64,000 nt of DNA from assembly GCA_951812925.1 (NCBI GenBank), contig OX638369.1, forward strand, positions 26,492,533-26,556,532, written 5' to 3'. The notes below the pieces were generated by a model, which did not search any database, had not been told where the DNA came from, and was given only the letters and a program-made list of their open reading frames with translations. The stretch's first letter is position 1. Each line of letters begins with the position of its first letter. A program made the position numbers and the translations under genes. Source of the stretch: Calliopum simillimum. Its lineage: Eukaryota; Arthropoda; Insecta; Diptera; Lauxaniidae. This document shows, piece after piece, positions 1 to 64,000 of the stretch.

Positions 1-36
1 AAAACTGATAAGTGAAAATTCATGACTTATTAATAT

Positions 37-305
37 CTATATATTAATACGCAAGATAAAAAGTTGTCCTCCTTTTTCTACTATGTTACAAATGGAGTAC
101 GACTTTGAATTACACACCATTAGAAAGGTAATTGTGTGTAGTTGTGCACAAAGCTAAATTTATTTTAATATGTTGCCTTAAGCCTACAAAAATTAAAAAC
201 AAAGTTTTCAATATTAACAACAACAAAATACGCGGTCAAACACAGTTGAAAAAAGGATTAAGCACAAAGGAAAAACAAAAAGCATAGCACTGACTTCGTG
301 TTTTG
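37..305 (+). repeat. Left inverted arm of the foldback element
   Basis: The reverse complement of this arm occurs at 2222-2492. The outermost ~20 bases are the best conserved. The homology fades near the CATAGCAC block at about 290-298. Confidence 0.7.
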
Positions 306-1327
306 GTTTTGGTATAGTTTTATATTTGTCATTGTACCAGGGATGATAAATGAACTTTCTATTTTGTACAACATAGCAAAAATAGTACTAAAAATGTCCA
401 AAAAGTACCAAAATTATTAAATACATATGTAGTCGAATTTCGATCACTGGGCGATTCTAATATAGACCTATAAAGCTAATAAGTCCAATACTTTCCAAAA
501 TAGAAAGAAATTAATTTTTCCATCGATGCAGTTCTTTTAGTAAAATATAAAATACAAAATGTAAAGCAACAAAGTAGCAAACACATCAAGTGCGTCTGCG
601 TCTTGTTAATGATAGCGTTACTTTACAGCGCGTACACTGCGTTATTGTGTGCTTGTGACACACAAATTAAATAACCCTCTTTTAATTATGCATATTTTTT
701 ATAGTTTTAATAAAGTTATGAAAGTTTGTGACATTAAGTACATGCGAGTAAGTCACACACACACATATATATATACCAACGTACATATGTATGGAGCTTT
801 ATTGGACACATTTTTGATATAGTTTTCACATTTTGATTTTATTCATTTCAATATCTACGTACGTGGGATTTTCAACAAAAATTTCACTTTAAGTGCAATG
901 CCTATAAACAAAAGACTTAAGCAGCGAACTTGATTGTAAATTTGAAATTTTGTATATTTATGATAGCAATTAACATAAGTGGAATTATATAAATTATTTT
1001 GTGAGATGTTGCATCATAGTTTAATGGACACTGAAGAGCTACAGAAATAAAAAAGGAGGCCAAAAATCAACAATCTTATAGACACTATATCAATCTGCCA
1101 AAGGACAACTTAAAAGTCATTATATGGTTGTTAACAAATTGCAATATTATTGAACGAAACTGGCTATCAATTCAAATGAGTCACGAAGATTTGTAGGTGA
1201 AATGGAGAGTCTGCAAGGCACACCTTTGGACTAAGCACTGTTATACCTTAAGTCCTCATAAGAGATTCTTTTTGTGTCATTATCGATGCTATTATCGCCC
1301 AGTGGTAAAAATTTGACCACAAATGTA
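306..1327. other. Interior of the foldback element, no gene seen
   Basis: AT-rich sequence between the left arm and the mariner insertion. No open frame or domain is recognisable. It contains one copy of the dispersed GACTTAAG motif at 906-932 and a short (CA)/(TA) microsatellite near 755-775. Confidence 0.4.
906..932 (+). repeat. Dispersed 28-bp motif (GACTTAAG...), copy 1
   Basis: AAACAAAA then GACTTAAGCAGCGAACTTG, one difference from the core consensus GACTTAAGCAACGAACTTG. Confidence 0.6.
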
Positions 1328-2125
1328 TTGGGTGTACAACTTAAAAACCGGAATTTTTTAGTGAAATTTGATGCTTTATTGTGGAAAAATGTTACAATAT
1401 ATTTTATTCAAAGTATTGTCGATTGGAAGCTACAATATTTCCCCATCTTTCGGGCAATTTATGAATTCCATCCCAAAAAAATTGCGCCGGCTTGGCGGCC
1501 AAAAATGAATCTATCCAATTTTCGATATCTTGAACTTAAGTGAAGCGTATTCCTGATAGGGCATTCTGCATCGATCGGAACAAATGGTAGTCTGATGGTG
1601 CAAGGTCTGGGCTATAAAGCGGGTGAGGCAAAATTTCCCATCCGTTGTTTTCCGTTGTTTTTCAGGTAATTTTTGACTGGGGCAGCAATATGTGGCCGAG
1701 CGTTGTCATGATGAAAAATTATTGCTCCGTGCCTGGTCGCATTTTCCGGGCGTTTTTCGATGATGGCACGCTTCAAGCGTATTAATTGTGTTCGATAGAG
1801 GTCACCTGTGAACATTACAGAGCATTACCTTGGCACCATGGATATTTGCCTTTGGCTCCTGGTTGTCCGGGCTTCATATATGAATGTTTGCGTTTCGGGT
1901 TGTCGTAATGGATCCATTTTTCATCCCTAGTCACGATCCAATGCAAAAATGACTTTTGGCAGCAGTTTTCTTTGCAAAAAAATTACCCAACAGAACCTCC
2001 CGCAAATGCTGTCTTTTTCTCCAATTTTCGAAGTTATTCATCGTGAAAAATAATAATGATGCACACAAGATAAAATTGTTTTGTTGACTGATTTTGACAG
2101 CTGTCAAATGTACCTTCAAAATGAC
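1328..2125 (-). mobile_element. Internally deleted mariner, copy 1, 5' truncated
   Basis: The low-coordinate end is a mariner terminal repeat (GGGTGTACAACTTAAAAA from 1330) preceded by a TA at 1326-1327. On the minus strand the element runs toward lower coordinates and is nearly identical to the copy at 13134-13977. The high-coordinate end stops near 2125, about 70 bases before the terminal repeat expected from copy 2, so this copy has lost its transposase-5' terminus. Like copy 2 it lacks most of the N-terminal DNA-binding region and part of the core, which marks it as a non-autonomous sub-family of ~0.85 kb. Confidence 0.85.
1380..2050 (-). pseudogene. Mariner transposase remnant (copy 1)
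   Basis: The minus-strand fragment at 1612-1815 encodes a mariner catalytic block with FHHDNARPHIA, the second aspartate of the DD34D triad, preceded by GDLYRTQLIRLKRAI. A second piece near 1931-2040 encodes NNFENWRKRQHLR and FFAKK. The frame breaks several times, and the region between the KPGQPG motif and the GDLYR block is deleted. A normal mariner transposase is about 345 residues with a ~110-residue helix-turn-helix N-terminus that is missing here. It cannot make an active enzyme. Confidence 0.85.
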
Positions 2126-2221
2126 ACTTTTAGTACTTTTTTTGTTGCTATTTAGGACAAAATAGAAAAGCTCATATATCATCACTAGTATAATTCAAGC
2201 AAAATTCAAGCAAAATAAAAA

Positions 2222-2492
2222 ACATGAAGAAAGTGCTATGCTTTTTGTCTTGCTCTTTGTGTTTTATTCTTTTTTTAGTTCTGTGTGACCGTGTATTTTA
2301 TTGTTGTTAATATTGAAAATTTTGTATTCAATTTTACCTAGCTGAAAGTCAAAATATTAACATAGTTTTAACTTTGCGCAAATCTACATACAAATACCTT
2401 TTTAATGGTGTATAGTTTAAAGTCGTACTCCATTTCTAACAAGGTAAAAAAGATGGACAAGTTCTTGTCTTGCGTATTAATATATAGATTTT
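2222..2492 (-). repeat. Right inverted arm of the foldback element
   Basis: Inverted counterpart of 37-305. Small indels and substitutions show that the two arms have diverged for some time, unlike the much fresher palindrome at 47.8-48.5 kb. Confidence 0.7.
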
Positions 2493-3493
2493 AGAGTCAT
2501 CATATTATAGCTAAATATTTGGTGTCCTTAAAATCAATTTAAAATAAACTTGAAGTAAAAATTAAGATTTTGAGTTTATCTTTAATTTTGAATGAAAAGA
2601 AAGAAATTTTTTGCTAAAAAACTTTGCAAATTTCACTTATACTTATATTCTAATATTTTAAAAGTAAATTCCAAAAAAAAAAAATTATTACAACTTCCGC
2701 TGTCTTATAAACAGTGTAACATGTTACGCTTTTCTGAACAACAAATTAAATGTACACCTAAAGAAAGTCATATTGTACATGTAAGGTGCGATGTTGAATT
2801 AAATTTTAACGAAAAATGTGCCATAGGGCTTTCCGCACTGGTGTGCTATTGCTAATTCGATGACTTAACAGCTTGATGTATAAAAAAGCAAAAAGTCAAA
2901 AGCCACAAAATACACAAGTGTAAAGTCCGAGGCAGCGCGGGTGTAGGTACCTACTCATAAATTTTATTTAATGACTTTTAATGTTACGCTGCTTAACAGC
3001 GCAATGTGATTTGTTCGGCTTTGTAGCGCATGATTGATGAGTTTTCTGCAAAAGTTAAAAAAAGATGTACTTAAACAAGACATTTTTATTATTTATTTAA
3101 AGAAAAAAAGTGAAATTGAATTTTTAATGAAAGTGAAAAAATTTCTGCACATGTGCCGTAGACTAAATAATTAATAAAATAAACAAAAAAGAAACAAAAC
3201 ATCTCGCATGCTGTCAAAACTTAAATTAACTTATCTATTAGCAGTTAAAAAAAAAAACGGGTTGTGTTCTGGGAAAAAAAATTCTTGAAGTTTTTTTCTA
3301 TATTCTTACTTAAACATATGTACACGAATAAGAAGATGAATAAAGCTATAAATAAAACATGATTTGTTGAATTATTTGTAAAATAGCAAAAAATAAAACA
3401 CGCTCCTAAACGCAAAATCAACAAAAAAAAAAAAAAAATATATATATACTAAAACCAATGAAAGTGAAATTTATGACAACACAGCGCTTGACC

Positions 3494-3521
3494 AAAACGA
3501 AAGACTGAAGCGACAAACTTG
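3494..3521 (+). repeat. Dispersed 28-bp motif, copy 2
   Basis: AAAACGAAA then GACTGAAGCGACAAACTTG, three differences from the core. Confidence 0.5.
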
Positions 3522-4378
3522 ATTTTTTTTTCGCTTCATTATTATTATGAAAAATTCATCATTTATGCAATTTATTGCAATTTTCAAGCAATTGCAGCTT
3601 ATTGCTGCTATATAATAAAATAAAAGCAGCAATAACTTAAACAGTGAATCATTGAAAATCGCTGTTGACCAAATAAAGTTGCTGCTGATGACTCGTTTAC
3701 GCAATTTTGACAAGTTTTTGCGTTTGAGCAGAGCGCAACAAGTTGCTGCAAATAGTTTTTGGTATTGAAATTGACTGTGGCTTATTGACAAATTTTTCTA
3801 GCGTTGTGCTATGAGCAAATTAGATTTTTATGAAAAAAAGAAAAACGAAACTTTTTGGTCAAAATTAATTGATTTTTTACTTTGAATTTATGCGGCACAT
3901 ATGCAAATAATATTATGTTAAATTGATTTTTTTCTGAAATAAAACTTGTTTCGGCTTTAAAAATAATTTTTTTATAGTAAACAGCATGTTATATCTATTG
4001 AAATGTTAGTTTAAAGCATAAGCGTGTAATAATATTTCACAACAACCATGCCAATTCTTAGTTTGTTTGTGCAAGCAGCAAACTTTGATTGATTCTAAAA
4101 TTATAAATAAAAGTTTTTTACTGTCATTGATGATAAATTTTTGGCGATTCATTAGTATTAAGAATTTTTTTTTAAATTTAGCAAACATTTGCTAACATAT
4201 TTTAGTGTCAGTGTCAATAAAGCGCCTATGTTTGAAACAGGAAGTTTCATTTCATTTTTAAGGCATTCGATATGGATTTTGTTGCTTTGTTGCAAATTAG
4301 AATAAAAACAAAAAACTACCTACCATTGCTGACAGAATTATTTGTTAGCGATCTATTGTTAAATCTCTGCTAAGCGCA

Positions 4379-4405
4379 AAACAAAAGACTTAAGCCATAA
4401 ACCTG
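4379..4405 (+). repeat. Dispersed 28-bp motif, copy 3
   Basis: AAACAAAA then GACTTAAGCCATAAACCTG, same length, four differences from the core. Confidence 0.45.
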
Positions 4406-4975
4406 CTCAATGATTTTTTGTTTATTTTTTTTTTTTTTTTGTCAAGTTCAATGGCTTTCGCTTGTATTTTATCTCGTGTTAGATATTGTTGTCAACTGTA
4501 ATTCTTACTTACGCACTTTATTTTATCATAATTTTTAATTAATTTTTTTATTAATATTTCTCCTTAACCTTTTCACAATCTTTCAACTTGAGAAGTTTCA
4601 GATAAAACTGAAAGTTACATTGACATTTTAAGCCATACTTTTATGATTTTTTGGCGCTAAAATGTAGGCCGTGCATGACAATCATGCTATTATATTTTTA
4701 ATTAGTTTGAAATATTATGGAATTTTGTGATCACGATATGCTTTTGAATAGATTTTAATTTTTTCAATGATATCGGCGGTTTCCTGTCAGATATCAAGAT
4801 AAAAAAAATATACGTTTGTATTAAAAATATTTTTGTTAGCATTTTTAAGCATTCTTTTGCTTTATAAATAATGTTGGGTGGAACAAAGTTGTTCAAAAGA
4901 TCAAAGGAACTGCAACGTAATATCATAATTTTTTCCAAAAGCGTAATATTTATATTTCATTAAATTTCATAATTT

Positions 4976-5112
4976 AATGTTACTCATACGCAAAGTAGAA
5001 AATTTATTTTGAAATGCTTGGAAATTTTTATTTTTGTAGGCACTTAATGAAATTATAGATCCAAATAGAATATGATTTATGTCATAGTTGACAGTTTAAT
5101 TGAAGGTTTGCT
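4976..5112. repeat. Dispersed direct repeat, copy 1 (partner at 7857-7990)
   Basis: The segment beginning AATGTTACTCATACGCA and including AATAGAATATGATTT and GTCATAG recurs in the same orientation at 7857-7990 with about 70-75% identity. It is probably a fragment of an old dispersed element. Confidence 0.5.
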
Positions 5113-5130
5113 TTAAATATTTTAAAAATC

Positions 5131-5553
5131 GCTGATTTTCCGACTTCTTTCAAAAAAAATATTTCTTGGGTTACCCTAACGCCTTAGAGAAACATTTCTA
5201 TGGCAAAGTCTTAGTTAATTGTATAAGCTTTAAGATAGCGCAAATGGTTTATAGGAAAGAAAATTTAAAGAAAATCAAACGAGAATTTAAAAAAAAATAA
5301 TAAAAAGATATGTTATAGGACCGTTTTCATACTAAAATGTCCGCCAAAGTCAAAAAATAGGAAAAAAATTTAAATATAAATTTTAAAGGTGCAGAACTTT
5401 GCGAAATCATTTACAACCATATAAACCATATACTTTATCTGAAAGCTTATAGAATTAGCTAACACATTGTCATAGAAATGTTTTCTCTAAAACGTTAGGG
5501 TGACTCAAGAAAAATTTTTTTTTTTGTAAAACAAGTCAGAAAATCAGTTTTAA
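5131..5553. mobile_element. Hairpin element with ~125-bp inverted arms
   Basis: Positions 5131-5254 and 5421-5553 are imperfect inverted copies. Matching blocks include GTTACCCTAACG against CGTTAGGGTGAC, ACATTTCTATG against CATAGAAATGT, and ATAAGCTTT against AAGCTTAT. The sequence beyond the right arm (5560-5650) recurs in inverted orientation at 32936-33030, so the whole unit belongs to a dispersed family. No coding capacity is seen. It is best described as a MITE or foldback-like element. Confidence 0.65.
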
Positions 5554-5559
5554 CCCTAT

Positions 5560-5655
5560 AATTCTTCAATGGTACATTTTAGACCCCCCAGTTGCAATTT
5601 TTGTTAGTCTGGACCTCCTCTATCACCTTCCAGAAGCTTCGTAACCTCATGCGAT
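5560..5655. repeat. Distal part of the hairpin-element family (partner at 32936-33030)
   Basis: Blocks TACATTTTAGACCCCC and CCTTCCAGAAGCTT reappear as their reverse complements at 32936-33030. Confidence 0.6.
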
Positions 5656-5809
5656 ACACCCTATATAAGAAAGCCAGGACATTAAGTATTGACAGAACTT
5701 TTTTGAATCAGAAAAAACATCAACAAAAGTGTCTAAGCTTACTTCACTTCAATGCAGAACTGCAGTCCAAAAGTATTGAAAAATATTGAAGTACATACTA
5801 CGAAAAAAT

Positions 5810-6390
5810 GGGTGAAAGTCCATCGGTAAAAGTTCAACCCTATTGAAAAATATCTAAATTATCGGTAAGAGTTCGAAATTATCGAAAAATATCCTAAATA
5901 TCGGTGGAAGTCCGAAAGTATTGAAAAACATCAAAGATATCGGTAAAAGACCAAAAGTATCGATAAACCTACAAAATATCGGAAAAAGTTTAAAAATATC
6001 GAAAACATCTGAAATATTATCCAAAATCTGAAAGTATCGAAAAACACTTGATATATCGGTAGAAGACTAAAAGTATCAAAAAACATCTAAAATATCGGTA
6101 AAAGTCGAAAAACATACAAAATATCGGTAAAAGTCCAAAAATATCGTAAAACATCTGAAATATTGGTCAAAGTCCGAAATATCGAAAAAACCTGAAATAT
6201 CGGCAGAAGTCTAAAAGTATCGGTAAAATCGAAATACATCTCAAATATCGGTAAAAGTCCGAAAGTATCGAAAAACACCTGAAATATTGGTAGAAGGCCA
6301 AAAGTATTGAAAAATGCGTGGAATACATTGTTAAAGTCAAAAAATATCGAAAAACGTCTAAAATATCCTTAGTGTCGAAAAACTCTGAAG
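5810..6390. repeat. TATCG minisatellite array 1 (~38-bp unit)
   Basis: About fifteen degenerate tandem copies of a ~38-bp unit built from AAAATATCGGTAAAAGTCC and GAAAGTATCGAAAAACATC. A second array of the same family lies at 8970-9530. Apparent open frames across it (such as 6087-6278 minus) are repeat translations, not genes. Confidence 0.85.
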
Positions 6391-7856
6391 CATGTATTTC
6401 AATTTAAACATAGATATTTTTGGGATTTTCGGAATTTCTTTCGTTAAATAAATCTTATTTTCTAGCTCATTATCACCACTAATAACTTACTGTCACCAAC
6501 TGCCGTGCACACTAATCAGAAATTTCTTTGCTAAAAGCTGTTGACAACTTATATCGCTACCGTTGCAGTTGATGATGCTGCTGCTGCTGTCTTGGTGTGA
6601 TTATTGTCTTAACTGATAATGTTATTACCCCTTATGATGTTGCCAGTTGGATGGGAGGCAAAATGATGTCATAAGCAAAGAAGATGTCGAAATTTTCGTA
6701 GTAATCCAATCTTTATTTGCTATGATGTTGTCACTGCATATCAAATTTTTGTTGTTACTCTCTGTGTGTTGCTGCTGTTGCTATTGTAGATTGCCGCTAG
6801 CAAAATTTATATCGTGTTACACAGACAGCAATAGCAACGATTGTCATTTGGTAGCATGCGAAGAGTTTTTTTTTGTCTTTTTTAGTATTTGATTAACTTA
6901 AAACAAAAGCAGCAGAAGACATGGCAAAGGTTTTTGCACCCTTTTTCAGACAAATCAAATTATAAATTCAACTTTTTTTTTTTTGTATAATTTACAATAA
7001 AAAATACACTTATCGTAGCTTGTTGTGATTGCAAAATTGTAAATGACTTCAAAATTGTTGTGCATTTTTTAATAATGTTTTCGTTCATCGATCTATTTTT
7101 TTGATGAAAAAAAAAAAAAAAAAAAAAAAAATTTAAAACATGAACAAACGATGTGAAAAATGTTAAATTTGCATAGGAAACGCTTGTTTGTGGTGGCATA
7201 ACATTGGGGTTTTTTTATTTGCAACTTTTTTTTCTTGTGGTTTTAAATTTGCTATTTTTTTTATTTTTTGATTGCCTAAATGTTGCGGTAGCAAGTCAGT
7301 TATTGAACTGTATGTGAACTTTAAAAAAAAGGAAAACAATAATTATGATAAAAATTTAAAAAAAATGGGCCGGAAAGTGAAATGAGTAACGCCTCTGCTC
7401 ATTAATGATTTCAATTGCGATTGAAAAGCGAAAGGTTGTTGGTTTTTCATCATCTTCTGTGAAATTCAGGGAATTGTCTAATTGAAAGTTTCAATAAAAT
7501 TATATAAATTATAAATTAATTAATTTGATATTATTTGTGGGAAATCAATTAAAACTTCAGTGCATGAAACTGTTATTAATAAAAGATTAATTAAAAATAC
7601 TGTAAGAAAATTTCTTTCACTAAGGTATGGCAAATTTTTTGAAGGTGCAAAAGCAGTTGCGGAAGGATGCTTTTATTATTGTTAATTTATATCTTTGCAA
7701 CGATTGTAAAATATTTTTAATTAATATTGTTTTATGGACTATTTTGCTGGGTATGCATAATATATGTTATAATCTGTTGTAGTTAGTGAAATCCATTCTT
7801 TTATATTTGACTGCTATTATTCGCCTTATACATTTAAATTCCCATATGCTCAATTA
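6391..7856. other. AT-rich sequence with microsatellites, no gene seen
   Basis: Contains a short GCT-repeat stretch at about 6578-6591 and a long A-run near 7107-7130. The short open frames here have no recognisable domain. Confidence 0.4.
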
Positions 7857-7990
7857 AATGTTACTCATACGCACCTTATAGCATTTATTTACATAAGTAT
7901 GTTAAGAAATCTTTAGTATTATAGGTAACGAAATTATAAATTTGAATAGAATATGATTTTTGTCATAGCTGAGGGCTTAGTTGAAGCATT
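7857..7990. repeat. Dispersed direct repeat, copy 2
   Basis: Direct-orientation partner of 4976-5112. Homology ends abruptly near 7990. Confidence 0.5.
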
Positions 7991-8965
7991 GAATGAGAAT
8001 AACAAAAAATTTCTTCAGTAGTTTTGTAAAAAATCAATAACATCTCAACACTTTTTTTAAATAAAATTTCTGGAATTTTTGTCCTTTTTCACTTGACTGT
8101 CACTAATGATATATGTTCAAGAATTAAAAACGAACCCAAAACGGTGGCAGAAGTAAAGGTAGCGTAACCTTTCCAACGAATAATTTAATGAAAATATATT
8201 AGAGTGATTTCAGACTAGTATTCTTAGTTCAGCTTAAATATTTTTTGTACTTTTATCAAACGGGCCGGTCAAAAGAATAAGACGCACGTATTTATGGTTG
8301 TTTAAAAAAAATGTGCTTGAGAGACTGAGCACTCAAGAAAATAATATTGTTAAGCGCTATTTGTTAAAACTCCAATTAATTTTACTTCAAAAAAATAAAA
8401 ATTAGATCTTTAAGTTTCCAGGAGATTGAGGTCGGGACGCTGAGGTTTTTTCACTTTTAAGTCAATAAATATTCAATACAACGCTTAGCGACAAAATTAA
8501 GGAATACATAAGAATGCTACGGATTTATAATCGACTGGCTGTTTTACCCGGCAATGCGTTTTTTATACAAGAAAGCACAAAATAAGCTAATGGGGAAAAC
8601 TATTTTGAAAATAATATGCCAAAGTCACATGCTCCTATATATATAACCGTCTAGTGGAAAAGGAACCTTATCTTCACTCACAAAATTTAGCAGTACAGCT
8701 AAAAATAAGAGATAGGGTCAGTTTAACCGGTTTTTTGGAGGTCGATTATCAAATTACAAATACCAAATACCGAACCTCTATCCTGTAAAAATTTAAAATT
8801 GACAAACTTTGGACTTCGATACCTACAAACATGAGTTTTTCAATTTACGATTTTTTGAATTGTCAAGTGATCGAGGTGTCATTTTATTCAAAATTGTACT
8901 TATTTTTAGAAAATGCAAAAAAAACGGTTTTTTTCTTTTGTGAATTTAAGGTACCTTTTCTACTG
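7991..8965. other. No gene seen; possible old repeat fragments
   Basis: AT-rich and non-coding. The phrase CCAGGAGATTGAG near 8420 has looser counterparts at about 9616 and 9793 on the far side of the minisatellite, hinting at an older duplicated sequence that the array interrupts. Weak. Confidence 0.3.
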
Positions 8966-8969
8966 GACG

Positions 8970-9530
8970 GTCACATATGTATCGAAAAATATTGAAATAT
9001 ATTGGAAAAATCGGTGAAAGTCCAAAAGTATCGAAAAAAATCCGGAAAATTCTAAAGTATCGAAAAATATTGAAATACATTGAAGAAATCGGTAAGTTGG
9101 AAAATATCGAAAAACATCTAAAATATCGATTGAAGTCCAAAAGTAGTATCGAAAAATATCCGTAAAATTCTAAAAGTATCTTGTCGAAAAATATCGAAAA
9201 ACATCCAAAATATCGATAAAAGTAAAAAATTTTTCGGTTAAAGTCCAATTGTATCGAAAAAATTGGTGAAAGTCCGAAAGTATCGAAAAATATCCGTAAA
9301 ATTCTATAAGTATCGAAAAATATTGAAATACATTGAAGAAATTGGTGAGTCGGAAAATATCGAAGAGATCTAAAGTAAAAGTTCAAATGTATCGAAAAAT
9401 ATTGATGTATATCGAAAAAACCAGTAAAAGTCCAAGTGTATCGAAAAACATCCAAAATATCGGTAAAGTTAAAAGTATCGAAATACATCTAAGATATAGG
9501 TAAATGTCCAAATATATAAAAAAAAAATCA
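8970..9530. repeat. TATCG minisatellite array 2
   Basis: Degenerate tandem copies of the same family as 5810-6390, with units such as TATCGAAAAATATTGAAATA and AAAATCGGTGAAAGTCC. Longer internal repeats of ~250 bp (8979-9125 against 9258-9380) suggest a higher-order structure. A 180-residue open frame on the minus strand (8946-9488) is a by-product of the repeat. Confidence 0.85.
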
Positions 9531-9985
9531 TTAAAAGTCTCCTTACATTCACACCAATAAAGCAGCAACGTGATAGATATGTAAATTTATAAAGATTTTT
9601 AGATCTTTTGATGTTCCAGGAGGATGAGTTAAAAGTTGGGTGACAAAGTTCACTAACATATTTGTTAATACTTGACAATTACATTGAAACACAAATGATT
9701 ACACTACTCATTTTTAGTACAAAGTGTACGTTTGCACACTCAAAATTGAGTTTTATTTAGCATTAGAACTATAATTGCGGAAGATAGACAAGCCAGGAGA
9801 CTGAGAATTTGGTACTTTAAAGTATAATTTTTCCATTAAATATTTTTGGGGTAGATTTGATATTCAGTATCATACTGGAAACAATTTAAGTGTTTAGTTT
9901 CAAGCATAAATCAATGAAATATTGTTACAAAAAATACTGTGTAGGTACTTAGTTCCTGCTTAAGTATTGAATTCAAAATTTAGTA
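9531..9985. other. No gene seen
   Basis: Non-coding AT-rich sequence between the minisatellite and a small inverted-repeat element. Confidence 0.35.
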
Positions 9986-10142
9986 TATGTGCCCTGGTTT
10001 ATGAAAAGGGTGCTTACGTGTCAGAAAAAACAAATTTCCCAATTTTTTGCCGATTCGCATAAATTAACCCTTTAAAGTTGTTTTCCAGCTGTTTTCACGA
10101 ATTTTTTTTTTTTCGCACGTAAGCCATAGACCAGATCACATA
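9986..10142. mobile_element. Small MITE-like inverted-repeat element (157 bp)
   Basis: The left end TATGTG..CTGGTTTATG..GCTTACGTG is mirrored at the right end (10111-10142) with minor indels. The outer ends abut TA dinucleotides. It has no coding capacity and could be a Tc1/mariner-type MITE. Confidence 0.5.
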
Positions 10143-11920
10143 TAAAAATTTTCACTTCGCAATCTTAGTTTTTTCTTAAATAAACCAAAACTTTTTTAAA
10201 AACTATGCTTTAATAAAAAAATCAAGACCTCTACTCTTAAAAAATTCTTGCTGCTGTCAAAAGGCACTTAGCAGTGTAAATTTTTATTGAAAAATTTTGC
10301 AATGTCACACGCACTTTTCTGATTTTAATTTGACGCATATTGATATAGGAGCATTAAAAATACAATTTCATGAGACGGCAAAAAAATTTCCAAATGAAAA
10401 TTACTAATAAAAATATATATCTATATAAAAAAAAAAACAAAAATATTGAAAATTACAAATCACTCTGCGAACGCAGTGAATGGGGCAACGTGCGGCTGCT
10501 GCAATTGAATGCATTAGCAGCATGATGATAGCGTTATTGCAGTGGAGTGCAACATGCAAAGTGAATGCTAATGCTGCTTGTCAGCATCTGATTTAACTTG
10601 GTTTAGGTTGGCTTGGCATGACATGACAAAATCAGCAAATCAGCAACATCAGTTGCTGATGCTTCTGTTGCTGTTACACTATAGCAAACGATTGCATTGC
10701 TTGATGATCGATGTTTGTCGCGACGCTGATAAATTGTTAAGTGTTGTGCTATAAGGCTATGCGCATGCGCAGACAATGTCATGCTTCGTGATATGAAAAA
10801 TGTTTAGTTTTATTCATAAGGTTTTGAAAAAATATTAAATTAGGTGCAAATTTCAATATAACATTGTGTTAACAATGATGATGGGGGTGATGGGGGGGAA
10901 GTGTTGAGGGTGAAAACAATTTTCATTTCAACGCTTAAGCGCGTAAGCCAAGTGTGAAATAAGCATTTTCGCTTTAAATGTATTGAGTAAATGTAGCAAA
11001 ATTTTTATTAAAAAACAGTAGATTCGGCTTACTTAAAATGCAAGTTTCTTTCTTAAGTCTTTTGTTTTCTGTTAGCAAATAAATTTTTTCAAATATTTAA
11101 TTGAAAGGACAATCATGGATAATCCCTAAATTTTATTAAAAAAAAATTAATAAAAAAAAATTTAGAAAACTCTTAAAAAAGGTATAAAAATTGACTAAAA
11201 TCCTTAAATAAAAACAGAAATAATATACACACTGTACAATTATACATGGAGTTTTGTCGAAATAATTTTTAATTTTCTTTTCATTACAACACAATGCGCT
11301 TAAAATATGCTTATTGTTGTTGTTGTCATTATATAATTGCTATATTTATTAATTTCTCTATGGTTTACGCTTCATTAAATTAAGCAGCTTGGCGCATTTA
11401 TTCGCTTTTCAAAGTTATTTCTTCAACGCTGTTTTTACATTCTTTAGGTTTTTTTTTTGTGATATGAATGAATAACATGCTCTATTTATTTGTTATGATT
11501 TTTTGTTGTTGTTGCTTACAACAAAAAGTTTAAATAATTTTTTATTTATTTGTTGAATTTTTGGATTTATATACGAGTATAAAAAATTAAACAATTTTTG
11601 ATATAACATATGAAATTACATAATATTCGTATGTTTGAAAATGCTAATAAAATCTTGTAAAAAAGCAATAAACTTTTGGTATGTACCTATGTGTAAGTTA
11701 TTGGATTAAAATGTTAAAACAAATTTTCGACAACGAGAAACACGACTATTTGAGCAAAACATCGGCTTTATCATGTAAATCAATAAAATGAAAATATGTT
11801 TAAGAAAACAAAAGACTCATGTTCAGAACTTGTTTGCCTTTTGTTTTCAAAATAACAAAAATTTTATGTTTTTAATGGTTGCAAAATGGCTAAGAGATCA
11901 TTTAAAGACTACGGCGGGAG
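10143..11920. other. No gene seen; GCA-rich microsatellite patches
   Basis: Intergenic-looking sequence with scattered TGCTG/GCAGC tracts at 10485-10700 and A/T runs. One minus-strand copy of the dispersed GACTTAAG motif lies at 11041-11068. Confidence 0.4.
11041..11068 (-). repeat. Dispersed 28-bp motif, copy 4
   Basis: On the minus strand AAAACAAAA then GACTTAAGAAAGAAACTTG. Confidence 0.5.
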
Positions 11921-11921
11921 A

Positions 11922-12037
11922 GATATTGGGGGTTATCGTGAATCAAGATTCCCGGGGAATTTTTTTAAACTGCAATATGGAATGGACGGCAGTCTGAGAA
12001 AATTCCCCGGGAATATTTATTCACGATAACTCCCATT
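11922..12037. mobile_element. Short hairpin element with ~40-bp arms
   Basis: Arm 11922-11966 (GGGGTTATCGTGAAT then ATTCCCCGGGAA-type sequence) pairs with 11998-12037 (TTCCCCGGGAATA, TTCACGATAACTCCC), leaving a ~30-bp loop. The arms are about 85% complementary. It resembles a tiny MITE or a stem-loop relic. The GC-rich core CCCGGGGAAT stands out from its AT-rich surroundings. Confidence 0.6.
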
Positions 12038-12709
12038 GTAAAGTCAACCAAAACGTAACAAAGAAGGGCGGAAAACCATAAGCAGATGTTAACATTTGCT
12101 CACTGTCCAAAAATTTAAAAATTTCAACATTGATATTTGCGACGTTTTTAAAGAGGGAGGAGGGGCTTATAAAATTCGTAAAAACCATTAAAAACAAAGA
12201 GTTTCTCGGCTTTGTGTACATCCTATTATGCAAAAATTAAAAATTTTAAAACTTTGTGATTACATACAATATATCAGAAATGGAAAAACCAAAACGAAAA
12301 ACTTAAGAGAAGAATTACGTTGCTTTGCTCTGAGTATGGAAATAATTTTGTTTTGCATATGGCTTTTCTACCTCCGATATTTCTGAAAAAAATTTTTCTT
12401 ATAATGGGTCATTTCATTTGAAAAAGGACAACGATAAAAATATTAAATTAAACCTGAATACCTCTATTTTAGCATTATCTTATAGCAAGATATCCATTGT
12501 TTTCTTGTCCCAAAAGAAAGAAAAAAATATAAAAAATTATATTTTGAAGCTTATTAAAGTCATTACTCATATTTATTTTTTACTGTTTAGAATATTTTAC
12601 TTCAGTTGACAACTATTTTCTTAGTATTGACTATACAAAGCTTTTGAATCCACGAAGAAATGAATCGGTGAGATCAATTAATATTTTCAAAATATTTATT
12701 TTATTACAT

Positions 12710-12724
12710 GTCCCGCGAGTCACA
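12710..12724 (+). repeat. GTCCCGYGAGTCACA motif, copy 1
   Basis: Exact 15-mer with C at the variable position. See also 12802, 14029 and 14066. Confidence 0.6.
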
Positions 12725-12801
12725 CTAAAACATACTAAATTTGAAGCCACTTTAAAACCATCCAAACTTGAAATTATGCTTTTAACACTATTTTCAAATG
12801 T

Positions 12802-12816
12802 GTCCCGTGAGTCACA
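12802..12816 (+). repeat. GTCCCGYGAGTCACA motif, copy 2
   Basis: Exact 15-mer with T at the variable position. Confidence 0.6.
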
Positions 12817-13133
12817 AAAATAAACTTTTTGAGACACAGTTTTTGACATCAAAATTGTTCATCACCATATGCCCTCTTAATATACAACAATAAAAGCTAG
12901 ATTCTACAAAAAAATTTGCACTGATTTTGTGCTTGTACTGCAAGTCACAAAAACCAGTCCCAGAAGTTATAGAGACATTTTTTTATGAGCTTTAGTTTTC
13001 TACGCCAAAGCTGCTGAAGCCAATTTGAGATCAAAAAGCAAATTGGTGAAAATTTGTTTTATGATCAAACGATTCCAGGAATCTTTGCTGTGTGCCACAA
13101 ATATGTTTAAAACATCAAAAACTCGATTATGTA

Positions 13134-13977
13134 TTGGGTGTACAACTTAAAAACCGGAATTTGACGGTGGATGTCCGTACTAACAAATATCGTGAAAGCT
13201 CGAACTTTATATATATGTCATTTTGAAGGTACATTTGACAGCTGTCAAAATCAGTTAACAAAACAATTTTATCTTGTGTGCATCATTATTATTTTTCACG
13301 ATGAATAACTTCGAAAATTGGAGAAAAAGACAGCATTTGCGGCAGGTTCTGTTGGGTCATTTTTTTGCAAAGAAACCTGCTGCCAGAAGTCATTTTTGCA
13401 TCGGATCGTCACTGGGGATGAAAAATGGATCCATTACGACAACCCGAAACGCAAACATTCATATATGAAACCCGGACAACCAGGATGGTGCTCTGTAATG
13501 CTCATAGGTGACCTCTATCGAACACAATTAATACGTTTGAAGCGTGCTATCATCGAAAAACGCCCGGAAAATGCGACCAGTCACGAAGCAATAATTTTTC
13601 ATCATGACAACGCTCGGCCACATATTGCTGCCCCAGTCAAAAACTACAACGGAAAACAACGGATGGGAAATTTTGCCTCACCCACTTTATAGCCCAGACC
13701 TTGCACCATCAGACTACCATTTGTTCCGATCGATGCAGAATGCCCTATCAGGAATACGCTTCACTTAAGTTCAAGATATCGAAAATTGGATAGATTCATT
13801 TTTGGCCGCCAAGCCGGCGCAATTTTTTTTGGGATGGAATTCATAAATTGCCTGAAAGATGGGGAAATGTTTTAGCTTCCAATGGACAATACTTTGAATA
13901 AAATATATTGTAACATTTTTCCACAATAAAGCATCAAATTTCGCTAAAAAATTCCGGTTTTTAAGTTGTACACCCAA
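13134..13977 (+). mobile_element. Internally deleted mariner, copy 2, both ends intact
   Basis: Both terminal inverted repeats are present. The left end begins TTGGGTGTACAACTT at 13134 and the right end is its mirror ending ACACCCAA at 13977. Each is bordered by the TA target duplication typical of Tc1/mariner (13132-13133 and 13978-13979). The length of 844 bp against ~1.3 kb for intact mariners shows an internal deletion. It is the same sub-family as 1328-2125, in opposite orientation. By recall of family motifs it resembles the mariner group described from tephritid flies (rosa-like), but I could not test this. Confidence 0.9.
13300..13960 (+). pseudogene. Mariner transposase remnant (copy 2)
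   Basis: The start at 13302 (MNNFENWRKRQHLR) is followed by a frameshift. The frame at 13318-13692 then contains VTGDEKWIHYD (first catalytic Asp), GDLYRTQLIRLKRA and FHHDNARPHIA (second Asp). A further frameshift near 13680 moves to the frame encoding [13 protein letters not shown] with the third Asp of DD34D. All three acidic residues are therefore present, but in different frames, and the N-terminal DNA-binding domain and the segment before GDLYR are missing. It is inactive. Confidence 0.88.
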
Positions 13978-14028
13978 TACAACAAAATATTCTCTGATTT
14001 CTTACTTGTTCTCAAGCCACAATAGGAC

Positions 14029-14043
14029 GTCCCGTGAGTCACA
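14029..14043 (+). repeat. GTCCCGYGAGTCACA motif, copy 3
   Basis: Exact 15-mer with T at the variable position, just beyond mariner copy 2. Confidence 0.6.
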
Positions 14044-14065
14044 AATTCAAAATTTAATAGTTTAA

Positions 14066-14080
14066 GTCCCGCGAGTCACA
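14066..14080 (+). repeat. GTCCCGYGAGTCACA motif, copy 4
   Basis: Exact 15-mer with C at the variable position, 37 bases after copy 3. Confidence 0.6.
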
Positions 14081-17000
14081 ATTTTTCAAGCAACAATTTG
14101 AGGCCGAAAACATTAACTTTCTAAAATTTTTTTTTACTTAGTAAAAGAAGGGTTTTTAAAATTTATTTTGAGACTGTTTACACTGTTTTAGGGCTTTAAA
14201 TAACTTAGTTATAACCAAAGTTTTGTAATTTTTTAGAGTCAAATGTTCCTACTTAATGCGAGTAGCTTTGTTGCTTTTTTCAATTATTTAAATCAAACCG
14301 ATCCATGCGATATCAATTTTTAAAAACTTAAAAAACTTCTTAATTCCCTAAATTTCGGCCAAATCTCGTTATCGTTGTTTTAAAGTTTGCATTAAGCGAA
14401 CTTCTTCTGAACCATTTTTTTTCTTTTATGGAAACCCACATAAAACAAAAGTAGGTTGTAACTTTAAAAATAGCTCCTAGACCTTCGAAATTCAAGCTGG
14501 AGGTACCAAATTTTGACACAAGATATAGCCAAATATGCAAATTTCGAAAAACGCTGTCTCGTAAAAAGTTGGTGGCTTGAGCTTCCAACTTATACGTTGG
14601 ATGTATCTATTTATAACAACAATTTTGTTTATTTAATTTGAAACTTTTTTCATAAAATAACATTTTATTGTTTAAAATACTTATACGTTTTTTTCTTCTT
14701 TTAAACTTTCAGGTAAGACGGAGTTTTACATTTCAAAATCTTCATAGTTAATTAAAAATAAAATTTTGTTAAAAATACGGTAAGTTATATACGAATTGTC
14801 CGCAGGCATCAGTATTTTTGAAATTGTATAATATTTAAATATATGATACTAAGTACTATCTTTTCAACTTGAATAGATCGTCGCTATTAACTGCCCAAGC
14901 AAGTGACATGCAGAAAATGATTCATTTGCTTACATTATTAAATAAATTTTTAGTCCATTGAAAAAGGAAATCAGGTCGCACGGACTAGAAAAATTGAAAA
15001 TTTGTAAGAAGAAAATTTTTTGGAATTTTCTGAATACTACTTTTTCAACTTGAAACAAATTTAAATAAATAGTGCTGCACTTAGACACTCTATCTATTTA
15101 TTTTCGGAAATAGCTTTATAATGATTTGAACTAATATAAGAAAAAATGTTTCAAATTTTTATATAAGTACCCTTGAGTTTCAGTACGATTAAGTCAAGGT
15201 GGTGGTCTGATTTGAATGTAAGTACTTAGTTTCTTTTTCAAGTAAAACTTATACTGTATGTTAATCCAAATTTTTGGTGGATTTTTAATGTTATTTTCGT
15301 TTCATGCAATTTAACTTAAATTGCTTATTATTGTAAATTGTTTTTGTATTTTTTTCTTTTATCAATTTTAATGATATTCAATGAATTTGTTTTCAAAACA
15401 GTTACATTTTAATAGCACAGTAGCGATTGAGTGACTTTTAAATGCATGCGCATTTGAGTACTTTATCACGTTCAAGTTAATACCGCTCTAGATACATACA
15501 GTTTCAAGGTGAAATTCCTTAATGTCTGCAAGATTTATAATCGATGAATTTTAAGTAGTTTACACAAAAGTCTTTTTTGTTAGACATATGCACTCAAAAA
15601 TAAAATGGGAGAAAATGCAAGTCAGCTTTTAAATAAAAAAATAATAATTTAAGCCAAAAATTTGACAAAAAATTATGTTGGAATTTTTAGGAAAAAAAAT
15701 TCTAAAATTAGTTAGAAAAAAATAATTCCATCAGGATTTGATTTTTATCAAAATTTTTCTTTTTTGTGGTTTTTTTCAAAATATTTTATTAATATACTAC
15801 TGACATTCTAAATTTTTAAAAACCATTTTATAAAAAATAAAAGCTTGAGCTGTAAGTTTCAAGAATTCCACTTAATTATCTTGTTTTATGATGGTATTCG
15901 CTACTACTTCTTCCGCTTAGACTTCAACTCATCGCATGTGTTCATAAAGTTTTTTTTTTTTTTTAAGTTTATTGGCTTGCATTTTTGCAACACTGATGTC
16001 ATTGAGAGAATGAATGAAAGTAAAAGTTGCATGCAACTGCAACTGAAGCTTATAACTGGATTTTGTAATTACCAACAACAGCAACAAACACCAACAGTAT
16101 AATAACAGCTCAAAGGGTTTACGGCAAAAACAAAAACACGGCAGCCTTACAAAAGTTTCATTTTGATATCGCAGCGACCTTGAATGTTTTTTGTTTTTTA
16201 TTAACGTGTTGAACTCTGCCTGATTTTTGTGCAGTTTTTTGTTTTAGTTATTTATTACCAAAAAAATTTTTTCTGTCTAAAGCCTTATAACGGCAACTTA
16301 AGGAATTTTTTATTTTGTGGTAGATCAAGGATTTAAAAACGATTTTAATTTCGGGGAAGTCACTGCAAAAAGAAGATTAATGTTGGATTTAATATAAAAA
16401 CATTTTTGTTGTCACAAATTATTACTCATCAGCGAAACATAAACAAAAAAAATCCAATTCCGCGACTTTCGCAAACGAAAGACTTAAGCAACGAACTTGC
16501 TGCGCTCAAAATTCAGCGCACAAAGTCAAAAGCACATAATTGATTTCCATTCCATTGTCAAAAAAATAAATAAAAAATGCAGAAAATTATTGTTTAACAG
16601 TAAATATACACATGCGGAAATTAAGCGTTATGTGCTCTCCAATTTTGGCGTAATTACGCAGCTTTTACGCAACTACAAGCTGGCTGGCTGGCTGCAGCTG
16701 CAGCTGCCGATGCTTCGTTATTTGACTGATGTCCTCGCTATTGATGCCTTTGCGCGCGCCTTCGAAAAACACTAAAATGGCAGCACAACACAAGAAGGTT
16801 GCCTTTCTCAATCGATAAATCAGTGACGACCTTGCGGCAGCAGCACCAGCAAAACAGTCGCTGCCAAAAGCAAATTGCATACTTTCAACTAAAAGCAGCA
16901 ACAGCAACTCAACAGCAACAGTTAAATTGCTCTGTCTTTTGTGCCGTTGACAATTGAAATTATTTCCATGCACTTAGCATTAAAAGCGTTGCCATATTTT

Positions 17001-17491
17001 GTATGTTGTTTTTTGGTTTTTTTTTTTTTTTTTTTGTTGGCAACATACACCAACAACAAAGGCACAGTTTGAGCTTAAATGCTGCACAAAATATCAATTA
17101 ATTACCACTTCAACAAAGTTTATTTGAATGCTGCATTAATTATGCAATTATTATTTATATTTTTGCTGCTTTTTTGAAAGTATTGAGTAATTGCTAAACC
17201 AAATCGAATTGTTGCCTTAATTGCAGGATTATTTACTTATTTCTTTATTATTCTTTAAAAATCAATTAATTTAATTAATAGAATATATTTCTATAGACTA
17301 AGTGTTTTTGAAAGGTGTTGGGTGTGTTGTTATGACCTTAATAGCTTAGTGACTGAAAATTGTAGAGTTTTAGATTGCACTAAGTTACTCTGATTTTCTT
17401 GTCACTGATACATAAAAAATTAAATGCTTGTCCGTATCCGGCTTATGGAGTTGGAAACTATTCAACCGATTAAAAGAATTATATTACTAAT
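14081..17491. other. No gene seen; AT-rich with GCA-rich patches
   Basis: No exon or domain recognised. CAG/GCA-rich tracts at 16060-16090 and 16680-16930 produce short low-complexity open frames on both strands that are not credible genes. One strong copy of the dispersed GACTTAAG motif lies at 16473-16499, and a T-homopolymer at about 17017-17037. Confidence 0.4.
16473..16499 (+). repeat. Dispersed 28-bp motif, copy 5 (exact core)
   Basis: AAACGAAA then GACTTAAGCAACGAACTTG, the exact core. Confidence 0.65.
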
Positions 17492-17492
17492 A

Positions 17493-18738
17493 CGTAGGCT
17501 GCTCGATATATTTCTGGCCTAGGAAACACTAAGTGTTGCCAGATGCAATCTGACATTTCCATTGAAAGTTTGACATTTTTTAGCATAAACGTACTCAAAA
17601 CGTTTTGACGTACGACCATCATTTGTGTTGTTTACAGTGACTTGAAAAAATCAATTTGGCAAAAAAATGGAATTAACTCGTGAACATTTTCGTGCGATCA
17701 TTTTTCACAACTTTCGACGTAGATTATCATGACAAGAACGCATCGATGAACTATAATCTTTATATGGCGATGAAGCACCATCTTATAGCACTGTGAAAAA
17801 CTGGTTTAATGAATTCAGTCGTGGCCGCCGCTTGCTCAAAGACGAATTCCGTGAAGGTCGTCCAAAAACGGCCGTTGTGCCAGAGAACATTGATGCCATG
17901 CGTGAACTGATAATGCAAGATCGTCATGTGACATACCGTAAGATAGAGGCATCCTTGGGCATTTGTTCCACTCCAATACATTTGATATTTCATGAACACC
18001 TGCCCGTAAAAAAGGTTTGTTCTCGTTGAGTCCCGCACAATTTGACAATCGCTCAAAAAAAGGCTTGTGTCGATTGGTGCAAAGAAATGTTGAAAAAATA
18101 AGATCGCGGTGCTTCAAAAGACGTTTAAAAGATCGTCACAGGTGACAAATCATGGATCTATGAGCCCAAAACAAAACAGTAATCGACCGTGTGGGTCTTC
18201 GAAGGCGAGCCAAATCCAACGAAAGTTGTTCGTGGAAGAAGCACTTCGAAGCAAATGGTCGCCTGTTTCTTCGGCAAAACTGGTCATGTGGCGACTGTTC
18301 CTCTTGAGTAACGTAAGACGGTCAATTTTGAGTGGTACACCATAATTTGTTTGCCTGAAGTCTTCGGAGAAATTCGAAAAACGAACAAGAGAAGATGAAT
18401 CATTGTTCACCATGACAATGCGAGCTGTCACACATCGGCTCAAACCAGCTCCTTTTTGACCGGCCAAAACGTCGAATTGATGGATCATCCGCCGTACAGC
18501 CCTGACTTGGCACCCAATGACTTCTTTTTATTCCCGCACATCAAGAAAAAATGCGTGGTCAATGATTTTCGTCGTCGAAAACCATGTTTTGGAGGTGTCT
18601 CAATCGGAGTGGAAAAGGTGCTTCGACAATTGGTTTGAGCGCATGCAAAAGTGTATAAATCATGCTGGAGAATACTTTCAAAATCAATAAAACCATTTCT
18701 GATGATTATAAGGCCATAAATATATCGAGCAGCCCACG
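17493..18738 (+). mobile_element. Near full-length mariner, second family
   Basis: The inverted ends match closely: left TAGGCTGCTCGATATATTT from 17495 and, at 18720-18738, the mirror AAATATATCGAGCAGCC. The ~1.25-kb length is that of a complete mariner. The right flank does not retain an obvious TA, so the exact target duplication is uncertain. The transposase inside is broken. Confidence 0.9.
17667..18638 (+). pseudogene. Mariner transposase pseudogene (second family)
   Basis: The frame opens at 17667 with MELTREHFRAIIFHNF and reaches stop codons at about 17730 and 17755. It then reads VKNWFNEFSRGRRLLKDEF and VTYRKIEASLGI (the helix-turn-helix region) to a stop at 18027. Downstream frames carry IVTGDKSWIY (first Asp), HHDNASCHTSA (second Asp) and HPPYSPDLAPNDFFLFPHIK (third Asp). 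The DD34D triad and domain order are therefore complete, but at least six stops and one or two frameshifts separate them, and the C-terminus after HIKKK is scrambled. It is a dead copy. Confidence 0.9.
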
Positions 18739-19355
18739 TTTATTGAGTGCTAAGCGGATTTGATGAAAACCGTCCTCAAATGCCAAGCATTTTTTTATTA
18801 GAAAAGGGTGATTTCTGAGGCATATACGATCCATTCTGTTGCTCATTTCTCATTTTGTAAATACATTTTTCGGCACTGCAGACTAGAATGATTCATGAAC
18901 TTTTTCAGTTTTACTAACCTTAAGCTGTCAGCTATCGAAAAATTTTCCTTTTTCTGGTTGAAGTTATTTTACCGCACAAATAGCGGCAAATTCAAAACTT
19001 GCGTAAATTATGGGACGATTCATCACATAGGAAAGCAATGCAAAATGAAATATCTCTGCATCTGCAGCAGCTATCGTTATAAAACTTATAACTCGTATAC
19101 ATTTTGTATACTGTTTTTGCTTGAGGGGAAGAAATGTCCATTCTCTTTGTCCCAATACCTTAAAAAAAGATTTTGAACTAACAAAATTTCATAAATCCAT
19201 GTAATGGTAACTAAAAAAGATGCAGGATATGGCATTTTATTAGAGTTTTGTATGGGGGTGCAACGCCCCTTCCTTTAATTCCTCAAAAATTGAAAGGTGA
19301 ATAGCAGATATGTACGAAGTATGTGTAGAGTTTTATGTATAAATGACAGCTATAT
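18739..19355. other. No gene seen
   Basis: Non-coding sequence between a mariner and the 11-bp satellite. A 93-residue open frame at 18895-19176 has no recognisable domain. Confidence 0.35.
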
Positions 19356-19356
19356 T

Positions 19357-21940
19357 ATTGAATTGAAATTCAATTTCAATTCAATTTCAATTCAATTTCA
19401 ATTCAATTTCAATTCAATTTCAATTCAATTTCAATTCAATTTCAATTCAATTTCAATTCAATTTCAATTCAATTTCAATTCAATTTCAATTAAATTTCAA
19501 TTCAATTACAATTTTATTTCAATTCAATTTCAATTCAATTTCAATTCAATTTCAATTCAATTTCAATTCAATTTCAATTCAATTTCAATTCAATTTCAAT
19601 TCAATTTCAATTCAATTTCAATTCAATTTCAATTCAATTTCAATTCAATTTCAATTCAATTTCAATTCAATTTCAATTCAATTTCAATTCAATTTCAATT
19701 CAATTTCAATTCAATTTCAATTCAATTTCAATTCAATTTCAATTCAATTTCAATTCAATTTCAATTCAATTTCAATTCAATTTCAATTCAATTTCAATTC
19801 AATTTCAATTCAATTTCAATTCAATTTCAATTCAATTTCAGTTCAATTTCAATTCAATTTCAATTCAATTTCAATTCAATTTCAATTCAATTTCAATTCA
19901 ATTTCAATTCAATTTCAATTCAATTTCAGTTCAATTTCAATTCAATTTCAATTCAATTTCAATTCAATTTCAATTCAATTTCAATTCAATTTCAATTCAA
20001 TTTCAATTCAATTTCAATTCAACTTCAATTCAATTTCAATTCAATTTCAATTCAATTTCAATTCAACTTCCAATTCAATTTCAATTCAATTTCAATTCAA
20101 TTTCAATTCAATTTCAATTCAATTTCAATTCAATTTCAATTCAATTTCAATTCAATTTCAATTCAATTTCAATTCAATTTCAATTCAATTTCAATTCAAT
20201 TTCAATTCAATTTCAATTCAATTTCAATTCAATTTCAATTCAATTTCAATTCAATTTCAATTCAATTTCAATTCAATTTCAATTCAATTTCAATTCAATT
20301 TCAATTCAATATCAATTCAATTTCAATTCAATTTCAATTCAATTTCAATTCAATTTCAATTCAATTTCAATTCAATTTCAATTCAATTTCAATTCAATTT
20401 CAATTCAATTTCAATTCAATTTCAATTCAATTTCAATTCAATTTCAATTCAATTTCAATTCAATTTCAATTCAATTTCAATTCAATTTCAATTCAATTTC
20501 AATTCAATTTCAATTCAATTTCAATTCAATTTCAATTCAATTTCAATTCAATTTCAATTCAACTTCAATTCAATTTCAATTCAATTTCAATTCAATTTCA
20601 ATTCAACTTCAATTCAATTTCAATTCAATTTCAATTCAATTTCAATTCAATTTCAATTCAATTTCAATTCAATTTCAATTCAATTTCAATTCAATTTCAA
20701 TTCAATTTCAATTCAATTTCAATTCAATTTCAATTCAATTTCAATTCAATTTCAATTCAATTTCAATTCAATTTCAATTCAATTTCAATTCAATTTCAAT
20801 TCAATTTCAATTCAATTTCAATTCAATTTCAATTCAATTTCAATTCAATTTCAATTCAATTTCAATTCAATTTCAATTCAATTTCAATTCAATTTCAATT
20901 CAATTTCAATTCAATTTCAATTCAATTTCAATTCAATTTCAATTCAATTTCAATTCAATTTCAATTCAATTTCAATTCAATTTCAATTCAATTTCAATTC
21001 AATTTCAATTCAATTTCAATTCAATTTCAATTCAATTTCAATTCAATTTCAATTCAATTTCAATTCAATTTCAGTTCAATTTCAATTCAATTTCAATTCA
21101 ACTTCAATTCAATTTCAATTCAATTTCAATTCAATTTCAATTCAATTTCAATTCAATTTCAATTCAATTTCAATTCAATTTCAATTCAATTTCAATTCAA
21201 TTTCAATTCAATTTCAATTCAATTTCAATTCAATTTCAATTCAATTTCAATTCAATTTCAATTCAGTTTCAATTCAATTTCAATTCAATTTCAATTCAAT
21301 TTCAATTCAATTTCAATTCAATTTCAATTCAATTTCAATTCAATTTCAATTCAATTTCAATTCAATTTCAATTCAATTTCAATTCAATTTCAATTCAATT
21401 TCAATTCAATTTCAATTCAATTTCAATTCAATTTCAATTCAATTTCAATTCAATTTCAATTCAATTTCAATTCAATTTCAATTCAATTTCAATTCAATTT
21501 CAATTCAATTTCAATTCAATTTCAATTCAATTTCAATTCAATTTCAATTCAATTTCAATTCAATTTCAATTCAATTTCAATTCAATTTCAATTCAATTTC
21601 AATTCAATTTCAATTCAATTTCAATTCAATTTCAATTCAATTTCAATTCAATTTCAATTCAATTTCAATTCAATTTCAATTCAATTTCAATTCAATTTCA
21701 ATTCAATTTCAATTCAATTTCAATTCAATTTCAATTCAATTTCAATTCAATTTCAATTTAATTTCAGTTCAATTTCAATTCAATTTCAATTCAATTTCAA
21801 TTCAATTTCAATTCAATTTCAATTCAATTTCAATTCAATTTCAATTCAATTTCAATTCAATTTCAATTCAATTTCAATTCAATTTCAATTCAATTTCAAT
21901 TCAATTTCAATTCAATTTCAGTTCAATTTTACGTCAGTTC
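19357..21940 (+). repeat. 2.6-kb satellite array of the 11-mer TTCAATTCAAT
   Basis: About 235 head-to-tail copies of TTCAATTCAAT with very few variants. Isolated changes such as AACTTC (20021, 20067, 20561, 20604), CAGTTC (around 19840, 19928, 21073, 21767, 21920) and CAATATC (~20308) act as markers. The AACTTC pair recurs 540 bp later, equal to 49 units plus one base, which shows block duplication inside the array. The left edge starts with a short inverted piece (TTGAATTGAAATTCAATTTC). Because 11 is not a multiple of 3 and the unit contains no plus-strand stop, all three plus frames are open. The 887-residue frame (19297-21960) encodes only an 11-residue repeat, FNSISIQFQFN, and I do not regard it as a gene. 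Confidence 0.95.
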
Positions 21941-23894
21941 AATTTGGGATTTTTGACTGAAATTTGAGCATTAATTTTAATTAACATTTCGAATAAAGAT
22001 TTCTATCAAATAGACTTGACATTGAAAAGACAACACACAACTTTCGAAATTCAATTTTCAATTTAACGCTCTTTCATTGTAAATTAAGCCACAGCAGACT
22101 TCGGAAATAATTCCTTAATCTCATCCAATCACTCATATTAAATTGTATGACATAACAGACGGAAAGCCACTGCAGCATTTGTTGCAATTGTGTGGCACTG
22201 GCGACGAAATGGCAACAATGCAACAGCAGCAATAGTAAGGTATGCTAGCGTCATTAGTGCACGTTGAGGTGTTAAATTTGAATGTTGCCGCCGCTGCCTT
22301 AATTGATGAGTTCAATCATTTCCATACAAATCTGGTGCGATTTTCTTATTGGCAACAAATTTGACGTCCAAAGTTTTGCCCGACTGCCGGTGTGATTGAT
22401 GAATGCGGTTGTGTTAAATTTTGATGTTTTGATTTTTGTTGTCTCTCGGCATGAGTGATTCCGTCAGCTGTTTGATGTTGTTGGTTGTTTATTTACATAA
22501 CATTAATCCAATTTTTCATTTCTTTTAAATGTTTATATACATATATGTATGTACATTTATATAAGTATATATCTACTCAGCAGTGGCAGATTAAAGGCTG
22601 CAATTAAGTTGAATTATTAAACTGCGTATGGGAAATTATTCGGTATTTTGCAATTAAGTTTGTGCGTTCAAGTGTTATCTTTTTGTGTGTTTGTATTCCA
22701 CACCAATACATAATTGGAGGTTGCTAAATTTCAGTAATAACACCACTTCATTCATTTACAGTTGGCATGTTAGATATTTTTGAAATATTTTTATAATGAC
22801 TTAGGTATATGTGAAGTTTGAAAATTATATTAATTATTGGGTGTTTAGTTCTGATTGAGGTATCATGTGGATTTTGATGTCAAAATAATTATTACATTTT
22901 TATTTTGGGTAATTAGCGGAGCTTCTATTTTGCCCCTGAATGAAATATTATATTTTTTTCATGTTTACTGTTTGTCAAAATAGTTGAACATCAGTCACTT
23001 CAGTCCATAGGGCACATAGAAAACAATTCGACGAAGACACTGCAGGCTATCTATGCAAGATAGCGTTAATAGAAAATATTTTGAATTTCCACGAGCTTCT
23101 GTACGAAAGTTGAACTTTCAATGATTTTACATACTTTACTAGATATTGTTCATGAGCTCTCCTCTGGCTCTTTTCTGAATAAATATTTCATTGATTGAAC
23201 AGAAAACAAACGGTTTTAGAGTTGTGGTTTATCATCGTGACAAGTACTCAAAAACGTTCTGCGGATCAGCTAGTGATATAAATAGAGATTTAGAGATTTT
23301 TTTTCAAGATATGTTATGTCTTGTATCCGCTTTTTATTTATCAGATACGTCAGTTCAGTGTCGCTTGCAAATGTCTTGACAGTACTTGGATACAAAAGAA
23401 GAATAAACAAATACTGAACAGACCTATCTTGTTTGATTTGCTTCAGTTCAGTGCATATACTGTAGTTGTAGAGCACACTAAAAAATGCTACTTCTGTGCC
23501 AAAAATACTTTTTTGTTCTCTTCGTGTGCCTCTTTTTTGTTAACGCTGTCTCTCTCTCGCGAAAATGTATAAAAGCAACTACAATCCTGGATTACCATTG
23601 CGTCGCAAATTGCAAGTGTTACCATATCATAAATTTTAAAGTAGTTTTTATATTCGCACATTTTACACCGACCTGAAATATTTGTTTTTATTAAATATGT
23701 ACAGTACACTGAAGTACTTATTTGCTGGAATCTGGTTTGATTTTACACTGACATCATAAGACAATATACTTCAAAGGGAATATGAAATCAGTGTACATTG
23801 AAGGTTTGAATCTTGAATTTTATGGATCAAATATTTTAGTTAAGTGTAAAATATAAGTACACTATAACTCAAAATGTCTTGTGCAGACCCCTAG
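21941..23894. other. No gene seen
   Basis: AT-rich non-coding sequence. The small overlapping open frames on both strands at 23190-23710 have no domain I can name. Confidence 0.35.
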
Positions 23895-24080
23895 TAGTAG
23901 TACACCATGGAGTCCAAAGCATTTTTGCAAGGCGATTTCGGAAATTTTTTTTTTATTTTTTGACCGAACTTAGGGGTAGCTCATTAACATTTTTAATCAT
24001 ATCTTTGGTATTTGCAGTCCGATTTTAAACTATAATAGCATTATTTATGACTCGAGGAGGCCTTATTTGATGCTACAGGG
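23895..24080. repeat. Half copy of a palindromic MITE
   Basis: Blocks AAAGCATTTTTGCAAG, GGGGTAGCTC, CAACATTTTT-like and ATTATTTATGACTCGAGGAG match the arms of the element at 24714-25086. Only one arm is present. Confidence 0.6.
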
Positions 24081-24602
24081 GTCTTTGACAGCAAGTGCCA
24101 CGTTCTCGTACTGACCCATCAGATTTCAGTTTATAATATACTAATGAACCACTCTAATGTCAGAAAACTAAAGCTCTTAAAAATAATAAAAAAACTTTTT
24201 CAATAAAGTATTTCCATTATTCCATTAGAACTATTTGAGAAAATATTTTGACTTAAGTCTCTAGATCGTACCAGAAATATAAAGTCAGTAGGGTGTATTC
24301 ACCGGTTCTGGCACGTGCCTGGCAGAATTTTGCGCCATTCTAATACATCTTGGCAGAGGCCCCTGATAGTATTGACTCTTCCTAGAACATCTTGGCAGAA
24401 TTGCCTCTGTAGGAGACATAACTTTTTTCTTAGTTGAATTTTTAAAAATATTTTTTACAGGTAATTTTTGTTGTTTTGTCAGTAATTTTTTGTTGTTGCT
24501 GTTGTTTCATGTGGAGCCTTGGTAGATCGTGGCGGTATTTTTATAAATTTATTGTTACCGAAAGCAATGACTCATATTATTACGTTTTAACATTATGCTC
24601 AA

Positions 24603-24713
24603 ACTTTCAAACTTTTTTCAAATTTTTTTCAACTTTTTTCAAACTTTTTTCAAACTTTTTTCAAGCTTTTGCAAACTTTTTTAAAATTTTTCCAAACTTT
24701 TTTAAATTTTTTC
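24603..24713. repeat. TTTTTTCAAAC minisatellite
   Basis: About ten degenerate tandem copies of an 11-12-bp unit TTTTTTCAAAC, immediately before the left end of the palindromic MITE. Confidence 0.75.
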
Positions 24714-25086
24714 ACACACCATCGATCTAAAGCATTTTTGCAAGACAGTTTTAAAAAAAAAATTTTTTTGTTTTGATCGAGCGTAGGGGTCGCGAATCAA
24801 CATTTTTCGTATCTTTAGTGGTTACAATCCGATCGTATATTTATGTTTCGATGAGAACTCTTTTTTCGCTAGGAAGGTCATCGGTATCAAGTACTAATAG
24901 TACTAAAACGAGGCACTTAGTGTCAATGAAAAAAAGAAGCCTCCTTGAGACATAAATAATGATATATCATACTTTAATGATGAAAAATGTTGATAAGCGA
25001 ACTGTACGTTCGGTGAAAAAAAAAAAAAAATTTTTTTTTAGAATTTGTGTTGCAAAAATGCTTCGGAGACCAAGATGTACCGTGGA
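24714..25086. mobile_element. Palindromic MITE with AAAGCATTTTTGCAA ends
   Basis: The left arm (CACACCATCGATCTAAAGCA, then TTTTTGCAAG) is mirrored by the right arm ending near 25086 (TTGCAAAAATGCTTCGGAGA). Homology between the arms continues inward through CAACATTTTT and the ATTTATGT block, so the arms span most of the element. The separate half copy at 23895-24080 shows the same blocks. No open frame is present. Superfamily unassigned. Confidence 0.65.
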
Positions 25087-26999
25087 CTTTTTTATTTTAA
25101 CTGTAAGGTGAAACGGTCTAACGTATATAAATGTATAGTTTGCAAAATTAAGGATTTCTTAAAACTTTTCATAACAAAAAACATGAACATGAAAGTTAAT
25201 CCATGGCTGCCATAATCAATTTACCACACATACCATAAAGTCAAGGTCACTGACAAGTAATTGACATTGAAAATGTGTGAAAAAAGAAAAGAAACAACAC
25301 GCTCACTACACAATGAAAAGCGACTCAAATAACAGCAGCAACAGTGCAACCAACTGACAGAGCGTCATATCAATACACAGCATAGTAAATTTGAGCGCAT
25401 GCGCTTTAGCGCAAAAAAACAGCTTGAATTTCATTTTAATTAAGCAACTAAAAGAAGGAAGTAAACGACAAAAAAAAAAAAAAAATCTGGATTTTTATAT
25501 TAAAATGACATAATAAATCACTTAGTTTGGATATGTAGTGTGTTTTGGAAAAAAAGCCACCTTACTATCGCGTATCACTCAGCGGAATTGAAAAAGAAAA
25601 GCAAAAAAAGATCGAAATTGCCAATTAAAAATGTCATCAAACTGTGAACATCCACTACTGTTTTTCCCCACTTAAAACTCAACTCTGCATTTAATTGAGT
25701 TAAAGCTTTTAATTGGCTATAGCGTTGAAGTTGTTGCTGGTGATGGTGTTGTTGGTGGTAAATCTTGTTATTGTTTTAGCGTATTTTCTGTTTATTAACA
25801 TTTTTAGCTTAATATAAGAAAAATCTTGTTTTTACCATACAATCTGCGGCATCATTCGATACAACTTGTTTTGTCTTATTTACAAAGGTAAAATTGGCAA
25901 AATATTGCCAAAAATCAAGTTCAACTTGTCGGTTGTTTTTGTTTTGCTTTGCATTTTGTTGCCTTTGTTTGGTTGCTGCCAATTTGTGTTTTTTGTGCAT
26001 ATAGTTTTCAGTGTTCAACAATAAATTAATTAGTTATTTTGATATAAAATTTGACAATAATTCCCTGTGTTTTTAATGTATTTTGTCTGTGGCATATGGT
26101 ACCGAAATTAAAGGTTTTTGTTGCCTTGCAAAAAGAAATTCATTCCAAATACCAGTTTTAGCCATAAAACTCACTGATCATTTATTTTACTTATAAAGAA
26201 GTTTATTGCTTTTTGAAACATTTATTACTGTCTGCTGTTTCTATTGATGTGCAATCAACCGTAAGTATAGTATGAGCTAATTGCCTTATTTAATTTCACT
26301 GCGACCAAAAACTTTCATTCTAATGTTGCCAACTGAAATTGATCAATTTTTATGATTCTATTGAGTGTTGTTATACTCCCAAAAACTTTTAAAAACTCTA
26401 AGATTTGATATTATTTACCCTGGCATGCTTCATTGTACTGTGCTAACATACTTAATGTTCTTTTCCCAGTAAAGCAGTCGCTAAACTTTTGACACCATAA
26501 TATCATTAAATTCCAATCGGCCACATTCGAGTGTTTGCTTCCTTTTAGGGAACCTATTTAAAGCAAAGGCTAGAATGATTCTAGTCTATGGTCTGATCAA
26601 AAATTAAATACTGTACACATTAAAAGTTTCGTATAATTTTCTTAGTATATCGTTTTGAAATAAAAGTATACCCTCCTTACTGAGTTCACACAATTTCTGC
26701 TGAGCACTTGTACCGTTTATTCTTCTTTTGTTCAGAAAAATGCCGGCAGCTATCAATTTTACTGCAGGAAAATGATTCAAGGAATAAATATACACTGGCC
26801 TTTTTCAAAAGTGAGCTGCATTTCTTCAATCCAGTTCCTAAAAACGACTTTTTGAGCTCTATACCTGAACAAAAATAAAACTGACAAATTTGGATACAAA
26901 AAATGAGTTTGCAGAAAGTTTCCTACTTATCCTAAGCTTAAAACCCAAACTGGAAAATTTTGCCTGAGCTCCTGTATGAGATATTAAACGTTTGCTTAC
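25087..26999. other. No gene seen
   Basis: AT-rich non-coding sequence with an A-run near 25470-25485. I recognised no domain in any short frame. Confidence 0.35.
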
Positions 27000-27772
27000 T
27001 ATACCCTACACCCAGGGTATATTCACTTTGTCCTTCCGTTTGTAACGCAGAGAAGGAGGCGTGGCAGATATAGAAAAGCATATATATTCTTGATCAGCGT
27101 CACCTCCTGAGTCGATATAGCCATGTCCGTCTGTCTGGCTGGGTGGCTGGCTGTGTGTGGAAATACATTTTTTGGGAACACTAAGCAAGATAATTCAATG
27201 AAATTTGGTGCACAGCCTTCGTTGTCAAAGATAACTCGGGGGATTGAAAATGAGCGAAATCGGTCAACGAACACGCCTACCGCCCATACGAAAATATATT
27301 CAAAATACAATTTTTTGAGTATTTTTCACGATAATACAACCAAAATACACACAAATACTACGAATTGTAAATGCAAGCTCTGAGCAAAAACGGGGTGAAT
27401 TCGAACAAGAGGGCGTGGCACCTCTCGTATAAGCAAAAGCTTCAAAACTCTATACTGAAGCGTTTTTTGAGATAATTGAACTAAATTTTCCTCAGACACT
27501 AAGAATTATAAATACAAGCTTTAAGCAAAAACTGGATAAAATCGAAAAAGAGGGCGTGGCGCCTCCCATATAAGCAAAAGGTTCAAAACGCTATGTTGAA
27601 AACATTTTTTGAGATAATCCAACCAAATTTCACTCAAATGCTAAGAACTATAAATTCAAACTCTGAGAAAAAACTGGGTGAATTCAGACAAGAGGGCGTG
27701 GCACTTCCCATACAAGCAAAATTTTCAAAATACTGCTGTGTAGGGTATTTAATGTTTGGCTAGGCCAAAGGT
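27000..27772 (+). mobile_element. ATACCCTACA-ended dispersed element, copy A
   Basis: It begins ATACCCTACACCCAGGGTAT and ends with TGTAGGGTATTTAATG, so the ends form a ~10-bp inverted repeat. The 5' third holds the motif ATATATTCTTGATCAGCGTC and CGATATAGCCATGTCCGTC that I recall as widespread in dipteran repeats. The 3' part is at least three tandem units of ~140 bp (CACTAAGAATTATAAAT, GAGGGCGTGGC, CATATAAGCAAAA). Open frames across it are repeat translations. Non-autonomous; transposition mechanism unknown to me. Confidence 0.75.
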
Positions 27773-28084
27773 AATACCCTTAATTAATTTAATTTAATTT
27801 AAATTAATTTGGCTTCGTTTCTTCTCAAATGGCAGAGAAAATGTTAAAAATATAAGCAAGAGAAAAGTTGTTATCAAAAAGTCCCTTCCACAAGCTCTTA
27901 AATCTTCTTTACACACAATCTTTTATCTCACAGAGAATACTAAATATACTAATGAAGATATAGAGTAGGAATATGACAAAATATATACCAAGCATTTCGG
28001 TAGATGTAGCCGTGGTAATACAGCTCTGGGTGATCTTGTACCGGAAGCCCATTGTGCTTTTCCATCTACTCAGCCTCAACAGTG
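27773..28084. other. Short AT-rich spacer into a LINE remnant
   Basis: Includes a TTAATTTAATTTAAATTAA low-complexity patch at 27780-27810. Possible LINE sequence begins before 28085 but is too degraded to assign. Confidence 0.35.
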
Positions 28085-29300
28085 TTAAAGTACAAGAATA
28101 TGCTGAAAATATTGCAATCCTTATTTGAAGTAAACATGAAGACAATATCTCATCCAGACTACAATAGGCACTTGACTTAATAGCCGAATGGTGCTATAAC
28201 TCTGGTCTGTAGGTTAATTCCAAAAAGTTCAATACAACCATATTCACCAAAAAAATCAATATTCCGGGAACCCGTTCTCAATGGAATGATCGTTAGATTA
28301 AATATTTCGGTGTAGTTCTGGATGAAAAACTCACCTGGAACCCTCATCTAGAAAACACAATCCGGACCAGTAGAAGCCCTTTAGGCAAAAATTGGAGACT
28401 CAGCCCAAAACTTAGCCTCTGGATGTACTAAGCAATCCTCCGACCCATTGTTAACTATGGAGAAACAGTATGGCAAAAAAAAGTGCAACAAAATTCGAAT
28501 CTAGTCAAATTCTGTAAACTTCAAAGAATGGCTTACATTTCAGTAACATCTGGAGGTTAGAGAGGAAGCGCTGAGCTTTGTTTTCAATCTTATGTTACTG
28601 GACAAAGGAAGGGCTGAAAGTAATCAACACTCAGCTTAAAGAAACGAGCTGAACACCAACAGGAACCCAAACATCATACCCAAATACAACTTTCTTCAGA
28701 ATTTCTAAGTAACATCCCCTAGAAGAAATGCCTGGGAAAAGGAACGGCATCAATTTGCTTTTAACACCATACTACCTATGGTACACAGATGGCTTCAAAA
28801 CGAATGAGGAAATTAAAGCTGTATTAAAATATATTTGCTTACATGAGCCAAGAAAACTGAGTTTTTCAGGCGGAGGTACATGCAAACCAGCTTTGCCTGA
28901 GGGAATATAAAAGAAAGCTTCGCAGTGGAATAAACATTATTATTCTATCAGACAGCATCAAAACTACTTCGTTGTAAGTTTGAGAGTGCCTTCAGTTATG
29001 AGTACTAATCAGGTTCGTCTCATTTGGGTACCTGAACATAGTGAAATTGAAGGTAATGACTGCAGATGAGCTCGCTAAGAAAAAAAACTCTATCACAACT
29101 TGTTGGAACAATTCCATTCTGCGACCCAAAACGATTGCTTGAACAGAAAAGTTTCAGAAGGCTGGCTCGACACCCTGGGCAACAGATAAGCAAAATTATT
29201 CATGTCAAGAGTTTCTGAACTAAGGAAAAAACAGTATATAGGAAATGAATAATAGTAATTCTTTTTCCATATTAGCTTAAAGACTCTACAATAAACTTCC
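28085..29300 (+). pseudogene. Non-LTR retrotransposon (LINE) reverse transcriptase/RNase H remnant
   Basis: Conceptual reading across frames gives landmarks in the expected order. VQEYAENIAIL near 28090-28120 is a decayed YADD box of reverse transcriptase. It is followed by IAEWCYNSGL, then IKYFGVVLDEKLTWNPHLE (28300-28350), then LRPIVNYGETVW. Further on, YTDGFKTNEE at ~28780, FQAEVHA, IILSDSIK at ~28940 and KVMTADELAKK at ~29050 match the RNase H domain of I/LOA/R1-type LINEs. Many stops and frameshifts interrupt it. The upstream endonuclease and ORF1 are absent. The clade is a recall-based guess. Confidence 0.8.
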
Positions 29301-29889
29301 CAACCCACTTAAAAATATAAATTCATTACCGAAATTTTTGGAATCTATTAAAATCTGGATGTTTACCTTCAACCATGAAGAAATTGAAACATTGCTTCAA
29401 ACTTCTTTCTGATTTTGATTTTGGTTTTTTTAAAAGTTTTTTAATTTTTTTGCATTCATTCCCAGCAGTTCTCAAGTAGAAAGTTCGTCCAATATCACTA
29501 GCGAAGTAGCTACCAAAACACGCACTAGTTCCTTTTGACCCTAGGTTATGCAAGCAGTCGTCAGTTCAATAATAATATATAAAACGTGAGCGATAAAAAC
29601 GTTTGAATTTCAAATTTCTTTGGAGAGACTTTTTTAGTTTCAAAATTTGAGTAGATAATTTTATTTATAAAAAAAAAACAAAAAAAAAAAAAAAGAAAGA
29701 GAACAAAATTTAGAAAAAAAAAACAAAAATTTTTTCAATTGTTTAAATACGAATTTCACATAACTACGTCAATAAGCTTTATAGACGAATGAGCTAAAGA
29801 CTTCGTAATTTATCTACACACATAGGTGAAAAACTTTGAACCCCAGGTTCGAATCTCAGTGTGGGTTGTTCGATTTTTTATTTTTTTTT
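29301..29889. other. LINE 3' flank and A-rich sequence
   Basis: Probably 3' non-coding LINE sequence. The stretch at 29505-29580 (ACTAGTTCCTTTTGACCCTA, then GGTTATGCAAG) resembles 30870-30960 beyond the next inserted element, consistent with related tails. An A-rich run lies at 29670-29725. Confidence 0.35.
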
Positions 29890-30830
29890 TATACCCTACA
29901 CCCAGGGTATATTCACTTTGTCCTTCCGTTTGTAACGCAGAGAAGGAGGCGTGGCAGATATAGAAAAGTATATATATTCTTGATCAGCGTCACCTCCTGA
30001 GTCGATATAGCCATGTCCGTCTGTCTGGCTGGCTGGCTGGCTGGGTGGCTGGCTGGCTGGCTGTGTGTTGAAATACACTTTTTGGGAAAACTAAGCAAGA
30101 TAATTCAATGAAACTTGGTACACTGCCTTCGTCACCAAAGTTAGCTCGGGGGATTGAAAATGAGCGAAATCGGTCAACGGACACGCCTACCACCCATACA
30201 AAAAATATATTAAAAATGCAATTTTAGGAGTTTTTTTCACGGCAATGCAACCAAAATACGCATTAATATTAAAAATTGTAAGCGCAAGCTCTGAGGAAAA
30301 ACTAAGCGAATTCGGACAAGAGGGCGTGGCACCTCCCATATAAGCAAATGCTTAAAAACGCTATACTGAAAGCGTTTTTTGAAATATTCGAATCAAATTT
30401 GACTCAGACACTAAGAATCATAAATGAAAGCTCTCAACAAAAATTGGGTGAAATCGGACAAGGGGACGTGGTACCTCCCACATAAGCAAAAGTTTCAAAA
30501 TGATATACTGAAACAGTTTCTTGAGATAATCGAACCATGCTTCACTCAAATACTAAATACTATAAATGCACGCTCTAAGCTAAAACTAGACGAACTCGGT
30601 CAATAGGGCGTGGCACCTCCTATATAAGCAAAAGCTTCAAAACGCTTTACTGAAAAAGTTTGTCACTCAGACACTAAAAACTATAAATGCAAGCGCTGAA
30701 CAAAAACTGGGTGACCTCGGACAAGAGAGCGTAGCAACTCCCATATGAGCAAAATTTGAAAAATACTGCAGTGTAGGGTATTTAATGTTTGGCCAGGCCA
30801 AATTTTACACCCTTACTAGTTTTTTTCTTT
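29890..30830 (+). mobile_element. ATACCCTACA-ended dispersed element, copy B
   Basis: The same family as 27000-27772, with matching ends (ATACCCTACACCC at 29892; TGTAGGGTATTTAATG at 30772). It carries an expanded CTGG(C/G)TGG tract at 30024-30062 and about four ~140-bp tandem units (GAGGGCGTGGC, CTCCCATATAAGC). It appears to have inserted among LINE-derived sequence. Confidence 0.75.
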
Positions 30831-31017
30831 ACTAAGAGCACGCCTTACAAGCAAGCTTCTTCTCACTAGTGAAATAGCTAGTGAGCAGTAGAGCAAAGGG
30901 TGGCAATTGACCCCAGCCTATGACATGCACACGTTAAATTCGCCAGTTGAGAACGAATAAATTTTTAATTATTGTATAGAATTTAAGTCTATTATAGGAA
31001 ATCCAAGAATCGGGAAA
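30831..31017. other. Likely LINE-derived flank
   Basis: Shares short blocks with 29505-29580. No coding sequence is visible. Confidence 0.3.
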
Positions 31018-31018
31018 A

Positions 31019-31178
31019 TCGTGGCAAGAGATCAAAGTCATCGCAAGGGATCGTGACAAATGGAGAGATTTCATATTGGCCCTATGCTCCTCCTAGGAGT
31101 TAAAGGAGAATACATAGAAAATTGTTAGGATGCCAATGGAGAAATGAGAATAAATAAATAAATATAAAAAAAGGTATG
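31019..31178 (+). pseudogene. LINE 3' end fragment with A-rich tail
   Basis: Codons 31019-31096 read SWQEIKVIARDRDKWRDFIL then ALCSS and a stop. The pattern W..(V/I)A.DRd.WR is the extreme C-terminus of many non-LTR retrotransposon proteins. It is followed by ~60 bases and an (AAATA)-type tail at 31148-31175, a typical LINE 3' terminus. A weak echo (TAGGAATTACAGGAGAATAC) occurs near 49133. Confidence 0.65.
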
Positions 31179-32935
31179 TGGAGTGTTACAGGTACACTTC
31201 CATTTAGGAAGCTTCTCACCAATATGGTATTGGTCTAGGATGATTTCTGAAGATTTTGTAATGAAGTAGAGGAAACAACGGAATATATTCTATATTTGTT
31301 AACCAGTGTTATCATTTTATTTTCAGTGTACTCACTGAATTGTGAATTATTGAGATTAAAATTGCATTCACTACCTACATTCCTGGTATCTTATACAATG
31401 GCTGGTGTAGTTTCATTTTTTTGTTCACATGCATTTAACCAGATGCATTTATGTCATCTACAATGAGAGATCTACCCACATTATGCATACAGCATTTTGC
31501 TCTTTTAAATTTAATGCATAAATTTATTGAATCAGTGCAGTTTTTAATGATGCAACTTAGAATAAATAATACTATTGAAATGACTACCATATACACATGC
31601 ATGAGAAAGCAAACTTAGCCTAGTAATGAAATAAATCAATGCAGAATATATACTTGAACATTATGTCAACACTCGATACAAGTTTAATTAATCAAAAGAT
31701 GTTAATTTTGTCTTAAACATATGTGTAAAGAACATAACGAACACAAATAATTAACAGAATAATTGAATAATTCATTAACGTCTTAAAGAGTTAACAATTA
31801 TTGAAAAATGTTCACATTGTGCATATGAAGATATTAAATTGTTTTGATGGCAAAAAAAAAGCAAAAAACTAAATTGTAATTAAAAAAAATATACCATGTT
31901 TTATTTTTGCCAATAACAATAAATAATTAAAAAAATTATTAATTTTTTATAGGCATTTTTACGCATCAAGGTCAATTGATTTTACGCGCAGAAGATTTCA
32001 CTTTAAAAATTAGCAAAACAGCAATGTTTTGCCAATTATGATTTCAAGCCAAGTCAATAGAATCAAAGCTATAATTATGAGTTATTTACAAATTCAGATT
32101 TTATTGTTTTTTAGCTCTTTCTGTTGAAATAAGTCAGAAAATATTTGACCAAAGTCAAGGTTTCGGCCGCAGTGCCAAACAATAACAATGCGGCGGCATC
32201 ATTTTCTCAATGTAGGCCATACATTCGTCATCGCTTGAGGTGTTAACTTAATGACAGCTGAACTTGTTTTGTCTTCTTTTTTTTGACATTTCAGCAGCCA
32301 TATGTGTGTTCCTCGAATCGAATGGGGCTTTGATTTCTTTATGTGTACAACTTATTTTTTGGTTAATTTATTCAAATTCATTTTAAATATCGATTTTTTA
32401 TGAAAAAAAAACAAAAATGGTCTCTTCCTAAATGCTTCCGATATTTTATAAACGTTTGTATCCGCTGACTCATGGTTTATTTTACGTTGCCTATGAAATC
32501 AGCGGAAAAAATTTGAAAATTTAAGCCGAATTGTTTGTGATGAACGCATCTAATGTTTTGTTTTTTTTTTTTTTTTTTTTTTTGCAAAAAAAATTGATCC
32601 GGTTTGTTTTACGCAGGTGTCATTCACATAATGAGACAGGTTTATTTGGATTTATGCAAATTATCCATGAAGCCAGACAGACAGAATTACCGTCGGCAGA
32701 TGTTAGATTTTTTGGTTTTTGCAACATACCTGTAATAAATACAAAGTAAAACAAGTTTATTAAATATTTAACATTTTTAAGATAAATATTGACATATCAT
32801 TTTATTTCAAAATGACAATTTTATCACTTAAATAAATATTCAATTTAAGAGAACCGTACAAATACGATTAAGAGGATGTTAAAGGTTCATTGACAAACAG
32901 ATTCAAGAACCAAAAATCTTTTATACGTTAACGTT
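31179..32935. other. No gene seen
   Basis: AT-rich sequence with a T-homopolymer at 32559-32583. No domain is recognisable. Confidence 0.35.
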
Positions 32936-33175
32936 AAGGCTACAAAGCTTCTGGAAGGTAGTATAGAAGACCTATACTAACAAAAACTTGTTCGTGATGG
33001 GGGTCTAAAATGTACTCCTGAGGAATTATATTAATAATTTTTCTTCGATGGCCCTAAAGCTTTAGATAAACTTTTTCACAAAATTTAAGCTAATTGTTTA
33101 AAATTTCTAGGGCTGTATTTAGCTAATGGGGCTTAAAAAGGTTTTACAACGTTCTGGACCCTTAAATTCGATATA
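32936..33175 (-). repeat. Second, truncated copy of the hairpin-element family
   Basis: AAGCTTCTGGAAGGT and GGGGGTCTAAAATGTA at 32948-33015 are the reverse complements of blocks at 5575-5640. Beyond about 33030 the similarity weakens. Confidence 0.55.
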
Positions 33176-33459
33176 TAAAATTTTTTTTCTTAAATTTCCT
33201 TTAATTCGGTAGCACATTTATTATACCAATTATTTGAGATCAGAAAAAATGGTTTTATATGAACTTCTATATAAATTTTAAACAAAAAAAGTATAAAAGT
33301 TTTTTATATAATCATACTATAAAATTTGAACCGAAATAGTTTAAATTATGTTAATACTTTATGTGCAGACATATTATACGAACAATCATAAGCGGTTTGT
33401 TCACCAAATTTAAGCATAGATTTTATACCAAGTTTGGTGTAGATCTGTATTCATTCCAA
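33176..33459. other. No gene seen
   Basis: Short AT-rich spacer. Confidence 0.3.
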
Positions 33460-33870
33460 TTTGATTTGAATTTTACCTTTGGCCTGATCAAAATCTATAG
33501 ACCCTACACTGTAGAATTTTGAAAATATGAAAGGTATACCTGTGAGGTGCCACGTCTTCTTGTCCAAACTCATTTAGTTTTTTGCTCAGAGCTTTTGTTG
33601 CATTACCTCAAATAACACTTCCACTGCAGCATTACGAGTTTGCCTAGTTTTTACCCAGAGCTTCAAATAACTATTCTTAGCATCTGTGTGGAATTTTATT
33701 ATATTACTTCAAAATAGGAGCACTTTGAAAACTTTCACTGCATGGGAGGTGCCACTCCTTTTGTCCAAATCAATTGTGTTTCTGATCAGAGCTTGCATTC
33801 TTGATCCATAGTATTTGGTTGGATTATCTCAAAGAAAGCATTTTGAAACCTTTTTTTAAATAGGAGGTAC
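33460..33870 (-). mobile_element. ATACCCTACA-family element, partial copy C
   Basis: Read on the minus strand it matches the 3' half of copies A and B. The end block is GGCCAAAGGTAAAATTC with GTAGGGTCTATAG, followed by about three diverged ~140-bp units (GTGCCAC or GAGGTGCCAC opposite GGGCGTGGCACCTCC). The 5' third with the GATCAGCGTC motif is missing. Confidence 0.65.
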
Positions 33871-34022
33871 TACGCCCAAATGAATGCTAACACTTGGAAG
33901 TTTTGAGGACACAGCATTAAGCATTTTAGCACTGGTTGCGCTTTAATTCATAGAAACGTAAACTTAAAGTTAAGTTCAAAGCAAAAAAATTCTGTAAAAA
34001 ACCACGAGTACATGTTTCGTGA
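33871..34022. other. Short spacer, no gene seen
   Basis: Non-coding. Confidence 0.3.
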
Positions 34023-34038
34023 CCCACGTTGGGTGCCA
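34023..34038 (-). other. Degenerate primer-binding site
   Basis: CCCACGTTGGGTGCCA differs from the second copy by one substitution within the shared length. Confidence 0.5.
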
Positions 34039-34190
34039 AAAATTTTAGTGGAATATTTAATTTGACATTTTATTTGCAGATAGAAGTTTGTTTATTACAT
34101 ATTATCAACTCTATCTATCTCAAACACAAATGACAAACGACAATGTCATATAATGTTATTTGAAAAAATTATGACAAATTCATATTGTGC

Positions 34191-34207
34191 CCCCACGTTG
34201 GGCGCCA
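34191..34207 (-). other. Primer-binding site complementary to tRNA-Lys
   Basis: CCCCACGTTGGGCGCCA on the plus strand equals the 3' end of tRNA-Lys(CUU) including CCA. A retroelement on the minus strand would use it as its minus-strand priming site, immediately after the LTR. Confidence 0.65.
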
Positions 34208-34360
34208 AAAATTGTAATGGCATATCTGAACTTGTCACTTTATTTGCAGATGAAAGTTCGCATGTTATATATTGTCAATTAATTTTCTTTTTATCTGCTA
34301 TATAGAAGTCAAAGTACAATGATATTCAATGGCATTTTCAAAAGTTATGGCAAATTTATA

Positions 34361-36189
34361 TTAGGACATTACTTTTGCCCGTGCAAAATTTATTGTTTTT
34401 TTAAATTTTTCAACATTTTCTATAAATTCTATAAATAGCAGATTTTTATATTAATGCATCTACCTACATATGTCATGCTATAATTTCATCAGCAACACAT
34501 TGATTGCAACAGATTGAGCTGTTGACTGTGCGCACCACTTTGCAATCGACCATAATTTGTGTGTGAAAAAGATTTTATGTTTTTGTTTTCATTTCCATTG
34601 TAAACATGAGCAATGTTTTTTATTTTATAACTTTGCAGTATAATTAATTTTTTTTATTGCTTTTATTCTAATTTGTATGCTTCTATGGCCAGTTGCGCGA
34701 TATTTGCTCATACATATGAAAATCAGCTGTTGTGTAGCAGCAGCACAGCGCATGTGTGGCATGGCATACTACCAACCTCCACCACAACCACCACTGCCAA
34801 TGAACATGAAATTTTCTCATGCCATAGTTAATGGGTAGAACAATGCAAGGCAGTTGGTAGGTTGGTAGTATTGTGTAGTAATTGTTGTTTTTTTGCAAAA
34901 TCATATTAAATTAGTTGTTTTCATTTTCTATTCAGAGTTTTTTCAATATGCATTCATTGTTTGATTTTTATTAAACTGTGAAACGTGAGTTTTTTGTTAT
35001 GGTCGGTCGGTAATCACCAACGGGTAATAAATTAAAACTACAAACAATTGCACATTTTTATGCGATTTTAAAATGTCAGTTTGGCGCGTAATTCTATATA
35101 TTAAAATATCAAAAAGCGATAATCAAATGGGAACAAGAACGTTTGCTTAAAAACATTTACTTTATTATTCTCTATTATAATGTTTGGTCTAGCTACTTAA
35201 ACTGCTGTTGGCCACAGAAATACTCCTTTTAATTTTTCTCTAACTACTGTTCTATGTTAAGTTTGCTGCTGCACTCAAAATCTGCATATCATTCTATACA
35301 AAAGTTTTAACTTCTCAGCGTATGACTTTCAAAGTTTTTGTAAACTGAATTGAAAATTATTTCCCACGCTGAAAATGGGTGTAACTTTTCAAATATCACA
35401 AGCCTACGTGCTGCAAATGTTCTTAAAATTTTTGAGTTTATTCAAAGTGATATAGACATCACAGATACATTTTAATAAGTTGATATATCAAGCTATGAAA
35501 ATCAAAAGTAACATGTTGTGATATTCAATTGAATTCAATTAATTATTGCAATAAATGTAAAATTTTGATGACCTAGAAGTGTAGCGCGCACAGTTGCTCT
35601 GTCGCGCATGCGCAAATGACATCAAACGTTGTTTATTTTGATTGGTCCAAATAAATAACCAGTTTAATTAATGAATGGCTTTTAATGTTTAGAATAAATA
35701 TTGAAATTTTCAATTGAATATGGAAAACTTATAATAAAAATAAAAACAAAAATAATAAAAGCTATGAGACCAAGTAGAAAAAAGCAAGGTTGGTTTGTGC
35801 GCAAACATATTGCGGGGGCCTTGAAATTTATTCAACAACCAAGAGTCAACAGTTTGAGAGTCAGCTGTACCATTACTGCGACGACAATTACTCAAAAAAG
35901 AACGACAACATTAACAAATAAATGCTAAATGAATGAAGGCGTTATTTCATATGACAAGGCATATATTTTATGTAAATGCGGGTATGAGTTACATTTTAGA
36001 AATCACTGATAAATTACATCGTATGGTAAAATAATATCTTTACAGTAGAACTTTTTTCATTATTGTTCAGGTACGAGTAAATTCACAAGGCATCTCGAAA
36101 TATAGTGTACTTTTTTTCGTACTTTTTAAACTGAACTGGCGTATTTGATCCTAGAAATTCAAGATTTAAATCTGTACACTGATTTAATT
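34361..36189. other. No gene seen
   Basis: AT-rich non-coding sequence. A 75-residue open frame at 35701-35928 lacks a recognisable domain. Confidence 0.35.
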
Positions 36190-37420
36190 TTGTTCATATA
36201 AAGCTCTTGCTGGAACCATAGAGAATGCTCGCGAATAATAGCAAGAGCAATCTACATAACTGTTACCGGAAAGATCGAGAATGTTCGTGTAGCTATTGCA
36301 AGAATCAAATAGAAGGTTCGTGTTTAGCAAAAAGTACTAACATTCTACGTCGCTGTTCCTTTAGAAAGTAAAATCTATATAACTGTTGCTTGAAACCATT
36401 AAAAGAACTCAAAAAAGGTTCCTGTTTAGCAAAAGGCACATCCTTAGTAGCTATTGCTAGAACCATTGTGAATGTTCGCATATGGTAGAAAGAACAATGT
36501 ACTTTTGCAAGAACCAAAAAAAAAGGTTCTTGATTAGCAAAAAGTACTTTCTAAGTAGTGGTTGCAGAAACCGAAAAGAAGGTCCTAACTATTGTCGGCC
36601 GTTGGAATACAAACGCATCCACACTGACGTGGAGTTCAGTTATGGTTTTTTTTTTACGTATTTATGATTAATTATAATGTAATTTTGATAAATATTATAA
36701 CAGTCAGTGAATTTTCGCGTATTGTAAAATAGAAAGTGCAATTTACATAACTGTTGCTGTAAACATCGAGATTGTTCGTGTAGCTATTGCAAGAACCAAA
36801 AAGAAGGTTCGTGATTAGCAAAAAGTACATTCTAAGTAGCTGTTGCAAGAACCATCGTAAATGTTCGCATATGGTATAAAGTACAATTTACATAACCATT
36901 GCTGGAAACATCGAGAATGGGCGTGTAGCTATCGCAAGAACCAAAAAGAATGTTTATGTTTAGCAAAAAGGACATTATACATAGTCGCTGCTGGAGATAT
37001 GTGTTTGATATAAAGTATAATCTACACAACTGTTGCGGAAATCATCGAGAATATTTGTTTAGCTATTGCAAGAACCAAAAAGAAGGTTCGTTTTAGCAAA
37101 AAGTACATTCTATGTAGCTGTTTTTGGAACCATTGTGAATATTCGTGATTGGTAGAAAGTACAATCTACACAACTGTTGTAGGAATCATCGAGAATGTTC
37201 GTGTAGCTAGTGCAAGTACCAACAAGAAGGTTTGTGCTTAGCAGAAAGATCATACTACAAAGCTGTTGCAGAAACCGAAAAAAAGGTCCCAACTATCGTC
37301 GGCCATTGGAACACAAACGCATGCGCGTTGGCGAGGAGTTCAATTATGTTTTTTTACGTATTTATGATAAATAATAACGTAGTTTTGATAAATATTATAT
37401 CAGTCAGTGGATTTCTTTCC
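36190..37420 (+). repeat. Complex minisatellite: ~150-bp units in a ~690-bp higher-order repeat
   Basis: Repeated blocks include GAGAATGTTCGTGTAGCTAT, GCAAGAACCAAAAAGAAGGT and TAGCAAAAAGTACATTCTA, alternating about every 140-160 bp. A longer block (GCAGAAACCGAAAAGAAGGT, the CGTCGGCC phrase and GATAAATATTATA) occurs at 36560-36710 and again at 37265-37410, which defines a higher-order period of about 690-700 bp. Small open frames on both strands are repeat by-products. Confidence 0.75.
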
Positions 37421-37476
37421 TTTATTTATTTATTTATCTGATTTTCCTCCTTCAGCTCAAGGTCTGACACTAATTA

Positions 37477-38305
37477 CACTAGTTTACAGCCAAAATTCCC
37501 AGCGAATGCCGTTACTCATTTTATATGGAAAATGGGCTGCTGATTCCGAAAATCGAATTTTTTTTTTTTTATTTCGTGTCGTTTTCGAGATATCGGTCAT
37601 TTTCGGTTTTTGGACCAAAAAAAAAAGATAGTTCCATTAAAATACAAATTTCTCAAGAACCAATGTTTGTATTTAAACAAATAATATGTCATATTGAAGG
37701 TAATTAAATTACCTACAATTAATACCCAAATTACTTTTTGGTTGGTTCGTTAGTTTCGATGAAATAAACTGATTTCTAAAAAAAAAATTTTTTTTTTTCG
37801 AAAAAATTAAGAAAATATCAAATTCAACTTCAAATTTATACAAGAAGACTTAATTTTTTTATAATATTTTTTTTTTTGTATCATAGACTATATATTTGTG
37901 AAGAAAATAAGATATCATTTAAGAAAATCGATGGAAAAATGCAAAAGTTGTATACAATTCATTGATAAGTTACCAAAATGCGTTTTTCCCTATTTTTCCG
38001 TTTTTTTGTAATAAACTGTTCGAAAATTTGAAACTTTTTGTAAAAGAAATTAGAAAATCCAAAAAATTCTTAAAGAAGGCATTAAAAAGAAATACCCGTG
38101 CCTCGCCGTTTTTCCCTAACACGTCAGATTTTTTTTTAATCGATTTTTGAAGTTTTTTAATCCATTGTACATGAAAAAACAGAAATAACGCATTCTTGTG
38201 TTAAATCGATGAATTTAACTATATGATCCTTACATCTGAGGTGTATTATGCGTTCAGTAAACTTATGCAGGATACTGCGAGGAATATTTTTGTAGAAAAT
38301 TTTAA
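37477..38305 (+). repeat. Left arm of the CACTA-ended palindrome
   Basis: It pairs with 38386-39224 throughout. Examples are GATATCGGTCATTTTCGG (37590s), GGTAATTAAATTACCTAC (37700s) and ATAAGTTACCAAAATGCG (37970s), each found inverted in the right arm. Divergence by eye is a few percent, with small indels in the A/T tracts and a more divergent stretch around 37840-37910. Confidence 0.85.
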
Positions 38306-38385
38306 CCCTCTAAAACCCTCACATGTGGGTCATTTTGACCCCCACATGAAGGTTATTTTGACCAACATGTGGGGGTTTGAGAGGG
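38306..38385. mobile_element. 80-bp piggyBac-like MITE at the palindrome centre
   Basis: It begins CCCTCTAAAACCC and ends GGGTTTGAGAGGG, flanked on both sides by TTAA (38302-38305 and 38386-38389). Subterminal GGGTCATTTTGACCC is a second internal palindrome. Ends starting CCC with a TTAA target are the signature of piggyBac-type transposons. If the MITE and one TTAA are removed in thought, the two arms abut at a TTAA, so it inserted at the exact dyad. Confidence 0.8.
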
Positions 38386-39224
38386 TTAAAATTGTCTACA
38401 AAAATATTCCGCGTAGTATCCTGCATAAGTTTGCTGAAGACATGATACACCTCAGATGTAAGGATCATATAGTTAAATTCATCGATTTAACACAAGAATG
38501 CGTTATTTCTGTTTTTTCATGTACAGTGGATTAAAAAACTTCAAAAATCGATTAAAAAAAAATCTGACGTGCTAGAGAAAAACGGCGAGGCACGGTTATT
38601 TCCTTTTAATGCCTTCTTTAAGAATTTTTTGGATTTTCTAATTTCTTTTACAAAAAGTTTCAAATTTTCGAACAGTTTATTACAAAAAAACGGAAAAATA
38701 GGGAAAAACGCATTTTGGTAACTTATCAATGAATTGTATACAACTTTTGCATTTTTCCATCGATTTTCTTAAATAGTATTTTATTTGCCTAACAAATTTA
38801 TAGACTATGATATAAAAATACAAAATGATTTTTAAAATTTTTTTTTCTTGTAAAAATCTGCAGTTGATTTAGACATTTTTGTAATTTTTTCGGAAAAATA
38901 TACTCTTTTTTTCAGAAATCAATTTATTTCATCGAAACTAACAAACCAGTCAAAAAGTGACGTGAGTATCATTTGTAGGTAATTTAATTACCTTTAATAT
39001 GACATATTATTTGTTTGAATACAAACATTGGTTCTTGAGATATTTGTATTTAAATGGAACTATCTTTTTTTTTTGGTCCAAAAACCGAAAATGACCGATA
39101 TCTCGAAAACGACACGAAATAAAAAAAAACAAAAGCAATTTTCGGAATCAGCAGCCCATTTTCCATATAAAATGAGTAACGGCATTCGCTGGGAAAAAAA
39201 ATTTTAATCATTTGTAAACTAGTG
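38386..39224 (-). repeat. Right arm of the CACTA-ended palindrome
   Basis: Inverted counterpart of 37477-38305, ending in TGTAAACTAGTG then TTA. Confidence 0.85.
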
Positions 39225-39227
39225 TTA

Positions 39228-40919
39228 TTACATTACGTTTCAAATGATAATTGGCAGTTAATTAGGTTTCTTTCATTCCAAATGCTAATGATTGAGTGAC
39301 TCTTTTTAAATTATAATTTAGGGTGGTATTTTATAAAATTATTATTAATCAGGCAATTTTTAGAAAAGACATAATTAGCATGGCATTTGACATTTTCGGA
39401 CAAAGCAAATGCATAATGCCTTGAGGCGTTTCAAAACTATACTGAGTAATAAAGCTTAACTTCAGCTTATAAAAATTAAGAAAATACTTATGTATAAATT
39501 TGTTAAAATTTCAAATTTTATTAATCTCAAAATTTACATTTTTAAAATCAAAGACATCATATAACATCATGTTGGGGATAGCAATTTGTTAACAACAGTG
39601 GTAACAAAAAAAATTTGCATAAATTAAATTATCACTGTGAAGTAAAATATAAAATCTAAAATTAAGCAAAGACATAGATTAATTAATGAGCAACAGATTA
39701 AAATAGACAAATTTGAAAAAACACGCTAAAAACAATAAAGTAATTTTTCATGCAAAAATATATGCAATAATATGCAAAAAAAAAAAACAAAACAAACAAA
39801 TTGAAAACTTTATTGACTAATTTTAACTTTATGCAAAAATAACTGGTATTTTATATTTTAAAGAAACTAAATAAAAATAAAAAAAAAAAAAATCTTAAAA
39901 CTCATAAATAAGTTTCCATTCCATTCTAAATGCTGCCATTTTATGCAAAACTGTCACAGTGCCTAAATTGTATTGCAATTTGCAAGCTTATGTTGCTGCA
40001 ACAGAGTAGAAGAATATAAGCCAAAAAAATTGGCAACAGCATAAAGTAACCGCATTACAACAATATTATCATTTATAACACTTATTGTTGTTGCTGTCAC
40101 AATTTTTGTTACCTTTTTGTTGTTAAGAAGAAAAAATTATTATTGTTACATGTAATCAACATAGAAGCATCAAATAAATGTGAAAAAATCCTACGCATAT
40201 CTTGTCATTCTTTCCTGCGTTGTTGTCTCGCTTTTAACGCCCTCTGTTGGTGTGAGAATTTATTACATATTTGCGCACAATTGTTGCAATTTTCGCATCA
40301 AAAGTACAAAGCATTTTCTGCAGTGGTAAATGCTGGCTACAGTAACAATTTTTCTCGATGCAACTACTACCAACAGGCAACCAACATACGCAGACGACAT
40401 TTGACATTTTTACAATAGCATTCGTACAGCTTAGCAACATTTTAATGTTGCTTGTTGTGTTATATGAGTGAGATCTCTTGTAAGCCGACATTGAAGTGTT
40501 TATTCAGGTTCATGTTTTTCTCTACAGTTTTTTATCTATAAGTCGTAAATATAACACGGTTTGTTTTCTTATGGGCTCTTGACAGTATAACATGATTAAG
40601 TATGAATAGTGCTTGTACTGTGCGGGCTTAAGGATTATTTGGATGTTGGCTGCATTTAAGGGTTTTTCTTTTATTATTTTAATGATGATGTTGCAAATAT
40701 GAAACTTTATGGACGTATGTATGTACTATGACATGTTAATATAAGGAACAATTTTTAATATTAAGCCTTCGGAACAAAATGCTTTACTAAGTATATTCAT
40801 ATAATTGTTTGAGGATAGAAGCTCCTAGGCTTCAAAAAAGTATTTTCGCTCTGAACTTGATACAATTGCATAACTTGATCCTATCGAAATGAGGTATTTC
40901 AACATTTAGATGATGGTTT
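39228..40919. other. No gene seen
   Basis: AT-rich sequence with TTG/CAA-rich patches (40060-40135). Open frames at 40143-40418 and 40234-40491 overlap on opposite strands and show no domain. Confidence 0.35.
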
Positions 40920-41420
40920 TTTTTTTCAAAAATTACCCATTTAGATTATTTTTGATTACTTTTTAACATTTTTCGAATTTTGTAATATTTTTTATAAATT
41001 TATCATCGGTTTCTTAACATTTCTGAAACAATTATTACATTATCAACATTGCATCGTTCTTAGGACTTTTTCACCTTTCTCATCTTATTCTTACTATCAA
41101 ACTTGTTAATGTTTTTCTAATTTTAGTAGCTATTTTCTGAATTTCGTTAGCATTTATCGCCAGTTCCAAAAAAATTTCAACATACATATGTCGATTTTGT
41201 TATCAATATCAATAATATTTTCAATATTTCACATTTTTCACCCTTTGTTTTTTTTTTTTTAAATTTTTATTTACATTTTCTTACCCAGTTACCTAATTTT
41301 CTACTTTATCAACATTTTTAGATTTTTCAATGTTTTATTTTTGTAAACATTTTCGATTGTGTTAACATTTTGCGATCTAGTTATGATTTTACGAAGTTTT
41401 GTCAACAATTAAAAAATTGT
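40920..41420. repeat. Degenerate T-rich repeat leading into the satellites
   Basis: Loose recurrences of CATTTTTCGATTTTGTCAAC-type phrases without a fixed period. It looks like a decayed version of the arrays at 42010-43000. Confidence 0.5.
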
Positions 41421-41439
41421 CAACATATTTCTACGATTC

Positions 41440-42010
41440 TTTTTAGTGACATTTTATTGAGATACTTGATTGTGACACTTTTTTGAGACACTTTTTTATA
41501 ACACTTTTTTTTGCGACACTTTCTTGTGGCACTTTCTACTTTTTTGTGACACTTTCTTGAAAATTTTGTTTATGACACTTTTTTGAGACACTTTTTTGTT
41601 CTATTAGTTTATGACTCTTTTTTGTGCAACTTTTTTGAGTCACTTGTGAGTGACCTTTTTTCGTGACACTTATTTTGCGACACTTTTTGTGAAATTTTCT
41701 TGGGACAATACTTATTTGTGAAACTTTTTTGTGGCACTTTTCATCCCACATTTTTGTGACACTTTTTTGCGACGCTTCTTTGTGGCACTTTTTACTTTTT
41801 TGTGACACTGGTTTGCAACACTTTCTTGAAAAATTGGTTTATGACACTTTTTTGAGACACATTTTTGTGCAACTTTTTTGAGTCACTTGTGAGTGACTTT
41901 TTTCGTGACACTTTTTTCTGTGACACTTTTATGCGACACTTAATTGTGATACCTTTTTGAGACACTTCTTTGCGACACTTTTTTTGCGTTACTTTTTTGA
42001 GATACTATTT
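41440..42010. repeat. GTGACACTTTTTT satellite
   Basis: Dense tandem recurrence of GACACTTTTTTGWG-type phrases spaced about 13-25 bp. There is a larger internal duplication: the block with CACTTTCTTGAAAA and TTATGACACTTTTTTGAGAC at ~41541-41590 recurs at ~41819-41860, about 280 bp later. Minus-strand open frames with repeated KKCHKK-type text are artefacts. Confidence 0.8.
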
Positions 42011-43000
42011 TATGACACGATTTTGTCAACATTTTCGATTTTCTAACATTTTTCGATCTTGTTATGGTTTTTCGAAATTATTCCAACAATTACCGACTTT
42101 CTTAGATTTTAGTTAACGATCTTGTCAACATTTTTCAATTTTGGTTAAATTTTCCGATCTTTTTAGGATTTTTCGAATTTTTGCAGAAATTTTTCGCACT
42201 TGTCAACATTTTCGACCTTATCAGCATTTTTCTACCTTGTCAACATTTTTTAATTTTGGCAAAATTTTCTAATCTTTTTTAAGATTTTTCGAAATTTTGC
42301 AAACATTTTCCAAACTTGTCAACATTTTCGAGCATATCAACATTATTCGATCTTGACAACATTTTTTCGATCGTGTTATGATTTTTCAGAATTTTGCTAA
42401 TAGATATTACCCATACCAACATTTTAAGGAAACATTTTCCATCTTTATCAATATTTTTTTCCACCTACTAATTTTTCAACATGTTCTGTTTTAGTCGAAG
42501 TTTTCGATATTGTAAAAGTTTTTCGTTCTTTTTAGGATTTTTTGAAATTTTGCTAACACTTACCAAATTGTCAACATATTTCTAACTTATCAACATTTAT
42601 CGATTTTCTCAACTTTTTTCGATCTTGTAACGTTTTTTTGAAAATTTTCAAACATTACCAACCTTGTCCGCATTTTTCCACCTGGTCAACATTTTTCAAT
42701 TGTGGCAAAGTATTCCGATATTGTTATGATTTTATGAATTTTGCTGACATTTTCCGAACTTGTCAACATTTTCGACCTTATCAATATTTTTCCTACTATG
42801 TCAACATTTTTTAAATTGGTTAACATTTTTCGATCTTTTGAGGATTTTTCTCCTTCGACATTGCAAACAATTCTCTACTTTATTAAAAATTTTCTAGTTC
42901 GTCAGAATTTTTCTACCTTGTCAGAATTTTTCGATCTGTTTAAAATTTTTGAAATTTGTCAACATTTTTTGATCTTTGTCAACATACTTTAACTTCATCA
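42011..43000. repeat. GTCAACATTTTTCGA satellite
   Basis: Tandem, degenerate units of ~24-30 bp built on TTGTCAACATTTTTCGAYCT. It is related to the more regular array at 44521-45620. Confidence 0.8.
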
Positions 43001-44520
43001 ACGCCTTACAAATTATTAAAAAAAATTTCGTTCTTGGGACAATCGAATTTCTCAAGGTAGCAAAATGTTTTTCGAAATGAATAATTTTGGTTTTTGCTTT
43101 CATTTTAAATCACTAATTTTGATTTTGCACGATTTTTGAATAAAAAAGGCTATATTTTTCTTGAAGTTTTTTCTATATTCAGTTACGTTTGAATTCTTTA
43201 CATAGCCTTGGTTTAGTTTCTGCGCCGTTGCTGCGAGAACACTATAAAATTGTTGTTTTTTTGTTGTTTTATTTTGTAGTTCTCTGCACGTAATCAAGAA
43301 CTTTGCATCAGGTTTATATGCTTTTTGCTTTTACACTTCGAGCAGCGCCTTTTGAAAAATGACCTAAAACAGCGTTGAACTGCAGCGGGCATACATATGT
43401 TGTGCCGACAAGAACATAAACCGCCTTCAGGGTGTATAGCATATAAAAAAGAATTGTTAACATTAAAACATTTTGTTTTAAAGATTTTTTTTATATGTTT
43501 TTGAGTTTTATAGCAATACAAATAATGTTGTCTTGCCGTGTGATACCTTCTAGGTGTTAAACGCAGAATTTAGCTTCATGAAGCATGTTCGGTTTAGCTC
43601 GTGATTTTCTGCAAAAGATACGCTGCTATTTTTTGCATATTATTATTTTTTTTTTGTTAGTGCTCGATTTTCAGTTTATATAGGTTCATATTTTCCATGT
43701 GATTCTATTGCAGTAATTTCATTATTAAGTATTTAGGAGTTGAGTAACAACTTCAACAAATTTTTTCTTTTTACAAAAATGTCGCAAAAAATTTCATCAA
43801 AATAAAAAGCCCATACACTCAACTTTAACATTACAAATCGCACAGTCTAAAATGCCACCTAAATTGGCTAACAAGTTACTTAAAAGCAAAAGTAAATAAA
43901 ACGCTTCATTTTCGTTTGTGGCTTGTTGACCTGTTGATCGCACTTTGACAAGCGTTGCAAAGTCATGTCGTCTTCTATTTGTTTTATTCATTTTTTATTT
44001 TTTTGTTAATGAAATGCAAATGAAGCGCAACAATATCTAACCAACAGACCAACAATACATTTTCCAGTTTTGTGGCAACAACACATCCAACACAGCAAGT
44101 GGGTCACTGTTAAATTTTCTATGGCTTTCAAAAAACGAAAATTTTTTTTAAATTTTTGTAAATATTTTTTTTTTTTTCTTCTTCAAATTTTCCATTCATT
44201 GCACTGTTAACTTGTTGGCGGCGCATTGCTACAGAGTCATTACTCGTGCGCTCAACAAGCAGCTAACAACACATAAACAATACAACAACGAACAGCAAAT
44301 AAGCTGGTCATCTGCAGCGGCGTGCAAAAATTTAATATAACGAAGGAAGCTCAAAACAGCTGAGCTGCAAGCCAAGCCCGAGACAATCAGTTAGCGCAAA
44401 ACAGGCAAATAACCCGCCACAAGCCAAAATAAATTGCATAAAAGTGAGATGCGCTTTGTTGAATGGCAAAACTCTAGCTATTCACTCGCATATGGGCAAA
44501 TCCATGCAGTGGTGAGAGAC
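43001..44520. other. Unique sequence between two satellite blocks, no gene seen
   Basis: Satellite-free AT-rich sequence with a T-run near 44165-44180 and CAAC-rich patches at 44030-44320. No exon is recognisable. Confidence 0.4.
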
Positions 44521-45620
44521 ATTTTTTTTGAACATAGTCAACATTTTAGATCGGCTGAAGTTTTTTTCGAAATTTTGCTACGATTTTCCGGCCTTGTCAA
44601 TATTTTTCTATTTCGTTAACATTTTTCTACTTTGTCAACATTTTTCGATCTATTTAAGTTTTTGCGAAATATTGCTAAGATTTTCCGGCCTTGTCAACAT
44701 TTTTCTACTTTGTCAACATTTTTCTAATTCATCGACATTTTGAAATTTTCTGTTTTGTCAACATTTTTCGAATTAGTCAACATTTTCGATTTGATTAAGT
44801 TTTTTCGAAATTTTGCTAAACAAATTTTTATTTTGTCAACATTTTCCTATTTTGTTAACAGTTTTCTACTTTGTCAACATTTTTCGACCTAGTTTTTTTC
44901 GATCTTTTGCTAAGATTTTTCGGCTTCGTCTATATATCTCGACTTAGTCCACATTTTCGATCTGCTTAAGTTTTTTTTCGAAATTTTGCTACGATTTTCC
45001 GGCCTAGTCAACATTTTTCTATTTTGTCAACATTTTTCTACTTTGTCAACATTTTCCGATCTATTTAAGTTTTTTCGAACTCTTGCTAAAATTTTCTGGC
45101 TTTGTCAACATTTTTCTATTTTGTCAACATTTTTCTACTTTGTCAACATTTTTCGATCTATTTAAGTTTTTTCAAAATTTTGCTAAAATTTTCCGGCCTT
45201 GTCAACATTTTTATATTTTGTCAACATTTTTCTACTCTGTCAACATTTTTCGATCTATTTAAGTTTTTGCGAAATATTGCTAGGATTTTCCGGCCTCGTC
45301 AACATTTTTCTATTTTGTCAACATTTTTCTACTTTGTCAACATTTTCCGATCTATTTAAGTTTTTGCGAAATATTGCTAAGATTTTCCGGCCTTGTCAAC
45401 ATTTTTTTATTTTGTCAACATTTTTCTACTTTGTCAACATTTTTCGATCTGTTAAAGTTTTTTCGAAATTTTGCTAAGATTTTTCGGCGTTGTCAACATT
45501 TTTCAATTTTGTCGACATTTTTGTACTTAGTCAACATTTTTCGATCTGCTTTAGTTTTTTCTAGTCAACATTTTTCTATTTTGTCCACATTTCTCGACTT
45601 AGTGAACATTTTCGGTCTGG
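44521..45620. repeat. Higher-order satellite with ~97-bp unit
   Basis: A regular unit containing CGATCTATTTAAGTTTTT, CGAAATATTGCTAAGATTTT, CCGGCCTTGTCAACATTTTT and two further TGTCAACATTTTTCTA sub-repeats. CCGGCC-type landmarks fall at about 44589, 44685, 44998, 45190, 45287 and 45385, with variant forms between them, giving a ~95-100-bp period over about eleven units. Sub-repeats of ~20-24 bp inside the unit show how it grew from the simpler array at 42 kb. Confidence 0.85.
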
Positions 45621-45812
45621 ATTTTTTTTTGTCGGCACTTTTTTTAGCGACACATTTTTTTGACACTTTTGGCGACACATTTTTTCGACACTCTTTGCAA
45701 AATATTTTAAGACACATCCGATACTTTTGGCGACTTATTTTTTGACACATTTTGTCGACACTTTATTTGGCGACACATTCCGCAACACTTCTTTTTTGGT
45801 AAAACATTTTTT
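45621..45812. repeat. GACACATTTTTT satellite patch
   Basis: Short run of GGCGACACATTTTTTGACAC-type units, related to 41440-42010. Confidence 0.7.
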
Positions 45813-46033
45813 GACACTGTCTTTCATTCCGCTATTTCTCGCAAACTATATAAGCCATGCAATTTTGTTAAATGGGTACCGAATGGATATACCATACATA
45901 CACTGGAAGAAAAGTGAGGACAAGCAAATATGTGCCCTTCCTACTTTTAAAACATTATTTTTGAAATTGCCCGCAAAAATGTAAATATGAAAAAATGAAA
46001 AAAACTATAAAAATAACGGTTACTATAATAGCA

Positions 46034-46066
46034 GCAACAACAACAACAACAACAACAACAACAACG
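46034..46066. repeat. (CAA)n microsatellite
   Basis: About ten CAA triplets, nearly uninterrupted. Confidence 0.85.
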
Positions 46067-46790
46067 GCAACCAAGTGAAATGACTTTGGCGCCGAACTTG
46101 AACTGTTGAAGCGATAAAAAATTTTAACAACTATCCATAACCGTAAGCCATTGAAAATGGTGATGATGGTGATGACGACGACGATGATGTTGTTGAGGAT
46201 GCTGATGATGGAAACTGAGAAACAAAATTTGCGGTAAATTAAAACACGACCCACAAGCAACAACAACAACAGCAGCAACACTATATATGGCATAGCAATA
46301 GTTTTCCATTTTCAACACAGCGCATGCGCACACTTTAAAGCCGGCAGCAACATATTTTTTTTTTTTATTTCTTCTTCAGACATCATTGACTTTGGAAATG
46401 AGGCAGAAGCAGCAGCAGCAACAGATGCGGTTGTATTAGACCGCAGTCTAATTGGCAGCATCAACAAGCTGATAATGAAAAAAAAAAGAAGAAGCACCAG
46501 CAATATCCGTTGCTACAGCAACAAACAACATATTGCTTTCTTTTATGCCACAAACATTTTTGTTGAGTGCAGTTTTTTTCTTTTTTCGTACATGTTTATT
46601 GCCCACAAACGTCGTATTTATTTACAAATGTTATTGACCAAGTAATAACATTTTTGTTGTTGTACTTGTTGTTGCGGTTACTAATGTGCAAACTCACATA
46701 AAATGCAGCGTGAAAAGTGAAAAGCTGCGTTTTGGGATGCAAATGTATAATTGAATTGTTTGTGGCAAAAAAGATGGCTAGAAAATAATG

Positions 46791-46818
46791 AAATCGAAAG
46801 ACTTAAGCAACGAACTTG
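46791..46818 (+). repeat. Dispersed 28-bp motif, copy 6 (exact core)
   Basis: AAATCGAAA then the exact 19-nt core. Confidence 0.65.
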
Positions 46819-47859
46819 AGAAATTCCGCTATTTTAATTAATTTAATTAGGAAATTAAGCTTTAAGACTGTAGATAACTAAATAACGATGTTATAAATAC
46901 TGATTGCCATAGTCAAGTATGAACCTTTAGTTTGAACGTATGAGTATTATTGGATTTTTGTCAAATTTTCAATGAAGTATACCCCCATTACATTAAGTTT
47001 GCATGGAATTTTTTTTATGTAAACATTTCGAAGTTCTACAACAAATATTCATCAACATGAAAGCCCTTTCAGTTTTTTGTTTTTCTTCTCCTTAACAATA
47101 AATTCCTAGTAATGCAAAAATGTGGGCTTACCATCATAAATTTTCAGCAAAACAACATTTTGCACTTAAAACAGAACAACAATAAATATCATTTTGTTGT
47201 AAATCAATTTGACAAAACAATCAATAAAATTTGATTTTCAGCGCAAAGATTAAGACGCTGGAACAGACAACTGGTGTTGTTACGAAAAAAGTGTTGTTGC
47301 GGAATGCTGTTGACAACATAACAAAGATAGCAAAAGGGCCTTCGCTAAAGAACATTCATTGCCAGTGCGTAGAACTTAAAACAAAGGATATATGACTACA
47401 CAAAAAAGGTTTTAGACGTAGACAATTCAATTGTGTGTTGTGTTAAGCCAACAACAACCATTTTTTAAGACAACATTGGTACAATAAGGGCTTCCATTGC
47501 GTGTGTGGTGTTGCAATGCATACTTTGGCTCTAAGTAAACTAATAAATTGCCACCCTTTTAATTTTACATTTAGATAAGAAGTTGAAATTTATTTGTAAA
47601 AAAAAGAGAAAAAATTGTTAACATTGTTTTGTGGTAACATGACTATAACATGGTGGCCATTAATTAAACCTACAACTTTTGTAGTATGCTTAATCCTGAA
47701 TAAAATGTCAGCAATAATTGTTTTTCAACTGACATCGGAATGAAGTAATCAAGGTTTGAGTTTAAAAACTTAAAAAAAATTGATAATTTTATATTGAACT
47801 AATTAAACAGTCATTTTTGCAATTTTTCAACAACAGACAAAAGCAAGTGTTAACATGGA

Positions 47860-47948
47860 AATTGATTACATATGTTTCGGGTACTTTCACAAACATATTT
47901 ATATATTTTTCATATATAAACATGTATATAGCCTCATCAGATCAGTTT
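47860..47948 (-). ncRNA. Hammerhead ribozyme (type I), left arm
   Basis: On the minus strand the core is the canonical CTGATGA (complement of 47934-47940) and GAAAC (complement of 47874-47878). Stem I, stem III and the GTA cleavage triplet are identical to the right-arm copy. Stem II here has one C-C mismatch (GGCTA opposite TACCC), whereas the right copy is fully paired. The two copies therefore differ at N7 of the core and in stem II, both tolerated or partly tolerated positions. Confidence 0.7.
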
Positions 47949-47961
47949 TAGTTAAATCTTG

Positions 47962-48043
47962 CCAGAAACCGTACTCGAACCCGTGACTCCGGTTTTCTAA
48001 TGAAAGAGAACGCGGTGCTTAAGCGATTATGCTATAGGTCACG
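47962..48043 (-). promoter_or_regulatory. Mirror tRNA-like segment with pol III boxes
   Basis: Minus-strand B box complementary to 47971-47981 and A box complementary to 48024-48034, identical to those in the right arm. The two promoters face away from each other across the spacer. Confidence 0.7.
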
Positions 48044-48091
48044 AGTAAACTCTCTGAGCAGGATCGCCATTATGCATAAATCATAAGGCTC

Positions 48092-48167
48092 ACTAGCGCC
48101 GTCTGTTGTAGCTAGCGTAGCATGTCTCAAAACCAGAGTGTGTTACCATTTAACAATTTGGCCTTAT
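48092..48167. other. 76-nt spacer of the inverted dimer
   Basis: Unpaired sequence between the arms, relatively GC-rich (ACTAGCGCCGTCTGTTGTAG). Its mid part contains TGTAGCTAGCGTAGCATG. No similarity to other parts of the window was noticed. Confidence 0.5.
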
Positions 48168-48215
48168 GAGCCTTATGATTTATGCATAATGGCGATCCTG
48201 CTCAGAGAGTTTACT

Positions 48216-48297
48216 CGTGACCTATAGCATAATCGCTTAAGCACCGCGTTCTCTTTCATTAGAAAACCGGAGTCACGGGTTCGAGTACGGTTTCTGG
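48216..48297 (+). promoter_or_regulatory. tRNA-like segment with internal pol III A and B boxes
   Basis: The A-box-like TAGCATAATCG at 48225-48235 fits TRGCNNARYNG. The B-box-like GGTTCGAGTAC at 48278-48288 differs from GGTTCGANTCC at one fixed base. The spacing of 53 nt between box starts is within the range for tRNA-type promoters. Acceptor and T-stem pairing are poor, so this is a tRNA-derived promoter rather than a functional tRNA. The tRNA of origin cannot be told. Confidence 0.7.
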
Positions 48298-48310
48298 CAA
48301 GATTTAACTA

Positions 48311-48399
48311 AAACTGATCTGAGGAGGCTATATACATGTTTATATATGAAAAATATATAAATATGTATGTGGAAGTAGCCGAAACATATGTAATCAATT
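48311..48399 (+). ncRNA. Hammerhead ribozyme (type I), right arm
   Basis: Conserved core elements occur in order with correct geometry. Stem I strand TGAT at 48315-48318 is followed directly by CTGAGGA (48319-48325, the CUGANGA box). Stem II GGCTA (48326-48330) pairs with TAGCC (48376-48380) and extends as TATACAT/ATGTATG and an AT hairpin. GAAA follows at 48381-48384. Stem III is ACA/TGT (48384-48386 and 48389-48391) closed by a 2-nt loop. The cleavage triplet GTA ends at 48392, and stem I closes with ATCA (48393-48396) pairing to TGAT. Predicted cleavage follows A48392. Short stem III with open stem I matches the hammerheads known from Penelope-like elements and animal retrozymes. Activity is untested. 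Confidence 0.78.
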
Positions 48400-48478
48400 T
48401 CCATGTTAACACTTGCTTTCGTCTGTTGTTGAAAAATTGCAAAAATGACTGTTTAATTAGTTCAATATAAAATTATCA

Positions 48479-49205
48479 TACTTCAATTTAGAAAAAAGCG
48501 CGTTGGTACTTTTATTAGTACTATACAAGCAATAAAAAAAACAGTCAATAAACTAACTTCATAATTAAAAAAAAAATTATTAAATAATTTTTGATAAACA
48601 TCTCGTTTTAGGTATTTAAGTTTTATTAAAAAACTCGAAAGTATATTTTTATAGATACGTTTAGTTTGATGATAAAAATAAGAGTTGAGTTGAATTATTT
48701 TTAGCTGATGTCACTTATTTTTATTAAGCGGCCATTAATAAGAATTTTATTTTTCATACAGCACTAAATGTCTTTTACAATGGCAATAAAATTTACTTTC
48801 CAAGTGATATCGAAAACTTTTGTTAACTAGTTTTATTGCATACATTTCATATATATATATGCAATCGAAACAAATTTGTTTATAAAACTGTTGATTCTAA
48901 TATGCCTTAATGGAAAAAATTCGAAAGCTACAATATTAAACCTCATGCGGATATTGTTCATATTAGTAGCTAAATACAATATTATGTTGCACTCACTAAT
49001 TATTAAACTGAAAAAAGCATTAAAAATCTACTGACGCTAAATCCAAATATCAAAATTTGAAGATGTATATAATTTTAAACAACTATGTAGAAATCTATAC
49101 TTTGAAGAACAGAAATTGTTGCTCTATACCCTTAGGAATTACAGGAGAATACATACAAGGAAAGAAATTCAATAATTCCATACTTTGACAATTTATAGGG
49201 TAAAC
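48479..49205. other. No gene seen
   Basis: AT-rich non-coding sequence. TAGGAATTACAGGAGAATAC near 49133 weakly resembles the LINE tail at 31094. Confidence 0.35.
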
Positions 49206-49206
49206 C

Positions 49207-49318
49207 CTGTGGATTCGCCATCCCTAGGTGATATGGTACCCCTAGATGATATGGCACCCCTATATGATATGTGACCCCTAGATGATATGGCACCCCTAGA
49301 TGACATGGCACCCCTTCC
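49207..49318. repeat. Minisatellite ATGGCACCCCTAGATGAT
   Basis: Six tandem copies of an 18-20-bp unit with minor variation (GGTACCCC, GTGACCCC). Isolated relatives ATGGTGCCATATCTCC (49794) and GGTGCCATATCTCC (49998) lie downstream. The minus-strand frame across it (VPYHLG repeats) is not a gene. Confidence 0.85.
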
Positions 49319-50915
49319 AATTTCAATTATTGCATCTGTCGCAGCATTCAAATATGGCAAAATTGTAGTTTAGTTGCGCGAAGTAATATTCGTTTAGTTG
49401 CGGTTGCTATAATAACCTCATTCGGATTTTTTTTTAAAAGAATCGGAATGTAAACGGCTGACTTTTTTTGCACATATTTCGATTCGATACAGTTACATGG
49501 TGCAGAACAGAAGAAAATAATGTGGTGCAGCAGAAAAAAATGCAACGTGTAATGGTTTCAAAGAAGATTGCATATAAACGAAAGGTGGTTAATACTTATG
49601 ATTCTTCCGATGGAGTTTAAGAAAACATTAACGTCAAAGATTATTTTTGAAGGGTGCGTTGAATGTTAGAAGACTATGCACAAACTACTAAATCATGTGG
49701 TTACATTAAACATGTTGATCTTAAACGAAACTATGCAACAATTCAGGCAAAGAAGACTTGAAAACTTCTTAGGGTGCTAAATCATCCTTAATATGGTGCC
49801 ATATCTCCATAGTCTCAGGTGATTTGACACTTTATAGAATTTTTTTGAATTGAAAAGAAACCATGTGTATTTTCAATAATTTTCCGCTTGAGTTAAAGTA
49901 CTAGTATTTGTTTTAAATTCTACAAAAGATAAAATCGTTTTTTATTTCCATTAAAAATTTTTTTTAATTCCGTTTTAATAGATGTTCAACGAAAAAGGTG
50001 CCATATCTCCCGGGCTTACTCTAGAGTTAATATCATCATGAGCATGTACTTTTTGTCTCAAATTTTTAGCAACTATTAACCAAAAGTCACCCTAGACATT
50101 TTTAAGCGGCCATTAATTAAATCTGTCATTTTTGTGGAGCAGCAAAAGCTCAGTAATTGTGCAAATAAGTAAACGTAATAATATACATCGGAAGTGTGAT
50201 ATTGGAGTCAAAGTTTACAAATAAATTCTGAAAAATATGCTTAAAATTACTTAGTAGCATTTTTATGGCTTGTTTTGCTTACCAATTGACGAAGTAAACT
50301 AAAAACTTATAAACTTTAATATTTTCCAGTTGTTATGTCTTCTCTATGGCTAAATGTGAGTTTCTTGCTTACTTTAGTTCGAAGAATTTGACGAAATCAT
50401 GATCCGTAAGTAGTACTAGTGATAACATACTTGCACAGAAATTTGATCATGTGTTCCATGAGCATTTGGCGGATTATGCATTCTGCTTCACAGATTCCAA
50501 TGAGTGAAATGATGAAATTATGTCATCAGATTAATCACTTAATGTTTCCCTGCGAGAATAAAGCATAGCGTATGCTAACATATTCGGGCAGACAAATTAT
50601 GGTCCTTGAAAAGTATTCTTTTCAGCAAATTAGTAATCATCTGTTAATAGGTTCTCGTTTTTGTTTAAACGATTTTGTAGGAATTTGTCACCTGTCATAA
50701 TTTTAAAGTATGCATGTTTTCTAGTCAAACAACTGCTAATTAACATCATTGTCACATTTATAAATAAAGAAAAAATAAATTATTAACAACATCTGTTAAT
50801 TGAAATTTGATGAATACTTAAATGAAATGCTTCCGTAAGCTTTAGTTTAATTTTCATAATTCATAATTTCTTATGCAAATCCGTAACTGATACTTTGCAT
50901 TAAAATTTAACAAAA

Positions 50916-50943
50916 CAAGTTTGTAGCTGAAGTCTTTTTTTAC
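50916..50943 (-). repeat. Dispersed 28-bp motif, diverged copy 7
   Basis: On the minus strand TAAAAAAA then GACTTCAGCTACAAACTTG. Confidence 0.4.
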
Positions 50944-51073
50944 TAAAAAGGTAAAAATATTTTTGTTAAATGTTGAATAATTTTGACAACAAATAGTTCT
51001 AGCAACATTTTCAGCAAAATAAGTTGACAAATAAATGCTGAAGTGTAATTATAGCAAAGATGACGAACAGACA

Positions 51074-51100
51074 AAAACAAAAGACTCAAGCAACGAACTT
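51074..51100 (+). repeat. Dispersed 28-bp motif, copy 8
   Basis: AAAACAAAA then GACTCAAGCAACGAACTT, one difference over 18 bases. Confidence 0.55.
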
Positions 51101-52140
51101 ACTTGCATGATAACTCCAAATGTCAACTAAACTTAAATCAAAACTTTAATGTTTTCCTATCAAAAACAAACAGAAGTTAATTTAATTTATTGCATGCTAT
51201 TGCGTATGTATGTAGAACGATAAAGAAAAATTAAAGCGCAACAGCAGCAACACCTTAACTTAAATGCTTTGCCGTAAAACAATCGAATTACTCGCTTTAC
51301 TTTATAATGCTGCTGTTGAACTTTCAATTTAGTTATGGTTTGCAGCTTAAACAATTGCTGTTGCTACTATTACTGCATGCTAGCAAATTATTGTTGCTAT
51401 CCACTCACTTAGAGCAACAGCAGCAGCAGTAACAATTGTAACAGCAATAAAGCCAATGTTATATAATCGCATTAATTGCACGACATTAAGCTGCAGCTCA
51501 CATACAGACAAACATGTGCATACATACTTTAAATGACTGCCAGCTAGAAAGAAATACAACAAAAAAAAATTAAAGACTTGGCCCATATTGCCACACCCAA
51601 TTGTTAGTATGTGTGCGCTATCTCTGTTTTTGTGTGATTTTATGTTGTTGGCGGTAGCAAGGAAAATGAAAGTCAAACTATTTGATATGAAAAAAAAACT
51701 TTAATGCAATTGTAAGCTTTTTAAATAGGAGCATGAGAAAAAATACGCAAGCCTGAGAAAAATTAGTGCAGTCAATAAAAAAATACAACAACAATGGAAA
51801 AATAATGAATTAAATAACAAAATGTTACAGTGTATGAGGAGCATATGAAAAAAAAAACAACATGCATTTTATGCTGCAACAATAACAATAAAAACACTGC
51901 ATTGCAACACATTTGCTTTATGGACAATGACAATTAATTTTGTACACTTTTTTTCATGTTTTCTACTTAGTATGCATATGATTTTTAAATTTTTAATTAA
52001 AAAATTAATTTACATAAAAGTGGAAAACTCTACGGAAGTGGACAAGCACTTTTTACGAACAAATTTTGACTTTACATTGTTAAAGTGTGTGCGAAATTTG
52101 CTATAAGTATTATAAAAAAAAAATTACTAAAAAGTTTCAT

Positions 52141-52551
52141 GAGAGAAAATTTAAAATATTTATGAACTAAAAAGTCTAGTTCAAAAGTCTTTCGAAATAA
52201 AAGTTTATTTGAAAAAGATTTTCTTCTGCTCTACTGTAATGTCGATAAGAGAAAATTTAAAATATTTCATGAAATAAAATTCTTAGAAGATAAAAATTTT
52301 ATTATGCGAATACCAAATGTAGAAAATTTTTGAAAAATCGCGTGACACAAAAAATGTTATGAGATAAAAAAGCCTTAATTAAAAGTCTTATGAAGTAAAA
52401 GTTTATTTGAAATGTCAATTAGAAAAAATTTAAAATGTTTCACGAGGTAAAAATTTTCATTATGTGAAAACCAATTGTAGAAGATTTTTAAAAAATCGTA
52501 TGTTTAAAAAAGATTATGAGATAAAACAGTCTAACTCAAAAGACTTATGAA
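52141..52551. repeat. Degenerate ~200-bp AT-rich tandem repeat, left part
   Basis: Recurring phrases CTTATGAAATAAAAGTTTAT, CTGCTCTACTGTAATGTC, GAGAAAATTTAAAATATTTC and GAAGATTTTTGAAAAATCGC appear in the same order several times. The repeat continues on the other side of the Penelope insertion. Confidence 0.7.
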
Positions 52552-52564
52552 ATAAAAGTTTATT
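52552..52564 (+). repeat. Target-site duplication, left copy
   Basis: ATAAAAGTTTATT, repeated exactly at 53515-53527. Because the host satellite itself contains this phrase once per unit, the duplication is inferred from both flanks ending on the same phrase. Confidence 0.7.
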
Positions 52565-52605
52565 AGTGAAAAATGCTGAGCTACAGCCGTACGAATAAAA
52601 ACAAA
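52565..52605 (+). repeat. 41-bp inverted terminal piece, left
   Basis: Exactly complementary to 53440-53480 (GTACGGCTGTAGCTCAGC and flanking A/T on the right copy). Confidence 0.9.
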
Positions 52606-53244
52606 AATAATAAAAAACGAGTAAGAGACATACTCACTTGGAACGATTTTCCACAAAAAACAATAAGCCTATTAATTAAAGAAGCCACCAACAAACAGAA
52701 AACTGCAACAGCAAAAAATACGGAACCTAAAATCTACAAAAGTGTTACATATGTTCAGGGTTTTACCGAAAAATTAAATAAAACAGACATTTATGACAAA
52801 AACAAATATTGTCTTGCACCAAAATCATATAATACACTTAAGAGTATTTACACAAACACAAAGAGTAAGATACATGACATGGACAAATCTAATCTGGTGT
52901 ACCAAATACCATGTAATGGAGACGGAACCAACGTATGCGGACAAGTATATGTTGGCACAACAAAATCAAAATTAAAAGCAAGAATATCTTCACACAAATC
53001 AGACTTAAAATCAAAAACTGAGAACAAAACCGCGCTTGCACAACATTGCATAAAAGAGAAACATACACCTGACTTCGAAAACACAAAAATTTTACAACAA
53101 GAACAAAATTACATGAGACGATACACAATAGAAATGCTACACATTATCAATACACCGACAAACAAACGACTTAACTTCAAGACAGACACCGACGGTTGCG
53201 CGCATATTTATAAACTTCTTGTTAGACATAAAATCAGTCGATAG
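52573..53244 (+). CDS. Penelope-like GIY-YIG endonuclease, C-terminal fragment
   Basis: An open frame of 223 residues. Residues 1-13 come from the inverted terminal-repeat piece, so this start is not the native one. Residues ~20-105 resemble the linker between reverse transcriptase and endonuclease (YVQGFTEKLNK at 60-70; SYNTLKSIY at 85-93). The GIY-YIG domain spans ~108-195: VYQIPC at 109-114 and VYVG at 125-128 are the two signature strands, Arg137 in KARISSHK is the expected catalytic arginine, and Glu187 in RRYTIEMLHI is the metal-binding glutamate. Cys114, Cys122, His158 and His164 match the CCHH pattern that Penelope endonucleases carry. In the full element the enzyme nicks DNA to prime reverse transcription. 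The fragment is intact in frame but lacks the polymerase, so it is a relic or at most a stand-alone nuclease. Confidence 0.85.
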   Translation: MLSYSRTNKNKNNKKRVRDILTWNDFPQKTISLLIKEATNKQKTATAKNTEPKIYKSVTYVQGFTEKLNKTDIYDKNKYCLAPKSYNTLKSIYTNTKSKIHDMDKSNLVYQIPCNGDGTNVCGQVYVGTTKSKLKARISSHKSDLKSKTENKTALAQHCIKEKHTPDFENTKILQQEQNYMRRYTIEMLHIINTPTNKRLNFKTDTDGCAHIYKLLVRHKISR

Positions 53245-53367
53245 CTAGACAACGGACGAAAGACATTGCTTGCACGACAAGAGTTATGAAAAATTGTTAA
53301 AAGTATGTAAAATTATTATTTGTTTTTTATATTGTTAAGAAAATTCTAAAGTTATCTGTTTTTCTTC

Positions 53368-53426
53368 GTAGATTTTTCCTGATGATGGCTTAAAAATTAA
53401 GCCGAAATATTGAAAATAAAAATACA
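53368..53426 (+). ncRNA. Degenerate hammerhead-like motif of the Penelope terminal repeat
   Basis: CTGATGA at 53379-53385, a strong stem II GGCTTAA/TTAAGCC (53387-53393 and 53397-53403, AAA loop) and GAAA at 53404-53407 form the hammerhead core. Defects are an extra T between CTGATGA and stem II, T instead of C after GAAA, a mismatched stem III and a bulged AT-only stem I. Hammerheads are known in Penelope terminal repeats, and this looks like a decayed one. Confidence 0.55.
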
Positions 53427-53439
53427 TAAAAACATTTCT

Positions 53440-53480
53440 TTTGTTTTTATTCGTACGGCTGTAGCTCAGCATTTTTCACT
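53440..53480 (-). repeat. 41-bp inverted terminal piece, right
   Basis: Exact inverted match to 52565-52605. It lies just downstream of the hammerhead-like core, so it belongs to the element's terminal repeat. Confidence 0.9.
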
Positions 53481-53514
53481 AAATGTAACATAAAGAAGCC
53501 GATTACAACAATAC

Positions 53515-53527
53515 ATAAAAGTTTATT
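53515..53527 (+). repeat. Target-site duplication, right copy
   Basis: Exact repeat of 52552-52564. Confidence 0.7.
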
Positions 53528-54170
53528 TGAAAAAGATTTTCTCTGCTGTACTCATCAAAAAAAATTTAAATAACTTTTCATAAATCGCATGATACAACAA
53601 ATGTTATGAGATAAAAAATCTAACTCAAAAGTATTATGAAATACAATTTTATATGAAAAATATTTTCTTCTGCTCTACTGTAATGTCAATTAGTAAAACT
53701 ATAAAATATTTCACGAAACAAAATTCTCACGAGATAAAAATTTTTATAATATAAGTAGGTACCAATTGTAGAAGATTTTTGAAAAATCGCATGAGATAAA
53801 AAAGAAGATTTTTGAAAACTGTCATGAGATAAGAAAGTCTAACTCAAACGTCTTATAAAACAAAGGTTTATTAGATAATTATTTTCTTCTGCGCTTCTGT
53901 CATGTAAATTAGAGAAAATTTTAAATATTTCACGAAATAAAACTCTCACGAGATAAAAATTTTCGTTAATTGAATAAAAATTGTAGAAAATTGATATAAA
54001 AAATGTTATGAGATAAAAAATTCTGAAAATATTTTGTTCTTTAATGTCAATTAGAGAAACTTAAAAGCATTATATAAAATGTCTTAGAAGAATAAATCGC
54101 ATGAGACAGAGGGCCTGACACAAAAATCTTGTAAAATAATAGAAAAATATCACAAATTCGTCTTTTGATA
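53528..54170. repeat. Degenerate ~200-bp AT-rich tandem repeat, right part
   Basis: Continuation of the satellite at 52141-52551, with the same phrase order (CTCACGAGATAAAAATTTT, GCATGAGATAAAAAA). The similarity fades near 54170. Confidence 0.7.
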
Positions 54171-55294
54171 TTATGATATTAGCCAACGGTAATATATAAC
54201 ATTGGGACCAAAAATCGATTGATATCTAAATTTTTATTAAATCTGAATCTGTGTGACACGAAGACTGTTCCTGTTTTTCCACTCTGTTCTGTTATTCATT
54301 GAATTTACGTAGCATGCAGTTGAGAATTACCATAAATAATACCTTCGAGGAGAACTCAAAAACAAAATTCCTAGATACTCAATTCATACAAAAGGTGAAT
54401 CAGTAACCACATGACTTTCAATAAGTTTCTGGTAGTGTTTTCCTCTGAAGTTAGATATTTTCTTCCATGACCCTAATTATTTAACATATTTTTGTCATTT
54501 TTTTTTATTAGATCATGCAAAATTTTCTATGACAAATTTATTCTTTGAATTACTGCCAATTTTGTTTGTGGTAAATTTTGATAATTGCAAATTGTTATTT
54601 ATTGTGTTCTGTGTTTGATAACTCATACACTTGAGCTCCGTTTGACTTGTGGGTTTTTCTGTTTTGTACTGAGTGCTCGTTTCATGCAGATATTTTTATG
54701 ACTAATCAAATTCCTTGCGCTTGTTTACGCAGTCAAAATGTTTTGTTAAACAAATTAGGTTTTTCTACCGTTTGCACACAAAAATTCAATTTATTATTTA
54801 CATAGATACTGTGGTTGTTTTGTTTGTTAGCGGACTCCGGAAAGACACGTGTTATTCGTTCAAGCAACTGGCAAGAATTTTCAACCCAACTGGTAATAAA
54901 CACATTTTGTGTCGACATATGGCAGTCAAGTTTGTTTCTTAAGTCTTTCGTTTAGTTGCACAAGCTTACTGGTTGATTTTGTATTTTTTCACCAAAGCTG
55001 TAAAATTTTGAATTAGACTGAAGTTAAGAATAAAGAGTACAAAATTTGAGCATTGTGTTTTTGTATGTTATCGATTTTTTTATTATTACTAAAATTTTAA
55101 AAGTAAATGTACTGCGAAAATATGGGTATGATAAGGAAAATCGAAATTCCAAAGAGCAAAAATATTTTGATGATTGAAATTTTTATAAAATTCATGTTTT
55201 GAGTTTGATTTTTTGTATCTCATACTATTTCTTATACCATGCAATTTTTAAAAATTTTTCCACTACTGGAATTAATATTACTAGAGTTCGCCTT
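54171..55294. other. No gene seen
   Basis: AT-rich non-coding sequence. One minus-strand copy of the dispersed motif lies at 54927-54953. Confidence 0.35.
54927..54953 (-). repeat. Dispersed 28-bp motif, copy 9
   Basis: On the minus strand AAACGAAA then GACTTAAGAAACAAACTTG. Confidence 0.55.
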
Positions 55295-55439
55295 GTGGCC
55301 GAAATTCGACCATTTCGATTTGACCATAAAATAAAGGAAAAAGTTTTTATAACCTTCCTTGGGCGATAAAACACAAAAAGCTTTTAATATTCTTCCTTAG
55401 GGTTCGGGTTATCTGCATCGGTGCAGCAGCTTAGTTGCA

Positions 55440-56155
55440 ATATCGTACTTTCCATTTAGAGGCGTGTAACTCCTACTAAGAGCAAACAGTTTTTGATATC
55501 TTTCAATACCAAAATTCATAAAAATCAATCGTGCTATATAGTGCTTACTCTATATCTACACCAAATTTCATAAAAATAGTATGCAGTATTTTTGCTGTGA
55601 GAGCGGTTTTTCCATTAAGGGGCGTGGCACTGCCCACTGAAAACATAATGGTCATGTTATCGTTCCTAAGCGCCAATCCTATCTCCATACCAAATTTTGT
55701 TGAAACCGATGCAGCGGTTTAGCCGTGAGAGGGTTTTTTCCATTTAGGGGCGTGGCACAGCCCACTGAAAAACATAATGCTCATATTATCATTCCTTAGT
55801 GCTAACCCTACCTCCATACCAAATTTCGTTAAAATCGATGTAGCGGCTTAGCCGTAGGAGCATTTTTTCCATTTAGGGGCGTGGCACCGCCCACTGAAAA
55901 ACATAATAGTCATATTATCGTTCCTTAGTGCCAACCCTATCTCCATACCAAATTTCGTTAAAATCGATGCAGCGGTTTAGCAGTGAGAGCGTTTTTTCCA
56001 TTAAGGGGCGTGGCACCGCCCACTTAAAAAAAATTAGTCCTATGCATTGCTCCTCCTCACAACCTTTCCAACAAAAAAAAAATCGAGAAAATCGGTTGAG
56101 ATTTAGGTATAGAAACAGGGACTGAACCGATTTCGTTTGCCTATTTATATATAGA
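55440..56155 (+). repeat. ~128-bp tandem repeat (GGGGCGTGGCACCGCCC family)
   Basis: The GGGCGTGGCAC landmarks fall at about 55620, 55747, 55877 and 56006 (period ~128 bp), with a diverged first unit at about 55460. Each unit also holds CCATACCAAATTTCGTTAAA, TCGATGCAGCGGTTTAGC and AACATAATGGTCAT-like phrases. The 3' end, GACTGAACCGATTTCGTTTG then TATATATAG, looks like an element terminus. It is probably the tandem-repeat part of a dispersed non-autonomous element. Overlapping open frames on both strands are by-products. Confidence 0.8.
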
Positions 56156-58868
56156 TTTAAAGAAACTTTTTTTCTCATGAGATTTTTATTTTATATTTTT
56201 AAGTAAAACTTTTTGTATCTCATTCCATTTTTTATATCATGCATTTTTTAAAAAAAAAAAATTCATAATTTACATACCAATTGTTATTTAATGAAACCTT
56301 TTTCCTCATGAAATTTTTATTTCATATTTTTGAGTTTAACTTTTTGTATCCCATACTATTTCTTATACCATGCAATTTTTAAAAAATTTTCCACAGCTGG
56401 AATTTATGTTATTTAAAGAAGCTTTTTTTCTCGTGAGATTTTTGTTTTACATTTATAAGCATTTCATGAGGTAAGGCTCGTTTATGAGCAGAACACAATT
56501 TATATATTTAACTTAGAGCTGCGAGAAGTTTTTCTTAGATAAACTGTATTTCATTTTATGTTGTGTTACTTACAAACAATCCTTACATTACATAGAAATG
56601 CAATTTAAAGTCATGATCTAACATTCTCCCAACTCAAATGTACATATTACTTAAAAAAATTTGATTTTTTGCATCAAAATATGAAAATTTTCTTTCTTGA
56701 ATATTGCAAAATTTCACTGAAAACTAATGTCGAGTTGCTTGCTTAGACCTTCCGTTTATTTTCATTTTTTTCTAATTTTACTTTTTTTTTCCAGGTATGA
56801 ACAAAAACAACATCTCTATGCTAATAATACGAGTAAGTTAAGAACTTTGACTGAGGTCAGAGCAAATACCTTTATCATGTAAGCCTCATTGTAAGTAATA
56901 GCTCAAAGAATTAATCTACCATTAGATGTGTGTGAACTTCAAAAGTCCAACTTCAAAAGACCAATTATGGCTATTTCCAAGAATAAAAACTTTGTAATGC
57001 TAAAGCTAAGCAAAAAGAAGAAAGAAAAATTTTAATTAAATCAATAGTAATTGCAATATTAAATGATTAATTACAATAATTAAAATTCATTGTATAAAAA
57101 TAACAAAAGAGCTGGAAAACCACAAGGAGTAAAGTGCATTTAAAACTAAGCACTTAAACTGCCCACTCAAGGTATAAATATGCCAATCAGCGCTATATAG
57201 CCACAGAGTAGAATTCAACAACAATATGCTGTTAGTGTTGGTATAGCCACTTTGTATGTATGTAATTTTCAAATAGGGCTTTAATTTGAAAACATTTAAT
57301 TGTAAATATCTGGGCACTTAAATGAATTTTTTTTTTTTTTTTTTTTTTTGTTGCAGTAATAATATAACACCCGCCTTTTCATTACAAAAAATTAGTTTTT
57401 TTTTTGCTTTAAATTGAACTTAAATTGAAGGCATTAAAATACCTTGAGAGCGCAATCAGTTTTCACTTTTAATTTTAAATTTTTTCATAATGTGGTTTTT
57501 CAATCCAACCGACTGAATGATCACAGCAACAAAAAATAATGCATTGCGTTAATTAATTGTATATGTGGAGCTTAAAGTTTTTTCAGTTTTTTTCCATATT
57601 TTTTTTTTTATTTTTTTGTTGAAAGCTTGTTATTAATATCTATTGTTGTTGTTATTTTTGGTGTTATTGAAATCTCGCATTGCTGTTGCATGCCTGAAAC
57701 CATTTTTTTTTTCACTCTTTTCTTTTGAACTTTTTTTTTTTGTTTTCTTTGATACAAAAAATATTTGCTTTGGGGTTAACGTGTCTATTTGACCTCTAAA
57801 CAACATGAAACCGTTAACACTTTAGTCATGTGTGCTTATCACTATTGCTGTTGTTGTTTGGTCTTGTGTTAGCGCCTTTTCATTATGTTGTAGCTTGAAA
57901 TAATTTAGGTTTTTTTTTTTGAATTAATTAAATTAAACTTTTTTTAACTTTATTTTGAAAAATATTTTTATTTATGACTGCATGTATCAAGAACAATTGC
58001 CTAATAGAGAACTTACAAAAACTTTAATAGAAATATGAAACAAGGAAACATGAAATTGATTGACAAATAGTGGGGATAATAATTTTGTGAAATGCTGTTG
58101 CTTCTTCCCGCGTTCGTAGCTTACACTTTGCCATCTCTTTTGACAGTTTCGTATAGTGGAAGTATTGGCAATTTGTGATATCTCTTGGTTAACCTTTTTA
58201 GGAAATGGATGCTGTAATGACCAGTAGTAAGATTGGGTAACATTTAATAAAGTGGTCCGTTGCTTAATAAATTCTATAATCTTCTAAAAACAAATACAAT
58301 CACTTAAATGTATGTGATGCAATCAAGATGCAGATACTAACAACTCTGAACTAAAATGAATTTGCAAATTGAGCTGAAATCTTAAACGCTCCATTAAATT
58401 GCATTGCATTGCTGACATTCTTTGGAATTCCGTGCGATTACGGTGCAATAATTGAACACAATTCAATTACTATTTCACATGCAATCGCAGTTGTAATATA
58501 ATATCTACAACAACAACAAAAACAACAAGAAGGCGTCTTGATTTCATGAACATTAGAGTTGAGCAAACACCAAACCAATTGAAAGCGCAAAATAAAAGAA
58601 TTTTAATTTAAATTTTAAATTTTATTTGAATTAATTTTTAGCCTTTTTTTTTCATATCGATGGATCAAGTTTTAATTAAGTTGAAGTTTCAATAAGTGAC
58701 GGAAAAGTTAGACAAAAACAACAAAAAACATGTGAGATATTCACATGCTAACAAATAGTGTCGTTAAATAATCATAGCTTTGTTTGCAAGAAACCGATTA
58801 CTTAATATGGGAGACAACATTAATGGCAAAAAATATAGAAGAAACTTTACCTTTACATACCTTGAATT
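56156..58868. other. No gene seen; homopolymer-rich
   Basis: 56160-56460 repeats the phrase TTTTTCTCATGAGATTTTTA with TAACTTTTTGTATCTCAT-type sequence about three times, a loose ~130-bp duplication also seen at ~55200-55260. Long T runs lie at 57328-57350 and 57710-57740. A diverged minus-strand copy of the dispersed motif lies at 56732-56757. Confidence 0.4.
56732..56757 (-). repeat. Dispersed 28-bp motif, diverged copy 10
   Basis: On the minus strand AAACGGAA then GGTCTAAGCAAGCAACTC. Confidence 0.35.
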
Positions 58869-59645
58869 AACTAACCTAACCTAACCTAACCTAACCTAAC
58901 CTAACCTAACCTAACCTAACCTAACCTAACCTAACCTAACCTAACCTAACCTAACCTAACCTAACCTAACCTAACCTAACCTAACCTAACCTAACCTAAC
59001 CTAACCTAACCTAACCTAACCTAACCTAACCTAACCTAACCTAACCTAACCTAACCTAACCTAACCTAACCTAACCTAACCTAACCTAACCTAACCTAAC
59101 CTAACCTAACCTAACCTAACCTAACCTAACCTAACCTAACCTAACCTAACCTAACCTAACCTAACCTAACCTAACCTAACCTAACCTAACCTAACCTAAC
59201 CTAACCTAACCTAACCTAACCTAACCTAACCTAACCTAACCTAACCTAACCTAACCTAACCTAACCTAACCTAACCTAACCTAACCTAACCTAACCTAAC
59301 CTAACCTAACCTAACCTAACCTAACCTAACCTAACCTAACCTAACCTAACCTAACCTAACCTAACCTAACCTAACCTAACCTAACCTAACCTAACCTAAC
59401 CTAACCTAACCTAACCTAACCTAACCTAACCTAACCTAACCTAACCTAACCTAACCTAACCTAACCTAACCTAACCTAACCTAACCTAACCTAACCTAAC
59501 CTAACCTAACCTAACCTAACCTAACCTAACCTAACCTAACCTAACCTAACCTAACCTAACCTAACCTAACCTAACCTAACCTAACCTAACCTAACCTAAC
59601 CTAACCTAACCTAACCTAACCTAACCTAACCTAACCTAACCTAAC
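58869..59645 (-). repeat. (TTAGG)n array, ~155 perfect copies
   Basis: About 777 bp of uninterrupted CCTAA on the plus strand, that is TTAGG on the minus strand. TTAGG is the ancestral insect telomere repeat, but flies have lost it as a telomere sequence, so here it is an internal satellite. I see no substitution in the whole run. Confidence 0.97.
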
Positions 59646-60055
59646 CTTACTTACTTACCTTACTTTACTTTACCTTACTTTTCCTTACTTTTCCTTGCTT
59701 TACCTTTCCACCTTACTTAACCTTACTTTACCTCACTTTACCATTTTTTACCTTATTTCAACTTACTTTACCTTACTTTATTTTACTTAACTTACCGCAC
59801 CTTGCCTTATTTAACCTATTGTTTCAACTTACTTAACCTTGCTTTATCTTATTTCAACTTACTTTACCTTAATTTACCTCTCTTTACCTTACGTTACCAT
59901 ACTTTACCTCACTTTACCTAACTTGACCTTACTTTGCCTTACCATACCTTACTTTACCTTGCATTGCCTTACTTTACCTTACTTTATCTTACTTTACCTT
60001 ACTTTGCCTTACTTTACTTGCATTACCTTACTTTACCTGGCCTTACTTAACCTAA
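59646..60055. repeat. Degenerate CTTTACCTTA repeat
   Basis: About 40 copies of a 10-bp unit ACTTTACCTT with frequent variants, directly abutting the TTAGG array. It shares the CCTTA/CCTAA theme, so one array may have arisen from the other. Confidence 0.85.
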
Positions 60056-61950
60056 GCTAACAGAATCTTGCTCAGACTGAGGATTCTAAAACTTATAAAG
60101 CTTTTTTTAAGCATTGTTTTTTGCCATAATTTAACCAAAGTTCTAAAAGTAATCAAATCATTTCATACTTCATAAAATTTTTTATATCACTAATAACAAC
60201 AAAATCAAGATATCTTATCAATTCACACTGACAGGCATATGCTGGATGCCATAAAACAGCAATGACAACAACAATAACAACAACAACAGCAATATCAGCA
60301 ATAATAAAAACACATCATTTCGCGTAAAATCAAGTCAAAGACACTTTGCGACAACACATGTCAGCAGTGGCAACAACAACAAAAATTACAACAGACCTCT
60401 TACAACAAACAATATTGCGAACAATACGAAACTGGAGCTGACTGTTGCTGCTGCCAGTGCAACAACATGTGCGCAATACTTTTTTCGCTTGTTGGTGTTG
60501 CTGTTACACTGCACTGTTGTCTGTGGAAAGTGTTGCAACATTTTCTTAGCGCGCATTTCGTTACAACAAAAGTAGCAAGAGCATTTGAGAGAAAAATGGC
60601 AACTGTAAGTGCGCGTTAAAAATTGTTGGCAGCAGCAGCATTGCAACATAAATATTACAACAACAATAACAGCAGCAGCAACAACAGCTGAAACAACAAA
60701 TAGCAAATAGAAAAACAGAAAAAATGCTTATTCCTTGAATTTTGTTGCTCTTGCTTGCACTTGTTGCATATTTTTTGGTAAACTTTTTGCATTTTTTTTT
60801 AACTCCAAAGGGAATTCCGCTAAAATGTTTCTTTTATTCGGGCATAATATTAATATTAATGTAACAAGTTCGTTGCTTAAGTCTTTCGTTTTTAATGACA
60901 TTGCTTTGTGGTGGTGCATTTAAATGCGCAAAAATTCACACAAAAATGCAACGCAAAATGATTGACACAACCACAAATGACAGTAGTGAGAAAAAAAAGT
61001 GCACTATATTTTTGTTGTTGTTGTTTTCTTCTTTTTTTATGCACACAGCACAGCTTCTCTTTCACTATGTTGCAATCTTGCAGCAGTGCAATGTAATGCA
61101 GCACTGTGTGGTAAATTACTTTGCTGTTGAAAAACCTACAACGGGCGGGATGCATAGCATAATAAGTGTCGCAAGAGCAAAAAATGGGTAACTTAAAAGT
61201 GGTCACAAAAATTCGCGCAGTAAGCAAAAAAAAAAAACCTTCAGGAAAATAAAGTTAACAAAATCAAGCGTAAAAATTTTAAAAGACATTTAATGTTACA
61301 AAATCTGTACTTTATCTGTTTTTTTTTTTTTTTTTTTTTTGGCTACCGCAGTTTTTTAAGGCTTTTTTATGACAGGCTTATTGAGCGGTTTTTTGTTATT
61401 ATTTGCTTTTATAAATGTGGGGTATAATGACATAAACACACAAAAAATCTTTTTACAAATAACTGACATCTTTGTCAGACATTATTGGCAATAACAAAAC
61501 TTAATTGCCATGAAATTATTGACAATTAAAAATTGTTCGCTATTGATTTTTAATTAAGACATTCGGGGGAGGGTGTGCAATCAGTTTCAGTTATTGCTGC
61601 GGTTATTGCTACATATTATTAGAGTATACACTCATATTTAGTAGAGTGTAACGATAAATGAAACCTCAGTATAATTAAAGAAATGATACAATAACAGCTA
61701 ATGTATTCACTCCGTCTAGATTTAAATCTGGCAGATTTTTTTTAGATCTATGCCTACAATTTTTATAAATTAGTTTTTTGGAAGATCTGATGTTTTGAAT
61801 ATAAACACTTTTTCCAGCGGCGGCCAATTTGATTGTTGATATATAATATTAAGCATATTTGAATATTTGTTTAATTGTAGAAGGAAGTCGATATTTCCTA
61901 TGTTTCTCATCTAAATTATTGAAATTCATAAAAAATACGTTTTTTGAGAT
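60056..61950. other. No gene seen; CAA/CAG-rich
   Basis: ACAACAAC and GCAGCAGCA patches at 60262-60300, 60630-60690 and 61010-61030, and a T run at 61319-61340. One strong minus-strand copy of the dispersed motif lies at 60864-60892. Open frames here are microsatellite-driven. Confidence 0.4.
60864..60892 (-). repeat. Dispersed 28-bp motif, copy 11 (exact core)
   Basis: On the minus strand AAAACGAAA then the exact 19-nt core. Confidence 0.65.
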
Positions 61951-61951
61951 A

Positions 61952-62790
61952 CGAGGGCAGTTTGGTAAGCTTGAAACTACTTAAATTTCTCGCAAATTAA
62001 CTTTGAATCCAATATTACTTCAGTCAACAGCCATCCATTTACAGACTACTACAAAAATTTGAGCACCTTGGGTCATTCAGTTTTGCTTTGTCCGCCACTG
62101 AAAGCAGACAGTCATGAGAATTTTAACGATAGTGGAAATGGAATGCTGATTAAGCATTATTTTTGGTATAAAAAACCTGTCAACGAAGTCAAGGAAGGGC
62201 AATGTAAAGGAAATGTAAAAAGGGAACTCTACAACATAATTGTCAATGGTTAAGAAGTGGCTTACTGAGTTCCACTGGAGTTGTGCCAACACAAGTGACG
62301 TCGAATATTTAGTTCGCCTAAAAGAAGACGTCATGCCAGAAATCGTCAATCCATGGAATGGTTTTAGACGTTTGGAGAATGAAGGTACGTGCTGAAGCTG
62401 TATGTCGGCCATCAAAAAGGGTAAAACAATCACGATATTATGCCGAGTTTTGGGCAGATTCTGTATTGATTTAAAGCCAAAATAAGCGCAGTCACCTTAG
62501 CAAATTCATTTATTGTTATACAAACTGCTATTCCATCCAGCATTAACATTAGATTTAGCCCACAGTGACTATTTACTATGTCCAGATCTGAAAAAATGGC
62601 TGGATGGTAAAAGATTTGGGTTGAATAAAGGAATCATTATTGAAACAAAAGCTTCTTTTGAGAACCTTGAGAAAACCTATTATTTGGAAGGAGTACGACA
62701 ACAAGAAAAACGCTGCACTAAACGTATCGAGCTAAAAGAGGATATTGATTAATATAAAGCTTTTTGCCGAAAAAAAATATTTTATTCTAA
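61952..62790 (+). mobile_element. Mariner relic, third family (right end missing)
   Basis: The left end ACGAGGGCAGTTTGGTAAG (from 61951, next to a TA) is the form of terminal repeat seen in cecropia-type mariners. Transposase-derived sequence follows to about 62750. The matching right terminal repeat is not found before the window ends, so the copy is truncated. Confidence 0.7.
62235..62751 (+). pseudogene. Mariner transposase remnant (third family)
   Basis: VKKWLTEFHWSCANTSD from about 62250 matches the end of the mariner DNA-binding region, and KKGKTIT with LGRF near 62418-62460 the mid core. LDLAHSDYLLCPDLKKWLDG then KRFG from ~62549 holds the third catalytic Asp and the conserved C-terminal block, continuing FENLEKTYYLEG and KRCTKRIELK to a stop at 62750. 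The block with the second Asp (HHDNAP in intact relatives) has decayed. Stops and frameshifts make it non-functional. Confidence 0.8.
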
Positions 62791-64000
62791 ATTGCTCCTT
62801 TGATGATGAAGTACAATCAATGGCCTTTTACACCAGATCCGGTTCTAAACATTTAAAAAAAAAGGTCATAGTTGACCCATAGGTACCGAAGTTGTGGGCA
62901 TTTTTCAGAACCCGTCTTTTTTAACATCGAAAATACTAAAATCCCAACATGTTTATGACAAGACTCACAGTACAAAAAAAACAATTTCGTCCAAAAAAAA
63001 AAAAAATACATGTCTAGTCAAATCGATCACAGTACCATTCCAAAAAGTTTCATTGCGATCTGTGTTGGTTGACATTAAAGTTGATTAGTTTTCACGTAGA
63101 ATCTGTCATATGAAGGTGAAAGTATTTCCAGGATTTTTTTTATGTTTTACAGCGGAAATTATTCCTTTTGAACTTTAAAGAGTGGAGGGGCAAATTTACA
63201 AAAAAATGATTATTCGGTAATGGTGATAAATTTGTCAATGAATCTTTCATTACTAAACAATATATTGCACATAATAGAAAATTCAACTTTGCATGACCTT
63301 TTGTGTCAAAGACCAATTGTCAGTAATCAATAGAATCCATAAGAAAAAAGAAAAATCTTTAAAAGCCTGTCTCATATCAAAGAAAAAATCTTAAAACATT
63401 TTGTAACCTTCTAAAGTCAGTCTCAATACATATAATCTGGCCTATCACTAAGCAACAGCCCAACAACCCGCGTGTCTAAGCTCATATGCAAAAGATCTCG
63501 TAATGTAACTGCAGCAGCTTTTTTTTATTGAAATTACGAGTTATTAGAAAAAAAAAAAGTAAAAAAACAAAAAGTTTACTGCGCTTGTAACTAATACAAG
63601 GCTTAAATCGCGATCGCATATAATAACTCGCGTCTCATAACAACGTCACATAAGTTTTTGCTTTTTTGGCACACCCTTTTCAGCGCTCTAATGCACACGT
63701 ATTCTTGATTTTGCAGTACACTGGGAAAAAGAGTTTGTTTACCTAAATAAACATTGAAAAAAATGTTAATTAACAAATGGACCATCTCCCAGATTCTTAC
63801 TTTCTATAGAAAACTCTGAGAAACTGATTGGAAAGAGTTTAATAACGACCAGACTCATAAATAATATAACATCAACGGGAAGCGTACTATTAGCTCTTCC
63901 CTTTTGTTTCCTATGCAATATGCATGATTTGTTTATTATTAACAAATGGCTGATTGTAACAAAGAAATGTTTATTTCAACCAAACAATGATTTGGTAACT
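62791..64000. other. No gene seen
   Basis: AT-rich non-coding sequence to the end of the window. Confidence 0.35.

Follow-up and report, generated by a model that had tools for sequence, protein, structure and literature searches.

A candidate hammerhead-bearing retroelement with A and B boxes, inserted head to head in the genome of the fly Calliopum simillimum

The inverted pair in the window

In the window, i.e. the whole stretch of 64,000 nucleotides analyzed here, two arms of 312 nt (47781-48092 on the minus strand and 48167-48478 on the plus strand) lie 74 nt apart and are 98% complementary, with five mismatches at unit positions 157, 201, 206, 212 and 254, in agreement with the initial annotation, which had described two near-complementary arms with approximately five mismatches. 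The borders given there, 47781 to 48478, were too narrow: as judged from the copies elsewhere in the genome, the plus copy ends at 48566 and both copies enter the presumed spacer, such that the actual pair consists of a minus copy at 47781-48109 and a plus copy at 48106-48566, joined head to head over 4 nt. The genome copies also rule out the 312-nt arms as the whole element, given that the unit repeated in tandem is 574 nt long (hereafter M; reference copy L029:2043-2616, minus strand). The features of the locus are as follows.

47781..48109, minus strand: left copy, M246-574, 98.8% identity to M, with its outward 3' end at 47781
48106..48566, plus strand: right copy, M181-574 (93.4%, 21 gap positions) followed by M1-85 (95.5%)
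48106..48109: head-to-head junction, a 4-nt overlap of the two copies
48225..48236, plus strand, in the right copy, and 48034 down to 48023 in the left copy: A-box-like TAGCATAATCGC, placed in the left copy by the arm alignment
48278..48288, plus strand, in the right copy, and 47981 down to 47971 in the left copy: B-box-like GGTTCGAGTAC, placed in the left copy by the arm alignment
48315..48396, plus strand: predicted type I hammerhead of the right arm (strict pattern, constrained fold)
47863..47944, minus strand: predicted type I hammerhead of the left arm, with CUGAUGA read downwards from 47940 and the predicted cut following position 47867
47770..47779: left-hand repeat of the putative target duplication, TTAAAAAAAA, weak at this locus because it is A-rich
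48565..48574: right-hand repeat of the putative target duplication, weak for the same reason

In the right copy, M1-85 represents an optional 3' extension, and approximately 20 nt of M are missing near 48160. Positions 46137-50137 of the window, which itself lies on contig C2, recur on contig C6 (locus L010) with complete identity over 4001 nt, reflecting either a recent segmental duplication or an assembly duplication.

The pattern search and the arm alignment bear out the claim that each arm carries an A box followed by a B box, 53 nt apart; the A+B pair occurs once per strand in the window and in none of 500 shuffles, under patterns that, like the strict hammerhead pattern used below, were written after the sequence had been seen. 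Neither the Rfam tRNA model nor ARAGORN (bacterial setting) called a tRNA on the element.

In the right arm, the predicted hammerhead comprises stem I (48315-48318/48393-48396, 4 bp, directly abutting the core), CUGAGGA at 48319-48325, a perfect stem II (48326-48330/48376-48380), GAAA at 48381-48384, a short stem III (C48385-G48390) with a palindromic AUAU loop, and GUA, with predicted cleavage after A48392. The short stem III and its palindromic loop suggest that the hammerhead would work best as a dimer. The strict pattern matched the right arm only; 500 dinucleotide-shuffled versions of the window contained it 3 times (0.006 per shuffle). The left arm, with a C.C mismatch in stem II, fails the strict pattern and passes a lenient one (0.18 chance matches per shuffle, 150 shuffles); thus, the full hammerhead core claimed for each arm holds by the strict pattern in the right arm and by the lenient pattern only in the left arm. 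When the fold was constrained to the hammerhead, the predicted energy was −20.4 kcal/mol vs. −22.6 kcal/mol for the free fold in the right arm, and −10.4 vs. −15.0 kcal/mol in the left arm. In the Rfam check proposed in the initial annotation, nothing in the window reached the gathering score, and neither a hammerhead nor a tRNA was reported at E ≤ 5 over 1301 nt or at E ≤ 10 over two pieces of the right arm; the absence of a hammerhead match is one of the outcomes named there as contrary evidence, and it was obtained in part.

Hammerheads across copies and families

Among 45 near-full copies of the family to which the window pair belongs (family A), 43 have CUGAUGA and a perfect stem II, and only the two arms of the window depart from this; the set excludes 15 pieces that were partial or diverged, one of which, in L015, starts inside the core and carries a stem II change. 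The CUGAGGA and the stem II mismatch reported initially are thus present but private to the window locus. Minority bases in the 45 young copies amount to 0.17% at the 13 core positions, compared with 0.44% in loop II and 0.24% elsewhere, the copies being too alike for selection on the core to be visible. Damaged or lost hammerheads were identified in both window arms, in L074 (stem III loop), in L023:606-700 (3-nt loss in stem II) and in L077 (deleted). The last of these, an old relative at L077:604-1066 (79-86%), retains most of the 574-nt unit without the hammerhead and is located just downstream of a Penelope 3' end; the possibility, raised by this locus, that the element is part of a Penelope pLTR was ruled out by three other copies of that Penelope, which lack the element.

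A second family, B, was met by sequence similarity (in L023; 1046 first-look candidates) and not by motif. In five regions, all 9 family-B hammerheads that lie downstream of a B box have an intact core and a full stem II. Compared with family A, pair I-2 is G-C instead of A-U and pair I-4 is an A.A mismatch (9/9), with a further stem I mismatch in one of the 9; the A box is TGGCCTAAGTGG in 8/9 and the B box is GGTTCGATTCT in 9/9. Family C, a 543-nt tandem in L046 first picked up by a hammerhead-shaped scan, differs from family A by changes on both sides of pairs I-2, I-3, II-2 and II-5, with the core unchanged, and has a tRNA-like head as read from the sequence, where ARAGORN made no call. In Rfam, the two L046 copies scored 21.5 bits with Hammerhead_1 (E = 0.027) and 24.2 bits with Hammerhead_3 (E = 0.018), both below the cut-off; the Hammerhead_1 gathering cut-off of 34 bits was reached neither in the window, where no match was obtained, nor in family C. 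A search of the genome with RF00163 yielded no match among the 73 scored of 75,100 candidates, and the controls were silent too. In all three families, the fold constrained to the hammerhead was predicted to be less stable than the free fold (−20.4 vs. −23.1 kcal/mol in A, −22.4 vs. −25.6 in B and −5.0 vs. −7.7 in C), which, like the damaged copies, speaks against the ribozyme. Families A and C have only short sequence matches in common, too little to support shared ancestry of their hammerheads. As judged from the sequence pattern and the paired stem changes, the motif carried by the element unit has the form of a type I hammerhead.

Genome copies, insertion structure and transcription

When the 311-nt unit was searched against the source genome (690 Mb, 334 contigs), as suggested in the initial annotation, at least 44 matches were found (40 of 1387 first-look candidates scored), among them other copies with the same core, inverted as well as in tandem. 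Around matches outside the window, 26 regions were fetched; L010 was omitted because it is identical to the window, and the remaining 25 together with the window make up the 26 loci analyzed, i.e. those best matching the window. The loci are dispersed over C1-C6, with many near-identical copies, and tandems contain up to 4 units. In M, the A box is located at M321, the B box at M374 and the hammerhead from M411, with the predicted cut after M488; the longest stop-to-stop frame inside the unit is 59 aa, and frames entering from the flank reach 82 and 75 aa. The genome copies support the original reading of a mobile, protein-free retroelement with A and B boxes and a type I hammerhead, arranged head to head. 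In the description as a head-to-head dimer, the inverted orientation stands, whereas the real tandem unit is the 574-nt M and the pair appears to be one integration event. Outside this genome, pattern scans of IMG/VR and GTDB species genomes and similarity searches of phages and plasmids revealed no relatives, the single match of the scans (L001) being an ordinary tRNA cluster.

Head-to-head pairs were observed at 14 of the 26 loci, with differing junctions: in most, the copies overlap by 1-4 nt or are separated by 3-9 nt. In L022, the overlap extends to 28 nt and falls on an inverted repeat within M, and in L011, approximately 200 nt of other sequence separate the arms. The 3' ends of most copies fall at approximately M574-M6 or M80-91 (two alternative internal sites), the 5' ends are variable, and partial tandems occur. 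Among the loci mapped onto M, no insertion end coincides with the predicted hammerhead cut (M488/489) or lies immediately 5' of the A box. Target duplications of at least 9 nt were found at 14 of 25 loci (L016 was left out of this test, its left end lying outside the piece) compared with 2.5% of 600 mispaired flanks and, where seen, are 9-16 nt long. By class, duplications of at least 9 nt are present at 12/13 head-to-head loci (at least 12 nt in 10/13) and are mostly absent among the 12 non-inverted loci (2/12). Given the 12 of 13, most head-to-head pairs look like single events inside one target duplication. Two traits of the element, inverted copies within one target duplication and two alternative internal 3' ends, are of the Penelope type.

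When neighbor pairs were counted, family A (42 places) showed 7 head-to-head and 8 direct pairs, one of the 7 being counted twice because the 42 places include the window pair and its C6 duplicate; family B (47 places) showed 8 and 3, and Penelope ORFs (150 places) 10 and 3, respectively. No tail-to-tail neighbor pairs were found in family A, family B or the Penelope ORFs. These counts omit two short matches of the 311-nt-unit search and three of the family-B search.

The presence of A and B boxes in three families argues for a pol III promoter. Among the 12 non-inverted loci, 8 start at M174-186, approximately 135-147 nt upstream of the A box, and the arrangement typical of tRNA-derived SINEs, with the A box near the 5' end of full-length copies, was not observed; a weaker A-box-like match is present at M188. 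Conceivably, the RNA that is retrotransposed has its start elsewhere, or reverse transcription comes to a halt at these positions. The sense strand of M contains TTTT at positions 175 and 241 only, vs. 17 AAAA. TTTT is absent from the right arm but also from 157 of 2000 shuffles, and it occurs once in the left arm; its absence is thus no proof of pol III use and lends it weak support.

Mobilization and alternative explanations

A Penelope-type ORF piece is located at 52570-53244 of the window, with relatives named in the tephritid genera Rhagoletis and Eurosta among 25 matches, most of them unnamed, which by itself would point to a tephritid or related fly. The Penelope piece as a whole (52563-53482) carries at its 5' side a 44-bp exact inverted copy of its own 3' end. 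At 53379, it contains a hammerhead-like motif, offset by one nucleotide, that differs from the hammerhead of the element and whose stem sequence differs in both strands between the Penelope families of this genome.

The search for a helper covered 30 Penelope loci (the best-matching ones, 75-100% identity), 14 more 3' flanks and 3 more, and strong matches were confined to pieces or insertions of the elements themselves. The remaining Penelope matches are weak, AT-rich and 13-30 nt long (E of 0.016 or more for the family-A unit), and 22 nt of the M55-76 tail occur in 3 of the 30 loci, within or near Penelope coding sequence. An RT or GIY-YIG ORF was absent from the frames of the unit, as was convincing 3' sequence shared with the Penelope regions above.

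Penelope elements have inverted pLTRs, an optional tail, partial tandems and target duplications, according to the available text of PMC3846280. For the Anolis Penelope protein, the available text of PMC11167929 describes cutting and extension of both strands, with starts at two adjacent internal RNA sites, and hammerhead mutants without effect on insertion in vitro. In the portion of PMC7229834 at hand, Penelope elements are proposed as retrozyme helpers on the grounds of common hammerheads and tandem structure.

We consider it probable that the window pair represents one insertion of a non-autonomous, protein-free retroelement, of non-LTR retrozyme or SINE-like type, likely moved by Penelope-like enzymes; the latter is suggested by structures that match the published Penelope signature and by the same pairing of the Penelope ORFs. 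Under this scenario, element RNA would be transcribed from multi-unit copies, probably from a pol III promoter, and a Penelope-like RT-endonuclease would use it in trans. The enzyme would cut both strands at an AT-rich site, and cDNA synthesis would begin at either of two internal positions of the RNA; with both DNA ends priming, two cDNAs would grow towards each other and often be joined over a few matching bases, so that a single target duplication encloses two 3' ends that point outwards. At the window locus, M246-574 on the minus strand would in this way have met M181-574-85 on the plus strand. The hammerhead, in turn, would cleave multi-unit RNA and release 574-nt pieces suitable for circularization.

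An ordinary tRNA-derived SINE moved by a LINE, with pairs arising from twin priming and the hammerhead as a passenger, appears to be a rather unlikely alternative. Target duplications of 9-16 nt and 5' truncation are also compatible with target-primed reverse transcription by a LINE, the genome contains LINEs with long open frames, and no Penelope 3' end examined has convincing sequence in common with the element. However, LINE twin priming yields two non-overlapping parts of one RNA, whereas both arms here have a 3' end and overlap in M (M246-574 and M181-574 in the window). When neighbor pairs within 6 kb were counted for 150 LINE endonuclease places, 2 were found (one direct, one head-to-head) against 13 at the 150 Penelope places, a control that is soft because the N-terminal endonuclease domain is missing from 5'-truncated LINE copies. 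Two internal 3' ends and partial tandems are, furthermore, described for Penelope in the available text of PMC3846280 and PMC11167929.

We regard as distinctly unlikely the possibility that the inverted pair is a hairpin-RNA locus feeding endo-siRNAs: read-through RNA of 312-nt arms with 98% complementarity would form a long duplex, but frequent, scattered head-to-head pairs with differing junctions point to a by-product of integration. A chance hammerhead match without function in the element would account for the silence of Rfam on the window, the deviation of the two window copies from the family, the lower stability of the constrained fold and the old copy that lacks the motif. Nevertheless, we find this very improbable given that the strict pattern is expected 0.006 times per window, that two other families have the same core and GAAACAUAUGU motif together with paired changes in the stems, and that all 9 hammerheads of family B, a family found by similarity, are core-intact. 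A satellite or foldback DNA repeat amplified at the DNA level, with a relic ribozyme, is hardly credible in spite of the long inverted arms, the 574-nt tandems and the exact 4-kb duplicate on another contig, because the loci are spread over C1-C6 and differ in their target duplications and 5' ends, while the same 3' ends recur.

Beyond the single insertion, we lean slightly towards a class of small retroelements in a fly, with at least three families in this one genome, that combine a pol III-type A/B-box promoter with a hammerhead and would be copied by Penelope-like enzymes priming at both sides of a break.

The schistosome SMalpha and Sjalpha repeats have a pol III promoter. They resemble the fly element as SINE-like repeats with a type I hammerhead (available text of PMC8490949) and are set apart from it, on the basis of the descriptions, by the fly host and by an insertion structure that here points to Penelope-type integration. 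Animal non-LTR retrozymes, as described in the accessible portion of PMC7229834, likewise are protein-free tandems with type I hammerheads, low GC and target duplications exceeding the 4 bp seen in plant retrozymes, and the fly element's short stem III, capped by a palindromic tetraloop, is similar to the axolotl retrozyme form given there. Unlike these retrozymes, the fly element has A and B boxes and frequent head-to-head pairs ('polymerase III' and 'inverted' are missing from that portion of the text), and a long AT-rich hairpin extends stem II of families A and B past a one-sided bulge.

With Penelope elements, as presented in the available text of PMC3846280 and PMC11167929, the element shares a hammerhead, partial tandems, inverted terminal copies, an optional 3' tail, internal initiation and target duplications; it differs in the A and B boxes and in the lack of an ORF over 82 aa and of convincing common 3' sequence. 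Helenus/TRIMp3 elements are similarly short, with tRNA-like sequence inside repeated ends, but have a PBS, a PPT and 4-bp target duplications in animals (available text of PMC10886601); the target duplications of 9-16 nt, where seen, and the variable 5' ends of the fly element are at odds with Helenus/TRIM membership.

In the open-access literature on hammerheads, SINEs, retrozymes and Penelope in insects and Diptera, as far as its available text extends, no description of such a fly element was found, although the accessible part of PMC7229834 mentions retrozyme-like type I hammerhead repeats in insects in general terms. If true, the Penelope-type scheme would be to Penelope what the LINE-SINE partnership is to LINEs, and would explain how retrozymes are mobilized; as to which enzyme moves animal retrozymes, Penelope is named as a strong candidate in that same portion of PMC7229834. 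Dozens of near-identical copies with a Penelope-like signature, together with Penelope elements that have long frames, make the helper question testable in one genome whose insertions are recent. Long head-to-head inverted repeats, moreover, can arise in what is apparently a single integration step, which matters for the reading of dsRNA sources and of genome assemblies.

Several other repeats and remnants were observed in the window. At 58871-59647, inside a long contig, CTAAC is repeated in 155 perfect copies; this corresponds to (TTAGG)n, the common insect telomere repeat, which, to our knowledge, flies lack. A mariner-like transposase remnant without a Pfam match is located at 13309-13692 and contains the motif HHDNARPH, which we take to be a mark of mariner-like transposases. 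The 11-mer AATTCAATTTC occurs approximately 233 times at 19367-21929, a stretch that is open in three frames, and tandem repeats of 142 bp and 129 bp with the common core GGGCGTGGCAC are found at 27322-27730, 30286-30661 and 55539-56030.
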